From Halobacterium wangiae (GTDB lineage: Archaea > Halobacteriota > Halobacteria > Halobacteriales > Halobacteriaceae), in NCBI RefSeq assembly GCF_021249345.1, contig NZ_CP089588.1, positions 1,426,001-1,490,000 on the forward strand: a stretch of DNA of 64,000 nucleotides, written 5' to 3'. A model generated the notes under the pieces. That model worked only from the letters and a program-made list of their open reading frames with translations, was not told the DNA's origin and did no database searches. The position numbers and the translations under genes are program-made. Shown one piece after another: positions 1 to 64,000 of the stretch; the first letter of the stretch is position 1; the number at the start of each line of letters is the position of its first letter.

Positions 1-2
1 AG

Positions 3-605
3 GAGACGTCCGCGCTCTCCCCGCGACTCGCGCGCGCCGCCGACTGGGGCGTCTACGCGCTCGTCGTCAGCACGCTACTTGGCCTGCTCGCGTTCCTCAC
101 CAACCCCGTCCCGGACCCCTCGTTCCCGTGGGCGACGCTCCCGGCGTCGCTGCGCCTCCCGGTGACACAGCCACGCATCGAGCACTGGCCCGTGACGTAC
201 ACGCTCGCCGTCTGGACGTGGGTGTTCGCGCTCCCGCTCGCGTTGCTCGCGGTCTATCGGCGGATCGCACCGCGGATTGGTCTCGGTGCGAGCGCGTGGC
301 TCGTCGGCCTCCCGGCGGCGCTGATGGTCGTGCTCACGACGTACTGCCGGTTCTTCTGGCCGAAGCTCCACCCCGCGTCGTGGAACGCGCCCTCCTACAC
401 GTTCGCCTGCTGGGGCTACTGCTCGTCGTACGTACCGGCGTGGAGCAACCTGGCGTACCTCGTCGCGGGGCTCGGCGTCGGCGCGTTCCTGCTCGCTCGC
501 CAGCGCAGCGACCGCGGGCGCCTGGTCGCCGGCGCGTTCGGCGTCCTCGCACTCCCGCTCGGCCTGCCGGCGCTCGTCTACGCGCGACGGACCTCCGTCC
601 GGTAG
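3..605 (+). CDS. Multi-pass membrane protein, 5'-truncated by the window edge
   Basis: The frame is open from the first bases of the window to a TAG stop, so the true start lies to the left; an internal GTG at 162 is not needed as a start. The visible 200 residues hold about five hydrophobic helices separated by short loops: a WGVYALVV segment, a WTWVFALPLALLAVY segment, a GLPAALMVVL segment, a NLAYLVAGLGVGAFLLA segment and a LALPLGLPALVY segment. A CRFFWP loop and a CWGYCSS loop carry cysteines. I do not recognise the family. Its last 28 bases overlap the 3' end of the convergent gene on the minus strand. Confidence 0.7.
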   Translation, partial: ETSALSPRLARAADWGVYALVVSTLLGLLAFLTNPVPDPSFPWATLPASLRLPVTQPRIEHWPVTYTLAVWTWVFALPLALLAVYRRIAPRIGLGASAWLVGLPAALMVVLTTYCRFFWPKLHPASWNAPSYTFACWGYCSSYVPAWSNLAYLVAGLGVGAFLLARQRSDRGRLVAGAFGVLALPLGLPALVYARRTSVR

Positions 606-964
606 TAGTTGGCCACGGCGGCGACGACGAACGCCGCGGCGCTCACGGCGAGCGCGGTGGTCTGGTTCTCGGCGATGGGCTGGAGGTCGAGCACCGCGAG
701 CGCGACGACGGCGAGCACGTAGCCGAAGAAGCAGACGAACCACACCGAGTAGTACTCCAGACCGACCTGGTCGGTGACGACCGCCCAGCCGACGACGAAC
801 CCCGGACCGAGAATCAACAGCGGCCCCCACCACGGGGTGTTCGCGCCGGCGATCGCACTCAGGAGCACGGTCGCGGGCAACGCCACCATCAGCATCGACC
901 CGAGTACGACGCCGACTCGTTCCAGGGTGTCGGGAAGGGACACAGGCGGTATCCGGCGCCCCAC
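578..964 (-). CDS. Small four-helix membrane protein
   Basis: The 128-residue product starts at GTG 964. It has four hydrophobic segments: residues near 16-40, 46-60, 70-92 and 104-120. It ends in a short basic tail. It begins 10 nt after the stop of the RFC-like gene, so the two are probably co-transcribed, although nothing in the sequence links membrane biology to clamp loading. Its 3' end overlaps the convergent membrane protein gene by 28 nt. The family is not recognised. Confidence 0.65.
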   Translation of the reverse strand: MGRRIPPVSLPDTLERVGVVLGSMLMVALPATVLLSAIAGANTPWWGPLLILGPGFVVGWAVVTDQVGLEYYSVWFVCFFGYVLAVVALAVLDLQPIAENQTTALAVSAAAFVVAAVANYYRTEVRRA

Positions 965-973
965 GTAGAAAAG

Positions 974-1978
974 CTACCGCCCGAGTTCCGCGAGCAGGCG
1001 GCCGAGCTGGATGCGGTCGCTGTTCCCCTGCGTGAGGTCGAACTCCACGTCGCCGGCGAGCACGTGGAGCGCCGCGAGTTCGTCGCCGGAGTACCGCGAG
1101 CGTCCGACGCGGAGCAGGTCCCGCAGGACCTCCTCGCCGTCCATCCCCTCGTCGACGAGCAGGTCGTCGAGGGTCTTCCGGGCGTCCGTGAACTCGCCGG
1201 CCTCGGCGTCGTCGAGCATCGACTCGACGGCGTCGTCGGAGCCGACCTCCTGGAGCGTCTCGTAGGCGGCGTTCATCGTCACCTCGCCCTCCTGCTCGGC
1301 GGTCGTCTGGGCGCCCAGCACGGCCTTCCGGAGGTTGCCGTCGGCGTAGCCCGCGACGAACTCCAGGCCGTCCTCGTCGTAGTCGACGCCCTCCGCCTCG
1401 ACGATGTCGCGGAGTACGGCGACGATCTCTTCGGGCGTGGGGGCCCGCATCGACACCGGGAAACACCGCGAGTGGATCGGCGGGATGAGCTTCGAGGGCT
1501 GCCGGGTCCCGATGACGAACTGCGTCGCCTCGTGGTGGCGCTCCATCACGCGGCGCAGCGCCTGCTGGAAGTCCTCGCGGATAGCTTCGGCGTTGTCCAG
1601 TAGGATGGTGTTGTACTCCCCGGAGACCGGCGCGTAGCTCGCCGTCTCCTTGAGCACGTGGTTGATGAGGTCGGCCTTCGAGGAGTTCCGGCGGCGCTTC
1701 GAGGAGATGAACGACGCGAACCGGGGGTCCTCGCTGATCTCCTTCTTCGTCATGCCGAAGAAGTCCGCGACGTTCAGCTCCACGAGGTCGTTGTCGGGGT
1801 CCGCGTGCGCCTGCTCGGCGAGCGCGCGCACCGCGGCCGTCTTCCCCGTGCCCTCGGGGCCGTACACCACGAGGTTCACGGGTTCGTCGACGGCCTCCTG
1901 GAGGCGGTCGCGCACGTCGGCCTGCGGGATGTCCGCCAGCGACGGCGCGTGCGTGTCTATCCACAGCGGAGCGTCCAT
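974..1978 (-). CDS. rfcC: Replication factor C small-subunit-like AAA+ ATPase
   Basis: This is an AAA+ clamp-loader subunit of the kind that loads the PCNA sliding clamp on DNA. With ATG 1978 as start (334 aa; a GTG one codon upstream is also possible) it has Walker A GPEGTGKT at residues 40-47, a Walker-B position reading LLDNAE near 126-131, sensor-region IGTRQPSKLI, and an IHSRCFPV box matching the RFC SRC motif that supplies the arginine finger. The C-terminal third is the helical RFC collar. Walker B is unusual: small subunits normally read DEAD/DEAE, but here the catalytic glutamate position is Asn. Haloarchaea carry more than one small-subunit gene, and this looks like the divergent one. 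The symbol rests on that resemblance. The membrane protein gene follows closely. Confidence 0.85.
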   Translation of the reverse strand: MDAPLWIDTHAPSLADIPQADVRDRLQEAVDEPVNLVVYGPEGTGKTAAVRALAEQAHADPDNDLVELNVADFFGMTKKEISEDPRFASFISSKRRRNSSKADLINHVLKETASYAPVSGEYNTILLDNAEAIREDFQQALRRVMERHHEATQFVIGTRQPSKLIPPIHSRCFPVSMRAPTPEEIVAVLRDIVEAEGVDYDEDGLEFVAGYADGNLRKAVLGAQTTAEQEGEVTMNAAYETLQEVGSDDAVESMLDDAEAGEFTDARKTLDDLLVDEGMDGEEVLRDLLRVGRSRYSGDELAALHVLAGDVEFDLTQGNSDRIQLGRLLAELGR

Positions 1979-2061
1979 CACTGCGGGGTAGCCGCCCGGC
2001 GGTCAAGAATCGGTCGGTTGGCGGAGGCGGAACTGCCCGAAGCCGTGACGGGGGTCGCCCG

Positions 2062-3621
2062 TCAGGCAGTCGTGTTGGTCTCCGTCTCGTCGGGGGTCAC
2101 GGTGGCAGCGTCGACGACCAGTTCACCGTCGACGAGGTCGGGGCCGTCTTCCACCCCGCCGGACGTGACGAAGTCGAAGGTGCTGGTCGCGTTGCCGGCG
2201 TCGGTCTGGTTCGTCTCGACGTGCGGCACCGCGACGACCGTCTCCGTGTCGCTCAGCGTCACGTTTCCGAAGTCGGCGCCGGGCACGTCTCCGTACAGCG
2301 TGACGTTGACGTCCTCGTGGTAGCCGGCTTCGAGGTAGTCGGAGACGCCGACGACGGTCTCCGGCCCGGCCGACGCGTTCGCGTCGAGGACGCTGTCGTC
2401 GTGGAGGGCGACGTAGCCGCCCTCGGGGACGAACACGGAGTCGACGGTGAACGTCCCGCCGGTCACGTTCTGGTCCTCGACGTCGACCGCGGACTCGTTC
2501 GTGACGTCGATCACGTCGAACTCACTGGAGTTCTCCGTGGTGACGCCGTGGATGTACGTCGCGTTCGGGACGCCCGTGGTGTCCACCTCGAACGTCACGG
2601 TCGTGGTCTCGCCGGCTCCGACCGCGACCGTCTGGTGCACCACGACGTCGACGTCCCCGTCTTCGAGGCGGAAGGCGACGTCCTCCTCGCGGTTCTCGCC
2701 ACCCTCGTTGGTCACCGTCGCGTCGACCGTGACGTTGCTGCCCGGCACCGCGTACCCGGGTGCGTCGAGGTCCTCGACGACCAGGCCGCCGGTCGCCGCC
2801 TCGGTGTCGTCGGTCGCGCCGTCGTCCTCACCGGGCGTCGTCTCGCCCGCGAAGGTCACCTCGGCGGAGTCGGTGACGGGTTCGCCGTCGACGAGGTACG
2901 GACCGTCCTCCTGGCCGTCACTCGTGACGAAGTCGAAGGTCGGCGACTCCTGCTGTTGCTGCTGGGCAGCGCCGAACATCGCGGTGGCGTTCCCGTCGGT
3001 TGTGTTGTCGTCCGTGGTGTCGTTCGTGCCGCCGTTCGGCGTCTCTGTGGTCGTCTCCGTCGTAGTCGTCTCCGTCGTGGTCGTGTCTGCCGTAGTCGTG
3101 TCCGTCGTTGTGGTGGTCGTGTCCGTCGCCGTGGTCGTCTCGTTGTCGTCCGGCGTGGTCGTCGGCTGGCCGCCCTGGTCGGTGTCGCTGGTCTCCTGGT
3201 GGGCCATCGCCACCAGCGTCTCCGTGCCGTTCACGGCGGTGTTCTCGAAGTCGGCGCCGGGCACGTCCTCGTACAGCGTGACGGTGACGTCCTCGTAGCT
3301 ACCCGCTTCGAGGTAGTCGGAGACGCCGATTACGTCCCCGACGGTGTCGTTCGCTCCGCCGGTAGTGGCGTGGACGGCGACGTAGCCGCCCTCGGGGAGC
3401 GTGACGTTCTGGATAGTGACTGTGTTCCCCGTCGCGGTCTGGTCGTCGAACGTCACGCTGGCGTCGGCCTGCTGTAGCGCGTTCGAGGCGTCTGTCTGTG
3501 GTGCGGTGCTCTGTGTCGTCGTCGGCGCCACGAACGCGGCCGCCGCCACGCCGCCAGAGAGTGCGACCATGGCGGCGACAGCGACGACGCCGAGCGTTCG
3601 GATGTGTCCAGCTGTGGGCAT
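2062..3621 (-). CDS. Secreted DUF7282-type surface protein with two modules and Thr-rich linker
   Basis: The 519-residue precursor (ATG 3621; a TTG two codons upstream is less likely) begins with a Sec-like signal: short basic N-region, hydrophobic core LGVVAVAAMVAL and small residues to about 32. The mature part has two copies of one beta-rich module, about residues 48-150 and 385-500. Both share VSDYLEAG, EDV.VTLY.DVPGADF and TFDFVTS..EDGP.LVDGE signatures. Between them lie a long Thr/Asp linker (about 155-210), likely O-glycosylated by analogy with haloarchaeal S-layer proteins, and a CARDB-like segment (about 280-375). No lipobox or PGF-CTERM anchor is seen. A TATA-like TTTATT lies about 30 nt upstream. 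A role outside the cell is inferred; the ligand is unknown. Confidence 0.8.
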   Translation of the reverse strand: MPTAGHIRTLGVVAVAAMVALSGGVAAAAFVAPTTTQSTAPQTDASNALQQADASVTFDDQTATGNTVTIQNVTLPEGGYVAVHATTGGANDTVGDVIGVSDYLEAGSYEDVTVTLYEDVPGADFENTAVNGTETLVAMAHQETSDTDQGGQPTTTPDDNETTTATDTTTTTTDTTTADTTTTETTTTETTTETPNGGTNDTTDDNTTDGNATAMFGAAQQQQQESPTFDFVTSDGQEDGPYLVDGEPVTDSAEVTFAGETTPGEDDGATDDTEAATGGLVVEDLDAPGYAVPGSNVTVDATVTNEGGENREEDVAFRLEDGDVDVVVHQTVAVGAGETTTVTFEVDTTGVPNATYIHGVTTENSSEFDVIDVTNESAVDVEDQNVTGGTFTVDSVFVPEGGYVALHDDSVLDANASAGPETVVGVSDYLEAGYHEDVNVTLYGDVPGADFGNVTLSDTETVVAVPHVETNQTDAGNATSTFDFVTSGGVEDGPDLVDGELVVDAATVTPDETETNTTA

Positions 3622-3848
3622 CTGCAATCGGGGTGATACGTACGGTCGGCCAATAAACCGAAATCATAGTTAAGCCGCTTTTCGGACTATACAGGGCTGC
3701 TACTGCCGGAACAGGCCGACGGTACTGCTCGACAACCCGACCGTACTCCGTCACAATCGTGTCGTACAGGCAACTTCTCTCTCCTCGGCGGCCGACCGGT
3801 CGCCCGGCTATCGGTGTCGTTTTGCGCTCGGCCCGACCAACTCGTAGC
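3622..3848. promoter_or_regulatory. Divergent promoter region between surface protein and rnz
   Basis: This AT-richer stretch separates two divergent genes. On the minus strand, TTTATT near 3650-3656 sits about 30 nt before ATG 3621. On the plus strand, GTTTTG near 3820-3826 sits about 25 nt before ATG 3849. Both spacings fit archaeal TATA boxes driving transcripts with very short or no leaders. No clear operator palindrome is visible. Confidence 0.5.
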
Positions 3849-4778
3849 ATGACGCTCCAGGTGACGTTCCTCGGGACGAGCGGCGCCATCCCGACGACGG
3901 CACGCAACCCGAGCTCGGTGTTCGTCCGGCGCGAGGGCGAGGCGTTCCTCTTCGACGCTGGCGAGGCGACGCAGCGCCAGATGATGCGCTACGGCACGGG
4001 CTTCGACGTCTCCGACGTGTTCGTCACGCACGCCCACGGCGACCACGTCCTCGGACTCCCGGGACTCGTCCAGACGTGGGACTTCAACGACCGCGAGGAC
4101 ACGCTGACGATCCACGTCCCCCGGGGTATCGGCCGCTCGGTCCGACAGTTAGTGTTCGCCATCGGCGGGGACGTCGGCTACCCGGTCCGCGTCGAGGAGG
4201 TCGACCCGGGGGAGGTCGCTCTCGACCGCGAGGAGTTCGAGGTCCGCGCGTTCCAGACCGACCACCGCACCACATCCGTCGGCTACGCGCTCGTCGAGGA
4301 CGACCGGAAGGGCCGCTTCGACCGGGAGCGCGCGGAGGAACTCGGCGTCCCCGTCGGCCCGAAATTCTCCCGACTCCACGACGGCGAAGCGGTCGAACTG
4401 GACGACGGGACGGTCGTCCGCCCGGAGCAGGTCGTCGGCGACCCGCGGCCCGGTCGCACGCTTGTCTACACGGGTGACACGCGGCCCCACGACGCAGTGG
4501 TCGCCGCCGCCGAGGGCGCCGACCTCCTGATCCACGACGCGACGTTCGCCGACGACGCCGCCGACCGCGCCGCCCAGACCGGCCACTCGACCGCCGGCGA
4601 GGCAGCTGACGTCGCCACTCGCGCCGGAGTCGCGGCGCTCGCGCTCACGCACATCTCCTCGCGGTACGCGGGCGACGCTCGGGAGATCAGGGAGGACGCG
4701 GAGAAGGCCTTCGACGGCGAGGTGTTCGTCGCTCACGACGGCCTGGAGTACGACGTGCCGTTCCCCGACGCCGAGTGA
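3849..4778 (+). CDS. rnz: Ribonuclease Z (tRNA 3'-endonuclease)
   Basis: tRNase Z cleaves tRNA precursors after the discriminator base, making the 3' end ready for CCA addition. The 309-residue protein is a metallo-beta-lactamase-fold enzyme of the short archaeal/bacterial type. The zinc motif HAHGDH is at 61-66, preceded by the conserved LGTSGAIPT start and FDAGEATQRQ loop. Later metal ligands are visible in DHRTTSVGYAL, YTGDTR and LTHISSRY. ATG 3849 is preferred over an upstream GTG at 3759, because the family starts at this point and a T-rich box lies about 25 nt upstream. The stop codon lies inside a perfect hairpin that is part of a tandem repeat. Confidence 0.95.
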   Translation: MTLQVTFLGTSGAIPTTARNPSSVFVRREGEAFLFDAGEATQRQMMRYGTGFDVSDVFVTHAHGDHVLGLPGLVQTWDFNDREDTLTIHVPRGIGRSVRQLVFAIGGDVGYPVRVEEVDPGEVALDREEFEVRAFQTDHRTTSVGYALVEDDRKGRFDRERAEELGVPVGPKFSRLHDGEAVELDDGTVVRPEQVVGDPRPGRTLVYTGDTRPHDAVVAAAEGADLLIHDATFADDAADRAAQTGHSTAGEAADVATRAGVAALALTHISSRYAGDAREIREDAEKAFDGEVFVAHDGLEYDVPFPDAE

Positions 4779-4881
4779 CCTGGCGGTCACTCGACCCCGC
4801 GATCACTTCGTTCTCGCGGACGCCGAATAACTCCGTTATTCGAGCCCACAGTCGCTTCGCTCCTGCGGACGCCGACTGACG
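4766..4881 (+). repeat. Tandem ~50-bp hairpin repeats beginning at the rnz stop codon
   Basis: Three decaying units each contain GACGCCGA followed by a stop-like triplet (TGA, TAA, TGA). Unit 1 carries GAGTGACC (4773-4780) paired with GGTCACTC (4785-4792), and it includes the rnz stop. Unit 2 carries GAATAAC (4825-4831) paired with GTTATTC (4835-4841). Unit 3 (from about 4861) has lost its right arm. The two intact stems differ in sequence but keep full complementarity. Confidence 0.7.
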
Positions 4882-4900
4882 GCGGCGCTCGGCCCGAGTA

Positions 4901-5101
4901 CTACGTCCGTTCCTTGATCTTGTCGGCGAGTTCCACCGCACTCGCGCGCTTCTCGCCGACGATCGCGCCGACGAGCGCGCCGACGCCGCCGCCGGTGCTC
5001 GCGGCGTTCCGGCTGATCGCGCCGCCGACCGCAGCCCCGACGGCCGCACCCATGGCAGCGTACTTCGCTCGACTCATCGCGACTTTGAGTTGACCTCTCA
5101 T
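4901..5101 (-). CDS. Small glycine-rich membrane-associated protein
   Basis: The 66-residue product starts at ATG 5101. It has a short basic N-terminus and an alanine/glycine-rich hydrophobic stretch with repeated GxxxG spacing (AAMGAAVGAAVGGAI, then GGGVGALVGAIVG), as in glycine-zipper proteins that insert in membranes. The tail is charged. A second in-frame ATG lies eight codons downstream. The W-rich AAGTTTAT box on this strand is about 25-30 nt upstream, which favours the longer start. Function is unknown. Confidence 0.6.
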   Translation of the reverse strand: MRGQLKVAMSRAKYAAMGAAVGAAVGGAISRNAASTGGGVGALVGAIVGEKRASAVELADKIKERT

Positions 5102-5298
5102 ACGGTTGTATTGGAGCACGAGGCGGATAAACTTACTCGCCGAGCGATGGGAGCGTTCGTCGCGAGTGCGGTCAGCACCGTCACCTCGTCGCGTTCCCCG
5201 GAACGCCTCCGTGGGGAGTCCCGTGGGTCGGTTCGTTTGACCGGCGACCCCCGCCCCGCCGTGCACTTATTACCCGTCGAATACTACGTAGTGGCGAG

Positions 5299-7263
5299 TT
5301 GAGTACCCGTACGAGCGCCCTCGACGCCCTCGTCTTTGGCGTCGACGTGCAGAGTGGCGACGTGCGTGGGGACGCACCCTCCTACGCGCTCGTCGTCTTC
5401 GACGGAGAGACGATAGAGCGCGACGTCGTCACCCGCCGGAAGCTACTGCGCCGCGTCGACAGCGAGGAACCGGCCATCCTCGCGACGGACAACATGTACG
5501 AGCTGGCGGCGGACAAGGACCAGCTCGTCCACCTCCTCCGGGGGCTGCCCGAGGCGACGAAACTGGTGCAGGTGACCGGCGACGAGCGCCCGGAACCGCT
5601 GTCCCGGGTCGCCAAGCGCCACGGCGTCCCCTACGGCAAACCCGCGATGGAGGAGGCCGAGGCCGCGGCCCGTCTCGCCGCGCGGAACGTCGGCTACGAG
5701 GTGTCGGCGTTCACGAACGAGACGACGGTGAAGGTCTCCCGGGGCCGCTCGACGGGTGGCGGTGGCGGGTGGAGCGAGGACCGCTTCACGCGCCGCATCC
5801 ACGGCTCCGTGAAGCGCGCGAGTCGCGAGGTGGAGTCGAAGCTGACGGAGGCCGGCCTCGAGTTCGAGCGGGAGGTCACGGAGAAGTACGGCGGCTACGC
5901 GAACGCCGTCTTCACCGTGCAGGCCCGCCCCGAGGACATCCCCGTCTCCAGTCGGCGCTCCGGTGACACCCGCGTGGAGGTCGAGCCAGTGCGTCGGGAC
6001 GGCATCGAGTTCCGGCCGCTCGCGCGCCGCCGGGACCGCGTGTTCGTCGGCGTCGACCCTGGCACGACGACGGCCGTCGCGCTGGTCGGCCTGGACGGCC
6101 ACGTACTCGACGTGATGAGCACGCGGACCGCCGACACCGCCGCGGTCATCGAGTGGATCATCGAACACGGCCGTCCCATCCTGGTCGCGGCGGACGTGAC
6201 GCCGATGCCGAACACCGTCGAGAAGATCCGCGCGAGCTTCGACGCCGCCGGCTGGGCGCCCGACACGGACCTCCCGGTCGACGAGAAACAGCACCGCACC
6301 CGCGAGGAGGGGTACGACGACGACCACCAGCGGGACGCCCTGGCGGCGGCGCTGTACGCCTACGATGCCCACGAGGACCAGATCCGGCGCGTCACCGAGC
6401 AGACGCCGCGCGAACTCGACGTTGGCGAGGTGGTGGGGCGGGTCGTCGGCGGCGAACCGCTCACCGCCGTCCTCTCGGACCTCGAGGAGTCCGAGGAGCC
6501 CGAGGAGGAGACGGTCGAGCACGACCCCCGGGAGCTCACCGCGGAGGAGCGCCGCATCCGCGACCTGCAGTCCCAGGTCGGGCGGCTCCGGTCCCACGTC
6601 GCGGACCTGGAGGCCGAACTCGACGAGAAGGACGACCAGATCGCGGAGTACGAGGACGAACTCTCCGAGGCTCGCCGCGAGGAGCGCCAGGAGGCCCGCG
6701 AGCGCCGCGAGGCCACCCGCCTCCAGTGGGAGAACGACCGCCTCGAGACCGAACTCGACGAGGAGCGCGAGCGCGCCGACGAACTCGCGTCGAAGCTCGA
6801 GCGGCTGAAGGAACTGTGGAAACTCGACCACTCGAACTTCGCGGACGTGAACACGAGCGGCGACCTCGTCGCCGTCAAACCCATCGACCAGTTCACCGTC
6901 GACGCTATCGAGGCCGTCGACGAGGAGTACGGCATCGCCAGCGGCGACGTCGTCTACCTCCGGGACGCCTCCGGCGCGGGCCGCCGCACCGCGGAACTGC
7001 TCGCGTCGTTCGACCCCCGCGTCGTCCTGCGCTCGGGCGGGCTCTCGGACGCCGCCGACGAGGTGCTGTTCGAACACGACGTCCCGGTCGGCCCCGCCGA
7101 CGACGTGACCATCCGCGAGGTGGACGAACTCGCGCTCGCCAGCGAACGGGACGTGGAGGCGGTCGTCGCGGAGTGGCGCGAGCGCCGCGAGGAACGACAG
7201 CGCGAGCAGAAGGAGAGCATGGTCGACTCCATCATCAGCGAACACCGCGCCGACCGGGAGTAG
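5299..7263 (+). CDS. DUF460 protein: RuvC/RNase H-like domain with coiled coil
   Basis: This is the archaeal DUF460 (COG2433) type, a predicted RuvC/YqgF-like nuclease of unknown substrate. The 654 residues split in three. An N-terminal region of about 240 aa is followed by an RNase H-fold core opening with FVGVDPGTTTAVAL (Asp at 253) and continuing through VAADVTPMP and a D-rich DDDHQRDALAAALYAY motif typical of the acidic active site. A long charged coiled coil (about 416-507) leads to a C-terminal domain. The TTG at 5299 fits a leaderless transcript, since CTTATTA lies about 27 nt upstream. A role in nucleic-acid processing is predicted from the fold only. Confidence 0.85.
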   Translation: MSTRTSALDALVFGVDVQSGDVRGDAPSYALVVFDGETIERDVVTRRKLLRRVDSEEPAILATDNMYELAADKDQLVHLLRGLPEATKLVQVTGDERPEPLSRVAKRHGVPYGKPAMEEAEAAARLAARNVGYEVSAFTNETTVKVSRGRSTGGGGGWSEDRFTRRIHGSVKRASREVESKLTEAGLEFEREVTEKYGGYANAVFTVQARPEDIPVSSRRSGDTRVEVEPVRRDGIEFRPLARRRDRVFVGVDPGTTTAVALVGLDGHVLDVMSTRTADTAAVIEWIIEHGRPILVAADVTPMPNTVEKIRASFDAAGWAPDTDLPVDEKQHRTREEGYDDDHQRDALAAALYAYDAHEDQIRRVTEQTPRELDVGEVVGRVVGGEPLTAVLSDLEESEEPEEETVEHDPRELTAEERRIRDLQSQVGRLRSHVADLEAELDEKDDQIAEYEDELSEARREERQEARERREATRLQWENDRLETELDEERERADELASKLERLKELWKLDHSNFADVNTSGDLVAVKPIDQFTVDAIEAVDEEYGIASGDVVYLRDASGAGRRTAELLASFDPRVVLRSGGLSDAADEVLFEHDVPVGPADDVTIREVDELALASERDVEAVVAEWRERREERQREQKESMVDSIISEHRADRE

Positions 7264-7321
7264 CGTGTACGACGAAGAGGCGACAGCTTTTGTGTCGGGC
7301 GAGCGACGGGGTAGGTGACCG

Positions 7322-8536
7322 ATGACCTCCGAGAGCGGACCGACGCCACCGTCGGAGCGCATCGTCGGACTCGACGCGCTCCGCGGGTTCGCACTCCTCG
7401 GCATCCTCGTCATCAACGTGCGACTGTTCTCGATGCCGGAGGTGGTGTTGCTCAACCCGACGGCGTACGGGGAGTTCACCGGGGCGAACTACTGGGCCTG
7501 GTTCGCCGGCCACGTCCTCGTCCAGCAGAAGTTCATGACGCTGTTCACCGTGCTGTTCGGCGGGGGCGTCGTCCTCTTCACCCGCAACGCCGAGCGGCGC
7601 GGCGACCCGGCGCTCGGACTCCAGTTCCGGCGGGCGCAGTGGCTCGTCGTCTTCGGCCTCGCCCACGCCTACCTGCTGTGGTACGGCGACATCCTGGTCG
7701 CCTACGGCGTCACCGCACTCGGAGTGGTCTACCTCCGCGACCAGACGCCGCGAACGCTGACCCTGCTCGGTGTCGCCCTGCTCCTGGTTCCCTCCGTCAC
7801 CGAGGTCCTGTGGGCGCTGTTCGGCGACCTCTCGGCGTTCGCCGACACCTGGCGGCCGGCCCAGGACGCCCTCCGGGCGGAAGTCGAGACGTACCGGAGC
7901 GGCTGGCTCGCCCAGATGGACCACCGCGTCCCGACGGCGTTCGGCCGGCAGACGTCGGGCTACCTCTCGTCCACCGTCTGGCGCGTGAGTGGGACGATGC
8001 TGTTCGGGATGGCGCTGTTCAAGTGGGGCGTGCTGACCAACGACCGGTCGACCCGGTTCTACCGCCGTCTCGTCGTCGTCGGCGCGGCCAGCGGCCTCGC
8101 GGTCGTGCTCGCCGGCGTCTGGTACGTCGAGGCGGCCGACTGGTCGGCGTCGGCGGCGCTGTTCTGGATCCAGTTCAACTACTGGGGGAGTCTCCCGCTG
8201 GCGGGCGCGTACGTCGGCCTCGTCATGCTGTACGCCCGGTGGCGGCCCGGGGGCGTCGTGACGCGGACGCTCGCTGCGGTCGGTCGGACCGCCTTCAGCA
8301 ACTACGTCCTCCAGTCGGTGCTCGCCACGACCGTCTTCTACGGCCACGGCCTCGGGCTGTTCGGCCGGGTGAGCCGCGTCGAGGCGCTCGGCGTCGTCGC
8401 GGCCATCTGGGCGGTCCAGGTCGTGCTGTCGGTCGTCTGGCTCCGGTACTTCCGGTACGGCCCGATGGAGTGGCTCTGGCGCGTGCTCACCTACGGCGAA
8501 CGCCAGCCGCTCTGGAAGCCCCGACCGGAGGAGTGA
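7322..8536 (+). CDS. DUF418 family membrane protein
   Basis: The 404-residue protein belongs to the DUF418 (YeiB-like) family of polytopic membrane proteins. The family opening is present: IVGLDALRGFALLGILVINV, a classic acyltransferase-3-like first helix. About ten hydrophobic helices follow, with the conserved TVLFGGGVVLF and FGLAHAYLLWYGDIL segments, and AFSNYVLQS and LRYFRYGPMEWLWRVLTYG near the C-terminus. The family's biochemical role is unsettled. It stands alone between the DUF460 gene and tyrS. Confidence 0.88.
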   Translation: MTSESGPTPPSERIVGLDALRGFALLGILVINVRLFSMPEVVLLNPTAYGEFTGANYWAWFAGHVLVQQKFMTLFTVLFGGGVVLFTRNAERRGDPALGLQFRRAQWLVVFGLAHAYLLWYGDILVAYGVTALGVVYLRDQTPRTLTLLGVALLLVPSVTEVLWALFGDLSAFADTWRPAQDALRAEVETYRSGWLAQMDHRVPTAFGRQTSGYLSSTVWRVSGTMLFGMALFKWGVLTNDRSTRFYRRLVVVGAASGLAVVLAGVWYVEAADWSASAALFWIQFNYWGSLPLAGAYVGLVMLYARWRPGGVVTRTLAAVGRTAFSNYVLQSVLATTVFYGHGLGLFGRVSRVEALGVVAAIWAVQVVLSVVWLRYFRYGPMEWLWRVLTYGERQPLWKPRPEE

Positions 8537-8577
8537 GGCTCCGGAGCGAACGCCCTGTGGCGACCACCCACCAGACA

Positions 8578-8595
8578 GAACCGTTCACACGGTTC
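8578..8595 (+). terminator. Short inverted repeat between DUF418 gene and tyrS
   Basis: GAACCG (8578-8583) and CGGTTC (8590-8595) form a 6-bp stem with a 6-nt loop, about 40 nt after the DUF418 stop and 37 nt before the tyrS start. It has no strong T-run, so termination is only one possibility. Confidence 0.3.
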
Positions 8596-8632
8596 CAGAA
8601 CGCCTAACTCCGCGCGTGGATTCTGCCCGAGC

Positions 8633-9622
8633 ATGGACACCTACGAACTCGTCACTCGGAACGCGGCGGAAGTCGTGACCGAGGAGGAGGTCGAGGAACT
8701 GGCCGACGACCCCGCAGGGAAGCGGGCGTACGTCGGCTACGAGCCCTCCGGCGTCCTCCACCTCGGCCACCTGCTCACCGCGAACAAGCTCATCGACCTG
8801 CAGGAGGCCGGCATCGAGGTCGTCGTCTTGCTCGCGGACGTCCACGCCTTCCTCAACGACAAGGGGACCTTCGAGGAGATCCGCGAGACGGCCGAGCAGA
8901 TGAAGGCCCAGTTCCTCGCGTACGGCCTCGACGAGGACCAGACCGAGTTCGTCCTCGGCAGCGACTACCAGCTCGACGAGGAGTACGAACTCGACCTGCA
9001 CGCCCTCCAGGTGGAGACGTCGCTGAAGCGCGCCCAGCGCGCGATGGCGGAGATCCAGGGCGGCGAGACGGCGAAGGTGAGCCACGTCGTCTACCCGCTG
9101 ATGCAGGCGCTGGACATTGAGTACCTCGACGTCGACCTCGCGATCGGCGGCCTCGACCAGCGGAAGGTCCACATGCTCGCCCGCGAGGAGCTCCCGAGTC
9201 TGGGCTACGAGAAGCGGCCCGCGCTCCACACGCCGATCATCGGCGACCTCACGTCGGGCGAGGGGAAGATGAGCTCCAGCGCGGGCGTCACCATCTCGAT
9301 GGAGGACTCCACCGAGGACCTCGAGGAGAAGGTGAACTCGGCGTTCTGCCCGCCCGAGCGCGACCCGGAGGGCGACCTCGTCAACCCCGTGCTGGAACTG
9401 TTCCAGTACCACGTCTTCCCGCGGTTCGAGACGGTGGTCGTCGACCGCCCCGACGAGTACGGCGGCGACCTCACGTACGACGACTACGAGGCGCTCGCCG
9501 ACGACCTCGAATCGGGCGAACTCCACCCCGCGGACGCGAAGGGTGCGCTCGCGACGTACCTCGACGAACTCATCGAACCGGGCCGCGAACGCCTCCGCGA
9601 ACTCCGCGGCGAGTCGGCGTAG
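8633..9622 (+). CDS. tyrS: Tyrosyl-tRNA synthetase
   Basis: This class I enzyme activates tyrosine and charges tRNA-Tyr. At 329 aa it has the compact archaeal/eukaryal length with no S4 domain. The HIGH motif reads HLGH at 43-46 after GYEPSG. The KMSKS loop reads KMSSS at 212-216. Between them are the tyrosine-pocket residues of YPLMQALD and the GGLDQRK helix. Unlike trpS1 and pheS in this window, it has no leader ORF: no short Tyr-rich frame lies between 8537 and 8632. The next gene starts 7 nt after its stop, so co-transcription is likely. Confidence 0.96.
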   Translation: MDTYELVTRNAAEVVTEEEVEELADDPAGKRAYVGYEPSGVLHLGHLLTANKLIDLQEAGIEVVVLLADVHAFLNDKGTFEEIRETAEQMKAQFLAYGLDEDQTEFVLGSDYQLDEEYELDLHALQVETSLKRAQRAMAEIQGGETAKVSHVVYPLMQALDIEYLDVDLAIGGLDQRKVHMLAREELPSLGYEKRPALHTPIIGDLTSGEGKMSSSAGVTISMEDSTEDLEEKVNSAFCPPERDPEGDLVNPVLELFQYHVFPRFETVVVDRPDEYGGDLTYDDYEALADDLESGELHPADAKGALATYLDELIEPGRERLRELRGESA

Positions 9623-9629
9623 GGTCGCC

Positions 9630-10499
9630 ATGACCGAACCGGACTTCGAGGCGACCGCGGACGCCTTCGGCATGCTCGCCGACCCCGTCCGCGTCGAGAT
9701 ACTGGCGACGCTCTGGCAACTGGAGTCCGCTACGGTGCCGTACTCCGAACTCCGGGACGCCGTCGGCCTGCGCGACTCGGGCCGGTTCAACTACCACCTC
9801 ACGAAGCTCACCGACCACTTCGTCGAGAAGGCCGACGACGGCTACCGCCTCCGACCGTCGGGGATGGTCGTGCTGAACGCCATCTACGCCGGGTCGTACG
9901 TCGACGCACCGGTCCGCGGTGGTCTGGACGTCGGGGGAGAGTGCCCGACCTGCGGGAGCGCGCTCGTCGGCGAGTACGACGCCGGGATGTTCCGGGTGTC
10001 CTGCGGGGACTGCGAGGACCAGCTGTTCATGCTGTCGTTCCCGCCGCGCGGAGTCACGCGGCGGGACGACGACGAGCTCCTGGATGCCGTCTCCATCTAC
10101 ACGCGAGCCCACACCCGTCGCTCCAACAGCGGGCTCTGTCCGTTCTGTGGCGGAGCGATGGCGATGTCCCTGGTCCTCGACGCGGACAGCGACCTGCCGC
10201 TGTCGACGCTGGTCTACTCGGACTGCGCGAACTGCGGCACGGAGAACCGGTCGAGCGTCGGGTTCTCCGTCCTCGAACACCCCGCAGTCGCGGGGTTCCT
10301 CCACGAGCAGGGCGTCGCGCCCGACGCACCGCCCTGGGGGTTCGACTGGTGTCTCAGCGACGACGCCGTGACCGTGGCGTCGCGCGACCCGCCGCGCGTC
10401 CACCTGGACGTCGCCGTCGACGGTAGTGAGGAGACGCTCCGTGTGACCGTCGGCGACGACGGGCGCGTCGCCGAAACCGAGTGCGTCGAGACCGTGTGA
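9630..10499 (+). CDS. Winged-helix regulator with zinc ribbons (copy 1 of 3)
   Basis: The 289-residue protein joins an ArsR-like winged helix (residues about 1-80) to a C-terminal zinc-binding part. The helix region carries LADPVRVEILATLW, the recognition segment RDSGRFNYHLTKL and a DGYRLRPSG wing. The zinc pairs are CPTCG, CGDC, CPFCG and CANCG. Two more genes in this window (14357 and 18011) share this architecture. It begins 7 nt after tyrS. DNA binding is inferred from the fold; the effector and targets are unknown. An upstream frame exists, but ATG 9630 matches the paralogs' starts. Confidence 0.85.
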   Translation: MTEPDFEATADAFGMLADPVRVEILATLWQLESATVPYSELRDAVGLRDSGRFNYHLTKLTDHFVEKADDGYRLRPSGMVVLNAIYAGSYVDAPVRGGLDVGGECPTCGSALVGEYDAGMFRVSCGDCEDQLFMLSFPPRGVTRRDDDELLDAVSIYTRAHTRRSNSGLCPFCGGAMAMSLVLDADSDLPLSTLVYSDCANCGTENRSSVGFSVLEHPAVAGFLHEQGVAPDAPPWGFDWCLSDDAVTVASRDPPRVHLDVAVDGSEETLRVTVGDDGRVAETECVETV

Positions 10500-10781
10500 C
10501 TCGACCACGTCTCCCGCTGTGGCCGCCCAGACAGGCGCTCTCTCGGCTGCTCCTCGGACGTGTAAGCGAACCCTGGAAAACTGTTTTGTACCCGCCGGAC
10601 AAATTATTACGATGGGAAGAAGGCGAAATTAAATCGTTGGCTTCTTCTAACAGTTCTCCGTAGCTGCTTCTCCGGCGCTCGAACGCCTGTGTTTCGGGGG
10701 TCGTCACGCGTGACACGCCCGCCCAGCCCGACTCAGCGACGCCGAGTAGCCCGCTATCCGACGCCCACCGCACGCCACCAC
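10500..10781 (+). promoter_or_regulatory. AT-rich leader region before the Nudix pair
   Basis: This spacer contains an unusually AT-rich island (about 10575-10650) in a GC-rich genome. AAATTATTA (about 10601-10609) is the best TATA candidate. That would give a leader of roughly 150 nt to ATG 10782, long for this genome. GAAGAAG (10616-10622) and CTTCTTC (10641-10647) could form a stem in it. I see no convincing ORF. Confidence 0.35.
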
Positions 10782-11345
10782 ATGACAGGCAACCACGACA
10801 CCGACGGTACCGACTCCCCGACCGACCCCGATACGCTCGCCGACCGCGACGGCGTCGACTTCCGCGAGAACACACACGAGGTCGACGCCGCGGAGTTCGA
10901 GTCCGCGACGGAACTCGACAGCCACGTCGTCGTCGGCGTCACCGACGACCGCGGCGTCCTCCTGGCGAACGACGGTCACCACGGCTGGACGCTACCGGCG
11001 TTCGCCGTGGACGACGGCGCGGACTGGCTCGCGGTCGCGAGCCGCGAGTTCGAGGTGCTGACCGGCACGCCCGTCACCGTCGACGGCGTCGAACGCGTCC
11101 GGCGTCGGGAGTACCGCGTCCCGGACACCGACGACCGGACCGTCGTCTGGAACGTCGTCGTCCGCGCCTCCCCCGCCGACACCGCGACCCTCCTCGCCGA
11201 CCCCGAGAGCCGAGAGGACGGTACCGAACTCCAGTGGTTCGACGGTACGCCCGACGACGCACCGGAAGCGGTCGCCGACGACGTCGAGTGCGTCCTCGAC
11301 CCGAACAGCTCTGCGAACGAACGACCGACGGACGGCCAGCCATGA
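10782..11345 (+). CDS. Nudix-fold protein with degenerate catalytic box (first of pair)
   Basis: The 187-residue acidic protein has the strand order and a SREFEVLTG helix that match the Nudix box region (RE followed by two positions that should be EE, then G). The two metal-binding glutamates are replaced by Val-Leu, so pyrophosphatase activity is doubtful. An N-terminal tail rich in Asp/Thr precedes the fold. The WFDGTPDDAPE end resembles Nudix C-terminal helices. The stop overlaps the next start (ATGA), so translation of the pair is coupled. A binding or regulatory role is an inference. Confidence 0.7.
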   Translation: MTGNHDTDGTDSPTDPDTLADRDGVDFRENTHEVDAAEFESATELDSHVVVGVTDDRGVLLANDGHHGWTLPAFAVDDGADWLAVASREFEVLTGTPVTVDGVERVRRREYRVPDTDDRTVVWNVVVRASPADTATLLADPESREDGTELQWFDGTPDDAPEAVADDVECVLDPNSSANERPTDGQP

Positions 11346-11851
11346 CAGACGCCACTCCCACCGACCCGACCGAATCGCTCACCGACCCCGCTGCACTCGC
11401 CGACGACCCCGGCGTCGACTACCGCGAGGCCACGGACGACTCGCACTTCGAGCTGAACCGCGACAACGAGGGCGTCGCCGTTCTCGGCGTGACCGACGAG
11501 GCCGGCGAACTCGCGCTCGCAGACGTGGGTCCCGTGACCATCCTCCCGCACGCCGTCGTCGAACCCGGCGCGGACTTCGCCGCGGTCGCTCACCACGCCG
11601 CCGACGAACTACTCGGCATCGACGTCACGCTCGACGACCTCGTGCGCGTCCGCCGCAAGGTCTCCACGTCCGAGGACGCCGAGGATGATGCCGTCGCGTA
11701 CGACGCCGTCTACGCGGCGTCACCGGCCGGCGACGGCGTCCTCCCCGATGAGGTGACGAGCTGTCAGGTCGAGGAAACCGGCTGGTTCGACAGCCTCCCC
11801 GACGCCCTCCCTGACGACATGCGCGACGACGCCCGACTGCTAATCGACTGA
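11342..11851 (+). CDS. Nudix-like paralog, further degenerate (second of pair)
   Basis: This 169-residue protein shares the layout of its upstream neighbour: a PTESLTDPAALADDPGVDYRE opening, a central beta region, an AVAHHAADELLG helix where the Nudix box should be, and a TGWFDSLPDALPDD end. Here even the RE pair is gone (HA in place), so catalysis by a canonical Nudix mechanism is very unlikely. Its ATG overlaps the upstream stop by ATGA. A dispersed repeat element begins about 40 nt downstream. Confidence 0.7.
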   Translation: MTDATPTDPTESLTDPAALADDPGVDYREATDDSHFELNRDNEGVAVLGVTDEAGELALADVGPVTILPHAVVEPGADFAAVAHHAADELLGIDVTLDDLVRVRRKVSTSEDAEDDAVAYDAVYAASPAGDGVLPDEVTSCQVEETGWFDSLPDALPDDMRDDARLLID

Positions 11852-11888
11852 CGACGACCGAAGAATCGACAGCAACGGAACAACCGAC

Positions 11889-12058
11889 GCGAGCATCCGC
11901 TGAACGAGCGGTCTAACGGACCTGAGTGAAGCGGTTCACCGAGCGCGAACGCAGTGAGCGCTCGGGCCGACGAACCCCCGGAGGGGGTGAGGAGTGCTTT
12001 TTCCGCAAGTTTTTGCCGAGGGGGTCGCGGAGCGACCCCGCAGCGCAAAAAGTGCGTC
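11889..12058 (+). repeat. Dispersed intergenic element, copy A (full length)
   Basis: This ~170-bp element contains, in order, GAGCATCCGC, GTGAAGCGGTTCAC, GCGAACGCAGTGAGCGC, CTTTTTCCGCAAGTTTTTGCC, an inverted repeat GGGGTCGCGGAGCGACCCC and a GCGCAAAAAGTGCG end. That end touches the stop codon of the minus-strand gene (12059-12061). Copies B (22977-23150, inverted) and C (27183-27270, shortened) align with it. T-runs on both strands suggest a bidirectional terminator function. Confidence 0.75.
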
Positions 12059-12235
12059 TTAGAACCCGAACATCCCCATCACGGACTTCGCGGCGCTGCG
12101 GACGACGAGCGCGAAGCCGACGAGGACGAGGACGAGACCGACGGCGACGACGGGGGCGGTCCAGGCGACGACGCCGACGCCAGCGAGCACGAGCAGGATA
12201 CCGAAGACACCGGAGAGTCCGATCTTGTCGAGCAT
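12059..12235 (-). CDS. 58-aa two-helix membrane protein
   Basis: The small ORF starts at ATG 12235 and encodes MLDKIGLSGVFGILLVLAG followed by a second hydrophobic helix (VVAVGLVLVLVGFALVV) and a short SAAKSVMGMFGF tail. Two transmembrane helices with a tight turn are evident. Similar tiny proteins are common in haloarchaea, but their role is unknown. It is divergent from eIF1A and convergent with the Nudix pair; repeat copy A starts directly after its TAA stop. Confidence 0.65.
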   Translation of the reverse strand: MLDKIGLSGVFGILLVLAGVGVVAWTAPVVAVGLVLVLVGFALVVRSAAKSVMGMFGF

Positions 12236-12342
12236 ACCGCCACCGTAGAACAGCGCGGTGGTAAGCGTACTGGTCGCGGCCCGGTCGGCCGTCTCAGGGC
12301 GAGTGGGTGGGGTTTAAACGGTTTGGTGTCCAATCTGCGCGC

Positions 12343-12627
12343 ATGAGCGACGACAGTGGACGCAAGAATCTGCGAATGCCCGAGGAGGGCGAGGTGTTCG
12401 CAGAGGTCACCGACATGCTCGGTGCGAACCGCGTACAGGTTCGATGCGCCGACGGGACAGAGCGGACCGCCCGCATTCCCGGCCGGATGCAGAAACGCAT
12501 CTGGATACGAGAGGGCGACGTGGTGCTCGTGGAGCCGTGGGACTGGCAGGACGAGAAGGCGGACGTGGCGTGGCGCTACGAGAAGGCAGAGGCCGACCAG
12601 CTCCGGGAGGAAGGGCACATCGAATGA
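12343..12627 (+). CDS. eif1A: Translation initiation factor aIF1A
   Basis: This OB-fold factor binds the ribosomal A site during initiation and promotes 48S-like complex assembly. The 94-residue product has the family's R[11 protein letters not shown] entry, the RVQVRCADG strand, the [17 protein letters not shown] core and the [13 protein letters not shown] strand. ATG 12343 is chosen over a GTG at 12307 because TTTAAA at 12312-12317 lies 26-31 nt upstream, giving a leaderless transcript. The RIO1 kinase gene follows 13 nt downstream, a conserved archaeal pairing. Confidence 0.96.
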
Positions 12628-12640
12628 CGGTGATACGGCG

Positions 12641-13579
12641 GTGACCGACGAGTTCGGTCTCGCCGAGGACACGGAGGGAGCGGCCGGCGACGAGTTCGAG
12701 GAACTGGACGTCAGGGACACGGAGGCCGACCGCATCGCGCGGCGGCAGGACCGCGAGTTCGCGGAGTTCCGCAAGCGCCTGAAGGACACCGAGCAGTTCA
12801 AACTCGACGACGGCGCCTTCGACGACGCGACGTACGCCGCCGTCTACAAACTCGTCCAGGACGGCTACGTCGGCGCGTTCGGTGGCCCCATCTCGACGGG
12901 CAAGGAGGCCAACGTCTACGAGGCGCTGGACGCCGAGGGCGGCGACGTGGCGGTGAAGGTGTACCGCATCAACGCCTCGAACTTCCAGCAGATGCGGGAC
13001 TACCTGGAGGGCGACCCCCGGTTCGAGGGTATCCGTGGGAACAAGAAGGCCGTCGTGCTCTCCTGGACGCGCAAGGAGTTCTCGAACCTCCAGCGCGCGA
13101 AGGCGGCGGGCGTCAGGGTGCCCGAACCCATCGCCGTCCAGCGGAACGTCCTCGTGATGGAGCTGATCGGCCGGGAGGGCGACGCCGCGTCGAAGCTCAG
13201 CGACGTCGACGTGGAGAACCCGGACACCGCCTTCGACGTGGTCCGGGAGTACATGCGCCGCCTCCACAGCGCGGGCCTCGTCCACGGCGACCTCTCGGAG
13301 TACAACATCGTCGTCTACGAGGGCGAACTCGTCGTCATCGACGTGGGACAGGCGGTGACGGTCCACCACCAGAACAGCGACGACTTCCTGCGCCGGGACT
13401 GCCGGAACGTCGCGAACTTCTTCGCGCGGGAGGGCGCCGACGCGGACCCCGGGGAGCTGTACGACTACATCACGTCGCACGCGGACCCGACGACGGAGGG
13501 CGAGACGACGGGGGGCGACGGCCGCGGCATCGAGGGGCACGAAGCGACGGACGCCGAGGACGACGCGGACGGCGACTGA
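12641..13579 (+). CDS. rio1: RIO1-type serine protein kinase/ATPase
   Basis: RIO1 acts in small ribosomal subunit maturation. The start is GTG 12641 (312 aa). The RIO domain shows the short P-loop STGKEANVY (85-93), the ATP-anchoring Lys106 in VAVKVYRI, the catalytic Asp217 in LVHGDLSEYN and the metal-binding Asp234 in VVIDVGQAV. The HHQNSDDFLRRDC segment is typical of RIO1. The C-terminal tail is acidic and low-complexity. It lies 13 nt after aIF1A, so both are probably one transcript. The KH-domain Dim2-like gene that often follows is found about 5.3 kb further on. Confidence 0.94.
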   Translation: MTDEFGLAEDTEGAAGDEFEELDVRDTEADRIARRQDREFAEFRKRLKDTEQFKLDDGAFDDATYAAVYKLVQDGYVGAFGGPISTGKEANVYEALDAEGGDVAVKVYRINASNFQQMRDYLEGDPRFEGIRGNKKAVVLSWTRKEFSNLQRAKAAGVRVPEPIAVQRNVLVMELIGREGDAASKLSDVDVENPDTAFDVVREYMRRLHSAGLVHGDLSEYNIVVYEGELVVIDVGQAVTVHHQNSDDFLRRDCRNVANFFAREGADADPGELYDYITSHADPTTEGETTGGDGRGIEGHEATDAEDDADGD

Positions 13580-13591
13580 CCGCTCGGACGA

Positions 13592-13957
13592 CTAGTCGTC
13601 CTCGGGGTCGGCCGTCACGTCGACGGGGTCGTTCGACTGTTCGCCGAGTCCCGGAGCGATGATCGCCCGGAAGTCCTCCTCGCCCCGGAGGTCCTCCTGG
13701 ACGAGGTCCCAGAGGCCGACCGTGATGCACAGCGCGGCGGCCGCGTGGATGAGGTGGATGTACGCCGGCGCCAGTGTGCCGATGACGGGGCCGGTGAGGG
13801 CGTAGACGAGCATGCCGACGGTGATGAGCCGGAAGAACCGCTGGTAGTGGACGACGAGCGTCTCCGCGTACAGCAGGTAGAGCAGGCCGAGCGCCGCGAC
13901 CGAGCCGAGCACGAAGTCCAGGAGCGCGATGTCGGCGATGGCGACCACGCTACCCAC
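13592..13957 (-). CDS. Membrane protein, four helices (second gene of a pair)
   Basis: The 121-residue protein starts with GTG 13957, which overlaps the upstream gene's stop (GTGGGTAG). It has hydrophobic stretches at about 6-26, 42-62 and 66-85, plus an ETLVVHYQRFFRLI amphipathic part between them. A hydrophilic acidic C-terminal tail follows. Translational coupling to the 97-residue membrane protein upstream suggests the two work together. The family is not recognised. Confidence 0.65.
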   Translation of the reverse strand: MGSVVAIADIALLDFVLGSVAALGLLYLLYAETLVVHYQRFFRLITVGMLVYALTGPVIGTLAPAYIHLIHAAAALCITVGLWDLVQEDLRGEEDFRAIIAPGLGEQSNDPVDVTADPEDD

Positions 13958-14243
13958 CCCCGTAGCTCATCCGGCGGTGCATCCGGAGCGCGAGGCCGAC
14001 GAAGACGACCAGCAGCGCGAATCCGGCGCTCTCCATCAGCAGCGCTACCTCGGTGTACGCCGGGAACACGAGCAGTAGCGGGTGGTACAGTGCCAGCACC
14101 GCCATCAGCAGCGGGAGCACGGCGAGCACGCTGCCGAACGGCGACCCCCTGAACTTCAGCCAGGCCTGTAGCCCCAGCACGAACCCTGCCGCCCCGACGA
14201 GGCTCGCGACCAGCACCGAGACCTGGTACGGCGGATGCTGCAT
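13950..14243 (-). CDS. Membrane protein, three helices (first gene of a pair)
   Basis: The 97-residue protein begins at ATG 14243. Three hydrophobic helices are clear: VSVLVASLVGAAGFVLGLQAW, SVLAVLPLLMAVLALYHPLLLVF and AGFALLVVFVGLALRM. The end is basic and glycine-rich. It is divergent from winged-helix regulator copy 2, sharing an AT-rich promoter (TATTAAATG near 14270-14279), so the regulator may control the pair; this is inference. An upstream extension of the frame is GC-biased read-through and was rejected. Confidence 0.65.
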   Translation of the reverse strand: MQHPPYQVSVLVASLVGAAGFVLGLQAWLKFRGSPFGSVLAVLPLLMAVLALYHPLLLVFPAYTEVALLMESAGFALLVVFVGLALRMHRRMSYGGG

Positions 14244-14356
14244 TACGTGCCGACGCAAGGAATCAGTTCTATTAAATGTACGTGCGGTGGCGAGGCTGGC
14301 CGCGGGTCGTCGGGGGCTGGCGACACCGCTTTGTCGGCTGCGAGCGTTTCGAGGGC

Positions 14357-15226
14357 ATGAACGACGAGGCGACGGCAGCGGTCGAGCGCCAGCCACCGGA
14401 AGCGGCGTTCGCCCTGCTGTCGAACGACCTCCGGGTGGCGATGCTGCGAGCCCTCGGCGAGGCCGCCGACCCGCTGGCGTTCTCGGAACTGCGCGAGCGT
14501 GTCGGCGAGGCCGACTCGGGGAAGTTCAACTACCACCTGGGGAAGCTAACGGGGAACTTCGTCACGCAGGGCGACGACGGCTACGAGCTCTCGCTGGCGG
14601 GCCGACGGGTCTACGGCGCCATTCTCTCCGGGCAGTACACCGCCGACGCGTCGGTCGACCCCTTCGAGTTCGAGGGGCCGTGTCCGTTCTGCGGGCACGA
14701 GACGCTCGTCGCGGAGTACGCCGACGAGCGGGCGCGGCTGTACTGCCCGGACTGCGAGGTGTGGCGCAACGAGTTCTCGTTCCCGCCGGCGAGCCTCGAC
14801 CAGTTCGAGCGCGCGGCGCTCCCGGCGGCGTTCGACCGCTGGATGCTCGCGACGGTCGTGAAGGTGCTCCAGGGGTTCTGCGCGAACTGCGGCGGTCGCG
14901 TAGACGGCACGCTGGTGCCAACCGAGTCGGACCTGCCGATGGACCTAGCGGCGCGCTTCGAGTGCCGGCGCTGTGGCGACGAACTCCGGTCGTCGCCGAC
15001 GCTCCCGGTGCTCTTCGACCCGACAGCCGTCGCCTTCTTCGAGGCCCACGGCGTCGACGTCTTCGCCGACCCGTCCTGGCGGTACTTCGGCCCCGACGAC
15101 GAGTTCGCGGTGTCCACTGCCGACGGCGACGAACCGACCGCGACGGTGCGCGTGGCGCTCGGCGACGACGAACTCACCGCGACCGTCGGGCCGGACGTGC
15201 GCGTTACGGACGTCCGCGTCGAGTAG
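14357..15226 (+). CDS. Winged-helix regulator with zinc ribbons (copy 2 of 3)
   Basis: The 289-residue paralog carries LLSNDLRVAMLRALGE, LAFSELRERV and the recognition segment ADSGKFNYHLGKL, then DGYELSLAG. Zinc pairs CPFCG, CPDC, CANCG and CRRCG follow, and a beta-rich C-terminal domain closes it. ATG 14357 matches the paralogs. It is divergent from a pair of small membrane proteins with about 110 nt between, the usual layout for a local regulator. It lies directly upstream of the trpS1 leader region but is separated by a promoter-like box. Confidence 0.85.
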   Translation: MNDEATAAVERQPPEAAFALLSNDLRVAMLRALGEAADPLAFSELRERVGEADSGKFNYHLGKLTGNFVTQGDDGYELSLAGRRVYGAILSGQYTADASVDPFEFEGPCPFCGHETLVAEYADERARLYCPDCEVWRNEFSFPPASLDQFERAALPAAFDRWMLATVVKVLQGFCANCGGRVDGTLVPTESDLPMDLAARFECRRCGDELRSSPTLPVLFDPTAVAFFEAHGVDVFADPSWRYFGPDDEFAVSTADGDEPTATVRVALGDDELTATVGPDVRVTDVRVE

Positions 15227-15260
15227 CGGTCGCGCCCGGGAGAGCGCCGCGCCACCACAA

Positions 15261-15449
15261 CGTTTTTCGCCCGAGCGGCGACTACCTCCGTGTATGCAGT
15301 CCGCTCCCACCCGCTGGCGCTGGCGTACGTCGGGAGCGGACAGTCTCGCGTTCGCGGCCTGACGGGCGTCACTCGCTCGGGTCGGACGCGTTGCTCCCTC
15401 CGCTTTCTTCGCGCACCACTCCCCGACCAGCCGAACCCACAGCCAACAC
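15261..15449 (+). promoter_or_regulatory. trpS1 leader region with nested inverted repeats
   Basis: A T-rich box GTTTTTC (15261-15267) lies about 28 nt before a short ORF. GTCCGCTCCC (15299-15308) pairs perfectly with GGGAGCGGAC (15332-15341); the 23-nt loop holds both Trp codons of the leader ORF. The right arm can instead pair with GCTCCC at 15393-15398, followed by CGCTTTCTTCGC. The main trpS1 start has no W-rich box at about -26. The layout suggests mutually exclusive structures governed by translation of the Trp codons; the mechanism is inferred. Confidence 0.55.
15294..15362 (+). CDS. Candidate Trp leader peptide upstream of trpS1
   Basis: This 22-codon ORF (ATG 15294, TGA 15360-15362) encodes MQSAPTRWRWRT followed by ten further residues. 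It has two Trp codons (15315 and 15321) separated by one Arg. Its ATG is about 28 nt after the T-rich box, so it would be the first, probably leaderless, ORF on the transcript. The Trp codons lie in the loop of a perfect 10-bp hairpin. It precedes the tryptophanyl-tRNA synthetase gene by 87 nt. That it is translated is inferred from position and codon content. Confidence 0.55.
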   Translation: MQSAPTRWRWRTSGADSLAFAA

Positions 15450-16583
15450 ATGACAGACGACTCCGTCACGCCGTACGCCGTCGCGGGCGACGTCGACTAC
15501 GAGAAACTGCTCGCCCGCTTCGGCGCGGACGCACTGACCGACGACCAACGCGCGCGGTTCCCCGACCACCCACTGGTACGCCGTGGCCTGTTCTACGCGG
15601 GCCGCGACGTCGAGGAGTTCCTCGCCGCCGACCAGCAGTCCATCGTCACCGGCATCGGTCCCTCGGGCCCGATGCACCTCGGGCACGCGATGGTGTTCTA
15701 CTTCGCGAAGCGCCTACAGGACGAACTCGGCGCCCGCGTCTACGTCCCGCTGTCGGACGACGAGAAGTACTGGTTCAGGGACCAGACGCCCGCGGAGACC
15801 GGCGAGTACCTCCGGGAGAACCTCCGGGACCTGCTCGCGGTCGGCTTCGACCCCGAGTTGACGCGGTTCGTCGTGGACACGAAGGACGCCGACGTCGTCT
15901 ACCCGCTGGCGACGGCGTTCGGGAAGGACGTCACGTACTCGACGCTGGAGAGCGTGTACGGCACGCCAGACAACGTCGGCCAGGGGTTCTATCCGGCGGT
16001 CCAGACGGCCCACCTGCTGTTGCCCCAGCTGGTCCACGGCGAGCACGAGACGCTCGTCCCCATCGCGGTCGACCAGGACCCCCACGTGCGGGTGAGCCGC
16101 GACGTCGCCGCGAAAGCCAGATACCCCGTTGGGAAGCCGGGCGCGCTGCTGATGCAGTTCCTCCCGTCCCTCGGTGGTCCGGGGAAGATGAGTTCCAGTG
16201 AGGGCGTCGCCGTCCGCCTGACCGACGACCCCGACACCGTCCGGCGGAAGATCCGGAAACACGCCTACACGGGCGGCCAGTCGAGCGTCGAGGCCCACCG
16301 CGAGAAGGGCGGGGACCCCGAGGTGGACGTGCCGTTCCAGTACCTCTCGGCGTTCTTCGAACCGGACGACGAGGAACTCGACAGCATCGAGCGAGCGTAC
16401 CGCGCGGGTGAGTTGCTCTCCGGGGAACTGAAGGAACTCGCCGCCGACCGCATCGTCGAGTTCCTCGAGGGCCACCAGGCGCGACGCGACGAACTCGGGG
16501 ACGTCGAGGCCGAACTCGCGGCCTACCGGCTCACCGAGGCCGAACGCGAACGCGCGCGGGACGCGGTCGGGTTCGACTACTGA
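15450..16583 (+). CDS. trpS1: Tryptophanyl-tRNA synthetase 1
   Basis: This class I enzyme charges tRNA-Trp. The 377-residue archaeal/eukaryal-type TrpRS has HLGH at 76-79 after TGIGPSGPM, the KMSKS loop KMSSS at 246-250, and DQDPHVRVSRDVA typical of the family's tryptophan/ATP pocket. A second TrpRS gene (43117) is in the same window, so one may be conditional. Only this copy has the Trp-codon leader, which would fit a charged-tRNA-responsive gene. The transcription start is probably upstream of the leader. Confidence 0.95.
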   Translation: MTDDSVTPYAVAGDVDYEKLLARFGADALTDDQRARFPDHPLVRRGLFYAGRDVEEFLAADQQSIVTGIGPSGPMHLGHAMVFYFAKRLQDELGARVYVPLSDDEKYWFRDQTPAETGEYLRENLRDLLAVGFDPELTRFVVDTKDADVVYPLATAFGKDVTYSTLESVYGTPDNVGQGFYPAVQTAHLLLPQLVHGEHETLVPIAVDQDPHVRVSRDVAAKARYPVGKPGALLMQFLPSLGGPGKMSSSEGVAVRLTDDPDTVRRKIRKHAYTGGQSSVEAHREKGGDPEVDVPFQYLSAFFEPDDEELDSIERAYRAGELLSGELKELAADRIVEFLEGHQARRDELGDVEAELAAYRLTEAERERARDAVGFDY

Positions 16584-16688
16584 CACCACCCGTCGAACCA
16601 GCTGACCGACAGAACTGATTTTCTGTCCCGTGCCGAGCAGAACTATCATTCTGGAACTACTTATCGGGTGTTCGACGCTCCATCCAGT

Positions 16689-17984
16689 ATGCGTCACCTG
16701 CTCGCCGACCGGAACTTCCGTCGGCTGTTCGTCGGCCGCCTCGTCACGAACGCCGGGGACAGCCTCTACTACGTCGCCGCGATGTGGCTCGTCTGGAAAC
16801 TCACCAGCGACCCGGTGTACACCGGTGTCGCCGGGTTCCTCACGATGGGGCCGTCGGCGCTCCAGTTCCTGCTCGGGCCGCTCGTCGACCGCTGGGACGT
16901 CCGGCGCATCCTCGTCGGCACCCAGGCCGTTCAGGCCGTCCTCGTGCTCGCCATCCCGCTGGCGGCGTACACTGGCCACCTCACCGTCTGGGTCGTCCTC
17001 ACCGTGATGCCCGTCCTCTCGCTGCTCAACCAGTTCGTCTACCCCGCCCAGAGCGCCGCCCTCCCCCGCATCGTCGAACAGGAGGACCTCGTCGACGCGA
17101 ACTCGGCGTTCAGTCTCGCCTACCAGGGCGTCGACATGGTGTTCAACGCCACGGGGGGCATTCTCGTCGCCGTCCTCGGCGCCGTCACGCTCTACGCCGT
17201 CGACAGCGTCACGTTCCTCGCGGCCGCCGCTACGTTCGCCGGCGTCCGCATCCCGCCAGCCGCCGACGCGGAGAGCAGAGCGCCCGCGGACGCGTCCACG
17301 GAGAACGTCGCCACCGACGGCGGGGAACCCGCCGACACCGAGGGGGCAGCCGGCGGGTACGTCGCCGAACTTCGCGAGGGGTTCACGTTCCTGCGCGGGA
17401 CGTTCCTCGTACTGGTGCTCGTCGGCTCCGCGTTCGTGAACTTCGGCGCGGGCGCCGCGATGGCCGTACTCCCGCCGTTCGCGGCGTCCATCGGCGGTGC
17501 GAGCGCCTACGGCGCGCTGATGGCGGCGTTCGCGGCCGGCAACCTCACCGGCGCGCTCGTCGCCGGGCGCCTCGACCACCTTCCGCTCGGTCGGCTGACC
17601 ATCGGTGCGTTCGTCGCCAGCGGCGTCCTCTTCGTCGCGGCCGCCAGCGTCGCGTGGTTCCCCGCCGTGCTCGCGCTGTTCGGCCTCGCGACGGTCCCAC
17701 TCGGCCTCACGAACGTGCTGCTCGCGTCGGTCGTCCAGTCCGCCGTCCCCGAGTCCAAACTCGGGCGCGTATCCAGTCTGCTCGGGAGCGCCTCGACGGC
17801 CGCCATGCCGGTCGGCACGCTCGTCGGCGGCGTCGTCGCGAGTGTGCTCTGGCCCGCCGCCGTCCTCGCCGGGTTCGGCGTCACGGTCGTCGTCCTCGCC
17901 GGCTACTGGCTGGTGACCCCCCGACTCCGCCGTCTCCCCCGGATCGGCGACATCGACACACTGGACCGAACGGCGGAAACCTGA
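16689..17984 (+). CDS. MFS family exporter
   Basis: The 431-residue protein has 12 predicted helices of the major facilitator superfamily, closest in pattern to the EntS/MFS_3 drug and siderophore exporters. The first helix begins FRRLFVGRLVTNAGDSLYYVA. The loop-2/3 motif A analog is LGPLVDRWDVRRIL, and a hydrophilic, acidic central loop (about 190-230) separates the halves. ATG 16689 is preferred to a GTG at 16668, since ACTTATC lies about 26 nt upstream. The substrate is unknown. Regulator copy 3 starts 26 nt downstream and may control it. Confidence 0.85.
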   Translation: MRHLLADRNFRRLFVGRLVTNAGDSLYYVAAMWLVWKLTSDPVYTGVAGFLTMGPSALQFLLGPLVDRWDVRRILVGTQAVQAVLVLAIPLAAYTGHLTVWVVLTVMPVLSLLNQFVYPAQSAALPRIVEQEDLVDANSAFSLAYQGVDMVFNATGGILVAVLGAVTLYAVDSVTFLAAAATFAGVRIPPAADAESRAPADASTENVATDGGEPADTEGAAGGYVAELREGFTFLRGTFLVLVLVGSAFVNFGAGAAMAVLPPFAASIGGASAYGALMAAFAAGNLTGALVAGRLDHLPLGRLTIGAFVASGVLFVAAASVAWFPAVLALFGLATVPLGLTNVLLASVVQSAVPESKLGRVSSLLGSASTAAMPVGTLVGGVVASVLWPAAVLAGFGVTVVVLAGYWLVTPRLRRLPRIGDIDTLDRTAET

Positions 17985-18010
17985 AACCGTAGCGCTCCCG
18001 TTCTGAGTGT

Positions 18011-18817
18011 ATGAGCGAGGACGCCGAGGACGCGTTCGCCGCCGTCGCCGACGAACTTCGCGTCCGCATCCTCCAGGCGCTGTGGGACGCCGAGGACCCG
18101 CTGTCGTTCTCGGAGCTGCGGGACCGCGTCGACGTCCGGGACTCGGGCCGGTTCAACTACCACCTCGGGGAGCTCCGGGGGCGGTTCGTCGAGCAAACCG
18201 AGGACGGCTACGAACTCCGGTTCGCCGGCATGAAACTCGTCACCGCACTCCACTCCGGCATCTACACCGAGGACGTGTCGGTCGGGCCGGCGCCCGTCGA
18301 CGGCGAGTGCGTCGTCTGTGGCGGCGACCTCGAAGTCCACTATGAGGATGAACGCGGCCGCGTCGACTGCGTTGACTGCGAGATGGCCGTCATCTCCACT
18401 GGCGTCCCCCCGGCGTTTGTCGACGGCCGGGAGGACGATCTCGCGGCGGCCATCGACGGCTACGTCCGGAGCACGCAACGCAAGTTCGCAGACGGGTTCT
18501 GCCCGGCGTGCAGCGGCTCGACGACGGGTCGCCTCGAGGACGGCGAGCACGGACCACAGATGCTGTACACCTGCGACCGCTGCGGTGGCGAGTTCCAGGG
18601 TCTCGTCGCGGCGGCGGTCGTCGACCACACCGAGGTCGTGGCGTTCTACCACGAGCACGGCCACGACGTTCGGGACATCCCGGTCTGGGAACTCGACTGG
18701 TTCGACGACGCCGGGTGGGACGGCGACCACGCGGTCGTCACCGTCTCGCTTGACGGAGACGAACTCGCACTCACCGTCGACGAGAACCTCGACGTCGTGG
18801 GCTCGGAACGCGCGTGA
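18011..18817 (+). CDS. Winged-helix regulator with zinc ribbons (copy 3 of 3)
   Basis: The 268-residue paralog has ADELRVRILQALWD, LSFSELRDRV, recognition segment RDSGRFNYHLGEL and EDGYELRFAG. It carries zinc pairs CVVCG, CVDC, CPAC and CDRCG. The C-terminal domain ends in a WELDWFDD-containing beta region as in copy 1. It follows the MFS exporter by 26 nt on the same strand; co-transcription with its possible target is an inference. DNA binding is likely from the fold. Confidence 0.85.
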   Translation: MSEDAEDAFAAVADELRVRILQALWDAEDPLSFSELRDRVDVRDSGRFNYHLGELRGRFVEQTEDGYELRFAGMKLVTALHSGIYTEDVSVGPAPVDGECVVCGGDLEVHYEDERGRVDCVDCEMAVISTGVPPAFVDGREDDLAAAIDGYVRSTQRKFADGFCPACSGSTTGRLEDGEHGPQMLYTCDRCGGEFQGLVAAAVVDHTEVVAFYHEHGHDVRDIPVWELDWFDDAGWDGDHAVVTVSLDGDELALTVDENLDVVGSERA

Positions 18818-18872
18818 GAGCGTCCCACACTGGTGACGAAGGCTTTTACGCGCCGACCGAATAGGTCGGTCC

Positions 18873-19424
18873 ATGAAACACGTGAAGATTCCGCAGGACC
18901 GGATCGGTGCGCTGATCGGCGACGGGGGTGAGACGCTCCGCCGGATCGAGCAGGCTGCCGAGGTCGAACTCGATGTCGACTCTCAGGACGGGTCGGTGGC
19001 TATCGAGCGGGTCGGCGACCCCGTGCGCGGGATGAAGGCCCCCGAGATCGTGCGGGCCATCGGGCGCGGCTTCAAGCCAGACGAGGCGCTCAGCCTGCTG
19101 GACGACGACATGCGGATGTTCGACACCATCGACATCGACCGCGCGGCGCGCAACGACAACGACCTCCGCCGGAAGAAGGGCCGCCTCATCGGCGAGAACG
19201 GACGGACGCGGGAGCTGATGGAGGAGCTCACCGGCGCGAACGTCGTCATCTACGGGTCGACGTTCGGCGTCATCGGCCAGCCCAACGAGGTCGACGTCGC
19301 CAGGTCGGCCGCCGAGATGCTGCTCGACGGCGCCCCCCACGGTGCGGTGTACTCGTTCCTCGAGCGCAAGCGCACCGAGGAGCTGAAACGCCAGGGGATG
19401 GACTACCACGAGTTCCCCGGGTAA
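18873..19424 (+). CDS. KH-domain RNA-binding protein (Dim2/Pno1-like)
   Basis: The 183-residue protein has two KH folds in the arrangement of archaeal Dim2/Pno1, a factor that binds the 3' end of pre-16S rRNA and partners with RIO1. The first KH has IPQDRIGALIGDGGETLRRIE; the second has KKGRLIGENGRTRELMEELTG. The central GFKPDEALSLLDDD segment is family-typical. CTTTTAC lies about 25 nt before the ATG, which suggests a leaderless transcript. In many archaea the gene follows eIF1A and RIO1; here an insertion of about 5 kb separates them. Confidence 0.9.
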   Translation: MKHVKIPQDRIGALIGDGGETLRRIEQAAEVELDVDSQDGSVAIERVGDPVRGMKAPEIVRAIGRGFKPDEALSLLDDDMRMFDTIDIDRAARNDNDLRRKKGRLIGENGRTRELMEELTGANVVIYGSTFGVIGQPNEVDVARSAAEMLLDGAPHGAVYSFLERKRTEELKRQGMDYHEFPG

Positions 19425-19548
19425 CGGCGTCGTACCGGTCCTGCGGTGGACCGCACCACTCGTTCGTACGGATAAAGCCGGTTCTTGTCACTCGCTATCA
19501 CGTCTCCAGGGTGCCGTCTGCACCACTCTCACCGGGTGTGGTACTGTC

Positions 19549-19568
19549 TTTCGCACAAGCTATAAATA
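19549..19568 (+). promoter_or_regulatory. Thermosome promoter with strong TATA box
   Basis: TATAAATA at 19561-19568 is the best TATA match outside the rRNA region, about 27-34 nt before ATG 19595. TTTCGCACAAGC lies immediately upstream. Haloarchaeal chaperonin promoters are known to be heat-inducible, with control sequence next to the TATA box; the strong box fits that. Confidence 0.65.
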
Positions 19569-19594
19569 GAATCGCATTCAATCAATGAGTGATT

Positions 19595-21274
<1,680 letters not shown>

Positions 21275-21434
21275 CGTAGGCCACAGCCTCACTCACACCT
21301 CGCCCCTCGCCCCGCACCGCTCGCTCACCGACACGCGATTTTCTTTCCGCGCCACGCTTGACAGCTACGGCTCTCGTCCTCGAGCAGACCTGTCCCCCAG
21401 AAAGGATTTACAACGCTCCACCCACCGGTGAGAC

Positions 21435-21914
21435 GTGAACCGAAGGTCGGTGGTCGTCGCCCTCGGAACGACGGTCGCATCACTCGCTGGCTGTACATCC
21501 TCGGGCAAGCGACAGCCCACGGAATCGAGGAAGACCACTGGCAAGACGACCACTAACGGGACTGACGGGGAATCCTCGCTCACCGACTGGGAGGCGACGA
21601 CCGACTGCGAGGGAGAGCCCAACGACATGCACGACAGCGTCATCAAGGTGGCACGGGTCGAGTCCAGCATCGAAGACGGGCACGTGCCCATCCACTTCTC
21701 TGACCTCACTACCGAGGAGCAGGCCATCACTCGCACCGTCACCGAGACGGGTGGCTACGGCACCTGTGAAGTCTCCGACGCGTTTCACCGGCTCGTAGAG
21801 CGTGCCTCCGAGCGGACGGAGGGGTAGTCCACCTCCATGCGCGTCTACCTCGAACGGGATGGCGTCTACTACGCCCTCTACGTCGAGGTTCAGGATCAGG
21901 TCTACGCCTACTGA
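21435..21914 (+). pseudogene. Lipoprotein gene interrupted by an in-frame TAG
   Basis: GTG 21435 opens a 130-codon frame with a twin-Arg-like start (NRRSVVVALGTTV) and lipobox LAGC, so the cysteine near residue 20 would be lipidated and anchored outside the membrane. A DLTTEEQAI..TV motif and later Cys residues follow. TAG at 21825-21827 stops the frame. The same frame then continues through MRVYLERDGVYYALYVEVQDQVYAY to TGA at 21912-21914. The tail reads like the natural C-terminal strands of this lipoprotein type, so a nonsense change seems likely. The front part could still be made. Confidence 0.55.
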
Positions 21915-21989
21915 CTACGCCCGGACGCCCGACAGCGACAGCGCCGCGTAAAAGGAGGTTCTAAGTGACGCCACTGCAATTTTTGCGGC

Positions 21990-22976
21990 ATGGAGACGCT
22001 CCTGCTCAACAAGGAGGACGTGGACGTAAACACGCCGATGCCGGAGCTGATATCGGCGGTCGAGGACGCGTTCGCGGCCTACGAGAACGGGGACGCACAG
22101 ATGCCCGCGAAGTCCTACATCGACCTCCCGCAGTACAACGGCGACTTCCGGTCGATGCCCGCCTACCTTGACGCCGGGTCGTGGGACGCCGCCGGCATCA
22201 AGTGGGTCAACGTCCACCCCGACAACCCCGACGACTTCGACCTCCCGACCGTGATGGGGACGATGGTGTACTCCGACCCCGAGAACGCCTACCCGCTCGC
22301 GCTCATGGACGGCACCGAACTCACGATGAAGCGCACGGGTGCGGCAGCCGCCGTCGCTACCGACCACCTCGCAATCGAGGACGCCACCTCCTTCGGCGTC
22401 GTCGGCGCCGGCGTCCAGGCGTACACCCAGCTGGAGGCCATCGCGGCCGTCCGCGACATCGAGGAGGTCGTCGTCAGCGACATCGACGACGAGGCCGTCC
22501 AGAAGTTCGTCGACTACTTCGCCGACGACTTCGACGTCCGCGGCGGCTCCATCGCGGACGCCGGCCACTGCGACGTGCTCTCGACGGTCACGCCCGTCGA
22601 GGAGCCACTGGTCGCCCCCGAGGACCTCGCCGACCACACGCACGTCAACGCGATGGGCGCCGACGCCGAGGGCAAACACGAACTCGCCGACGACATCCTC
22701 CTCGCCAGTAAACTCGTCATCGACGACTACGCCCAGACGACTCACTCCGGCGAGATCAACGTCCCGTACAACGCCGGCGTCCTCACCGACGCCGACATCT
22801 ACGGCGAGATCGGCGAGATCGTCACCGGCCAGAAGGACGGCCGCACCACCGACGACACCGTCACCGTCTTCGACTCCACCGGCCTCGCCATCCAAGACGT
22901 CGCCGCCGCCCACGTCGTCTACGAGCACGCCGACGAACACGACAACGGCTACCCGTTCGACCTGCTGGGCGTCTAG
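21990..22976 (+). CDS. Ornithine cyclodeaminase / alanine dehydrogenase-like enzyme
   Basis: The 328-residue protein belongs to the ornithine cyclodeaminase/mu-crystallin family: NAD(P)-linked enzymes acting on amino or imino acids, including archaeal alanine dehydrogenase. The substrate side has MPAKSYIDLP and GIKWVNVHPDNP; the catalytic lysine region MKRTGAAAAVA follows. The Rossmann motif GVVGAGVQAYTQL opens the dinucleotide domain, and AMGADAEGKHELADDIL is typical. The substrate cannot be chosen from sequence alone. Repeat copy B starts directly after its stop. Confidence 0.88.
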   Translation: METLLLNKEDVDVNTPMPELISAVEDAFAAYENGDAQMPAKSYIDLPQYNGDFRSMPAYLDAGSWDAAGIKWVNVHPDNPDDFDLPTVMGTMVYSDPENAYPLALMDGTELTMKRTGAAAAVATDHLAIEDATSFGVVGAGVQAYTQLEAIAAVRDIEEVVVSDIDDEAVQKFVDYFADDFDVRGGSIADAGHCDVLSTVTPVEEPLVAPEDLADHTHVNAMGADAEGKHELADDILLASKLVIDDYAQTTHSGEINVPYNAGVLTDADIYGEIGEIVTGQKDGRTTDDTVTVFDSTGLAIQDVAAAHVVYEHADEHDNGYPFDLLGV

Positions 22977-23150
22977 AACGCATTTTTTGCGCCGCGGGGG
23001 GTCGCCGGAGGCGACCCCCGCTCGGCAAAAACTTGCGGAAAAAGCGCCGTCGGACCCCACTTCGGGGGTCCTCGGCGCCCGCGCTCACTGCGTTCGCGCG
23101 GTGAACCGCTTCGCTCGGGTTCTTCGAATCACTCGCTCGCGGATGCTCGC
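22977..23150 (-). repeat. Dispersed intergenic element, copy B (inverted)
   Basis: Read on the minus strand this 174-bp stretch aligns with copy A: GAGCATCCGCGAGCGAG, GCGAAGCGGTTCACCGC, GCGAACGCAGTGAGCGC, CTTTTTCCGCAAGTTTTTGCC, a GGGGGTCGCC/GGCGACCCCC inverted repeat and GCGCAAAAAATGCGT. The last part begins directly after the TAG of the plus-strand gene at 22976. It lies between convergent genes. Confidence 0.75.
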
Positions 23151-23275
23151 TGGATTCCTGCCTAGATTCAAGTAGCAGAGCGGGACCAACCCGGACCGTG
23201 ACGTGATGAAAACCGCGAGGTGCGAGCGGGAGTGCGGCGGACGCCTCGCGGACGCGAACTCGTCGCCTGTACGCC

Positions 23276-23488
23276 CTACTCGTCGCTGGAGAACTGGCTG
23301 GAGAGGTAGTCCCAGACGGTCGTGACCACCCACAGGCCGACGAGAATCGGCAGCAGCGGGACGAGGACGAACAGCAGTCCGAGGAACAGTAGCCACCCGA
23401 TGGTGTTCATCTCGCTGTCCGCTCGCGGACCGTAGGGTTTGGTGACCGTTCGCAGGACCTTCTTCACGGGCTCCGGAGCGACGCTCAT
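23276..23488 (-). CDS. 70-aa membrane protein
   Basis: The product starts at ATG 23488, with a polar, basic first 25 residues (VKKVLRTVTKPYGPRAD) and then one long or two tightly packed hydrophobic stretches (IGWLLFLGLLFVLVPLLPILVGLWVVTTVW). The tail is short and acidic. It lies 70 nt before LeuRS in transcription order on the opposite side, with no operon partner evident. The family is not recognised. Confidence 0.6.
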   Translation of the reverse strand: MSVAPEPVKKVLRTVTKPYGPRADSEMNTIGWLLFLGLLFVLVPLLPILVGLWVVTTVWDYLSSQFSSDE

Positions 23489-23558
23489 GCCAGCTAGTTG
23501 GTGGGCTAGCTCGTTAAGCGTTGGCTCGCCTGCGACGCAGAGAACAGTTGACGACCGG

Positions 23559-26396
23559 TTACTCCAGGTCGATGGCCGGTCGGAACGGCACTGCGCGCGA
23601 CGCGCGGTCGGCGTCGGCGTCCTGCTCGGCGACCACGTCCACGGATGCTTCGAACTCCCGCGCGATGTAGCCGGCGGCCGTCTCGTACAGTTCCGTCTCG
23701 TCCACCTCGTCGAGCGCCACGAGTTCGTCGTCGTCGCGCTCGCGGACGTCCGAAACGAGGTCCTGTGCGAGGTCGTTGACCGCGTTCCCCTTCTCGCGCA
23801 GTGAGTCCTGCTGCATCACCTTTCCCATCACCGCACCGACGTCCGGCCCGGTCTCGCGGACAGTCTCGTAGACGCGGTGCTTCCACGGCGCGGCCGCGTA
23901 GATGGCGATCCGGTCCGGGTCCGTGCCGGTGACGTCGATGACCTCGCGGACGTCGTCCGCCAGGTTCTCGACGAGTCGCTCCTCGACCTCCACGCGAGCC
24001 GACTCCAGTTCGGGGTCGGCTTCGGGCCACGCGGCGTCCTCGACCGGTTCGCCGGTCAACTGCTCGTGGAGTTCGTTGGCGAGGAACGGCACGATGGGTG
24101 CCAGCAGGCGCAGGCGCGTCCGCAGGACCTCCTGGAGCGTCCAGCGTGCGCCCGGTCGGTCGAGGTCAGCGCGCTTGCGGTACCACGTCAGGTGCTCCTC
24201 GAAGTGGTAGAACGCCTCCTGGCTGGCCTTCCGCGTCTGGAAGTCGTCCATCGCTTCGGTGGCCTCGCGGATGGTCGACTGGAGCTTCGACAGTAGCCAC
24301 CGGTCGATGCGCTCCAGGTCGCGTTCACCCGCGGGCGCGGTTATCACGTCCTGTGCGCGCTCGTAGAACCGCGCGAGCTGGTTCTGCGTGGTGCCGACCT
24401 CGTCGCCGCGCCAGTCGAAGTCCTGCCAGGGCTCCGCGGAGTTCAGCAGGAAGAACCGGACCGTGTCCGCGCCGTACTCCTCGATGGCCTCCGTCGGCAG
24501 CACGACGTGACCGCTGGACGAGGACATCGCCTTCCCCTCCAGCAGGCCCATACCCGCGACCGCGATGCCCTCCGGCCACTTCGACTCGTCGAACAGGTCG
24601 GTGTGGTGGAACAGGTAGAACGTGAGGTGGTTCGAGATGAGGTCGTTCCCCGAAATGCGGTAGTCGACGGGGTACCAGTACTCCCACTCCTCGCGCAGGT
24701 CGAGGGCCGTCTCGTCCGGGTCGTCGACGGCATCCGCGCCGTAGAACAGCGTGTCGAAGAACTCGCGGTCCATCTGCTCCGGCGGGACGTCTTCCAGCCG
24801 GTGGGCGATGGTGTAGTAGGACATGTACACCGTCGAGTCCGACAGCGGCTCGATGACGAAGTCGTCGTCCCACGGAAGCCGGGTGCCGAGGCCGTAGTTC
24901 CGGATGCACGGCCACTCGTTCAGCCAGTCGACGGTGTGGTCGAGCTGGTCGCGGGTGTTCTCCGGGATGGCGTCCAGGTCCGCGATGGCCTCGTGAGCGA
25001 GTTCCTTCCAGTCCTGGTCGCTGTACGTGAGGAACCAGGTGTCCTGCTTGGCCACTTCGACCTCGCCGCCACAGCGGCAGACGACCTCCTCGGAGAACTC
25101 GTACATGGTGTCGAACTCCCCGCTCGACTGGAAGTGGTCGGCGAGTTCGTCGCGGACGTCCTCGACGATCGCACCGGCGTACTCGCCGTACATGTCCTTC
25201 AGCGTCCCGCTGTGGAACTCTCGGTTGTACACCTGCTGGGTGGCGTCCTCGAGAGCGGGGTCGTCGCTGGACTCGATACCGAACTCCTCGACGGCGGCCC
25301 GCGCCGGGAACTCGTCGTCGTAGGCTTCGACGTCGATGATGGCCTTCGGTTCGATGGCGTCGACGTCGGCGGGGTCGATGCCGTACTCGCGCATGCGCTC
25401 GTCGTCTGCCTTCGCCTCCTGCAGCGCCACCCAGTCGTCGGGCGAGTGGGCCGGCACGGACATCACGACGCCCGTCGCGTTGTCCGCGTCGACGAAGCCC
25501 GCTGGCAGGACGAGGACGTCCTCGCCCGTGACGGGGTTGGTGACGTGCTCGCCGACCAGTCGCTCGCCCGTAAACCGGTCGAGAATCTCCACGTCCCGCT
25601 GCTGGAGGACGAGTTTCTCGGCGGCCTCGTCGCTGACCAGCCAGCGTTCGCCGTCCACGTTCGCCTCGACGTAGTTCGCGCCGGGGTCGATGTAGGCGTT
25701 CGTGACGCCCCGGACGGTCTCCGGGCGCAGCGTCGCCATCGGCACCACCGTGTCGCCCGACTGGAACTTCACGAGCGTGTACTCCTGGAACTCCGCCTCC
25801 TCGCCCTCCAGGATGTCGTGAGTGGTGACGGGGTTCTCCTCGTCGGTGCAGTACTTCACGGGGTGGAGGCCCTTCTCCAGACGGCCGTGGTCCCGCAGTG
25901 TCTCGTACTGCCACGTGACGAACTTCGAGTAGCGCTCGTCGTTCGTCGTGAACTCCCGGCGCCAGTCGATGCTGAGGCCGAGGGACTGCATGTTCTCCTT
26001 GTAGTGGTTCTCGATGAAGTAGCGCGCGAACCCCATCGGCGTCTCCAGGGTCTCGAGTTCGTCCTCGGGGACGTTGTACGTGTCCCGGAGCACGGAGAGC
26101 TGCTCCTCCTCGCCCTTCTGCAGGCGGTTCACCGCGCCGATGATCGGCGTGCCGGTGACGTGCCACGCGATGGGGAACAGTACGTTGTCGCCCTGCAGCC
26201 GTCGGTAACGAGCGTAGACGTCCGGCACGGTGTAGGTGCGGGCGTGGCCGATGTGCATCCCGCCGGAGGGGTAGGGGTAGGGGACGGTGACGAACGTCGC
26301 GTCCTCGTCGTCGGAGTCGGGCGTGGCGTCGTAGCGACCGCCCTCCGCCCAGCGGTCCTGCCACTTCTGTTCGATTTCCCGTGGCTGGTAGGTCAT
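23559..26396 (-). CDS. leuS: Leucyl-tRNA synthetase
   Basis: This 945-residue class I synthetase charges tRNA-Leu and edits mischarged products in an inserted CP1 domain. HIGH is intact in GGMHIGHART (48-51). The editing domain carries TLRPETVRGVTNAY. A zinc knuckle-like VCRCGGEVEVAKQ follows, and the KMSKS loop reads KAMSSSSG near residue 620. The C-terminal anticodon-binding and tail regions follow. ATG 26396 is chosen over upstream in-frame starts, because GCTTTTGG lies about 26 nt upstream. No Leu-rich leader ORF separates that box from the start. Confidence 0.96.
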   Translation of the reverse strand: MTYQPREIEQKWQDRWAEGGRYDATPDSDDEDATFVTVPYPYPSGGMHIGHARTYTVPDVYARYRRLQGDNVLFPIAWHVTGTPIIGAVNRLQKGEEEQLSVLRDTYNVPEDELETLETPMGFARYFIENHYKENMQSLGLSIDWRREFTTNDERYSKFVTWQYETLRDHGRLEKGLHPVKYCTDEENPVTTHDILEGEEAEFQEYTLVKFQSGDTVVPMATLRPETVRGVTNAYIDPGANYVEANVDGERWLVSDEAAEKLVLQQRDVEILDRFTGERLVGEHVTNPVTGEDVLVLPAGFVDADNATGVVMSVPAHSPDDWVALQEAKADDERMREYGIDPADVDAIEPKAIIDVEAYDDEFPARAAVEEFGIESSDDPALEDATQQVYNREFHSGTLKDMYGEYAGAIVEDVRDELADHFQSSGEFDTMYEFSEEVVCRCGGEVEVAKQDTWFLTYSDQDWKELAHEAIADLDAIPENTRDQLDHTVDWLNEWPCIRNYGLGTRLPWDDDFVIEPLSDSTVYMSYYTIAHRLEDVPPEQMDREFFDTLFYGADAVDDPDETALDLREEWEYWYPVDYRISGNDLISNHLTFYLFHHTDLFDESKWPEGIAVAGMGLLEGKAMSSSSGHVVLPTEAIEEYGADTVRFFLLNSAEPWQDFDWRGDEVGTTQNQLARFYERAQDVITAPAGERDLERIDRWLLSKLQSTIREATEAMDDFQTRKASQEAFYHFEEHLTWYRKRADLDRPGARWTLQEVLRTRLRLLAPIVPFLANELHEQLTGEPVEDAAWPEADPELESARVEVEERLVENLADDVREVIDVTGTDPDRIAIYAAAPWKHRVYETVRETGPDVGAVMGKVMQQDSLREKGNAVNDLAQDLVSDVRERDDDELVALDEVDETELYETAAGYIAREFEASVDVVAEQDADADRASRAVPFRPAIDLE

Positions 26397-26530
26397 ACCC
26401 GACGTGACTCCCCCGCAGTCCAAAAGCCCTCCCATCGTGACTGTTCGACCTGTCAGGTTGCGAAGAAAACCGGTGTGGGGTAGCGCGTTACACACAACGA
26501 TTTTCAGCTCCCTCTCCCTCCAACGAGCTC

Positions 26531-26683
26531 GTGGGCGAAGCGGTGACGGGGTTCTCCTACGACGCACTCGACCTCGGCTTCACGCCCCCGGTCCGGGGTG
26601 GCGACCGCCCAGCGGACTGGGCGGCGGCAGTCGACACCGTCGCCGAGGAAGTCGCGACTGTCCTCCAGGGAGCACGCCGGTAG
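26531..26683 (+). CDS. Small hypothetical protein (50 aa)
   Basis: GTG 26531 opens a 50-codon frame with protein-like composition: VGEAVTGFSYDALDLGF, then TPPVRGGDRPADWAAAVDT and an amphipathic VAEEVATVLQGARR helix. GATTTTCAG about 25-30 nt upstream could be its promoter. It is divergent from leuS and convergent with the Hsp20 gene. The frame is also open for some distance upstream, so it could be the remnant C-terminus of a longer protein. I do not recognise it. Confidence 0.4.
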   Translation: MGEAVTGFSYDALDLGFTPPVRGGDRPADWAAAVDTVAEEVATVLQGARR

Positions 26684-26716
26684 TCGGTCCGAGCGAGGCG
26701 AGACGACTGGTGGCGC

Positions 26717-27115
26717 CTACTCGATGTCCACCGTCGTCCCGTCGTCGGACGCGCTCGCCTTCGGCAGTTCGACGGTGAGGACGCCGTGCTGGAACGACGC
26801 GCTCGTGGCGTCCTCGTCGACGGCCTCCGGGAGCGTGAGGCTCCGACTCGTCGAGCGCTCGCTGCGCTCCCGACGGATGTACTGCTCCTCGTCGATCTTG
26901 GTGTCCTCGGACCGCTCGGCGTCGATGCGGAGCGTCCGGTCCTGTACCTCTACCTCGATGTCCTCGCTCTCGAACCCGGGGAGGTCGGCGGTGACCGTGA
27001 AGCGCCCGTCGGCGTCCTTCACGTCCACCGCGAACTCGCTGCCGCCGTCGCGTGCGTCGTCGAGTCGTTCGAGAATCCGTTCCAGTTCCTCGAAGGGGAT
27101 GCCGCGAGAGGTCAT
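26717..27115 (-). CDS. Hsp20/alpha-crystallin small heat-shock protein
   Basis: The 132-residue protein is an ATP-independent holdase. The alpha-crystallin domain spans about residues 28-125. It shows DADGRFTVTADLPGFESEDIEVEV, a dimer-loop region with repeated Arg/Ser (RRERSERSTSRSL) and the family signature FQHGVLTVELPK. A short N-terminal arm and a modest C-terminal tail suit a small oligomer. ATG 27115 is chosen; GCTTTTCGG lies about 25-30 nt upstream. Repeat copy C lies upstream, between this promoter and pheA. Confidence 0.93.
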   Translation of the reverse strand: MTSRGIPFEELERILERLDDARDGGSEFAVDVKDADGRFTVTADLPGFESEDIEVEVQDRTLRIDAERSEDTKIDEEQYIRRERSERSTSRSLTLPEAVDEDATSASFQHGVLTVELPKASASDDGTTVDIE

Positions 27116-27182
27116 GCACGAAGGTTCTCTCCGAACCGCCGAAAAGCCACCGGCCACTTACACGTCTGAAGCAATCGACGGC

Positions 27183-27270
27183 CGAGCATCCGCGAGCGAA
27201 CGGTTCGGAAAGCCCGAGCGAAGCGGTTCACTCCGCGAGTTTTTGCCGAACGAGCGGCGCAAAAGTGCGT
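27183..27270 (+). repeat. Dispersed intergenic element, copy C (shortened)
   Basis: This 88-bp copy keeps both ends of the element and lacks the middle. GAGCATCCGCGAGCGA, GCGAAGCGGTTCAC, CGCGAGTTTTTGCCGA and GCGCAAAAGTGCGT align with copies A and B. The last part abuts the TAA stop of pheA (27271-27273, minus strand). The TTTTTGC/GCAAAA arms are still able to pair. Confidence 0.7.
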
Positions 27271-28080
27271 TTAGACGACGTGCTCGACGTCGTAGGAGCC
27301 GAGGCGGTGGACCCAGCCGTCCTCGGCGATGGCCTCGATCTCCTCGAGGGCGGCCTGCGTGCGCTCCTCGTAGAGGCCGGCGGCGACGTCGACGTGGAAG
27401 ACGTAGTCACCGAGTCGCTCGCCGGAGGGCCGGGACTCGACCCGGGAGAGGTTGATGTCGCGGTCGGCAAACGGTTCGAGTAGTTCGAGCAGCAGACCGG
27501 GGTAGTTGGCGTTCGGGTAGACGACGAACGAGGACTTCCCGCCGGCGTCCGAGCGGTCCTCGGGCGGTGCGACGACGAAGAAGCGCGTGGAGTTGCTGGT
27601 GCGGTCCTGGATGTCCTCGGCGACGAGCTGGAGGTCGCCGGTGGCGTTGTCGGGGTGGGCGATGCCGGCGACGGTCGCGTCCTCGCGTGCGAGTTCGACG
27701 CTTCGTGCCGTAGAGGCGACGGCTTCGCGGTCGGCGTCGGGGTAGTTCTCGTCGAGGAACGTCCGGACCTGCGCGAGCGCCTGGGAGTGGCTGGCGACGG
27801 TGTCGAAGTTCCCGCTCTGCGCGATGAGCGCGTGCTTAACGGGTGTGACGACCTCGCGGACGACGGCGAGGTCGGTGTCCGCGAGCGCGTCCAGGGTCTC
27901 CGTCACCGACCCCTCGATGCTGTTCTCGATTGGGACGACGCCGCGGCTGGCGCTCCCGTCGGCGACCGCGTCGACGATGCCGCGCACAGACTCGGCGAAT
28001 GCGATGTCGCCGTCGTCTGCGACGGCGAGCGCTGCGCGGTGTGAGTACGTACCGGCGGGCCCGAGCGTGACCGTCTGCAT
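27271..28080 (-). CDS. pheA: Prephenate dehydratase
   Basis: The enzyme converts prephenate to phenylpyruvate, the committed step to phenylalanine. The 269-residue monofunctional form has the catalytic domain first: LGPAGTYSHRAAL, VPIENSIEGSVTETLD, and the TSNSTRFFVV motif, whose Thr-Arg-Phe is catalytic. A C-terminal ACT domain carries the ESRPSGERLGDYVFHVD signature that binds Phe for feedback inhibition. No Phe-rich leader is present before it, in contrast to pheST. CTTTTCC lies about 25 nt before the ATG. Confidence 0.95.
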   Translation of the reverse strand: MQTVTLGPAGTYSHRAALAVADDGDIAFAESVRGIVDAVADGSASRGVVPIENSIEGSVTETLDALADTDLAVVREVVTPVKHALIAQSGNFDTVASHSQALAQVRTFLDENYPDADREAVASTARSVELAREDATVAGIAHPDNATGDLQLVAEDIQDRTSNSTRFFVVAPPEDRSDAGGKSSFVVYPNANYPGLLLELLEPFADRDINLSRVESRPSGERLGDYVFHVDVAAGLYEERTQAALEEIEAIAEDGWVHRLGSYDVEHVV

Positions 28081-28128
28081 GCCTCCCCGTAGGCGGTGGA
28101 CGGGGGAAAAGGCCGTCGGGGTGACAGT

Positions 28129-28281
28129 CTACTCAAGCCGGTACCCGCCGACGACGAGCGCCGTGCCGAACACGGCGAGCACGACGGGGTAGGCGTCTGG
28201 GAGCCACGCCGGGAGCAGGAGCGCGAGCAGCGTCACCTGCACGCCGATCAGCATCGTCTTCGCACCCTCGGAGTCGGTCAT
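28129..28281 (-). CDS. 50-aa two-helix membrane protein
   Basis: The ORF starts at ATG 28281 and encodes a short polar lead (MTDSEGAK), then TMLIGVQVTLLALLLPAWL and YPVVLAVFGTALVVGGYRL, two transmembrane helices joined by a PDA turn. GCTTTTCC lies about 28 nt upstream. A longer in-frame extension upstream is Arg/Pro-rich shadow sequence. Similar two-helix miniproteins are frequent in haloarchaea; the function is unknown. Confidence 0.55.
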   Translation of the reverse strand: MTDSEGAKTMLIGVQVTLLALLLPAWLPDAYPVVLAVFGTALVVGGYRLE

Positions 28282-28571
28282 GTGCGAGTGCTCACACGAG
28301 ACGAGGAAAAGCCACGCGATTCGCTGGCCACCGGGTCGACGACGCCCACCCCCGGACGGCCCGGGAGGGTCGAAAGGGAGCGCTACTCGTCGCGGCCGCC
28401 CCCACTCGAGCGCCGTAGCCGCCACTTTTTCGTCCGTCCGGCGCCCCGCCGTCAGTGCCCGGACAACGCCTCCTTACGCTCCCGCTGCGCTCCAAAAGCC
28501 ACCCTTTCCAGTTCGTACCATCTGTGTAACAATGCTCGACTGCGTACATCGCTAGCACGGTGTCCAGAACA

Positions 28572-28724
28572 ATGGCATACCAGGCTAGCTGTCAGGAGGA
28601 CGAGTTCATGGTACAGTCCGACGACGAACAGGAGGTCCTGAACAACCTCAAGGAGCACGCCCACGAGAAACACGACATGGACATGAGCGACGACGACGCG
28701 CGGGACATGATGGAGCAGACGTAG
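28572..28724 (+). CDS. DUF1059 family small protein
   Basis: The 50-residue acidic protein starts at ATG 28572. The family opening with a conserved Cys (MAYQASCQEDEFMVQSDDE) is followed by a helix, VLNNLKEHAHEKH, and a DMDMSDDDARDMM end. DUF1059 proteins are small and of unknown role; a helical, possibly metal-linked motif has been suggested from the conserved Cys and His. It stands alone between prephenate dehydratase and the dehydrogenase operon. Confidence 0.75.
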   Translation: MAYQASCQEDEFMVQSDDEQEVLNNLKEHAHEKHDMDMSDDDARDMMEQT

Positions 28725-28843
28725 CTCCGCCACCCGCGACGCGGGCCGGCCTGCACACTTCATTTTCCGACGGCGCTGAGGGCGACGACGTCGCGACCGG
28801 GAATCTGCGCGACGAGAACTGAGCGAAGCGAGAGCGGTGGAGG

Positions 28844-30268
28844 TTACCGGTTCAGCGTGTGGATGGCGTGGCCGAGCGCGTGCTCGGAGGCCTCCTTGAC
28901 TGCCTCGGCGAGCGTCGGGTGGGTGTGGATGGTGGCAGCGACGTCCTCGAGGGTGGCGCCCAGTTCGATGGCGAGCGCGAGCTCCGCGATCAGTTCGCTG
29001 GCCTCCGGGCCGACGATCTGCGCGCCGAGGATGAAGCCGCTGTCCTCGTCGGCGACGACGCGCACGAAGCCCTCGCCCTCGCCCGTGGTGAGCGCGCGAC
29101 CGCTGGCGCTGAACGGGAACTTCCCGACCGCGGGCTCGAAGCCCTGTGCTTCGGCCGCGTCCGCGGTGAGGCCGACGGTCGCAATCTCGGGGTCCGTGAA
29201 CACCGCGGCGGGGACGGCCTGGTAGTCGAGGGCCGCGGGTTCGCCCGCGATGACCTCGGCGGCGACCTCGCCCTCCTTGCTCGCCTTGTGTGCGAGCATC
29301 GGGCCGGGCGCGACGTCGCCGATGGCGAAGACGTTCTCCACGTCGGTCCGGGCCTGGTCGTCCGTCTCGATGCGGCCGTCCTCGTTCGGTTCGAGGCCGA
29401 CGGCGTCGAGGTTCAGCGTGTCCGTGACGGGCTGGCGGCCGACCGCCACGAGCACCTTGTCCGTCTCGAAGTCCGTCGTCTCGCCGTCCTCGTCAGCGGC
29501 GGTGACGACGATGCCGTCGCCGGACTCCGCCCAGGAGTCCGCGGCGAGGCCGAACTCGAAGTCGATGCCGAGTTCCTCCGCGTGCTGCGTGACGGGACGC
29601 GCCAGGTCGTCCTCGTAGCCGACGAGCGCCTCGTCGAGCATCTCGACGACGGTGACGTCGACGCCGAGCTTCGCGAGGACCGTCGATATCTCCATCCCGA
29701 TGTAGCCCGCGCCGACGACGACCATCGACTCGGGGTAGTCGTCCATCGCGAGCGCCTGCCGGGAGTTCAGGACGTGCTCGCCGTCGAACTCGAAACCCGG
29801 CACCTCGATGGGCTTCGAGCCGGTGGCGACGATGCAGTGCTCGTAGGTGATGGTCTCGGAGCCCTGGCCGTCGCCGCCGTGGACGACGCGGAGTTTGTCG
29901 TTGCCCGCGAACTCCGCGCGTCCCTCGATGAGGTTGACGCCGTTGGCCTTGCAGAGCTGTTCGACGCCGCCGGTGAGCTGTTCGACGACCTCGTCCTTCC
30001 AGGCGACCATCTCGCCGACGTCGACCTCGGGGTCGGCGTACACGCCCATCTCCTCGGCGTTACCCGCAGAGTGGGCGACATCCGTCGCCGTGATCATCGC
30101 CTTCGACGGGATGCAGCCGTAGTTCAGGCAGGTCCCCCCGTAGGCGTCCTTCTCGACGAGCGTCACGTCGAGACCGAGCTGTCCGGCGCGGATGGCCGCG
30201 ACGTAGCCGCCGGGACCGGCCCCGACGACCGCAACTTCCGTTCCTGTGGATACGTCTCCGACAACCAT
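28844..30268 (-). CDS. lpdA: Dihydrolipoyl dehydrogenase (E3)
   Basis: E3 reoxidises dihydrolipoyl groups of the E2 core with FAD and NAD. The 474-residue flavoprotein has the FAD motif VVGAGPGGYVAAIRAGQLG, the redox disulfide GGTCLNYGCIPSK, the NAD motif VVVGAGYIGMEIST, the FAIGDV segment and the C-terminal interface motif IHTHPTLAE with its catalytic His-Glu. Its ATG overlaps the E2 stop by one base (TAATG), so the genes are coupled. It is last in the pdhA-pdhB-pdhC-lpdA order. Confidence 0.96.
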   Translation of the reverse strand: MVVGDVSTGTEVAVVGAGPGGYVAAIRAGQLGLDVTLVEKDAYGGTCLNYGCIPSKAMITATDVAHSAGNAEEMGVYADPEVDVGEMVAWKDEVVEQLTGGVEQLCKANGVNLIEGRAEFAGNDKLRVVHGGDGQGSETITYEHCIVATGSKPIEVPGFEFDGEHVLNSRQALAMDDYPESMVVVGAGYIGMEISTVLAKLGVDVTVVEMLDEALVGYEDDLARPVTQHAEELGIDFEFGLAADSWAESGDGIVVTAADEDGETTDFETDKVLVAVGRQPVTDTLNLDAVGLEPNEDGRIETDDQARTDVENVFAIGDVAPGPMLAHKASKEGEVAAEVIAGEPAALDYQAVPAAVFTDPEIATVGLTADAAEAQGFEPAVGKFPFSASGRALTTGEGEGFVRVVADEDSGFILGAQIVGPEASELIAELALAIELGATLEDVAATIHTHPTLAEAVKEASEHALGHAIHTLNR

Positions 30269-31737
30269 TATTCGAGTAGTAGTAGTTCGGGGTCGGTCAA
30301 GTACTCCATCACCTGATTGGTGAACGCCGCGGCCTCAGCACCGTCGATGACGCGGTGGTCGATAGACAGCGACAGCGGCAGCGTCATCGCCGCGCGCACC
30401 TCGCCGTCCTCGGCGACCGGGCGCTCGTCGATGGCGCCCAGCCCCATGATGGCCGTCTCCGGGTAGTTGATGATGGGCGTGGCGTACTCGCCGCCGATGG
30501 CGCCGAAGTTCGTGACGGTGAACGTGCCGCCCTGCATCTCCTCGCGGGAGATCGAGCGGTCACGGGCCTTCTGGGCGAGTTCGTTCACTTCGCTGGCGAC
30601 CTGCAGTATCGACTTCTGGTCGACGTGTTTCACCACGGGCACCATCAGGCCGGCGTCCGTCGCCACCGCGATGCCGACGTTGTAGTCCTGCTTGATGGCG
30701 ATCTCCTCCTCTTCCTCGCGGAGTTCGGAGTTCAGGATGGGGAACTCCTTGAGGGCCGCGACGATCGCCTTCATCACGAACGGCATGTACGTCAGCTTCA
30801 CGTCCTTCTCGGTGGCGCGCTCCTTCAGTCTCGCGCGCGTCTCCACGAGCGCGTCGATGGGCGCGGTGTCGTGGTGGGTGACGTGTGGGGCCGTGTACTT
30901 CGACTCGGCCATCTGCTTGCCGATGGTGCGACGGATGCCGCGGTAGGGCTCCGTCGTCTCGCCACCCTCGGCGTACTGCCGGGGAGCGCCGGCCGCGGGC
31001 GCCTCGGCCTGCGCGGCCTGGCCGCCCTCTGCGTACTGCTGGACGGCCTCGGCGGTGACGAACGCCTCGCCGTCGCGCTGCTCGACCGCGGGGACGTCGT
31101 CGATGTCGACGCCGAGTTCGCGTGCGAGGCCGCGGGTCGCGGGCGCCGCGAGCGTGCGGTCCCGTCCCGCTGCCTCCTGGCTGCCCGTCGCCGCAGGCTG
31201 CGTCGACGGCGCCGCGGTCGTCTGCGTCGTCTCCGCGGGTTCGGTCGCGGTCTCGGCCTCGGCGGCCGCTGGTTCCTCTCCCTCGGCGGCCGCGCGCACG
31301 TCGCCCTCGGTGACGCGACCGGACGGCCCGGTCCCCTCGACAGCGTCGAGGTCGACGCCGAGTTCGCGGGCGAGTCGGCGCACGCTCGGCGGTGCGAACG
31401 TCCGCGACTCGGCCCTCGAGGTGGCGGACTTGCTCTCGCTCTCCGCTTCGGCCTCGGGTTCCGTCTCGGCCTCTGCGTCGGCCGGTTCGGCGGCCTCGCC
31501 CTCGACGTCGAAGGTGACGATGACGTCCCCGACGGGGACGACGGTGCCGGCCTCGAAGTGTATCTTCTGCACGGTGCCGTTCACGGGCGAGGGGACTTCC
31601 ACGACTGCCTTGTCTGTCTCGACCTCCGCGACCGGCTGGTCCTCGGTGACGGCGTCGCCCTCGGAGACGAGCCAGCTGACTATCTCGCCCTCTGCGACAC
31701 CCTCGCCGACGTCCGGGAGTTTGAATTCTCGTGCCAT
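30268..31737 (-). CDS. pdhC: 2-oxoacid dehydrogenase E2 (dihydrolipoyl acyltransferase)
   Basis: The E2 core carries the swinging lipoyl arm and transfers acyl groups to CoA. Of 489 residues, 1-80 form a lipoyl domain (lipoyl-lysine K43 in ETDKAVVEV). Two E3/E1-binding domains follow, near 114-150 and 195-235, joined by Ala/Glu/Thr-rich linkers. The catalytic domain occupies the C-terminal half, with DHRVIDG (catalytic His about 461). Two peripheral-binding domains in one chain is unusual. The start ATG 31737 is one base after the E1 beta stop. The acyl substrate is not known. Confidence 0.94.
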   Translation of the reverse strand: MAREFKLPDVGEGVAEGEIVSWLVSEGDAVTEDQPVAEVETDKAVVEVPSPVNGTVQKIHFEAGTVVPVGDVIVTFDVEGEAAEPADAEAETEPEAEAESESKSATSRAESRTFAPPSVRRLARELGVDLDAVEGTGPSGRVTEGDVRAAAEGEEPAAAEAETATEPAETTQTTAAPSTQPAATGSQEAAGRDRTLAAPATRGLARELGVDIDDVPAVEQRDGEAFVTAEAVQQYAEGGQAAQAEAPAAGAPRQYAEGGETTEPYRGIRRTIGKQMAESKYTAPHVTHHDTAPIDALVETRARLKERATEKDVKLTYMPFVMKAIVAALKEFPILNSELREEEEEIAIKQDYNVGIAVATDAGLMVPVVKHVDQKSILQVASEVNELAQKARDRSISREEMQGGTFTVTNFGAIGGEYATPIINYPETAIMGLGAIDERPVAEDGEVRAAMTLPLSLSIDHRVIDGAEAAAFTNQVMEYLTDPELLLLE

Positions 31738-31738
31738 C

Positions 31739-32716
31739 TCAGAACTCGAAGGCGTCACGGATGCCCGACTCGATGCGCTCGGGCTCCGGCAGGTAGTAGT
31801 CTTCGAGCGCGGCCAGCGGGAACGGCACGTCGAAGCCGGTGATGCGCTCGACCGGTGCCTCCTGGTACAGCAGCGCCTCCTCCTGGATGGTGGCGGTGAT
31901 CTCCGCGCCGACGCCCGCGGTCTGGGGCGCCTCGTGGACGATGGCCGCCCGGCCCGTCTTCTTGAACGACTCGACGACCGTGTCGATGTCGAGCGGGCTG
32001 AGCGTCCGGAGGTCGACGACCTCGACGTCGATATCGCCGTCGAGGTTCTCCGCGGCCTCGATGGTCGGGCGCGTCATCGCGCCCCAGGTGAACACCGAGA
32101 CGTCGGTGCCCTCGCTGCGCACCGCGGCCTCGCCCAGCGGCACCTCGTAGGTGTCGTCGGGCACCTCCTCGCGGAACGCGCGGTAGATCTTCTTCGGCTC
32201 CAGGAAGATGACCGGGTCCGGCGAGCGGATCGCCGAGATGAGCATCCCCTTCGCGTCGTGGGGCGTGCTCGGCATCGCCACCTTCAGCCCGGCCTCGTGG
32301 ACGTAGAACGCCTCCTTGGACTCGGAGTGGTGCTCCGGCGCGCGGATGCCGCCGCCCATCGGGGCGCGCAGCACCATCGGACACGTGTACCGGCCGCGAC
32401 TCCGCGTCCGGAGGCGGGCCATGTGGCTCACGATCTGGTCGAAGCCCGGGTACATGAACCCCGAGAACTGGATCTCGGGCACCGGCTTCAGGCCGTAGGC
32501 CGCCATCCCGACGGCCGTCCCGATGATACCGGACTCGGCCAGCGGCGTGTCGATGACGCGCTCCCCGCCGAACTCGTCGAAGAGTCCCTCGGTCGCGCGG
32601 AACACACCGCCGTTCTTCCCGACGTCCTCGCCCATCACGAGCACGTCGTCGTCTTCGGCCATCTCGTCGCGGAGGCCGTCCCGTACCGCCTGCACTAGGG
32701 TCAGGTTCTCACTCAT
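31739..32716 (-). CDS. pdhB: 2-oxoacid dehydrogenase E1 beta subunit
   Basis: E1 beta pairs with E1 alpha in the thiamine-diphosphate-dependent decarboxylase. The 325-residue protein shows the transketolase pyrimidine-binding features VMGEDVGKNGGVFRATEGL, DTPLAESGIIGTAVGMA with the glutamate that activates thiamine, and PEIQFSGFMYPGFDQI. The C-terminal domain carries VEVVDLRTLSPLDIDTV and HEAPQTAG. It begins one nucleotide after the E1 alpha stop. Branched-chain-type E1s share these motifs, so substrate choice is open. Confidence 0.95.
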   Translation of the reverse strand: MSENLTLVQAVRDGLRDEMAEDDDVLVMGEDVGKNGGVFRATEGLFDEFGGERVIDTPLAESGIIGTAVGMAAYGLKPVPEIQFSGFMYPGFDQIVSHMARLRTRSRGRYTCPMVLRAPMGGGIRAPEHHSESKEAFYVHEAGLKVAMPSTPHDAKGMLISAIRSPDPVIFLEPKKIYRAFREEVPDDTYEVPLGEAAVRSEGTDVSVFTWGAMTRPTIEAAENLDGDIDVEVVDLRTLSPLDIDTVVESFKKTGRAAIVHEAPQTAGVGAEITATIQEEALLYQEAPVERITGFDVPFPLAALEDYYLPEPERIESGIRDAFEF

Positions 32717-32717
32717 C

Positions 32718-33833
32718 TTAGTCCTCCAGTAGCGCTTCGTCGCCGTGTTCGTCCCGAATGGACTGGAACCACTCGAGTTGCTGTTCGAGACGCTTGGGCA
32801 TCTCCGCGTAGACGTTCTGGAACATCTCCACGGGGTCCGGTCGCGGCGTCTCCTCGGCCGCCGCGATGGCGTCCGCGACGTCGTCCTCGATATCCGCCTC
32901 CATCTGCTCGACGTCCTCGTCGGTGAGTCGGTCGGTGCGCTTCAGGAACTTCTCCATGCGCGGGAGCGGGTCCTTCGCGCGCCACTTCTCGACCTCCTCC
33001 TCGTCGCGGTACACCGACGGGTCGTCCGCCGTGGTGTGCGCGCCGAAGCGGTACTGCACCGCCTCGATGAGCGTCGGGCGCAGTTCGCCCTCGTCGGGGT
33101 CCTTGGCCTTCTCGACGGCCGCCTTCGTCACCTTGTACACCGCGAGCGGGTCCATCCCGTCGACCTGCACGCCCTCGAAGCCGTACGCCGTCGCCTTCTG
33201 GGCGAGCGTCTCGGAGGCGGTCTGTCGCTCCCGCGGCACCGAGATCGCCCACTGGTTGTTGTTGCAGAAGAAGACGTTCGGCGTGTCGAAGACGCCCGCG
33301 AAGTTCAGCCCCTCGTGGAAGTCGCCCTCGCTGGTCGCGCCGTCGCCGAAGTAGCAGAGGAACGCCTTGTCCTGCTCGTCGCGGAGTTGCGACGCCCACG
33401 CCATCCCGGTGGCGTGGGGAATCTGGGAGGCGATGGGCACCGCGACGGTGAAGATGTTCGCGTCCTCGGGGATGCGGTTGCCCTGCTCGTGGCCCATCCA
33501 GTACAGCAGCGTCTGCTTCAGCGGCAGGCCGCGAACCAGTCCCGCGCCGTGTTCGCGGTAGCTCGGGACCATCCAGTCGTCCTCGGCGAGCGCCATCGCG
33601 GAGCCGATCTGGGCGCCCTCCTGACCGGACAGCGGCGGGTACGTCCCGATGCGTCCCTGTCGCTGGAGGCTGACGGCTCGTTCGTCGAACCGTCTGGCCA
33701 GTTTCATGTGTCGATACATCTCGACGAACTCGTCGTCGGTGAGGTCCGGTACCTCCGCGCCGTCGACGACCTCGCCGTCCTCGTCGATCACCCGAACCAT
33801 GTCGTCGGGCTCTCGGTGAACGGTCTCAGTCAC
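32718..33833 (-). CDS. pdhA: 2-oxoacid dehydrogenase E1 alpha subunit
   Basis: This subunit binds thiamine diphosphate: the TPP motif runs from FGDGATSEGDFHEGLNFA to the NNNQWAIS end. The 371-residue protein has PPLSGQEGAQIGSAMAL, PSYREHGAGLVRG and the phosphorylation-loop equivalent YRFGAHTTADDPSVYR. GTG 33833 is chosen as start; a longer frame reaching 33944 is a composition artefact. An ACCCTATG-type weak box lies upstream. It heads the operon. Haloarchaea oxidise pyruvate with ferredoxin oxidoreductases, so this complex may serve another 2-oxoacid. Confidence 0.93.
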   Translation of the reverse strand: MTETVHREPDDMVRVIDEDGEVVDGAEVPDLTDDEFVEMYRHMKLARRFDERAVSLQRQGRIGTYPPLSGQEGAQIGSAMALAEDDWMVPSYREHGAGLVRGLPLKQTLLYWMGHEQGNRIPEDANIFTVAVPIASQIPHATGMAWASQLRDEQDKAFLCYFGDGATSEGDFHEGLNFAGVFDTPNVFFCNNNQWAISVPRERQTASETLAQKATAYGFEGVQVDGMDPLAVYKVTKAAVEKAKDPDEGELRPTLIEAVQYRFGAHTTADDPSVYRDEEEVEKWRAKDPLPRMEKFLKRTDRLTDEDVEQMEADIEDDVADAIAAAEETPRPDPVEMFQNVYAEMPKRLEQQLEWFQSIRDEHGDEALLED

Positions 33834-34085
33834 GGGTACCCCCGTCCTGACATGTTCGGAAGGTCGACCCCTGCGACCATAGGGTTTTCGTAACGTCCGT
33901 TCCGGAGAACCTGTCAATCGTAGATTTTCGTTACTAGCGTCCACAACGGCGCCGACTAGGTGGACGAACGAACGGCAACGAGGGGAATATTCGAGGAATC
34001 GGAAATAACTGCACGGTGGGCTGTCCGCGGGCTGGACGCTCGTTCAATCAGTGGTCACTGTCCGGTAGTTACCAGACAGAGTCGC

Positions 34086-35021
34086 TCAGTCAGAGGCCGC
34101 CCTACGGGCGTCCTCTCGTGCCTCTTCGATGCTCTTCCCCTCCCGCAGCACGGCGTCGACGAACAGTTCGCCGGCCTTGTACGACGACCGCACCATCGGA
34201 CCGGAGGCACAGTAGAGGAAGTCGAACTCCGCCTCGGCGACTCGGCGCCACGTCTCGAACTTCTGGGGGTGGACGTAGTCCGCGACGTCGAGGTGGGTGC
34301 GCGACGGCTGGAGGTACTGGCCGAGTGTCACCACGTCGACGCCGACCTCGCGGAGGTCGCCGAGCGTCTGGTACACCTCGTGGTCGTACTCGCCGACGCC
34401 CAGCATCAGACTGGTCTTCGTGTAGATGTCGGACTCGCGGTCCACCTGGTCGAGGACGGAGAGAGACTGCTCGTAGCCCGCGCGGCGGTCCCGGACCGGG
34501 AACTGGCGGCGCTCGACGGTCTCGACGTTGTGCGCGATGACGTCCGGGTTCGCGTCGATGATCTTCCGGACGAGTTCCGCCTCCCCCTGGAAGTCCGGGA
34601 TGAGCACCTCCACCAGCACGGAGGGGTCGCGCTCCTTGATCTCCCGGATGGTCTGGGCGAAGTGGCCGGCGCCCTGGTCGGGCAGGTCGTCGCGGTCCAC
34701 CGACGTCAGCACGACGTAGTCGAGGCCGATCTTCGCGACGGACTCCGCGACGTTCGCGGGTTCCTCGGGGTCCAGAGGCTCCATCCCCCCGGTCTCGACG
34801 TCACAGAAGTTACAGCCCCGCGAACACCGGTGGCCCATCAGCATGAACGTCGCAGTGCCCGGGCCGTTGCGACCGCTCCAGCACTCCCCGAGGTTCGGAC
34901 AGGACGCCTCCTCGCAGACCGTGTTGAGGTCGTGCTCCCGGAGCGTATCCTTGATGTCCGTGAATCGTTCCCCGGACGGCGGCCGCATCTTCAGCCAGTC
35001 CGGCTTGCGCCGACCGCTCAT
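34086..35021 (-). CDS. lipA: Lipoyl synthase
   Basis: LipA inserts two sulfur atoms into octanoyl groups on E2 (and GcvH) to make the lipoyl cofactor, using radical SAM chemistry. The 311-residue protein has the auxiliary cluster cysteines C36, C41 and C47, the radical-SAM cysteines C66, C70 and C73 in CSRGCNFC, and the C-terminal RSSYKAGE loop whose serine caps the auxiliary cluster. It sits about 250 nt upstream of pdhA on the same strand, supplying the cofactor that the downstream E2 needs. No ligase or octanoyltransferase gene is nearby. Confidence 0.95.
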   Translation of the reverse strand: MSGRRKPDWLKMRPPSGERFTDIKDTLREHDLNTVCEEASCPNLGECWSGRNGPGTATFMLMGHRCSRGCNFCDVETGGMEPLDPEEPANVAESVAKIGLDYVVLTSVDRDDLPDQGAGHFAQTIREIKERDPSVLVEVLIPDFQGEAELVRKIIDANPDVIAHNVETVERRQFPVRDRRAGYEQSLSVLDQVDRESDIYTKTSLMLGVGEYDHEVYQTLGDLREVGVDVVTLGQYLQPSRTHLDVADYVHPQKFETWRRVAEAEFDFLYCASGPMVRSSYKAGELFVDAVLREGKSIEEAREDARRAASD

Positions 35022-35089
35022 ACCCCAACGTTTGGAGGCCACTGCTAAAACGGTGCGGATTGGGACACCCCAGTTCGGCGCTCGCCTAT

Positions 35090-35124
35090 CCCATATGTTA
35101 AATGGGAGGAGATGTGTATTAAAC
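35090..35124 (+). promoter_or_regulatory. MATE gene promoter with upstream palindrome
   Basis: GTATTAAAC (35116-35124) is a TATA-like box about 20-25 nt before ATG 35141. Just upstream, CCCAT (35090-35094) and ATGGG (35102-35106) form an inverted repeat about an AT centre, a plausible site for a repressor that blocks TBP/TFB binding. The regulator is unknown. Confidence 0.45.
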
Positions 35125-35140
35125 CTCGAACGCTAGAAAA

Positions 35141-36532
35141 ATGTTCGACGTTTCGAGCGAGGAGATCACCGAGGGGTCCCTGTCGCGGGCGCTCGCCATC
35201 CTCGCCGCGCCCCTGGTGGCACAGCAGGTCGTCGTCGCGCTCGGTGCAGTCGTAGACATCTTCTGGCTCGGTCGGTTGAACGAGGCCGCCGTCGCCGCCG
35301 TCGGCCTCGTCGTCCCCGTGTACGCGCTCATCGCGCTCCCGGTGACTGCCACGTTCAAGGGCGGCCAGATACTCACCTCCCAGAGCGTCGGCGCCGACCA
35401 GGACGACCGGGCCACCCGAATCCCGTTCCACGCCGCGCTCGCCGGGGCCGGCCTCGCGTTCGCGCTCGCGGCCCTCACCCTCCTGGTCGCCCCCGACATC
35501 GTCAGACTGCTCGGCGCGGAGGGCGACACGTACACGTACGCCGTCACCTACCTCTCGACGTACATCTTCGCGTACGTCCCGTTCGCCGTTAGCGACGGTC
35601 TCGAAGGCGGATTCGTCGGCTGGGGTGACTCCGGTACGGCGTTCGCGCTGAACGCCACGAACATCGTCGTGAACGTCGTCCTCGACCCGTTTCTCATCTT
35701 CGGCTACGGGCCGTTCCCCGAGTGGGGCGTGTTCGGCGCGGCGATGGCGAGCATCGTCGGCGCCACGGCGAGCGCCACGCTCGCCCTCGCTGTCGCCGTC
35801 AGCGGTCGCCGCGACTTCTCGATTCCCCGGGACGCCATCGACCTCCGGCCGTCGCTGTTCCGCGAAGTGCTGACCGTCGGGGGGCCGGTCGCCTTCCAGA
35901 CCGCCGGCAGGCAGGCCGCCCGCCTCGGCATGGTCGCCATCATCTCCATCGCGGGGTCGACGGCCGCGCTCGCGGCCTACAACGTCGGCGCCCAGCTCGC
36001 TACCATCGCGTTCGTCCCCGCGAGCGGACTCGCCGGTGCCGCCACGACAGTCGTCGGCCAGAACCTCGGCGCCGACCGGCCGGGCCGCGCACGCCGAGCG
36101 ACCTGGCTCAGCGTCGGGACGGCCGTCGTCGCGCTGGCCGTCCTCGGCGTCCTCCAGTGGGTGTTCCCCTCGCTCATTGCGGAGACGTTCGCGCCCGCCC
36201 TCGGCGAGGAGGCGTTCGGGCTCACCGTCGAGTACCTGCAGATCCTCGCGCTCGGCTACTGGGCGCTCGGCGCCATCTACACACTCGAGTCCGGGTTCAA
36301 CGGCGCGAGTCGCACGAGCGTCAGCATGTACGCGACGCTCATCCAGTACTGGGGCGTCCGCCTCCCCATCGCGGCGGGCGGGGTGTTCGTCTTCAACTAC
36401 GGCGTGCTCGCGGCGTTCTGGGGCGTCACCATCTCGAACGTCGCGGCGGCGCTTGGCCTCGGAATCTACTTCTGGTACTCGACGGACCGCGGCCTGCTCG
36501 AGCGGGCGGCGTCGGCGGCCGCGGCGGACTAG
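35141..36532 (+). CDS. MATE family multidrug/sodium efflux protein
   Basis: The 463-residue protein has 12 hydrophobic helices in the two-bundle MATE pattern (MatE domains about 20-185 and 240-400). The opening ILAAPLVAQQVVVALGAVVDIFWLG and the repeat GGPVAFQTAGRQAARLGMV with GQNLGADRPGRARR mark the equivalent halves. MATE proteins expel cationic compounds using a Na+ or H+ gradient, and Na+ coupling would suit a halophile. The ATG is the first codon after the likely transcription start. The helicase gene follows 36 nt later. Confidence 0.9.
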   Translation: MFDVSSEEITEGSLSRALAILAAPLVAQQVVVALGAVVDIFWLGRLNEAAVAAVGLVVPVYALIALPVTATFKGGQILTSQSVGADQDDRATRIPFHAALAGAGLAFALAALTLLVAPDIVRLLGAEGDTYTYAVTYLSTYIFAYVPFAVSDGLEGGFVGWGDSGTAFALNATNIVVNVVLDPFLIFGYGPFPEWGVFGAAMASIVGATASATLALAVAVSGRRDFSIPRDAIDLRPSLFREVLTVGGPVAFQTAGRQAARLGMVAIISIAGSTAALAAYNVGAQLATIAFVPASGLAGAATTVVGQNLGADRPGRARRATWLSVGTAVVALAVLGVLQWVFPSLIAETFAPALGEEAFGLTVEYLQILALGYWALGAIYTLESGFNGASRTSVSMYATLIQYWGVRLPIAAGGVFVFNYGVLAAFWGVTISNVAAALGLGIYFWYSTDRGLLERAASAAAAD

Positions 36533-36568
36533 AAACGCCTATCCGAGCGGCCACCCTCCCACGCCCTG

Positions 36569-38905
36569 ATGGAGGTTGCCGAGGTCGTTCCACAGTTCGC
36601 CGAGGCGTTCCCCTTCGACGAGTTCAACGAGATGCAACGCGAGGCGGTGCCCGCGCTGCTGAACTCGGACGCCAACGTCGTGGCGTCCGCGCCCACCGGC
36701 TCCGGGAAGACCGCGCTCGCGGAACTCGCCATCTGCCAGACCCTCGAGGCCGGCGGCACGGCGCTGTTCGTCGCGCCGCTTCGCGCGCTCACCAACGAGA
36801 AGGAGGACGAGTGGGAGCGCTTCGAGGACCTCGGCTACTCGGTGTACGTCGTCACTGGCGAACGCGACCTCAACCCGCGACGGGCCGAACGCGCGGACGT
36901 CCTCGTGATGACCCCGGAGAAGGCCGACTCGGCGACCCGGAAGCACGACTCGCCGCGGTACTCGTTCGTGACGGACGTCGACTGCGTCGTCATCGACGAG
37001 GTCCACCTGCTGGACTCCGAGAAGCGCGGGAGCGTCCTCGAAGTCGTCGTCTCGCGGCTCCGCCGGCTCTGCGACCCGCGCGTGGTCGCGCTGTCGGCGA
37101 CGATGCCGAACATCGACGACGTCGCAGCGTGGCTCGACGCCGCCCCGGAGACCACCTTCGAGTTCGGCGACGAGTACCGGCCCGTGGACCTGCACGCGGG
37201 CGTGCGGACGTACAAACACGGCGACAACCCGTTCGCGGACAAGTACCGCCGGCTGTTCACCGCCCTGGACCTCGCGGAGCCACACCTCCGGGAGGACGGG
37301 CAGGCGCTCGTGTTCGTCTCCTCCCGGCAGGACACCGTGCAGGCGGCGAAGAAGACCAGAGACGAGATCGGCGAGCGCGACATCCCGGTGAGCTCCCGTG
37401 GGGACTACGAGTTCCACACGGCCGCCGAGGACCTCGACAACGCGACGCTCCGGAAGTCGGTGCTGGACGGCGTGGCGTTCCACCACGCGGGCCTCTCGAC
37501 CCACGACAAGAACCTCGTCGAACAGTGGTTCCGCGAGGGGAAGATCCGCGTCCTCTTCTCGACGTCGACGCTCGCGTGGGGCGTGAACCTCCCCGCCAGG
37601 TGCGTCGTCATCCGGGACACGAAGCTCCACGACCCCCTGGAGGGCGAGGTGGACATGAGCCCCCTGGACGTCCTCCAGATGCTCGGTCGCGCCGGCCGTC
37701 CGGGCTACGACGACGTGGGCTACGGCTGGGTGGTCTGTGACGACTCGGACGCCGACAAGTACCGCGCGCTGCTCGAGGAGGGGAAAGCGATCGAGTCCCG
37801 CCTCGCGGGCAGCCTCGCGGAACACCTGAACGCCGAGATTGCGATGGGGACCATCCGCGGCCTCGGCGACGTGATGGACTGGCTGGAGACGACGTTCTAC
37901 TACCGGCGCGCGCAGTCCGCCCCGGAGAGCTACGACTTCCCGAACCTCCGGGACCGCGTGCGGGACACGCTCGACTCGCTCGTCGCGGACGGGTTCATCG
38001 AGACGGACGAGGACCTCGGGCTGTCGGCCACGAGGCTCGGCGTGCTCGCCTCGACGTACTACCTCCGACTCGACACCGCCCGGGAGTTCCGCGCGGTCGC
38101 CGACGAGGAGACGGACGCCGACGGCATCCTGCGCGCCGTCGCGAACGCCGGCGAGTTCGACAGCGTGAGCGCCCGGCAGTCCGAGCGGGACGCCATCGAC
38201 CGGATACTCGGCGCCGACGGCGACGAGATGGAGTCCGGCCCGCGGAAGGTGTACGCCATCCTGCGCGGGAGCATGGACGCCAGTGTGCCTGGCGAACTGC
38301 GCTCGGACGCGTGGGTCATCCGCCAGAACGCGCTCCGCCTGCTCGCCGCCCTCGGCGCGTTCTTCGAGCGCTACGACGACCCCCACGGCGCGAACGTCGC
38401 CGCCCGCCTCGAAGCACGCATCGACAACGGCGTCCCCGAGGACGCCGTCGGACTCACCGCGCTCGACGGCGTGGCCGCCGGCCGTGCACACAAACTCCAC
38501 GACGAGGGCATCGACACGCCGTCGGACGTGCGCGAGTCGGGCGTCGACGGCCTCGTGGACGCCGGCCTCTCCGCCGGCGTCGCGGAGAGCGTCTTCGAGC
38601 AGACCCGCGAGATGCCCGCGGTCACCGTCGACTGGGGGGACTTCCCCGACAGCATCGCCGCCGGCGCCAACGAGATGTGCGAGGTCGTCGTGCGGAACGG
38701 CGGTGGCGGCGCGGCCGCCGGCGTACGCGTCACAGTCAACGACGTGGCGATGACCGAACGCTCGGGCTACCTCGACGACGCACTGCGCGCACCGGTCGGC
38801 GTCTTCGGCGCGAACGCCGACGTTCTGGAGTTCGAGGTCACCGTCTCCTTCTCGGAGTTGCCGCTGCTCCCGGTCACCGACACGCGAACCGTCCGCATCG
38901 AGTAG
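36569..38905 (+). CDS. Ski2-like (Hel308/Brr2-type) DEAD/DEAH helicase
   Basis: The 778-residue SF2 helicase has Walker A ASAPTGSGKT (41-48), PLRALTNEK (Ia), VLVMTPEKAD, DEVH box VVIDEVHLLD, SAT motif LSATMPN, a FVSSRQDT start to RecA domain 2, STSTLAWGVNLPA, and motif VI QMLGRAGRPG. A winged helix and a Sec63-like part follow, with a helix-hairpin-helix region (SDVRESGVDGLVDAG) and a C-terminal beta domain, as in Brr2/ASCC3-type enzymes. Canonical Hel308 remodels stalled replication forks; whether this paralog acts on DNA or RNA is not decided by sequence. Confidence 0.88.
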   Translation: MEVAEVVPQFAEAFPFDEFNEMQREAVPALLNSDANVVASAPTGSGKTALAELAICQTLEAGGTALFVAPLRALTNEKEDEWERFEDLGYSVYVVTGERDLNPRRAERADVLVMTPEKADSATRKHDSPRYSFVTDVDCVVIDEVHLLDSEKRGSVLEVVVSRLRRLCDPRVVALSATMPNIDDVAAWLDAAPETTFEFGDEYRPVDLHAGVRTYKHGDNPFADKYRRLFTALDLAEPHLREDGQALVFVSSRQDTVQAAKKTRDEIGERDIPVSSRGDYEFHTAAEDLDNATLRKSVLDGVAFHHAGLSTHDKNLVEQWFREGKIRVLFSTSTLAWGVNLPARCVVIRDTKLHDPLEGEVDMSPLDVLQMLGRAGRPGYDDVGYGWVVCDDSDADKYRALLEEGKAIESRLAGSLAEHLNAEIAMGTIRGLGDVMDWLETTFYYRRAQSAPESYDFPNLRDRVRDTLDSLVADGFIETDEDLGLSATRLGVLASTYYLRLDTAREFRAVADEETDADGILRAVANAGEFDSVSARQSERDAIDRILGADGDEMESGPRKVYAILRGSMDASVPGELRSDAWVIRQNALRLLAALGAFFERYDDPHGANVAARLEARIDNGVPEDAVGLTALDGVAAGRAHKLHDEGIDTPSDVRESGVDGLVDAGLSAGVAESVFEQTREMPAVTVDWGDFPDSIAAGANEMCEVVVRNGGGGAAAGVRVTVNDVAMTERSGYLDDALRAPVGVFGANADVLEFEVTVSFSELPLLPVTDTRTVRIE

Positions 38906-38953
38906 CGACACCTGCCCTCGCGGCCACCGTGGACGTACCGGGGACCGGCGCGC

Positions 38954-40042
38954 TCACCGGTACGACCGGAACTCCGTCGCGACGTCCGGGAACACCTGGC
39001 GGCCGACGACGACGATGGTGACGAGCATGATGGGTCCAAAGAAGACGCCCCACCAGCCGAAGGCGATGGAGCCGATGACGTACGCGAGCATCACCAGTCC
39101 CATGTTCAGGTCGCCCGCGGAGAAGTACGACCGCAGGAAGATGTCGGGGATGACGTCGACGACCACCTGCGTGACCACGAGGAAGACGACGGGGAACCAG
39201 AGGGGTGCGCCGGTGAAATACGAGACGGCGAAGAGGTAGACCGCCAGCGGGTAGTAGACGACCTTGATGCCGATGCCCGGGACGATGGTGCCGACGCCGG
39301 TGAGGAGGCCGAGCAGGAACGGGTACGGGATGGAGAGCCCCTCGGGGGCGACGAAGTCCATGCCGTTGTAGACGGCGAGAGCGATCGCGCCCAGGGCCAG
39401 GATGCTGATGAAGTTCCCGACGAAGAGGGTCTCGAGGTGGCCGTCGACGTCCTCCAGGACGGACACCACGCGGGCGTCCTCGCCGACGCTCTCCCGGAAC
39501 CAGCCGGCCAGCTTGTGGCCGTCGCGCAGCAGGTAGAAGAGGAACACGAACATCAGGAACACTCGGACGCCGATGAAGAACACGAGGCCGGCGGCGGTCG
39601 TGATCTGGCCGAGCGCCCCGGACAGCAGGTTCCGGAGCTGCTGGTCGAACACCTCCCGCGGATTCTGCCGTACCTGCCCGAGGATGGCCTCCGGATTGGA
39701 CTGCGTGAGGTCGATGTACGGCTCCAACAGCGGCCTGTACTGCTGCAGTTGCGCGTGCGTGAGGATGTCGCCGATCTCCTTGGACGCGGTCCACGCCGCG
39801 TAGCCGACGATGAGCAACACCGGCAGCAACACCAGCAGCAGCGTGGCCGTCACCGCGACGTTGGGGTGCTCGGTTCGGTCCTCCAGCCAGGCGTAGATCT
39901 GCCGCATCGCGTAGTACACCCAGACGGCGAAGACGAGGGCGCCGAACACCGGCTCTACCACCATGACGAGGAAGAAGACCAGGGCAGCGATGACGAGGAG
40001 CCAACCGACTGTTCGCCACTGCCCCTCCCGGGGAAGGTCCAT
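38954..40042 (-). CDS. AI-2E family permease (first of two)
   Basis: The 362-residue membrane protein has eight predicted helices in the AI-2E/UPF0118 pattern. The hydrophilic middle (LTHAQLQQYRPLLEPYIDL) is followed by VRVFLMFVFLFYLLRDGHKL and the signature PYPFLLGLLTGVGTIVPGIG, then VPDIFLRSYFS and GVFFGPIMLV. Members have been linked to autoinducer-2 or cation/proton exchange; no signal here decides. ATG 40042 is preferred; the longer frame is a shadow. It is divergent from the NucS-N-like gene. Confidence 0.87.
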   Translation of the reverse strand: MDLPREGQWRTVGWLLVIAALVFFLVMVVEPVFGALVFAVWVYYAMRQIYAWLEDRTEHPNVAVTATLLLVLLPVLLIVGYAAWTASKEIGDILTHAQLQQYRPLLEPYIDLTQSNPEAILGQVRQNPREVFDQQLRNLLSGALGQITTAAGLVFFIGVRVFLMFVFLFYLLRDGHKLAGWFRESVGEDARVVSVLEDVDGHLETLFVGNFISILALGAIALAVYNGMDFVAPEGLSIPYPFLLGLLTGVGTIVPGIGIKVVYYPLAVYLFAVSYFTGAPLWFPVVFLVVTQVVVDVIPDIFLRSYFSAGDLNMGLVMLAYVIGSIAFGWWGVFFGPIMLVTIVVVGRQVFPDVATEFRSYR

Positions 40043-40134
40043 GCCCACAATTGCGTCTAAAGTGACAAAACCCTCGGGGCAGTGTGCCGCGGGCGGCCCG
40101 AAGTTCAAGTACGAGAACGGGACCAGCACGGCCC

Positions 40135-40869
40135 ATGCAGGACGCGATCCGCGTGCTCGCAGGCGAGTGCGCAGTGCGCTACGAGACCGGCGGCGAGACG
40201 GAACGCGACCTCCGCGGCGACGTGGTGGTCCTCGTGAAACCCGACGACACCGTCCTCGTCCACGACGCCGACGGCTACCAGCCGGCGGCGTGGCTCACCC
40301 GACCGGGCGTCGTCCGCTACACCCGGGACGCCCGTGGATTCCGCCTCGACGCGGCGGACGGCGACGAGCGCCTCGTCGTCGAGAGCGCGACCGAACACGG
40401 CGACGCCCACTACCCAGCCTCGCCCGCTGGCCCGCCGGTCGGCACCTGCGGCTGCGAGGGGACGCTCGTCCGCGACGGCGGCCGCGTCGTCTGCGTGGAC
40501 TGCCGCTCGAACTACCCGATTCCACGCGACGCCGCCGTCACCGGCGAGACGTGTCCGGACTGCGGGCTCCCCCTGCTGCGCGTGGCCCGCGGCGTCGAGG
40601 TGACGGCGTGTCTCGACCGGGACTGTCGGCCTATCGTGGCCGCGGTCCGCGAGGCGGTCGACGGCGCGTGGACGTGTCGCTGCGGCGCCGCCCTCGGTGT
40701 GGAGACGAACCGCGGCCTCCACGCCGTCTGCGAGGACTGCGGGGAACGCCACCGCCTCCCGCGGGGCACCGCCGACGGGACCTGCGACTGCGGGCTGCCG
40801 ACGTTCGATACGGGTGACGGCCCGCGGTGCCTCGACGCGGAGTGCGCGGAGGCGCTGCCGACGGCGTGA
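40135..40869 (+). CDS. NucS N-terminal-like domain with zinc ribbons
   Basis: The 244-residue protein starts at ATG 40135. Its first 100 residues resemble the NucS (DUF91) DNA-binding half: RGDVVVLVKPDDTVLVHDADGY followed by QPAAWLTRPG. The RecB-like nuclease half of NucS is missing. In its place are several zinc-binding pairs (CGCEG, CVDC, CPDCG, CLDRDC, CRCG, CEDCG, CDCG). A single-stranded or branched DNA-binding role with no nuclease activity is a reasonable inference. It lies between two AI-2E permeases on the other strand. Confidence 0.72.
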   Translation: MQDAIRVLAGECAVRYETGGETERDLRGDVVVLVKPDDTVLVHDADGYQPAAWLTRPGVVRYTRDARGFRLDAADGDERLVVESATEHGDAHYPASPAGPPVGTCGCEGTLVRDGGRVVCVDCRSNYPIPRDAAVTGETCPDCGLPLLRVARGVEVTACLDRDCRPIVAAVREAVDGAWTCRCGAALGVETNRGLHAVCEDCGERHRLPRGTADGTCDCGLPTFDTGDGPRCLDAECAEALPTA

Positions 40870-40899
40870 CCGTCGACACTCACGGGAGTCGCGACGCGT

Positions 40900-41976
40900 T
40901 CACTCGGACGCCGTCGCGGCGTCGACCAGCGACGGCACCACCTCCTCCCCGACGTTGAGCGCGACGACCAGCAGGATGGGGCCGAGGAACACGCCCGCCC
41001 ACCCGAAGGTGAGCGCGCCGAGGACGTACGCGAACATGACGAGTCCCATGTGGAGGCGCCCCGAGGAGAGGTACGGTCGGAGCACGAGGTCCGGGAGCAC
41101 GTCGACGATGACCGCCGTCACGACGAGGAAGACGGGTGCGAACCACAGCGGGCCGTCCGTGGTCCACGCGAACAGGAAGATGGCGCCCGCTAGCGGGTAG
41201 TAGACGATCTGGATGCCGATGGCGGGGACGAGCGTCGCCAGCCCGGTGAGCATCCCGAACAGGAACGGGTACGGGACGCCCGTGCCCGCCGGCGCGAGGA
41301 AGTCCAGTACGAGGTAGGTGGTGACCGCGAGGACGCCGACGACGCCGATGGTGATGACGTTCCCGACGAACACCGTCTCCAGGTCGTCGTCCGCCCGTTC
41401 GAGGACCGTGACGGCCTCGCTGTCCCGACCGAACGTCTCCCGGACCCAGTCGCCGAGGCGGTGGTCGTCGCGCAGGAGGTAGAACGCGAACGCGAACGCG
41501 AGGAAGACGCGGACGACGACGGAGAACGTCTCGCCGGCGATGACGCCCGCCGATCCCAGCGCGGCGACCAGTAGTTGCCTCGTTCGCTCGTCGAGGGCGC
41601 CCGTCGGGTCGGCGCGGACCGACTCGTAGAACGTCTGGGGGTCCTCGATGTCGGCCGCTTCCAGCGCCTCTGCGAGCCACGGGAACCCGCCGTTCGAGAG
41701 GGTCGCCAGTTCGCCGAGCGCCACCGCCGCGGCGTAGGCGACCACGACCAGCGCGGGGACGACGAACGCCAGCAGGGTGAGGAACGTCGCGACGGAGGCG
41801 CGGTCGAAGACGTCCTCGAGGCGGCGCTCGAGTCGCCGCGTGGCGTAGTAGATGAACAGCCCGAAGGCGAACGCTCCCAGGACGGTCCGCAGTCCCTGCC
41901 ACAGCAACAGCGCGAGCACGAGGACGACGACGAGCCACAGGACCGTCCGCGTCCCCTCCGGAGACTCGAACTTCAT
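40900..41976 (-). CDS. AI-2E family permease (second of two)
   Basis: The 358-residue paralog of the permease at 38954 shows the same skeleton: VLGAFAFGLFIYYATRRLERRL, VVRVFLAFAFAFYLLRDDHRLGDW, PYPFLFGMLTGLATLVPAIG, VLPDLVLRPYLSSG and WAGVFLGPILLV. It converges with the NucS-N-like gene (31 nt between stops) and is divergent from EndA. Two copies flanking one gene suggest local duplication. Substrate unknown. Confidence 0.87.
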   Translation of the reverse strand: MKFESPEGTRTVLWLVVVLVLALLLWQGLRTVLGAFAFGLFIYYATRRLERRLEDVFDRASVATFLTLLAFVVPALVVVAYAAAVALGELATLSNGGFPWLAEALEAADIEDPQTFYESVRADPTGALDERTRQLLVAALGSAGVIAGETFSVVVRVFLAFAFAFYLLRDDHRLGDWVRETFGRDSEAVTVLERADDDLETVFVGNVITIGVVGVLAVTTYLVLDFLAPAGTGVPYPFLFGMLTGLATLVPAIGIQIVYYPLAGAIFLFAWTTDGPLWFAPVFLVVTAVIVDVLPDLVLRPYLSSGRLHMGLVMFAYVLGALTFGWAGVFLGPILLVVALNVGEEVVPSLVDAATASE

Positions 41977-42077
41977 GGCGTCTACAACGTGTTCGGCCGT
42001 GAAATGTCTCCGGCCTAAGGCCCAACACGGCGGCCGCGACCGACGCGCCTATGCCGGACGCGGCGCCACCCTGTGAC

Positions 42078-43112
42078 ATGGACGGACAGACGACCGACGA
42101 CGGCGTCAGAGTGGGGGGCGACGCCCGCCAGCGCTTCCACGACGCGCGCGGCTACGGCCACCCGCTCGACGGCAACGACGTCGCGCTGTCCAACGTGGAG
42201 GCAGCCCACCTGCTCTACCGCGGGGACCTGAACGCCGTCGACGGGATGGACTTCCGGACGTTCCTCGCCGACCGCGAGCCCGGGTTCGGTGCGCGCTTCC
42301 TCGTCTACGCGGACCTCCGGGACCGCGGGTTCTACCTCGCGCCGGACCGCGAACCGTGGTGGCACGACCCCGGCGACGGCGACTTCGTCGTGTTCCCGCG
42401 CGGGAAGGGGCCCGGCGACGGCGAGGTGAAACACCGCGTCCGGGTCGTCGACGAGCGCACCGTCGTCCCGAGCGCGGGTCTCGCGGACGTGGTGCTCGCG
42501 GTGGTCGACGAGGAGAGCGAGATCACGTACCTCGACGTAACGGCGACGGAGCCGGCGGGGGAGACGGCGTTCGACCCGCCGACGGGCGTCGAGGGGGTGT
42601 TGCTGGAGACCCGCGTGCTCGTCTGGGACCCGCCGGCCTCGCTGCACGATCGGGGGTTCTACGGCCAGCCCCTCGGCGGGCGGGCCGCGGAGTACGACGC
42701 GCTCCAGTTGTCGCTGCTGGAGGCCGCCTACCTCGCGGCGTCTGGCGCGCTCGGCCTCGGTGACGGTGCCGGCGTCGAGGAGATCGTCGAACGCGGGCGG
42801 GCCGTGGAGGGCGAGCGCTTCGACCGCCGTCTCCGCGTCTACCGCGCGCTCCGGGACCGCGGTATGGTCCCCAAGACCGGGTTCAAGTTCGGCGCCGACT
42901 TCCGGGTCTACGCCGACGTCGAGTCCGTCGACGACCTCGGGCACTCCGAGTTGCTGGTGCGGACGCTGCCCGTCGACCACGAGTTCGCGCCCCGCGACCT
43001 CTCCCTGGACGTGCGCCTCGCCCACGGGGTCCGGAAGCGAATGGTTTTTGCGCTGGAGTCCGCCAGTGACGACACGATTCGGTGGCTCGCCGTGAGCCGA
43101 CTCACTCCCTGA
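42078..43112 (+). CDS. endA: tRNA-splicing endonuclease EndA
   Basis: EndA cuts introns from tRNA and rRNA precursors at bulge-helix-bulge sites, the same kind of structure that flanks 16S and 23S in this operon. The 344-residue form is the haloarchaeal fused type with two tandem repeats per chain, active as a homodimer. The second repeat carries the catalytic triad Tyr278 (FRVYAD), His289 (GHSELLV) and Lys320 (VRKRMVF). ATG 42078 is chosen; an ATG nine codons upstream is an alternative. Its stop is 4 nt before trpS2, so they are co-transcribed. Confidence 0.93.
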   Translation: MDGQTTDDGVRVGGDARQRFHDARGYGHPLDGNDVALSNVEAAHLLYRGDLNAVDGMDFRTFLADREPGFGARFLVYADLRDRGFYLAPDREPWWHDPGDGDFVVFPRGKGPGDGEVKHRVRVVDERTVVPSAGLADVVLAVVDEESEITYLDVTATEPAGETAFDPPTGVEGVLLETRVLVWDPPASLHDRGFYGQPLGGRAAEYDALQLSLLEAAYLAASGALGLGDGAGVEEIVERGRAVEGERFDRRLRVYRALRDRGMVPKTGFKFGADFRVYADVESVDDLGHSELLVRTLPVDHEFAPRDLSLDVRLAHGVRKRMVFALESASDDTIRWLAVSRLTP

Positions 43113-43116
43113 TACT

Positions 43117-44673
43117 ATGACTGACACCGACGACGACACGGACGCCGACGGGGACGCGCCGGGTGCCGACAGCGTCGCGCTCGACCCGTGGGGCTCCTCG
43201 ACGGTCTCCGACTACCGGAAGCTGTTCGAGGAGTTCGGCATCGAGTCCTTCGAGGACGTCATCGACGAGGTGCCCGACCCCCACTTCCTGATGCGGCGGG
43301 CCATCATCTTCGGCCACCGCGACTACCGCCCTGTGCTGGAGGCGATGCGCGACGGCGACCCGTTCGCCGCGCTCTCCGGGTTCATGCCGACGGGCGACCC
43401 CCACATCGGCCACAAGATGGTGTTCGACGAGATCATCTGGCACCAGCAGCAGGGCGCCGACGCCTACGCGCTCATCGCGGACCTCGAGGCGCACGCCGCC
43501 CGCGGCCTCTCGTGGGACGAGATCGACGACCACGCCGAGGACTACCTCCTCAGCCTGCTCGCGCTCGGCTTCGACGCCGAGGCGGGCACGCTCTACCGGC
43601 AGTCCGCGAACCGCGAACTCCAGGACCTCGCGTTCGAACTCGGCGCGGAGGCGAACTTCTCGGAGTTCGAGGCCATCTACGGCTTCGACGGCGAGACGGA
43701 CGTCTCCCACATGCAGAGCGTCGTCACCCAGATGGCGGACATCCTCTACCCCCAGCTCGGCGAACCGAAACCCACGGTCATCCCGGTCGGCCCGGACCAG
43801 GACCCCCACATGCGCCTCGCGCGCGACCTCGCGGAGCGCACCCGGTTCTTCAAGGTGACCGAGGCGTACGCGAGCGTCGCCTTCGACGACGACGAGCGCC
43901 CGCTGGTCGCCGCCGCCTACGATGTCCGCGAGCAGTACGCCGAGGACGCCGACTCGCCGCGCTGCACGGAGGCTGCCGACTGGCTCCGCGACGACCCCGC
44001 CGTGGCGGGCGAGTTCGACGACGAGACGGTCGACGCCGTCGTCGAGAAACTCGACAACGCCGGGATGGAGCCGCTGCGCCCCCGTGTCCGGTTCTTCGAC
44101 CGGCAGGCGACCGACGAGGCGTTCGAGGCGCTGATCGACGCCGTCGCCGGCGAGAAGCGCGTCTTCGAGGGCCACGTCGACGCCTTCGAGATGAGCCACG
44201 AGACCGCCGAGGACCTCGCGCTCGGCGTCGAAGTCGACCACGGCGGCTACGGCTTCGTGCCGCCGTCCTCGATCTACCACCGCTTCATGACCGGCCTCAC
44301 GGGCGGGAAGATGTCCTCCTCGATTCCCGCGAGCCACATCAGCCTCCTCGACGACCCCGAGGCGGGCTACGACAAGGTGAAGTCCGCGACGACCGGCGGC
44401 CGCGAGACGGCGGAGAAGCAGCGCGAACTCGGCGGCGAGGCCGACGACTGCCCCGTCTACGAACTGTACGCCTACCTGCTCGCGGGCGACGACGACGAGT
44501 TCGCCGAGCGCGTCTACGACGAGTGCGTCGGCGGCGAACGGCTCTGCGGGGACTGCAAGGAACAGGCCGCCCAGCTGATGGAGGAGTTCCTCGCGGACCA
44601 CCAGGAGAAACGCGAGGAGGCCCGCGAGGTGCTCGACGACCTGGACGTCGTCCTCGACTCTGCGCGCGTCTAA
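43117..44673 (+). CDS. trpS2: Tryptophanyl-tRNA synthetase 2
   Basis: A second TrpRS. The 518-residue protein has HIGH in DPHIGH (96-99) after SGFMPTG, VGPDQDPHMRLARDLAERT and a KMSKS loop in GGKMSSSIPASH. It is longer than TrpRS-1 by an inserted acidic region (about 300-370) and a C-terminal extension containing CVGGERLCGDC. It lies 4 nt after endA, with no Trp leader. Two TrpRS genes in one genome are known in haloarchaea; which is the housekeeping enzyme cannot be read from sequence. Confidence 0.93.
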   Translation: MTDTDDDTDADGDAPGADSVALDPWGSSTVSDYRKLFEEFGIESFEDVIDEVPDPHFLMRRAIIFGHRDYRPVLEAMRDGDPFAALSGFMPTGDPHIGHKMVFDEIIWHQQQGADAYALIADLEAHAARGLSWDEIDDHAEDYLLSLLALGFDAEAGTLYRQSANRELQDLAFELGAEANFSEFEAIYGFDGETDVSHMQSVVTQMADILYPQLGEPKPTVIPVGPDQDPHMRLARDLAERTRFFKVTEAYASVAFDDDERPLVAAAYDVREQYAEDADSPRCTEAADWLRDDPAVAGEFDDETVDAVVEKLDNAGMEPLRPRVRFFDRQATDEAFEALIDAVAGEKRVFEGHVDAFEMSHETAEDLALGVEVDHGGYGFVPPSSIYHRFMTGLTGGKMSSSIPASHISLLDDPEAGYDKVKSATTGGRETAEKQRELGGEADDCPVYELYAYLLAGDDDEFAERVYDECVGGERLCGDCKEQAAQLMEEFLADHQEKREEAREVLDDLDVVLDSARV

Positions 44674-44715
44674 CTCCGACGTACTGTCTGACGGCCTGGC
44701 GCGCTGGCGGAACGC

Positions 44716-44929
44716 TTTTTGCGGGGCGTGCCATCCCCTCCCACATGGCGTCCGAACCCCACGCCGGTCGCACGGGCCACAAGCGAGTTGCTGCTCCCGG
44801 GTTCGGCTTCTTCTTCGCCTGAGCGGGCCGGTGGAGGCTGCTGCGAGGTGGGAACCTCGCCGCGGCGGAAACCGCTCGTTCGGGCTCGGTTCGGAACGGA
44901 TAACTGACTGCCACACACGCCTACGCACA
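44716..44929 (+). promoter_or_regulatory. pheST leader region with nested inverted repeats
   Basis: A T-run (44716-44720) lies about 25-29 nt before a Phe-rich short ORF. CCGAACCC (44752-44759), at the start of the ORF, pairs with GGGTTCGG (44799-44806), which overlaps its first Phe codon. GGTTCGG at 44888-44894 is a competing partner. After the ORF, GCGAGGT (44843-44849) and ACCTCGC (44854-44860) form a hairpin with a GGGA (GNRA) loop, extended by five further pairs after one mismatch. Control by translation of the Phe codons is inferred. Confidence 0.55.
44745..44822 (+). CDS. Candidate Phe leader peptide upstream of pheST
   Basis: The 25-codon ORF (ATG 44745, TGA 44820-44822) ends in GFGFFFA: Phe codons at 44802, 44808, 44811 and 44814, four of the last six codons. 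It begins where a leaderless transcript from the upstream T-rich box would start. It precedes the PheRS alpha gene by 107 nt. The arrangement mirrors the bacterial pheM-pheST attenuator peptide, though the sequence is unrelated. Translation has not been shown. Confidence 0.6.
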   Translation: MASEPHAGRTGHKRVAAPGFGFFFA

Positions 44930-46438
44930 ATGAAACTGCCAGCACAGCAGGTCGCGGTGCTCGAAGCGGCGAGCACCGACGAACCACGACGAATCGACGA
45001 CCTCGCGGCGGAACTCGGAGCGCCGCCGGAGACGGTCACGGGCGCGGCGTTCGAACTCGCAGACGCCGGCCTCGTGGACGTCACCGAGGAGACCACAGAC
45101 GAGGTCGAACTGACCGAGGAGGGCCGCGAGTACGCCGACGCGGGCCTCCCCGAGGTGCGGCTGTACGAGGCCGCCCTCGACGCGGGCGCGGACGACGAAC
45201 CCGTCCAGATGGGCCAGATCATCGGCGCGTCGGGCCTCGAGGGCCCGCAGGTGGACATCGCGCTGTCGAACTACGCCCGGAAGGGGTACGGCGCCATCGA
45301 CTCGGGCGCGCTCGCCGCTGACCCGAGCGCCGACCCCGAAGACGACGCCGAGAGCGAGGCGCTCCGCGCGCTCGCCGACGGCGAATCGGTTCCCGAGGAC
45401 GCGCCGCTCGACCAGCTAGAGCGCCGGGACCTCGTGGTGCGCCACGAGCGCACCGTCCGCTCCGTCCAGTTGACGGAGGCCGGCGTGACCGAACTGATGG
45501 CGGGCGTCGAGGCCAGCGACGCGGTCGGCCAGCTCACCCCCGAACTGCTCGCGTCCGGCGAGTGGCGGGACGTCGAGTTCGCCGACTACAACGTCGCGGC
45601 CGACGCCGCCGAACACACGCCCGGGAAGGTCCACGTGCTCCGGCAGGCCGCCGAGCGCGTGAAGGAGGTTCTGGTCGGGATGGGCTTCCAGGAGATGGAC
45701 GGCCCGCACGTCGACGCGGACTTCTACATCAACGACTGCCTGTTCATGCCCCAGGACCACCCCGCGCGCAACCACTGGGACCGCTTCGCGCTGTCGAACC
45801 CCGAGAAGATAGACAACCTCCCAGCGGACCTCGTCGAGCGCGTCGAAGCGGCCCACCGCGAGGGCGCCGGCCCGGACGGCGACGGCTACCACTCGCCGTG
45901 GGACGAGGACTTCGCGCGTGCGCTCGCGCTACGCGGACACACGACGAGTCTCACCGCCCGCTACCTCTCCGGCGTCGCCGGCGAGGACGTCGACCCGCCG
46001 GAGCGGTACTTCAGCGTGGGGAAGGCCTACCGGAACGACACCCTCGACGCCACCCACCTCCTGGAGTTCTTCCAGATCGAGGGGTGGGTGATGGCCGAGG
46101 ACCTCTCGGTGCGCGACCTGATGGGGACGTTCCGGGAGTTCTACAGCCAGTTCGGCATCACGGACCTCGAGTTCAAGCCGACGTACAACCCGTACACGGA
46201 GCCGAGCTTCGAGCTGTTCGGCCGCCACCCCGAGACCGGGGAACTCATCGAGATCGGGAACTCCGGCATCTTCCGCCCGGAGATGCTCGAACCCCTGGGT
46301 GTGGAGGCCGACGTGATGGCGTGGGGGCTCGCCCTCGAGCGCCTGCTGATGCTCGTCACCGGCTTCGAGGACATCCGGGACGTCCACGGGACGCTGTGTG
46401 ACCTCGAGTTCCTGCGGGACGCGGAGGTGGTGTACTGA
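44930..46438 (+). CDS. pheS: Phenylalanyl-tRNA synthetase alpha subunit
   Basis: The catalytic subunit of the (alpha beta)2 PheRS. The 502-residue archaeal/eukaryal-type protein has N-terminal winged-helix DNA/RNA-binding modules (about 1-190) and a class II core. Motif 2 is in the RYFSVGKAYRNDTLDATHL region, the Phe pocket in EFFQIEGWVM and GNSGIFRPEML, and motif 3 in GLALERLLM. ATG 44930 is chosen over an in-frame ATG at 44831. GGATAAC at 44897-44903 might be a weak second promoter. The stop overlaps the pheT start by one base (TGATG). Confidence 0.96.
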   Translation: MKLPAQQVAVLEAASTDEPRRIDDLAAELGAPPETVTGAAFELADAGLVDVTEETTDEVELTEEGREYADAGLPEVRLYEAALDAGADDEPVQMGQIIGASGLEGPQVDIALSNYARKGYGAIDSGALAADPSADPEDDAESEALRALADGESVPEDAPLDQLERRDLVVRHERTVRSVQLTEAGVTELMAGVEASDAVGQLTPELLASGEWRDVEFADYNVAADAAEHTPGKVHVLRQAAERVKEVLVGMGFQEMDGPHVDADFYINDCLFMPQDHPARNHWDRFALSNPEKIDNLPADLVERVEAAHREGAGPDGDGYHSPWDEDFARALALRGHTTSLTARYLSGVAGEDVDPPERYFSVGKAYRNDTLDATHLLEFFQIEGWVMAEDLSVRDLMGTFREFYSQFGITDLEFKPTYNPYTEPSFELFGRHPETGELIEIGNSGIFRPEMLEPLGVEADVMAWGLALERLLMLVTGFEDIRDVHGTLCDLEFLRDAEVVY

Positions 46439-48147
46439 TGCCCGTCGTCGACGTCGACCCCGACGAACTCCGCACGCTCACCGGCCACACCGAGAAGAGC
46501 GACGACGAACTCAAGGACGACCTCTTCGGCCTCGGCATCGAGTACGAGGGCGAGACCGACGAGGGCGAGTTCAAACTCGAGTTCGAGGCCGACCGCCTCG
46601 ACCGCCTCTCCGTCGAGGGCATCGCCCGCAGCCTGCGCTACCACTACGGCGACACCCGGGGCGTCTACGTCCCCGACACCAACGGCGCCGAGTGGACCAT
46701 CCAGGTCGAGGACGTCCCGGAGGAACGGCCGTACGTCACCGGCGCCGTGATCCGAGGCGTGGACCTCGACGAGGACGCCCTCGACTCGCTCATCCAGCTC
46801 CAGGAGAAGCTCCACGCGACGATGGGGCGCAAGCGCGCGAAGGGCGCCATCGGCATCCACGACCTGACGATGCTGAAAGGCGAGGCCGGAGTGGACGAGG
46901 GCGACCCCGAGCGTTCGATCACCTACACGGGCATCGGGCCGGACGAGGACACCTTCGTCCCGCTCGACGACGACGCCGAGCGCACGCCCGGCGAGGTGCT
47001 CACCGAACACCCGACCGGCGAGCAGTATGCCGACCTGCTCGCGGAGTACGAGTCGTACCCCGCCATCTACGACGACATCGGGTTGTTCAGCTTCCCGCCG
47101 GTCATCAACGGCCGCCGCACGGAGGTCTCCACGGAGTCCCGCGAACTGTTCGTCGAACTGACGGGCACCGACCAGTGGACCATCGACCGGATGTGCGCCA
47201 TCATCTGTTACGCGCTCGACGCCCGTGGCGCCACCGTCGAGGACGTCACCGTCGAGTACCCCGACAGGGAACTCGTCCGGCCGGACTTCGAGGTCAGGGA
47301 GAAGCGCGTCGGCCACGACCGCATCGAGACGCTGCTCGGCATCGACCTCGCGCCCGACGACGTGGTCGACCTCGCCGAACGCGCAGGTCTCGACGCGGAA
47401 CCCGTCGGCGAGGAGTACCGCGTCGAGATTCCGCCGTACCGCGTCGACGTGCTCCACCCGGTCGACATCGTCGACGACGTCGGGCGCGCGTACGGGTTCA
47501 ACGAACTCGTGCCACGCTACCCCGACGTGAGCACCATCGGCGGCCGCACCGAGGAGTCCCGCCTCGAGTCCGCCGCCCGGCAGGCACTCGTCGGCGCCGG
47601 CTTCGAGGACCTGCTGAACTTCAACATGACCAGCGAGGCCGAGAACTTCGACTCGATGCGGCTCTCGCCCGATTCCGGCGACACCGTGGTCGGCGCCGCG
47701 GAACCGGCGACCATCTCGGAACCGTACAGCGAGGACTTCACCATCCTCCGCACGTGGGCGCTCCCGTCGCTCGCGACGGTGCTGGAGAACAACACCCACC
47801 GGTCGTACCCCCAGAACCTCGCCGAGATCGGGTTCGCCGCCCACGTCGACGACAGCGAGGAGACGGGTGTCGCCGAGCGCCGCACCGTCGCCGCGGTGCT
47901 CGCGGACCACGACGCCTCCTACGAGGACGCGAAGGCCCGCCTGCAGGCGCTCTGCGAGGAGTTCCACGTCGACCTGGAGACGCCGCCGACCGACCACCCG
48001 TCGTTCATCGACGGCCGCACCGCCAGCGTCGTCGTCGACGGCGAGGACGTGGGTGTCATCGGCGAACTCCACCCCGCGGTCATCGTCGACCACGACGTCG
48101 AGGTGCCGGTCGCCGGCTTCGAGTTCGAACTCGACGCGCTCCGGTAG
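46438..48147 (+). CDS. pheT: Phenylalanyl-tRNA synthetase beta subunit
   Basis: The beta subunit holds the B3/B4 editing domain that removes Tyr from tRNA-Phe. At 569 residues it is the short archaeal/eukaryal form. Seen in order: an N-terminal VDVDPDELRTLTG part, the B3/B4 region (MGRKRAKGAIGIHDLTML, FSFPPVINGRRTEVS), the B5 DNA-binding-like domain (RPDFEVREKRVGHDRI) and a pseudo-catalytic class II fold ending HPAVIVDHDVEVPVAGFEFE. It is translationally coupled to pheS and convergent with pyrD 29 nt downstream. Confidence 0.96.
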   Translation: MPVVDVDPDELRTLTGHTEKSDDELKDDLFGLGIEYEGETDEGEFKLEFEADRLDRLSVEGIARSLRYHYGDTRGVYVPDTNGAEWTIQVEDVPEERPYVTGAVIRGVDLDEDALDSLIQLQEKLHATMGRKRAKGAIGIHDLTMLKGEAGVDEGDPERSITYTGIGPDEDTFVPLDDDAERTPGEVLTEHPTGEQYADLLAEYESYPAIYDDIGLFSFPPVINGRRTEVSTESRELFVELTGTDQWTIDRMCAIICYALDARGATVEDVTVEYPDRELVRPDFEVREKRVGHDRIETLLGIDLAPDDVVDLAERAGLDAEPVGEEYRVEIPPYRVDVLHPVDIVDDVGRAYGFNELVPRYPDVSTIGGRTEESRLESAARQALVGAGFEDLLNFNMTSEAENFDSMRLSPDSGDTVVGAAEPATISEPYSEDFTILRTWALPSLATVLENNTHRSYPQNLAEIGFAAHVDDSEETGVAERRTVAAVLADHDASYEDAKARLQALCEEFHVDLETPPTDHPSFIDGRTASVVVDGEDVGVIGELHPAVIVDHDVEVPVAGFEFELDALR

Positions 48148-48176
48148 AACAGTCCCCTCGGTTCGCGCTCTTCTCG

Positions 48177-49226
48177 CTACAGGTCGGCGCCGACCGCGTC
48201 CGCGACCGAATCGAAGCCGTCGCGTTCCAGCAGGTCCAGTAGCCCCTCGTTGATGCGCCGTGCGATAGACGGTCCGCGGTAGACGAGACCGGTGTACAAC
48301 TGGACGACCGAGGCGCCCGCACGGATCTTCTCGTAGGCGTCCTCGGCGGTGAACACGCCACCCACGCCGACGACGGGGAGGTCGGTGCGCTCGGCGACGA
48401 AGCGGACCTGGTCGGTCGCCCGGTCGCGGATCGGCTTTCCGGAGAGGCCGCCACCCTCCGCGGCGTTCGGGCTCTGCAGGGTGTCTGGCCGGTCGGTCGT
48501 CGTGTTCGTCGCGACGAGGCCGTCGAGACCGAGTTCGTTCGCCAGGTCGATGGCGTCGGTCACGGCCTCCCGGTGGAGGTCCGGCGAGAGTTTCACGAGC
48601 AGCGGCGCCGCGCCCGCGTCCTGGAGTGCGTCGAGGATCTCCGCGAGCTGTGCGCGGTTCTGGAGCTCCCGGAGGCCGGGCGTGTTCGGACTGGAAACGT
48701 TCACCACGAAGTAGTCTCCCGCGTCCGCGACGCGCCCGTACGTGTAGCTGTAGTCCTCGGGGGCATCCTCAAGGGGCGTGACCTTCGACTTCCCGACGTT
48801 CACGCCGAGCGGGACGGCCGGGGGTGTCGCCTCGTCGAGGCGCTGGCCGACCACGTCCGCCCCGTGGTTGTTGAACCCCATGCGGTTGACCAGGGCGTCG
48901 TCCTCGGGGAGGCGGAACAGTCGCGGTCGCGGGTTGCCCGGCTGTCGCTCGGCGGTCACGGCGCCCACCTCGACGTGGCCGAAGCCGAGCGCTGCGAGCG
49001 CACGCGGCGCTTCGGCGTTCTTGTCGAAGCCCGCAGCGAGCCCGACCGGGTTGGGGAACGCCTGGTCGAACGCGTCGACCGCGAGTCGCTCGTCGTCGAC
49101 GGTGTAGTGGCTCGCGTACGCGCGATGGGCGCCCGTCCGTTCGGCGACGCGAAGCAGCCCTAGGGTGCCCTCGTGGACTCGTTCGGGCGGGAGACGCAGC
49201 AGTGCCGGTTTCAGCAGTTCGTACAT
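48177..49226 (-). CDS. pyrD: Dihydroorotate dehydrogenase (class 2-type)
   Basis: The FMN enzyme oxidises dihydroorotate to orotate in pyrimidine synthesis. The 349-residue product matches the membrane-linked class 2 family: FPNPVGLAAGFDKNAEAP, GAVTAERQPGNPRPRLFRL, RMGFNNHGAD, NVSSPNTPGLRELQ with the catalytic Ser region, LVKLSPDL, TNTT, GGLSGKPIRDRA and PVVGVGGVFTAEDAYE binding FMN phosphate. Class 2 enzymes pass electrons to quinones. ATG 49226 is chosen. A small beta-rich protein gene lies 5 nt upstream in the same operon. Confidence 0.95.
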   Translation of the reverse strand: MYELLKPALLRLPPERVHEGTLGLLRVAERTGAHRAYASHYTVDDERLAVDAFDQAFPNPVGLAAGFDKNAEAPRALAALGFGHVEVGAVTAERQPGNPRPRLFRLPEDDALVNRMGFNNHGADVVGQRLDEATPPAVPLGVNVGKSKVTPLEDAPEDYSYTYGRVADAGDYFVVNVSSPNTPGLRELQNRAQLAEILDALQDAGAAPLLVKLSPDLHREAVTDAIDLANELGLDGLVATNTTTDRPDTLQSPNAAEGGGLSGKPIRDRATDQVRFVAERTDLPVVGVGGVFTAEDAYEKIRAGASVVQLYTGLVYRGPSIARRINEGLLDLLERDGFDSVADAVGADL

Positions 49227-49231
49227 CCGGC

Positions 49232-49429
49232 TCAGAAGTCGTGTTCGACGTCCTCGGGGTCGGCCTTCTGGATGATTATCTTGTCCTCCCTGACGCGAAC
49301 GAACACCTCGTCGCCGATGTCGAGTCCGGCGACCGAGAGTTCGTCCTCGTGGAGGTTGACGTGGGCGTTGTGATACTCGCCGTCCTCGCCTTTCGCACCA
49401 CTCGGACTGAGCTTCTTCTTGCGAACCAT
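49232..49429 (-). CDS. Small AbrB/SpoVT-like protein
   Basis: The 65-residue protein has a basic start (MVRKKKLSPSGAK) and a beta-hairpin-rich body (HVNLHEDELSVAGLDIGDEVFVRVREDKIIIQKAD). The body resembles the swapped-hairpin AbrB/SpoVT DNA-binding fold, where a GLxxGDEV turn is typical. Such proteins are often dimeric regulators. It starts 16 nt after the likely transcription start (ACTTAAGTAT upstream) and ends 5 nt before pyrD. The function is inferred only from fold resemblance. Confidence 0.7.
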   Translation of the reverse strand: MVRKKKLSPSGAKGEDGEYHNAHVNLHEDELSVAGLDIGDEVFVRVREDKIIIQKADPEDVEHDF

Positions 49430-49584
49430 CGCGAGTTTCTACGTTGTCCTTCGCCACAGGCCATACTTAAGTTCTTTCGACCGCGCGGGAGGCGTTCTGC
49501 GGGCGCCGTTCGGCCGAACAGCCGGCGCAGGGCGGCGCTTTCCCCGAACCACCCACGAACTCTAATAAATCTATCGCCTCAGGC

Positions 49585-49629
49585 GCCGATATATTTATCA
49601 CGGGGCCTTGTGTTGCCATGGCATGGAGG
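49585..49629 (+). promoter_or_regulatory. MC1 promoter and Shine-Dalgarno site
   Basis: GATATATTTATC (about 49588-49599) is a strong TATA box. GGAGG (49625-49629) lies 6 nt before ATG 49636. This is one of few clear Shine-Dalgarno sites here and decides the start over ATG 49618, which lies close to the transcription start. Confidence 0.65.
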
Positions 49630-49635
49630 AAAACC

Positions 49636-49947
49636 ATGGTACGCGAGGACGGTAAGCGCAATTTCGCGCTACGAGAGGCGAATGGTGACGAGACTAGCGT
49701 CTTCAGTGGCAACACGCCACGACAGGCAGCGCTCAAGGCTGCTCGCCGGCTCGACGGCGCGGGCGTAAGCGAGGACGAGGCCGACCGCGAGGAGATCCGT
49801 CTCCGCGAGAAGGGGACGGACAAAGTACACATCTACGAGGGCTGGGCGTGGGAGGAAGACGCTCCCGACGACAAGCCCGACTGGATGCCGGGCGACATCA
49901 CGAAGGCGAACGTATCCAAGCAGGGCATCGAGCACATCGAAGACTGA
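49636..49947 (+). CDS. Non-histone chromosomal protein MC1
   Basis: MC1 is a small monomeric DNA-binding and bending protein of methanogens and haloarchaea. The 103-residue product shows the family's GKRNFALREANGDETSVFSG strands, the NTPRQAALKAARRL helix, EIRLREKGTDKVHIYEGW and the PDWMPGDITKANVSKQGIEHIE end. It is more acidic than methanogen MC1, as expected in a halophile. Start chosen from the SD site and family length. It lies upstream of the rRNA operon in the same direction, with a 200-nt gap to the first rRNA promoter. Confidence 0.93.
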   Translation: MVREDGKRNFALREANGDETSVFSGNTPRQAALKAARRLDGAGVSEDEADREEIRLREKGTDKVHIYEGWAWEEDAPDDKPDWMPGDITKANVSKQGIEHIED

Positions 49948-50159
49948 TCCGCACGTTCGCCGGTCCCGCAGAGTATACATTTTGTTCGTGTGCGCGACGC
50001 GTAAGCGCTTAGTCCACGACGCGAGTAGCTCGAGCTACGTGGGTACCACTCGGCCCGACCGCACGCACTCGCGCGGGACGACCGGCCGACCTCCGCCCAC
50101 GTGACACTACGCCGTCGAGCGAATTTCTGGTATGCGGTGGCGTGACTATGCGCCGTTGA

Positions 50160-50470
50160 TTCGACGGGGTTTTACGTAACCCACTACTCGGATAGAATGC
50201 GAACGACGTGAGGTGGCTCGGTGACCCCGACGCCACTGATTGACGCCTCCGCGCCCCCCTGGGCGTCGACCGACTCGCTTCCGGCGAGCCCGGTTCGATG
50301 CCCTTAAGTAATAACGGTGCTTTCGGGATAATGCGAACGACAACGAGGTCGCCCGGTTCCCCCGGGCGATTGACGCATGATCCTCGCTCCGTTTCGGCGG
50401 CGAACCTGCTCTCACGAGCTGGGTTCGATGCCCTTAAGTAATAACGGGGCGTCGGAGGTAATGCGAACGT
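50160..50470 (+). promoter_or_regulatory. Tandem rRNA promoters (two strong, one degenerate)
   Basis: Two near-identical blocks, 130 bp apart, each read TTCGATGCCC then TTAAGTAATAACGG (50294-50317 and 50424-50447). Each is followed 13 nt later by ATGCGAACG (50331 and 50461), the start-site region of known halobacterial rRNA promoters. A third, weaker copy has TTCGACGG (50160), TTTACGTAA (50170) and ATGCGAACG (50197). Stacked promoters fit high rRNA expression. Confidence 0.85.
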
Positions 50471-50582
50471 CGTCTCGGACCGAACTCACTCCGATGGGTT
50501 TATACCTGTCTGCGAGCTACGTTCAGGTCCGAAGGAATGAGGATTCCACCCCTGCGGTCCGCCGTACAGATGGAATCTGATG

Positions 50583-50622
50583 TTAGCCTTGATGGTTTGG
50601 TGACATCCAACTGGCCACGACG
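50583..50622 (+). other. 16S processing stem, 5' strand
   Basis: Starting with TTAGCCTTGATGGTTTGG and ending with CACGACGG, this stretch is complementary to 52221-52262 beyond the 16S 3' end. Together they form the long stem whose bulge-helix-bulge (near ACATCCAACTGGCC and GACCAGTTGGACAC) is cut by EndA-type endonuclease, as known in haloarchaea. Confidence 0.85.
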
Positions 50623-50705
50623 GAGTGTCGTGGTCTTAGGAACACACCTTGTGTTCCCGCCAAACCAGGACTTATTAGTTCTGGTCGCTGGGTTTATCCC
50701 AGCAC

Positions 50706-52178
<1,473 letters not shown>

Positions 52179-52220
52179 AACGTACGGGATTGGGGCGACG
52201 CCCCAACCCACATTTCGACG

Positions 52221-52262
52221 CCGTCGTGACCAGTTGGACACCTACAAACCATCAAGGCTAAC
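52221..52262 (+). other. 16S processing stem, 3' strand
   Basis: CCGTCGTG, CCAGTTGGA and AACCATCAAGGCTAA pair with 50583-50622. Unpaired bases on both sides mark the bulge-helix-bulge. Confidence 0.85.
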
Positions 52263-52337
52263 GCAACCTCCTCCCAGGCGAGGCGCATCGCGCCTCGTCA
52301 GTGATCGGGCTCGACGTTGCCCGTGAACACGGGAGGT

Positions 52338-52409
52338 GGGCCCATAGCTCAGTGGTAGAGTGCCTCCTTTGCAAGGAGGATGCCCTGGGTTCGAATCCCA
52401 GTGGGTCCA
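52338..52409 (+). tRNA. tRNA-Ala(TGC) in the 16S-23S spacer
   Basis: The 72-nt cloverleaf has acceptor GGGCCCA/TGGGTCC with discriminator A, D arm with AGTGGTAGAG, anticodon stem CCTCC/GGAGG enclosing loop TTTGCAA (anticodon TGC at 52370-52372) and T arm GGGTTCGAATCCC. No intron. CCA is not encoded. A tRNA-Ala here is standard for haloarchaeal and most archaeal rRNA operons; it is freed by RNase P and tRNase Z, the latter being the rnz product in this window. Confidence 0.98.
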
Positions 52410-52438
52410 TCCCGCTCGGGAGTCAACGTGAACCGTGT

Positions 52439-52470
52439 CCCTTAAGTGGGAGACGGGGCTACGATGATTC
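52439..52470 (+). promoter_or_regulatory. Possible internal spacer promoter
   Basis: CCCTTAAGTGG (52439-52449) repeats the CCCTTAAGT core of the two upstream rRNA promoters, but lacks the AATAACGG continuation and the GCGAACG start region. If active it would add 23S-5S transcripts. Spacer promoters have been described in halobacterial rRNA operons, from memory. Confidence 0.4.
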
Positions 52471-52561
52471 CCGAGAGAAGACTGATGCACCGTCCCGCGA
52501 GAGCGAGGATGGGAAGGGTCTATGTACGCTCCTCAGTCACCATGAGGACGTGCGATGACGA

Positions 52562-52603
52562 CCGTGTGTACGTGCAATCCAGGCGCTCACTGGACTCGAC
52601 CAC
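52562..52603 (+). other. 23S processing stem, 5' strand
   Basis: CCGTGTGTACGTGCAATCCAG and CTGGACTCGACCAC are complementary to 55717-55758 beyond the 23S 3' end, with internal bulges where the bulge-helix-bulge is expected. The CTCGACCAC part can also pair locally with 52605-52613. Confidence 0.8.
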
Positions 52604-52780
52604 CGTGGTCGAGTACCGACTGTTGGTCACATCCGTGACTCAACAGCGCTCACCCATTGTGTGGTGAGCATCGTTGACTGCTCTGCAGTCAACATTCATC
52701 GTCGTTGGCTGCTCTGCAGCCAACAGCTCGACCACCTCGTGTGGTTGAGTACCATATTCGTCGACTGCTTTGCAGTCGAC
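52595..52780 (+). repeat. Array of seven short hairpins in the 16S-23S spacer
   Basis: Successive inverted repeats (left arm; right arm) are: 52595-52603 with 52605-52613; 52621-52630 with 52635-52645 (one bulge); 52648-52654 with 52663-52669; 52673-52681 with 52685-52693; 52704-52712 with 52716-52724; 52727-52735 with 52741-52749 (one G-T); 52760-52768 with 52772-52780. Three share the form GTyGrCTGC-TyT-GCAGyCrAC with matching arm changes; two share CTCGACCAC/GTGGTyGAG. They end just before the 23S 5' end. Confidence 0.8.
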
Positions 52781-52787
52781 TACCAAC

Positions 52788-55700
<2,913 letters not shown>

Positions 55701-55716
55701 GCACTTAACCACATAC

Positions 55717-55758
55717 GTGGTCGAGTCCAGGCGTTAACTGGATTGCACATACACACGG
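55717..55758 (+). other. 23S processing stem, 3' strand
   Basis: GTGGTCGAGTCCAG and CTGGATTGCACATACACACGG pair with 52562-52603 with small bulges. The first nine bases are identical to 52605-52613, the right arm of the first spacer hairpin. Confidence 0.8.
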
Positions 55759-55806
55759 ACGTCCGCCGACGTCGGCGTACAACGGTTCGATTCCGTTGGT
55801 CGGTAT

Positions 55807-55928
55807 TAAGGCGGCCATAGCGGCGGGGCCACTCCCGTACCCATCCCGAACACGGAAGATAAGCCCGCCTGCGTTCCGATCAGTACTGGAGTGCGCGAGC
55901 CTCTGGGAAATTCGGTTCGCCGCCTGCC
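55807..55928 (+). rRNA. rrf: 5S ribosomal RNA
   Basis: This 122-nt gene starts TAAGGCGGCC and ends GCCGCCTGCC, whose AGGCGGC/GCCGCCT arms form helix I. Conserved CCCGTACCCATCCCGAACACGG and GTACTGGAGTGCGCGAGCC segments identify it. It follows the 23S by about 105 nt, the usual order. Confidence 0.96.
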
Positions 55929-55943
55929 ATTCATACTTTCATA

Positions 55944-55985
55944 GCCTCGAACAGCAACAGCGCTGTTCGGGGCTTTCTGCATTTG
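55944..55985 (+). terminator. rRNA operon terminator-like hairpin
   Basis: GCCTCGAACAGC (55944-55955) pairs with GCTGTTCGGGGC (55962-55973) over 12 bp with one T-G pair and a 6-nt loop. It is followed by TTTCTGCATTT. Located 16 nt after 5S, it is the best terminator candidate for the operon. Confidence 0.6.
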
Positions 55986-56014
55986 TAGCGCGCAGTGGAG
56001 ACACTGTGGACCGC

Positions 56015-56126
56015 TACGTTTAAGCGAGCGAACCAAGTACGACGTACTGCGCCAAGGTGGCAGAGTCCGGCCTAACGCAGCGGCCTGCAGAGCCGCCCAC
56101 CGCCGGTTCGAATCCGGCCCTTGGCT
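56015..56126 (+). tRNA. tRNA-Cys(GCA), with its own promoter-like box (gene body 56051-56126)
   Basis: The 76-nt cloverleaf runs from 56051 to 56126: acceptor GCCAAGG/CCTTGGC, discriminator T as expected for tRNA-Cys, anticodon stem GCGGC/GCCGC with loop CTGCAGA (anticodon GCA at 56087-56089) and T arm CCGGTTCGAATCCGG. Because a terminator-like hairpin precedes it, CGTTTAAGC at 56015-56023 (28-36 nt upstream) probably drives it separately. A stem CCCTCAC/GTGAGGG (56137-56161) follows. Genes of plasmid or viral type begin just after, so its 3' end is a plausible integration site. Confidence 0.95.
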
Positions 56127-56197
56127 TACGCCCAAACCCTCACAATCCAACGGCGTGAGGGTGCTTCTCCCGTCGATGCAACCACCGACAGCCGGGG

Positions 56198-56422
56198 GTG
56201 TCCTGCGTGACGGGGCACTCCTACTGTGGCCCGGCACTCGACGGTACCGTCCAGTACATCACCGAGTCCCCCTTTTGGGGTGGCGACGGTGAGACCGTCG
56301 ACGTCGTCGACGACGAACCCATCGGCGAAGACGTCACCGAGAACGTCCCCTCCCCGGACGACGACCGGCGGCCCAATCGGGAGGGGCAGACCACGCTTGA
56401 GGATTACGGGTGGTCGCCATGA
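56198..56422 (+). CDS. Small element protein with PIP-box-like C-terminus
   Basis: GTG 56198 (or GTG 56207) opens a 74-codon acidic frame. The ATGA overlap with the next gene indicates an operon and coupling. The last residues, GQTTLEDYGWSP, fit the PCNA-interacting PIP-box pattern Q-x-x-L-x-x-aromatic, which in archaea lies at extreme ends of replication proteins. With a primase-helicase gene next, recruitment of host PCNA is an attractive inference. The rest of the protein is not recognised. Confidence 0.5.
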   Translation: MSCVTGHSYCGPALDGTVQYITESPFWGGDGETVDVVDDEPIGEDVTENVPSPDDDRRPNREGQTTLEDYGWSP

Positions 56423-59400
56423 CGCTCTCCCGGACGCAGTGGGAGACCGTCCTCGACGAAGCCGACCCGCCCACCTACGGTGAGGTCCTCGACGTCCTCC
56501 AGGACAAGGACCTCGTCGACGATCCCGTGGCGCTCGTCGACGGCGCCGTCGATGCCGGCACGCTCCACGAAAAGCAAGGGGGTGCCTTTCCCGAGCTCGC
56601 CCTCCAAGACGCAGACAGCAGCGCGACCGCAGACGATTTTGAAACAGACGACGCCGAGCGCGGATTTTGTACACACGAAACCGCCCGCAGAGAGGCATCA
56701 CTATCCAGCGAGCGCTGGGAGGCCGCCGACTTCGCCACGCCCACCTCGGGGACCTGGCCCGCGGAACTCCTCGAACGCGAGCAGTGGATGGGGCATGTAG
56801 CGAAGAAACCGTTCGCTCCGTGGGCCGACCGTGATCACCCCGAGGCCGACGTCGATGAGGACGCCCGCTGGAAGTGGAGGCTCACCGAGAACTACGTCGA
56901 CGGCGAGACCGTCGCGCTGGCCGAGGACGACCCCCGCCTCGACGGCCGCGCGTTCCTCCAGCAGCCCGACGACCCCTACGTCTACGTCGACGGCGACGAC
57001 GTCCGCGATCCTGAGACCAGCGACATCCACCCCGCGTTCGTCGCGACCCTCGAGCACCTCGGGCTGACGTACGCCGACATCTCCCAGTCGGACGCCGGCG
57101 CCCACGCCATCTACCGCGGGGAGCTCCCCGACGGCGTGAAGCAGGCCGCCTGGCAACTCGACGACGCGCCGTGGGGCGCCAACGACGACCTCCCGAGCAT
57201 CGAGATCTACCCCGGGAAGCGCGTCTGCGTGATGACCGGCCACCACGTTCCTGGGACGCCGACCGAGGTCCGTGAGTGGAACGCCGACGTCCTCAAGCCG
57301 CTCCTGGAGGCGAACGACGAGGTCGCCACCCGCCAGCGCGAGGACCTCTCCACCGCGCGCGACGACTACGACCTCGACGACTACGAGCCCGGCGCGACGA
57401 CGACCGTGGAGACCGCGGACGAAATCCGGGACGTCTTCGCCGCGCTCGACCGCATCGACGCCCGCGCCGTCGCCGAGCGCACCATCGTCCACTCCTGGAA
57501 CGACGACGCCTCGACGAGCGAGGGCAAGCGCGCGCTCGTCCCCATCTGGGGGAAGTCCTCGAACGGCACCGCGAACATCGTCGACGAGCGCATCTGGCAG
57601 GACACCGGCGGCTACGGTGGCCCGGTCGTCATGGCGCTCATCGACATCGGGAAGATGCGTCCGAGCGACGCCTCCCCGCGTGCCGCCTCCGGCCAGCTCT
57701 GGTGGGAGGGCATCGAACACCTCCGCTCCCTCGGCTTCGACATCCCCGAGTTCAACCCTTCTGAGTACGCCGACGCCCACGACCGCGACGATGTCCACCC
57801 ACTCCTCGAGGCCGCTATCGACAGCGACGGGGAGGACGTCGGCGCCGAACCGGTGTCTGCACTCCCCATCGGCCAGCTCGACCACCTCACCCAGCCCGAG
57901 CGCAAGCGCGCCGCGAAGAAGCGCGGCCTCGACTGGCCGTCCACGCGGGAGGCCCGTGACGAGCTCTTCGCGACCATCACCGAGGCGATGGCGAACAACG
58001 ACGACACCGTCGTCGACGCCCCCACGAGCCTCGGGAAGACGCCCACCGTCACGTCGACGGCGTGGAACTCCACCGGCCGCTACGACAAAATCACCGGCGG
58101 GAAGCCCGTCGTCCACCTCTCGAAGACCCGGGACGCCCGCAACGAGGCCGCCGCGACCGCCGCGGACGCCGACGGCGTCAACCAGTTCGTCCTCCTCGGC
58201 CGCCACGAGGCGTGCCCCATCGCTGCTGGCGACCACGACCCCCGGCAGGCCGCCGAGGACGACGAAAAGGTCGGTATCACCATGGACGGTCAGCCCGCAA
58301 GCGAGTGGCTCACCATGATGTGCGAGGGCCGCGGCATCCCGTTCAGTCACGCCCACACCTACCTCGAGGAGCACAACGACCAGGGCATCGAACTCCCGTG
58401 CTGCCGCAGCGAACCCACCACCTACGACGAGGAGGGGGGCGACTTCGACGAGGGCAACTCCGGCACCTGTGACGCCATTGAGCAGTGGCACGAATTGCGC
58501 TCGCTCCGCGACAGCGACTCTCAGACGCTCGACGTCATCATCGCGACCCACAACTTCGCGCACGTCCCCGGCCTCCGGATGCAGACGAACATCGTCATCG
58601 ACGAGGAACCGGACTTCACCGCGGACCTCGACCAGGACCGCGTCCGCCGCGCGGTCTCCGCGTACCTGTAGGAGATCGGCGCCATCGTCTCCACCTGGGA
58701 GGGCCTCATCGCGCTCGCGAACACGAGCAGCGGCGCCGGCGACGCCGCCCGCGAGGCCGACGCGCTCGCCGACCAGCTCAGCGACGAGCCCGACCGTGAC
58801 TGGTACTTCGAGAACCCTGACGCCCACACCCTTGCGCCCGCCCTCGCCCGGTATGCGTTCTTCGCCGAGGAACGCGTGAACGGCCGCCGCGTCGGGAAGA
58901 CGCCCCACGAGCCGCCGCGCCTCGATGCCCAAGCCCACGACGACGACAGCTGGAACCGCGAGTGGGTGGCCCTCGTCCTCGACGAGTCTAACACCATCCA
59001 GACGATCCGGACGGCGCCGGACTTGAGCCAGACCCGGTCGACTATCGGCTTCGACGCGCACCCGAGCCAGCCCGTCTGGGCCGCGAACTCTCTCCCCCAT
59101 ATCGACCACCACGCGCGTCCTCGACCCCGAGGAGCGACAGCTCTGGCGGCGCTACGAGCGCGGCCTCCGCGTCGTTCAGGTCGGCGACGCCACACGGCCG
59201 CTAGCCAGCGGCGAGTACTTCCAGCGCGAGCAGGTCGAAGCGCTCATCGGACACCTCCGCAAGGAGTACGGCGACGACTTCCGGACGGCCATCACCACCG
59301 CGAGCGTCGAGCACGAACTTCAGGACATCCTTGAGCACGCCGGCGTCGACGACGTCGAGGAGAAGACGATGCACTATGGCGAGGAGAAGAGCCGGAACGA

Positions 59401-60154
59401 CTTCGCCGACGAGCTCATCGCCCTCATCGAGGGCTGCATCGACCCCGGCGACGACTACGTCATCAACCTCCTCGCAGAACTCGACCTCGACGCCGAACCC
59501 GAGACCACGGACATCGACGGCGAGGAGGAACGCGCTCACGGCCGGGGTTTCACCGGTCCCGATGCCGACAGCGCTGCAGAGATTCTTGCCTCCGTGCGGG
59601 AGAACCACACCGCGCAGGCCGTCGGCCGGTACGTACGGAACCCCGAGGACCCCGACTCCCACGCCACCGTCTTCGTCCGCACCGACGCCATGCCTCGGGG
59701 ATTCGCCGACCTCCAGGTGTCGGGCATCCAGTGGACGTTCACTGATACCCAGCGGGAGATCGTCGAGGAACTCCGGGACTCCCACTCCTCGAAGAGCGCT
59801 CGCGAGCTCGCCGACGTCGTCGGTTGCAGCAAGGAGCACGTCCGCAACACTCTCTCACGGCTCCACGACCTCGACGCGGTTCAGGCCCTCGAGGGCCAGG
59901 ACGAGCACGGCGCGACGCTGTACGCGGACGACGGCCTCCCGACAAGTGGGGTGGCGGACCTTTCGCCTGATACCGCCAACAATGGGGTATGGGAGTTCTA
60001 TACGGCATCGTTGGCGATTCGCGACCCTGTAGCGCCCGCCACACCCATGAACGCCGGTGAGGACGCGTCGGGCAGCGCGGCTGAGAGTGAGTCGACGGTC
60101 TGGGACTGGGAAACGGCCGGGACGAGACCGCCCGACGGGGGGTCGGACGTGTGA
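56419..60154 (+). pseudogene. Primase-helicase of an integrated element, broken by TAG and frameshift
   Basis: ATG 56419 opens a 750-codon frame that ends at TAG 58669-58671, but the same frame continues sensibly (EIGAIVSTWEGLIAL on) to about 59096. There a run of five Cs shifts reading by one base, and the rest (ISTTRVLDPEERQLWRRYERG on) runs to TGA 60152-60154, for about 1,240 residues intended. The N-terminal part looks like an archaeo-eukaryotic (NrS-1-type) primase: YVYVDGDDV, SDAGAHAIYRGELP, IEIYPGKRVCVMTGHH. A helicase-like part has DAPTSLGKTPT and NIVIDEEPDF. A winged helix closes it. Replicon function is probably lost. Confidence 0.75.
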
Positions 60155-60393
60155 GCAACAGTCCGCCGGTCGGCTTCGCCGACCTCCCGCCGAGCGCGAA
60201 GTTCGTCTATCATGTGCTCGATCAGCACGAGAAACTGACTTGCCAAGCCCTACTGGAGGCCACAGAACTCCCCGAGAGCACGCTCGACCGAGCGCTCGAT
60301 ACACTCCAGAATGACGACTACGTCTCTGTCGACCGGAAATCCGGCGACCTCAGACAGGTAGTCATCAAAGTAGCGAGTTCCCGCACCCTTTAG
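60151..60393 (+). CDS. Small winged-helix protein of the element
   Basis: GTG 60151 overlaps the upstream stop (GTGA) and encodes 80 residues. LPPSAKFVYHVLDQHEKLTCQALLEATELPESTLDRALDTLQNDDYVSVDR is a MarR/ArsR-like winged helix with recognition helix ESTLDRALDTL and a wing. It is likely a DNA-binding regulator or replication accessory of the element. It is the last gene of the primase operon. Confidence 0.65.
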   Translation: MSNSPPVGFADLPPSAKFVYHVLDQHEKLTCQALLEATELPESTLDRALDTLQNDDYVSVDRKSGDLRQVVIKVASSRTL

Positions 60394-60855
60394 ATGTTAC
60401 ACACCAATCAAAAGGCCACGGAACTGCACGTCGCCCGGATGCCTCAGCCTGGGGCGGTGAAGGGGGACGAACTCCAGCCACGGCTCTCTCCTCGAGGACA
60501 TCCACAATGAGAGGTGCACACAAGTTCAGTCCCAGCAGCGGCGCCGATCTCTCCGACGACCGCCACCGCCTGGGGACCATCCCGCTGCGGGAGTGGTGAG
60601 CTGACGGGCGGTCGCCTCGTCTCGAACACGGACGTCTCTCTGGTCAAGTACTTCCGGCGGATGTGCCGCCGTCACGTCGACGAAGAACACCCTAGCCTCC
60701 TCAGGCCACGGCAGTCGCAACTAAGCACCTCCGCGAGCAGGGGGATGTCTCTTCGAACGCATCTTCGTTCACGGCCTCGCGGGCCTCACAGCCAACCCGG
60801 TGCTACCTGCCCCTACCCCCAACTCCTCACCACCGGATTGGCGGCTGGCACTCCC
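60394..60855. other. Gene-free stretch between element genes
   Basis: No ORF here has convincing composition. A plus-strand frame (60514-61056) runs antisense into the next gene, and its local segment LVSNTDVSLVKYFRRMCRRHVDEEHP is the only protein-like part, possibly a remnant of a lost element gene. No tRNA-like or strong hairpin structure was seen. Confidence 0.35.
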
Positions 60856-61554
60856 TCAGAGATGGTTGGCGATTCGGTTGACGTTCGCCGGCCCCGAACT
60901 ATGATAAGCTGTTACGTTGCGGACTTCCTCGCGAACGGTTCCTACCTCAAAGTCCGCTTTCGTCGCCACAAAGGCCAGGAGGGCCCCCGCTGCGACCAGA
61001 TTCCCGAGCCCCTTCAGCCCATAGAACTGACTCCGAAGCGCGATATGGAGATGTAGCGTCCCCTGGCTTGGCGTGAACTGCAGTTCAGTCACACACGGGG
61101 TATTCGGACCAATTGGGGCAGATAGCGCCTGCTGCAGATCGTGCTCTGAAAAGAGGTTCACGATCAGCGAATTGTAGCGAGCACCGGGGTAACCGTTCAA
61201 TCCCTTCTGAATGATATCAGTGATATCGCTCGCACTTCGGTCCCAGTAGTTGTCTACAAGCTGTTCTTTGAGGCGGTCTTCAACCCAGTCTGCGACTGTG
61301 TTGCCCCCCGTCTTCTCCGAGGTCCTGTTCAACTGAACGTCCTCAATGTCGCTGAACTTGGGGCCGAGGTTAAGCGCCGGCCGCCATTTGTCGAGCTCCG
61401 ACGTTCGTGCTTCTGGGATGGCTGTAGGGTCAGCCACCGGGTCGGTCGTTTTCAGCGTCAATGCTTGGGGGTCGTTGCTGCGGACGATATCGAGTCCGTG
61501 GCTATACGTGTCGGTGAAGTTCTCGGCAGCTACACCGGTCTGGAGGATTGACAT
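60856..61554 (-). CDS. Divergent thymidylate-synthase-fold protein
   Basis: The 232-residue protein resembles thymidylate synthase over its second half. GLNGYPGARYNSLIVNLF matches the NPDSRR-type strand. PC (153-154) holds the catalytic-cysteine position, followed by ELQF. LRSQFYGLKGLGN keeps the Arg-Ser phosphate-binding pair (174-175) and Asn185, the pyrimidine-binding position. The Asp normally following Arg-Ser is Phe, and the His-x-Tyr motif near the end is altered. It may act on an unusual nucleotide or be non-catalytic. ATG 61554 follows AATTATTAAG by about 25 nt. It lies in the element near an NTPase gene. Confidence 0.6.
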   Translation of the reverse strand: MSILQTGVAAENFTDTYSHGLDIVRSNDPQALTLKTTDPVADPTAIPEARTSELDKWRPALNLGPKFSDIEDVQLNRTSEKTGGNTVADWVEDRLKEQLVDNYWDRSASDITDIIQKGLNGYPGARYNSLIVNLFSEHDLQQALSAPIGPNTPCVTELQFTPSQGTLHLHIALRSQFYGLKGLGNLVAAGALLAFVATKADFEVGTVREEVRNVTAYHSSGPANVNRIANHL

Positions 61555-62228
61555 CGTCGGCTTGTGTAGGAAGTCCTACTCGAACTTAATAATTCCGACC
61601 AAAACTGGAATAGAATTTAGGTGGACAAATGTTGTCCGGGGGGATTATTGGCGTAGCCCCTAGGGGCCACGCTGTCTATCCAGAGTAAACTAGGTGTAGA
61701 ATATAGGATTGCCCCTCTGGACAGTCGTGGCGACTGATATAGAACTCATCAAATGGTGGTTTTTGAGCGATCCGGCGTCCTCTTTGAAAAGAGGCTGCTA
61801 GTTCATTGCGTAAATCCAAAACCGTACTAAACCATTTATAAAGATTCAGGATATTTCGAATGTCAAGTCACTAACTTTACAAGGGGGCGATCTCCAAATA
61901 CTCCGTTAACATCTCCCGTCTTACCCGGCGCGCGACCCTAGCCCGGTCAAAGGAAAACTCGACAATCGTTCCCAGCACCGATCGGATTTGTCCTCACCAA
62001 ACCGGTGAATAGGACCACCTCCGCATCGCCGGAGGCTACGAACGACCCTGACCATGAATGACACGCGTACTGCATCTTGCACGTCCACGACGACCCACGG
62101 AGAATCGTCAGGAATCGCGTACGAGATACGGAGACCCAATACAGACTGGGAGTCGTCCAGTGCGAGACCTCTGTTCGGCCCACTGTACCATACATATTAT
62201 AACACTGGGGTGAAGACTTTGGATAATA
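61555..62228. other. AT-rich intergenic region of the element
   Basis: About 670 nt with lower GC than the chromosome. It contains GGACAA/TTGTCC and CCTCTTT/AAGAGG hairpins (the latter near 61779-61795), the minus-strand promoter for the thymidylate-synthase-like gene near 61580-61590, and TACATATTATAAC (62191-62203), a good TATA box for the NTPase gene. Short frames at 61921-62139 (minus) and 62054-62290 (plus) lack recognisable features. Confidence 0.5.
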
Positions 62229-64000
62229 ATGGGCCTCTCCCGCTTGAAGGAGGTGATCCTCGAATACACCACCTTTGGCGGGGAGCTTGATTTCCCAAGC
62301 AGCGTATTCGTTCGAGGAATCGCGGCGATAGTCGCACTTACTGTCTTTCGCTTCCGCGTAATCGGTGCTCAGATATCACAGTCGGCGTGGGCCTACGTCG
62401 TCCTCGGCGGCGGCTTCGTGGTTAGTATAGTACTCCTGTTGTATTTTCTCCGCGATGCCGCACGGTACACAACCGAGAAAAAACTCAGGCGTCTTACCGG
62501 AATCCTCATCTCCGCAACAATATACTTCGGACTGGGAAGCATTGCGATCCTCATCCTCTACCCCGCACTGAATTCATTGCGGACGACGCCGTTAGCATAT
62601 ACAACCATCGAGGCGGCGACTGGGGCCACAATCTTAAGTATCGCAACGCTTCTGACAACCATCTGGAACAGGCAAACACTAAAATCCCGCTATTCCAGCC
62701 TTCAGTCCATTAGGAAACGGTTTTCCGATGAAACCGATAGCGCATTAGACCGTATCCAAACCAAGATTGACGGGATCGGTCATATCGAGAGACCAGAAGC
62801 AGATCGCATCCGCGACCAGCTCGAAAGTGGGGACAATGTACCAGTGACCGGGGAAGGCGGAATTGGAAAAAGCGGTGTCCTCGCAGATGTGGCCCAAGAA
62901 TGGAACGGGCACGTCCTGTTCATCGACGCCAGCACCTACTCGACGGTCCGGAACGACATCGAACTCTCGACATCCCTCGGATTCGATGAAGGAGTTGAAC
63001 GTCCCATCAACCAGGTTGCTGTCGATGACTCCGTTCTCATCATCGTCGACCAGTTAGACGATATCGACCGTAAGGCCGGGAACATCTACCGGGATTTCAT
63101 CCTGCAAACCGCAGAACTTGAGAATGTCTCTGTCGCATTTGCCTGCCGCGACCACGATCTTGATGCCCGCCCTGAATATGAAGCCCTAACCAACGTTGAA
63201 TCGTTCACTCCTCCGGTGTCTATCGGACTCCTCAAGACCTCCGACGCCCAGGCCTATATCCAGAACTTGATCGGTGAAGACCCCGATGATCTGGTCCAAC
63301 TCGGCCGAAAGATCGAAAATCTTGACATCATTTCCCAGCTTGCCCAGGATGGGGTCGACTTCAGTGGTGTCACCGGCGATGTCTCGCTCTGGGACAAATT
63401 CCGAAAACAACTCGGCCGCGAAGACCACCCAGATGATGGTACGCGCAGCGGTGATGACATCATCAAACGCCTCACTACCTATGCGGCGGAAGCGATAGAA
63501 GACCCATCAGATGGACTCAACATATTTTCCGTCGGCACCAGCGAAGACTGGATCGACAGGCGACTGATTAACAAGGGCGTCATCGAAGTCGCTACCAATC
63601 GACCAGGGAATCGAAAATACCGGTTTCGCCACCTCGACTTCCAACGCTACATCTACGCCTGGAACGCCGTTCAAGAGAACCGGACAATCCAAGACGTGAC
63701 ATCAGCACTTGATGAGCGCCTCGGCAAGGACATCTTCCGGTTCATGCTTGTGCTCTACATGCGGAGCGAAGCAACGACAACCGCCCAACTCGGTGACGTC
63801 CTTGTCAACTCCGACACCGCGGACCATGCGCAACAGTTCTTGGAAGAAATGCTTGACGAAGAGGAGGGTCTCAGCGATTATACCGCCAAAACACTTCTCG
63901 ACGAAATCAAGACCTGGGACATCTCCAGCAACGAGGAGTTCGCAAACCTCATACTGAACAACCTCCAGGACCGGGAGACGCTATACGACCGATTCTTTGA
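62229..64000 (+). CDS. Membrane-anchored STAND-like P-loop NTPase (3'-truncated by window)
   Basis: ATG 62229 opens a frame with no stop to the window end (590 codons seen). Four transmembrane helices lie near residues 25-42, 54-74, 90-111 and 123-146. A basic/charged helical linker follows, then a P-loop GEGGIGKS (208-215) and Walker B VLIIVDQLDD with Asp274, and a helical region containing YRFRHLDFQRYIYAW, like the winged-helix part of NACHT/STAND ATPases. Base composition is clearly AT-richer than the chromosome. Defence against viruses is plausible for such architectures but is inference; the C-terminal sensor or effector part is outside the window. Confidence 0.7.
   Translation, partial: MGLSRLKEVILEYTTFGGELDFPSSVFVRGIAAIVALTVFRFRVIGAQISQSAWAYVVLGGGFVVSIVLLLYFLRDAARYTTEKKLRRLTGILISATIYFGLGSIAILILYPALNSLRTTPLAYTTIEAATGATILSIATLLTTIWNRQTLKSRYSSLQSIRKRFSDETDSALDRIQTKIDGIGHIERPEADRIRDQLESGDNVPVTGEGGIGKSGVLADVAQEWNGHVLFIDASTYSTVRNDIELSTSLGFDEGVERPINQVAVDDSVLIIVDQLDDIDRKAGNIYRDFILQTAELENVSVAFACRDHDLDARPEYEALTNVESFTPPVSIGLLKTSDAQAYIQNLIGEDPDDLVQLGRKIENLDIISQLAQDGVDFSGVTGDVSLWDKFRKQLGREDHPDDGTRSGDDIIKRLTTYAAEAIEDPSDGLNIFSVGTSEDWIDRRLINKGVIEVATNRPGNRKYRFRHLDFQRYIYAWNAVQENRTIQDVTSALDERLGKDIFRFMLVLYMRSEATTTAQLGDVLVNSDTADHAQQFLEEMLDEEEGLSDYTAKTLLDEIKTWDISSNEEFANLILNNLQDRETLYDRFF

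Follow-up and report, generated by a model that had tools for sequence, protein, structure and literature searches.

The genome of Halobacterium wangiae raises the question of what a short open reading frame (ORF) with clustered phenylalanine codons is doing upstream of pheST, the genes for phenylalanyl-tRNA synthetase (PheRS), and whether it could control them. The ORF lies in the stretch of 64,000 nucleotides analysed here (contig NZ_CP089588.1, positions 1,426,001 to 1,490,000; hereafter the window), in the spacer that follows a trpS-like gene (43117-44673). An earlier note on this DNA had described 25 codons ending in F-G-F-F-F-A at a distance of 107 nt from pheS, and the letters of the window confirm this layout: the leader ORF MASEPHAGRTGHKRVAAPGFGFFFA occupies 44745-44822 of the + strand, with ATG at 44745, the stop TGA (44820-44822) directly after F-G-F-F-F-A, and the pheS ATG at 44930. 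The features of the locus are as follows.

44710 to 44721, + strand: leader promoter, with a BRE-like GAACGC and a T5 box, the T-run starting 29 nt 5' of the ATG.
44745 to 44822, + strand: leader ORF, in frame in 64 of 81 loci and of constant phase in 52 of 53 in the frame-blind test.
44752 to 44759, + strand: 5' arm of helix P1, CCGAACCC, nt 8-15 of the predicted mRNA, recognized by covariation.
44799 to 44806, + strand: 3' arm of P1, GGGTTCGG, codons Gly19-Phe20-Gly21, with 97% of cells paired and compensatory changes.
44802 to 44816, + strand: putative sensor codons Phe20, Phe22, Phe23 and Phe24 (F-G-F-F-F), from the leader alignment.
44825 to 44877, + strand: P2, an outer helix, an internal loop YGGA / CGAAA and a variable inner hairpin, from the alignment and RNAalifold.
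44893 to 44906, + strand: proximal promoter-like box GGAACGGATAACTG, adjoining pheS.
44930 to 46438, + strand: pheS (PheRS alpha), the proposed target gene downstream of the leader.
46438 to 48147, + strand: pheT (PheRS beta), identified by position and length.

The leader ATG is located 29 nt past the start of the T-run (T5 box, 44716-44720), and a T-run starts 29-30 nt upstream of the leader ATG in 58 of 63 loci. Genome-wide, T-runs are most frequent 28-31 nt upstream of an ATG (134 cases at 29 nt vs a background of about 19), which, being far over background, is the signature of leaderless genes in the H. wangiae genome. The spacing of the Phe leader equals this leaderless-promoter distance, as expected for the leaderless first ORF proposed in the earlier note, and the position of the T-run predicts a leaderless transcript. 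A scan covering 87% of the genome found only 59 short ORFs with a T-run box, the Phe leader ORF among them, and no further convincing case of an amino-acid leader. A GGATAAC box near pheS, formerly placed at 44897, does exist but occupies 44898-44904, one base further on. Boxes similar to GGAACCGCTAACTG also adjoin pheS in many loci of lineages devoid of the Phe leader. The proximal box is probably a promoter in at least some species and may provide a second transcription start there; it could thereby bypass the leader, which weighs against Phe sensing.

For comparison, 80 pheS loci from named haloarchaeal genomes were added to that of the window, and the upstream regions of these 81 loci were searched for the run of Phe codons. 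An in-frame leader was found in 64 of them, distributed over Halobacteriaceae, Natrialbaceae, Haloarculaceae, Haladaptataceae, Natronomonadaceae, Natronoarchaeaceae and Haloferacaceae. The common plan is M-A-P/S-E-P/S-H, a variable middle, G-F-G-F-F-F, one to three codons (typically A(R)) and the stop; four Phe codons are present in 40 of the 64 leaders and at least three in 63. Relatives thus do possess the Phe run, the lack of which the earlier note had given as a refutation. A covariance model built from 46 sequences (R1) has matches in 305 of 391 haloarchaeal genomes, which represent 76 of 86 genera, and a genome normally has a single match (E 5.9e-20 in the H. wangiae genome itself), and all 47 strong matches that were fetched lie directly upstream of pheS. 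Second matches as further leader copies were dismissed as noise, as they are weak (at most 30.3 bits) and none precedes pheS, two being antisense to the real element. Among 295 genomes drawn from the phylum, R1 had no match outside the same order. On the pheS tree, presence and absence of the leader require about 7 changes vs 14 with shuffled labels, in keeping with an ancient element that has disappeared from several lineages; given these losses, the leader is not essential. Decayed copies are found in Halomicrobium katesii and Halocatena. In three Halarchaeum loci the place of the leader before pheS is taken by a longer ORF (about 102 aa) that by eye resembles an ACT domain. One pheS locus (L022), on a contig filed as Candidatus Pacearchaeota, groups inside Natrialbaceae on the tree, and the contig is probably misbinned.

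The earlier note had also proposed that the 5' end of the leader pairs with sequence over the first Phe codon. This pairing, P1, is an exact 8-bp complement in the window (44752-44759 with 44799-44806) and is conserved and covarying across the leaders. RNAalifold, applied to the leader alignment, gave unprompted both P2 and P1, in which nt 8-16 pair with the Gly-Phe codons. In the alignment count 96.2% of cells are paired, with 78 double-change cells vs 26 ± 4 in shuffled data, while helices slid along the alignment as controls have only 21-55% of cells paired. The 5' end of P1 is fixed, CGA beginning at nt 9 in 63 of 64 leaders. In two Haloferacaceae both arms have changed together and the first Phe codon has been lost, namely in Halobellus (CGGACCCG/CGGGTCCG, GSGFFF) and Halolamina (CCCGAC/GTCGGG, GVGFFF); P1 pairing is thus held even against a Phe codon. 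The P2 internal loop YGGA / CGAAA is near-invariant, and the inner stem varies freely yet stays paired. A GNRA-capped hairpin seen previously at 44843-44860 exists, but it is the mere tip of P2 and its GNRA loop is not conserved. In most species 13-18 nt separate the last Phe codon from the start of P2, which is approximately the distance from the codon of a stalled ribosome to its front edge. Halobacterium salinarum has kept the leader, with the peptide MVPEPQIRC..GFGFFFDA, and P1 and has lost P2, its locus representing a natural P2 deletion.

Several other structures were considered and rejected. The Phe codons (CGGUUUC) could pair with the 3' strand of P2 (GAAACCG), but perfectly only with the Gly codon GGT, and this pairing is not conserved; a helix between the 5' arm of P1 and GGTTCGG (near 44887), which appeared in the minimum free energy structure of the full leader in the window, is absent from the other aligned sequences; and a hairpin around the stop codon (GCCCGG-UGA-CCGGGC) is limited to Natrialbaceae. 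By inspection, P2 is not a simple kink turn, its loop being 4x4 and not 3x0.

A second leader, with Trp codons, precedes trpS1 in the same window.

15263 to 15267, + strand: T-run (T5) in the promoter box of the Trp leader, CAACGTTTTTCG, a box of the type that precedes the Phe leader.
15294 to 15362, + strand: Trp leader ORF MQSAPTRWRWRTSGADSLAFAA, upstream of trpS1 (match to covariance model R2, 1.5e-28).
15301 to 15308, + strand: 5' arm of Trp P1, nt 8-15, from covariation.
15332 to 15339, + strand: 3' arm of Trp P1, from covariation.
15450 to 16583, + strand: trpS1, the gene that the Trp leader presumably controls.

A Trp-containing leader ORF is present in 27 of 30 trpS1 loci. The Trp covariance model R2 has matches in 158 of 391 genomes and 49 of 86 genera, and all 44 matches comparable with trpS1 coordinates are directly upstream of trpS1. 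The Trp counterpart to which the earlier note had pointed is thus conserved and has the 5' architecture of the Phe leader: its P1 is at nt 8-16, in the same place, with covariation (arms CCACTTCC/GGAAGTGG in Haloferax plasmids vs CCGCTCCC/GGGAGCGG in Halobacterium). The Haloferax plasmid leaders are exactly 23 aa long and contain W-R-W. RNA structure that overlaps the sensor codons and shows compensatory changes is present in Phe and Trp leaders alike, and in these two cases the clustered codons match the amino acid of the gene, Phe before pheS and Trp before trpS1. Two unrelated peptides with matching codons, before the matching synthetases and on the same 5' scaffold, constitute the strongest argument for amino-acid sensing.

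The Trp leader region also has a second conserved element, GCTCMCTC..CTTTCTC, further downstream. A three-element switch, in which the P1 3' arm would pair with GCTCMCTC, was rejected, as it lacks covariation and Haloferax alters P1 while keeping the GCTCMCTC element. Second Trp-leader copies precede a TrpRS paralogue in two genomes (G350:C52:79207-79350 and G230:C19:81801-81943), and second R2 matches in two others (G225 and G274) each precede a gene. A Trp-leader-like element with the same P1 and without Trp codons (MSAPNASAGRSRERTVRSAA) is located before a gene for a GNAT-type acetyltransferase (L315:149-871, G220:C1); R2 also has another match in G010, a related genome.

Conservation, reading frame (see below), the RNA helices, linkage to pheS only and the Trp sibling point to a Phe-sensing leader peptide acting in cis on pheST, to which we assign a probability of about 0.7. 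We infer its operation as follows. RNA polymerase would start at or beside the leader AUG, as judged from the box at 29-30 nt, and produce a leaderless mRNA extending into pheST, on which ribosomes would translate the 25-codon ORF. With ample Phe-tRNA the ribosome would complete the leader and depart, P1 would close over nt 8-16 right behind the AUG, and P2 would fold. When charged tRNA-Phe is scarce, the ribosome would stall on F-G-F-F-F, that is, on the P1 3' arm and the following bases, so that P1 would stay open, while in most species the front edge of the stalled ribosome would stand against P2. The open state would result in higher pheST expression and restore charged tRNA-Phe. A ribosome stalled on W-R-W would cover most of the 5' arm of Trp P1, and one stalled on F-G-F-F-F the 3' arm of Phe P1; as P1 would be blocked in both stalls and the freed partner differs, P1 itself, and not an alternative partner, is probably the switch. 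Against the proposal, the stall codons precede the 3' arm in the Trp leader vs lying in or after it in the Phe leader, so that a single pairing switch does not fit both; the loss of P2 in H. salinarum, the repeated loss of the leader and the missing conserved terminator before pheS also count against it. Closed P1 would also hinder new initiation, because its 5' arm is immediately behind the leaderless AUG. The output step may be termination, decay or translation. We favour a reduction of premature termination or decay of ribosome-free leader RNA rather than a U-tract terminator of the bacterial kind; such RNA may be subject to decay or to factor-dependent termination.

The best surviving alternative, although an unlikely one, is attenuation of the PheM type, in which the intrinsic terminator would be either P1 together with the U-rich Phe codons or a hairpin further downstream, and a stalled ribosome would favour an antiterminator. 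UUCUUCUUC directly follows P1, with T5 or longer there in 33 of 64 loci, and T-stretches and hairpins are reported to terminate transcription in Haloferax (PMC7237163). The U-rich Phe stretch is transcribed before the ribosome arrives, and termination there would therefore not report Phe. Between the leader stop and pheS, however, TTTT occurs in none of the 64 loci, which makes a bacterial-type terminator there unlikely; a scan of the leader in the window found no terminator-like site on the + strand; and the Trp family has no U after P1. For the P1 arms, neither RNAalifold nor inspection of the alignment revealed a conserved alternative partner or a mutually exclusive antiterminator pairing. 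The claim that the leader acts in the same way as PheM is not supported, in view of the missing TTTT and of the Phe codons lying in or after the P1 3' arm.

Slightly less probable still is a structured RNA that is recognized by a protein or tRNA and not translated (PheRS autoregulation via P2, or a T-box-like mechanism), the ORF being incidental. P2, with its almost invariant internal loop and freely varying paired stem, does resemble a recognition site, but the frame and the stop are kept despite varying spacing. In a frame-blind test, a 6-bp P1 followed by U-rich sequence was sought with the reading frame ignored: in all 53 loci found, the ATG is exactly 8 nt before the P1 5' arm (ATG at nt 1), arm-to-arm phase is constant in 52 over 11 different spacings, and an in-frame stop follows within 45 nt in 52, the sole exception being a metagenome bin (L069). 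Furthermore, TTC and TTT freely replace each other across the leaders, with Phe retained, and Trp codons replace Phe before trpS1. No Rfam family, including T-box, matched anywhere in the window at the gathering threshold, and P2 is absent in Trp leaders and H. salinarum. The phase and stop data, together with the class-wide R1 matches, support the translated leaderless ORF with Phe codons that the earlier note had assumed.

An independent small protein that merely precedes pheS is highly improbable. It would be consistent with the ORF having its own promoter and short conserved ends, and the authors of the Haloferax study allow small proteins for upstream ORFs (uORFs) generally (PMC4983044); on the other hand, the two conserved ends are the P1 arms and sensor codons, and no strong copy occurs elsewhere. 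The middle of the peptide is hardly conserved and the third-position excess is small (153 vs 118 and 125 substitutions), so the peptide product is probably not what selection keeps. Short ORFs are common in GC-rich DNA, but a chance ORF in an intergenic spacer is refuted by conservation (64 of 81 loci, 305 of 391 genomes), the promoter spacing and the frame-blind phase.

The Phe-sensing leader can be compared with published transcripts. Mapping of transcription start sites (TSS) in Haloferax volcanii by dRNA-seq (PMC4983044, Table 2) lists uORFs of 26 aa before pheS (HVO_2948) and of 23 aa before the gene for a Trp-tRNA ligase (HVO_A0127); the pheS start is in the long-5'-UTR class, 150-250 nt upstream, and the table reports no added TSS for either gene. 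The two uORFs have the size and place of the Phe and Trp leaders, the length of the second being exactly that of the Haloferax plasmid Trp leaders, and are very probably the same objects. The table thus supports a single transcript for leader and pheST in H. volcanii and contradicts, in this species, a pheS start only near the GGATAAC box, which the earlier note had named as counter-evidence. That note had called the control system undescribed; both uORFs were tabulated already in 2016, though not interpreted. The section with that table lists them as small proteins, with no mention of Phe or Trp codons, RNA structure, conservation or a control function. Its Table 2 also contains uORFs of 17 aa before two HTH-10 regulators and of 23 aa before an SNF-family transporter, which may belong to similar systems. 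According to a general statement in the uORF4u paper, attenuation is a mode of regulation by uORFs in archaea as well. Our searches of the open literature, in which the Haloferax Ribo-seq papers were covered incompletely, found no description of an archaeal leader-peptide attenuator.

Leader-peptide attenuation is a textbook bacterial mechanism, and the features of PheM used here for comparison are general knowledge. As in PheM of E. coli pheST, a short, apparently translated ORF with clustered Phe codons is located upstream of pheST and sensing of charged tRNA-Phe is expected. Unlike PheM, the haloarchaeal leader is on a predicted leaderless mRNA, has no U-tract terminator before pheS and no shared sequence, carries its putative sensor codons within the 3' arm of the 5' helix or downstream of that arm rather than before it, and possesses a conserved P2 with a purine-rich internal loop. 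TrpL-type attenuators likewise combine amino-acid-specific codon runs with helices that a stalled ribosome would disturb; the haloarchaeal Trp leader, in contrast, precedes TrpRS and not trp biosynthesis genes, and its P1 arm has a constant position, nt 8-16, following a leaderless AUG. T-box riboswitches are also found upstream of aminoacyl-tRNA synthetase genes, and bind tRNA directly with no need for translation; the haloarchaeal leader differs in having no Rfam match.

Read jointly, the two leaders would represent the first class-wide ribosome-mediated amino-acid sensing in Archaea, a reading to which we give even odds. Leaderless Phe and Trp peptides would control PheRS and TrpRS by gating a helix at the 5' end (nt 8-16), with an origin independent of bacterial attenuators and without a U-tract terminator. 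The helix would possibly govern whether ribosomes re-initiate at the leaderless AUG and, through this, whether factor-dependent termination or decay follows; the scaffold would have been reused with other codons before the GNAT gene. If this is true, archaea sense aminoacyl-tRNA by coupled transcription and translation, and the Phe and Trp leaders give a reason for the existence of some leaderless uORFs. The leaders of Haloferax and Halobacterium would then offer a simple testable system for the influence of the archaeal ribosome on downstream expression.
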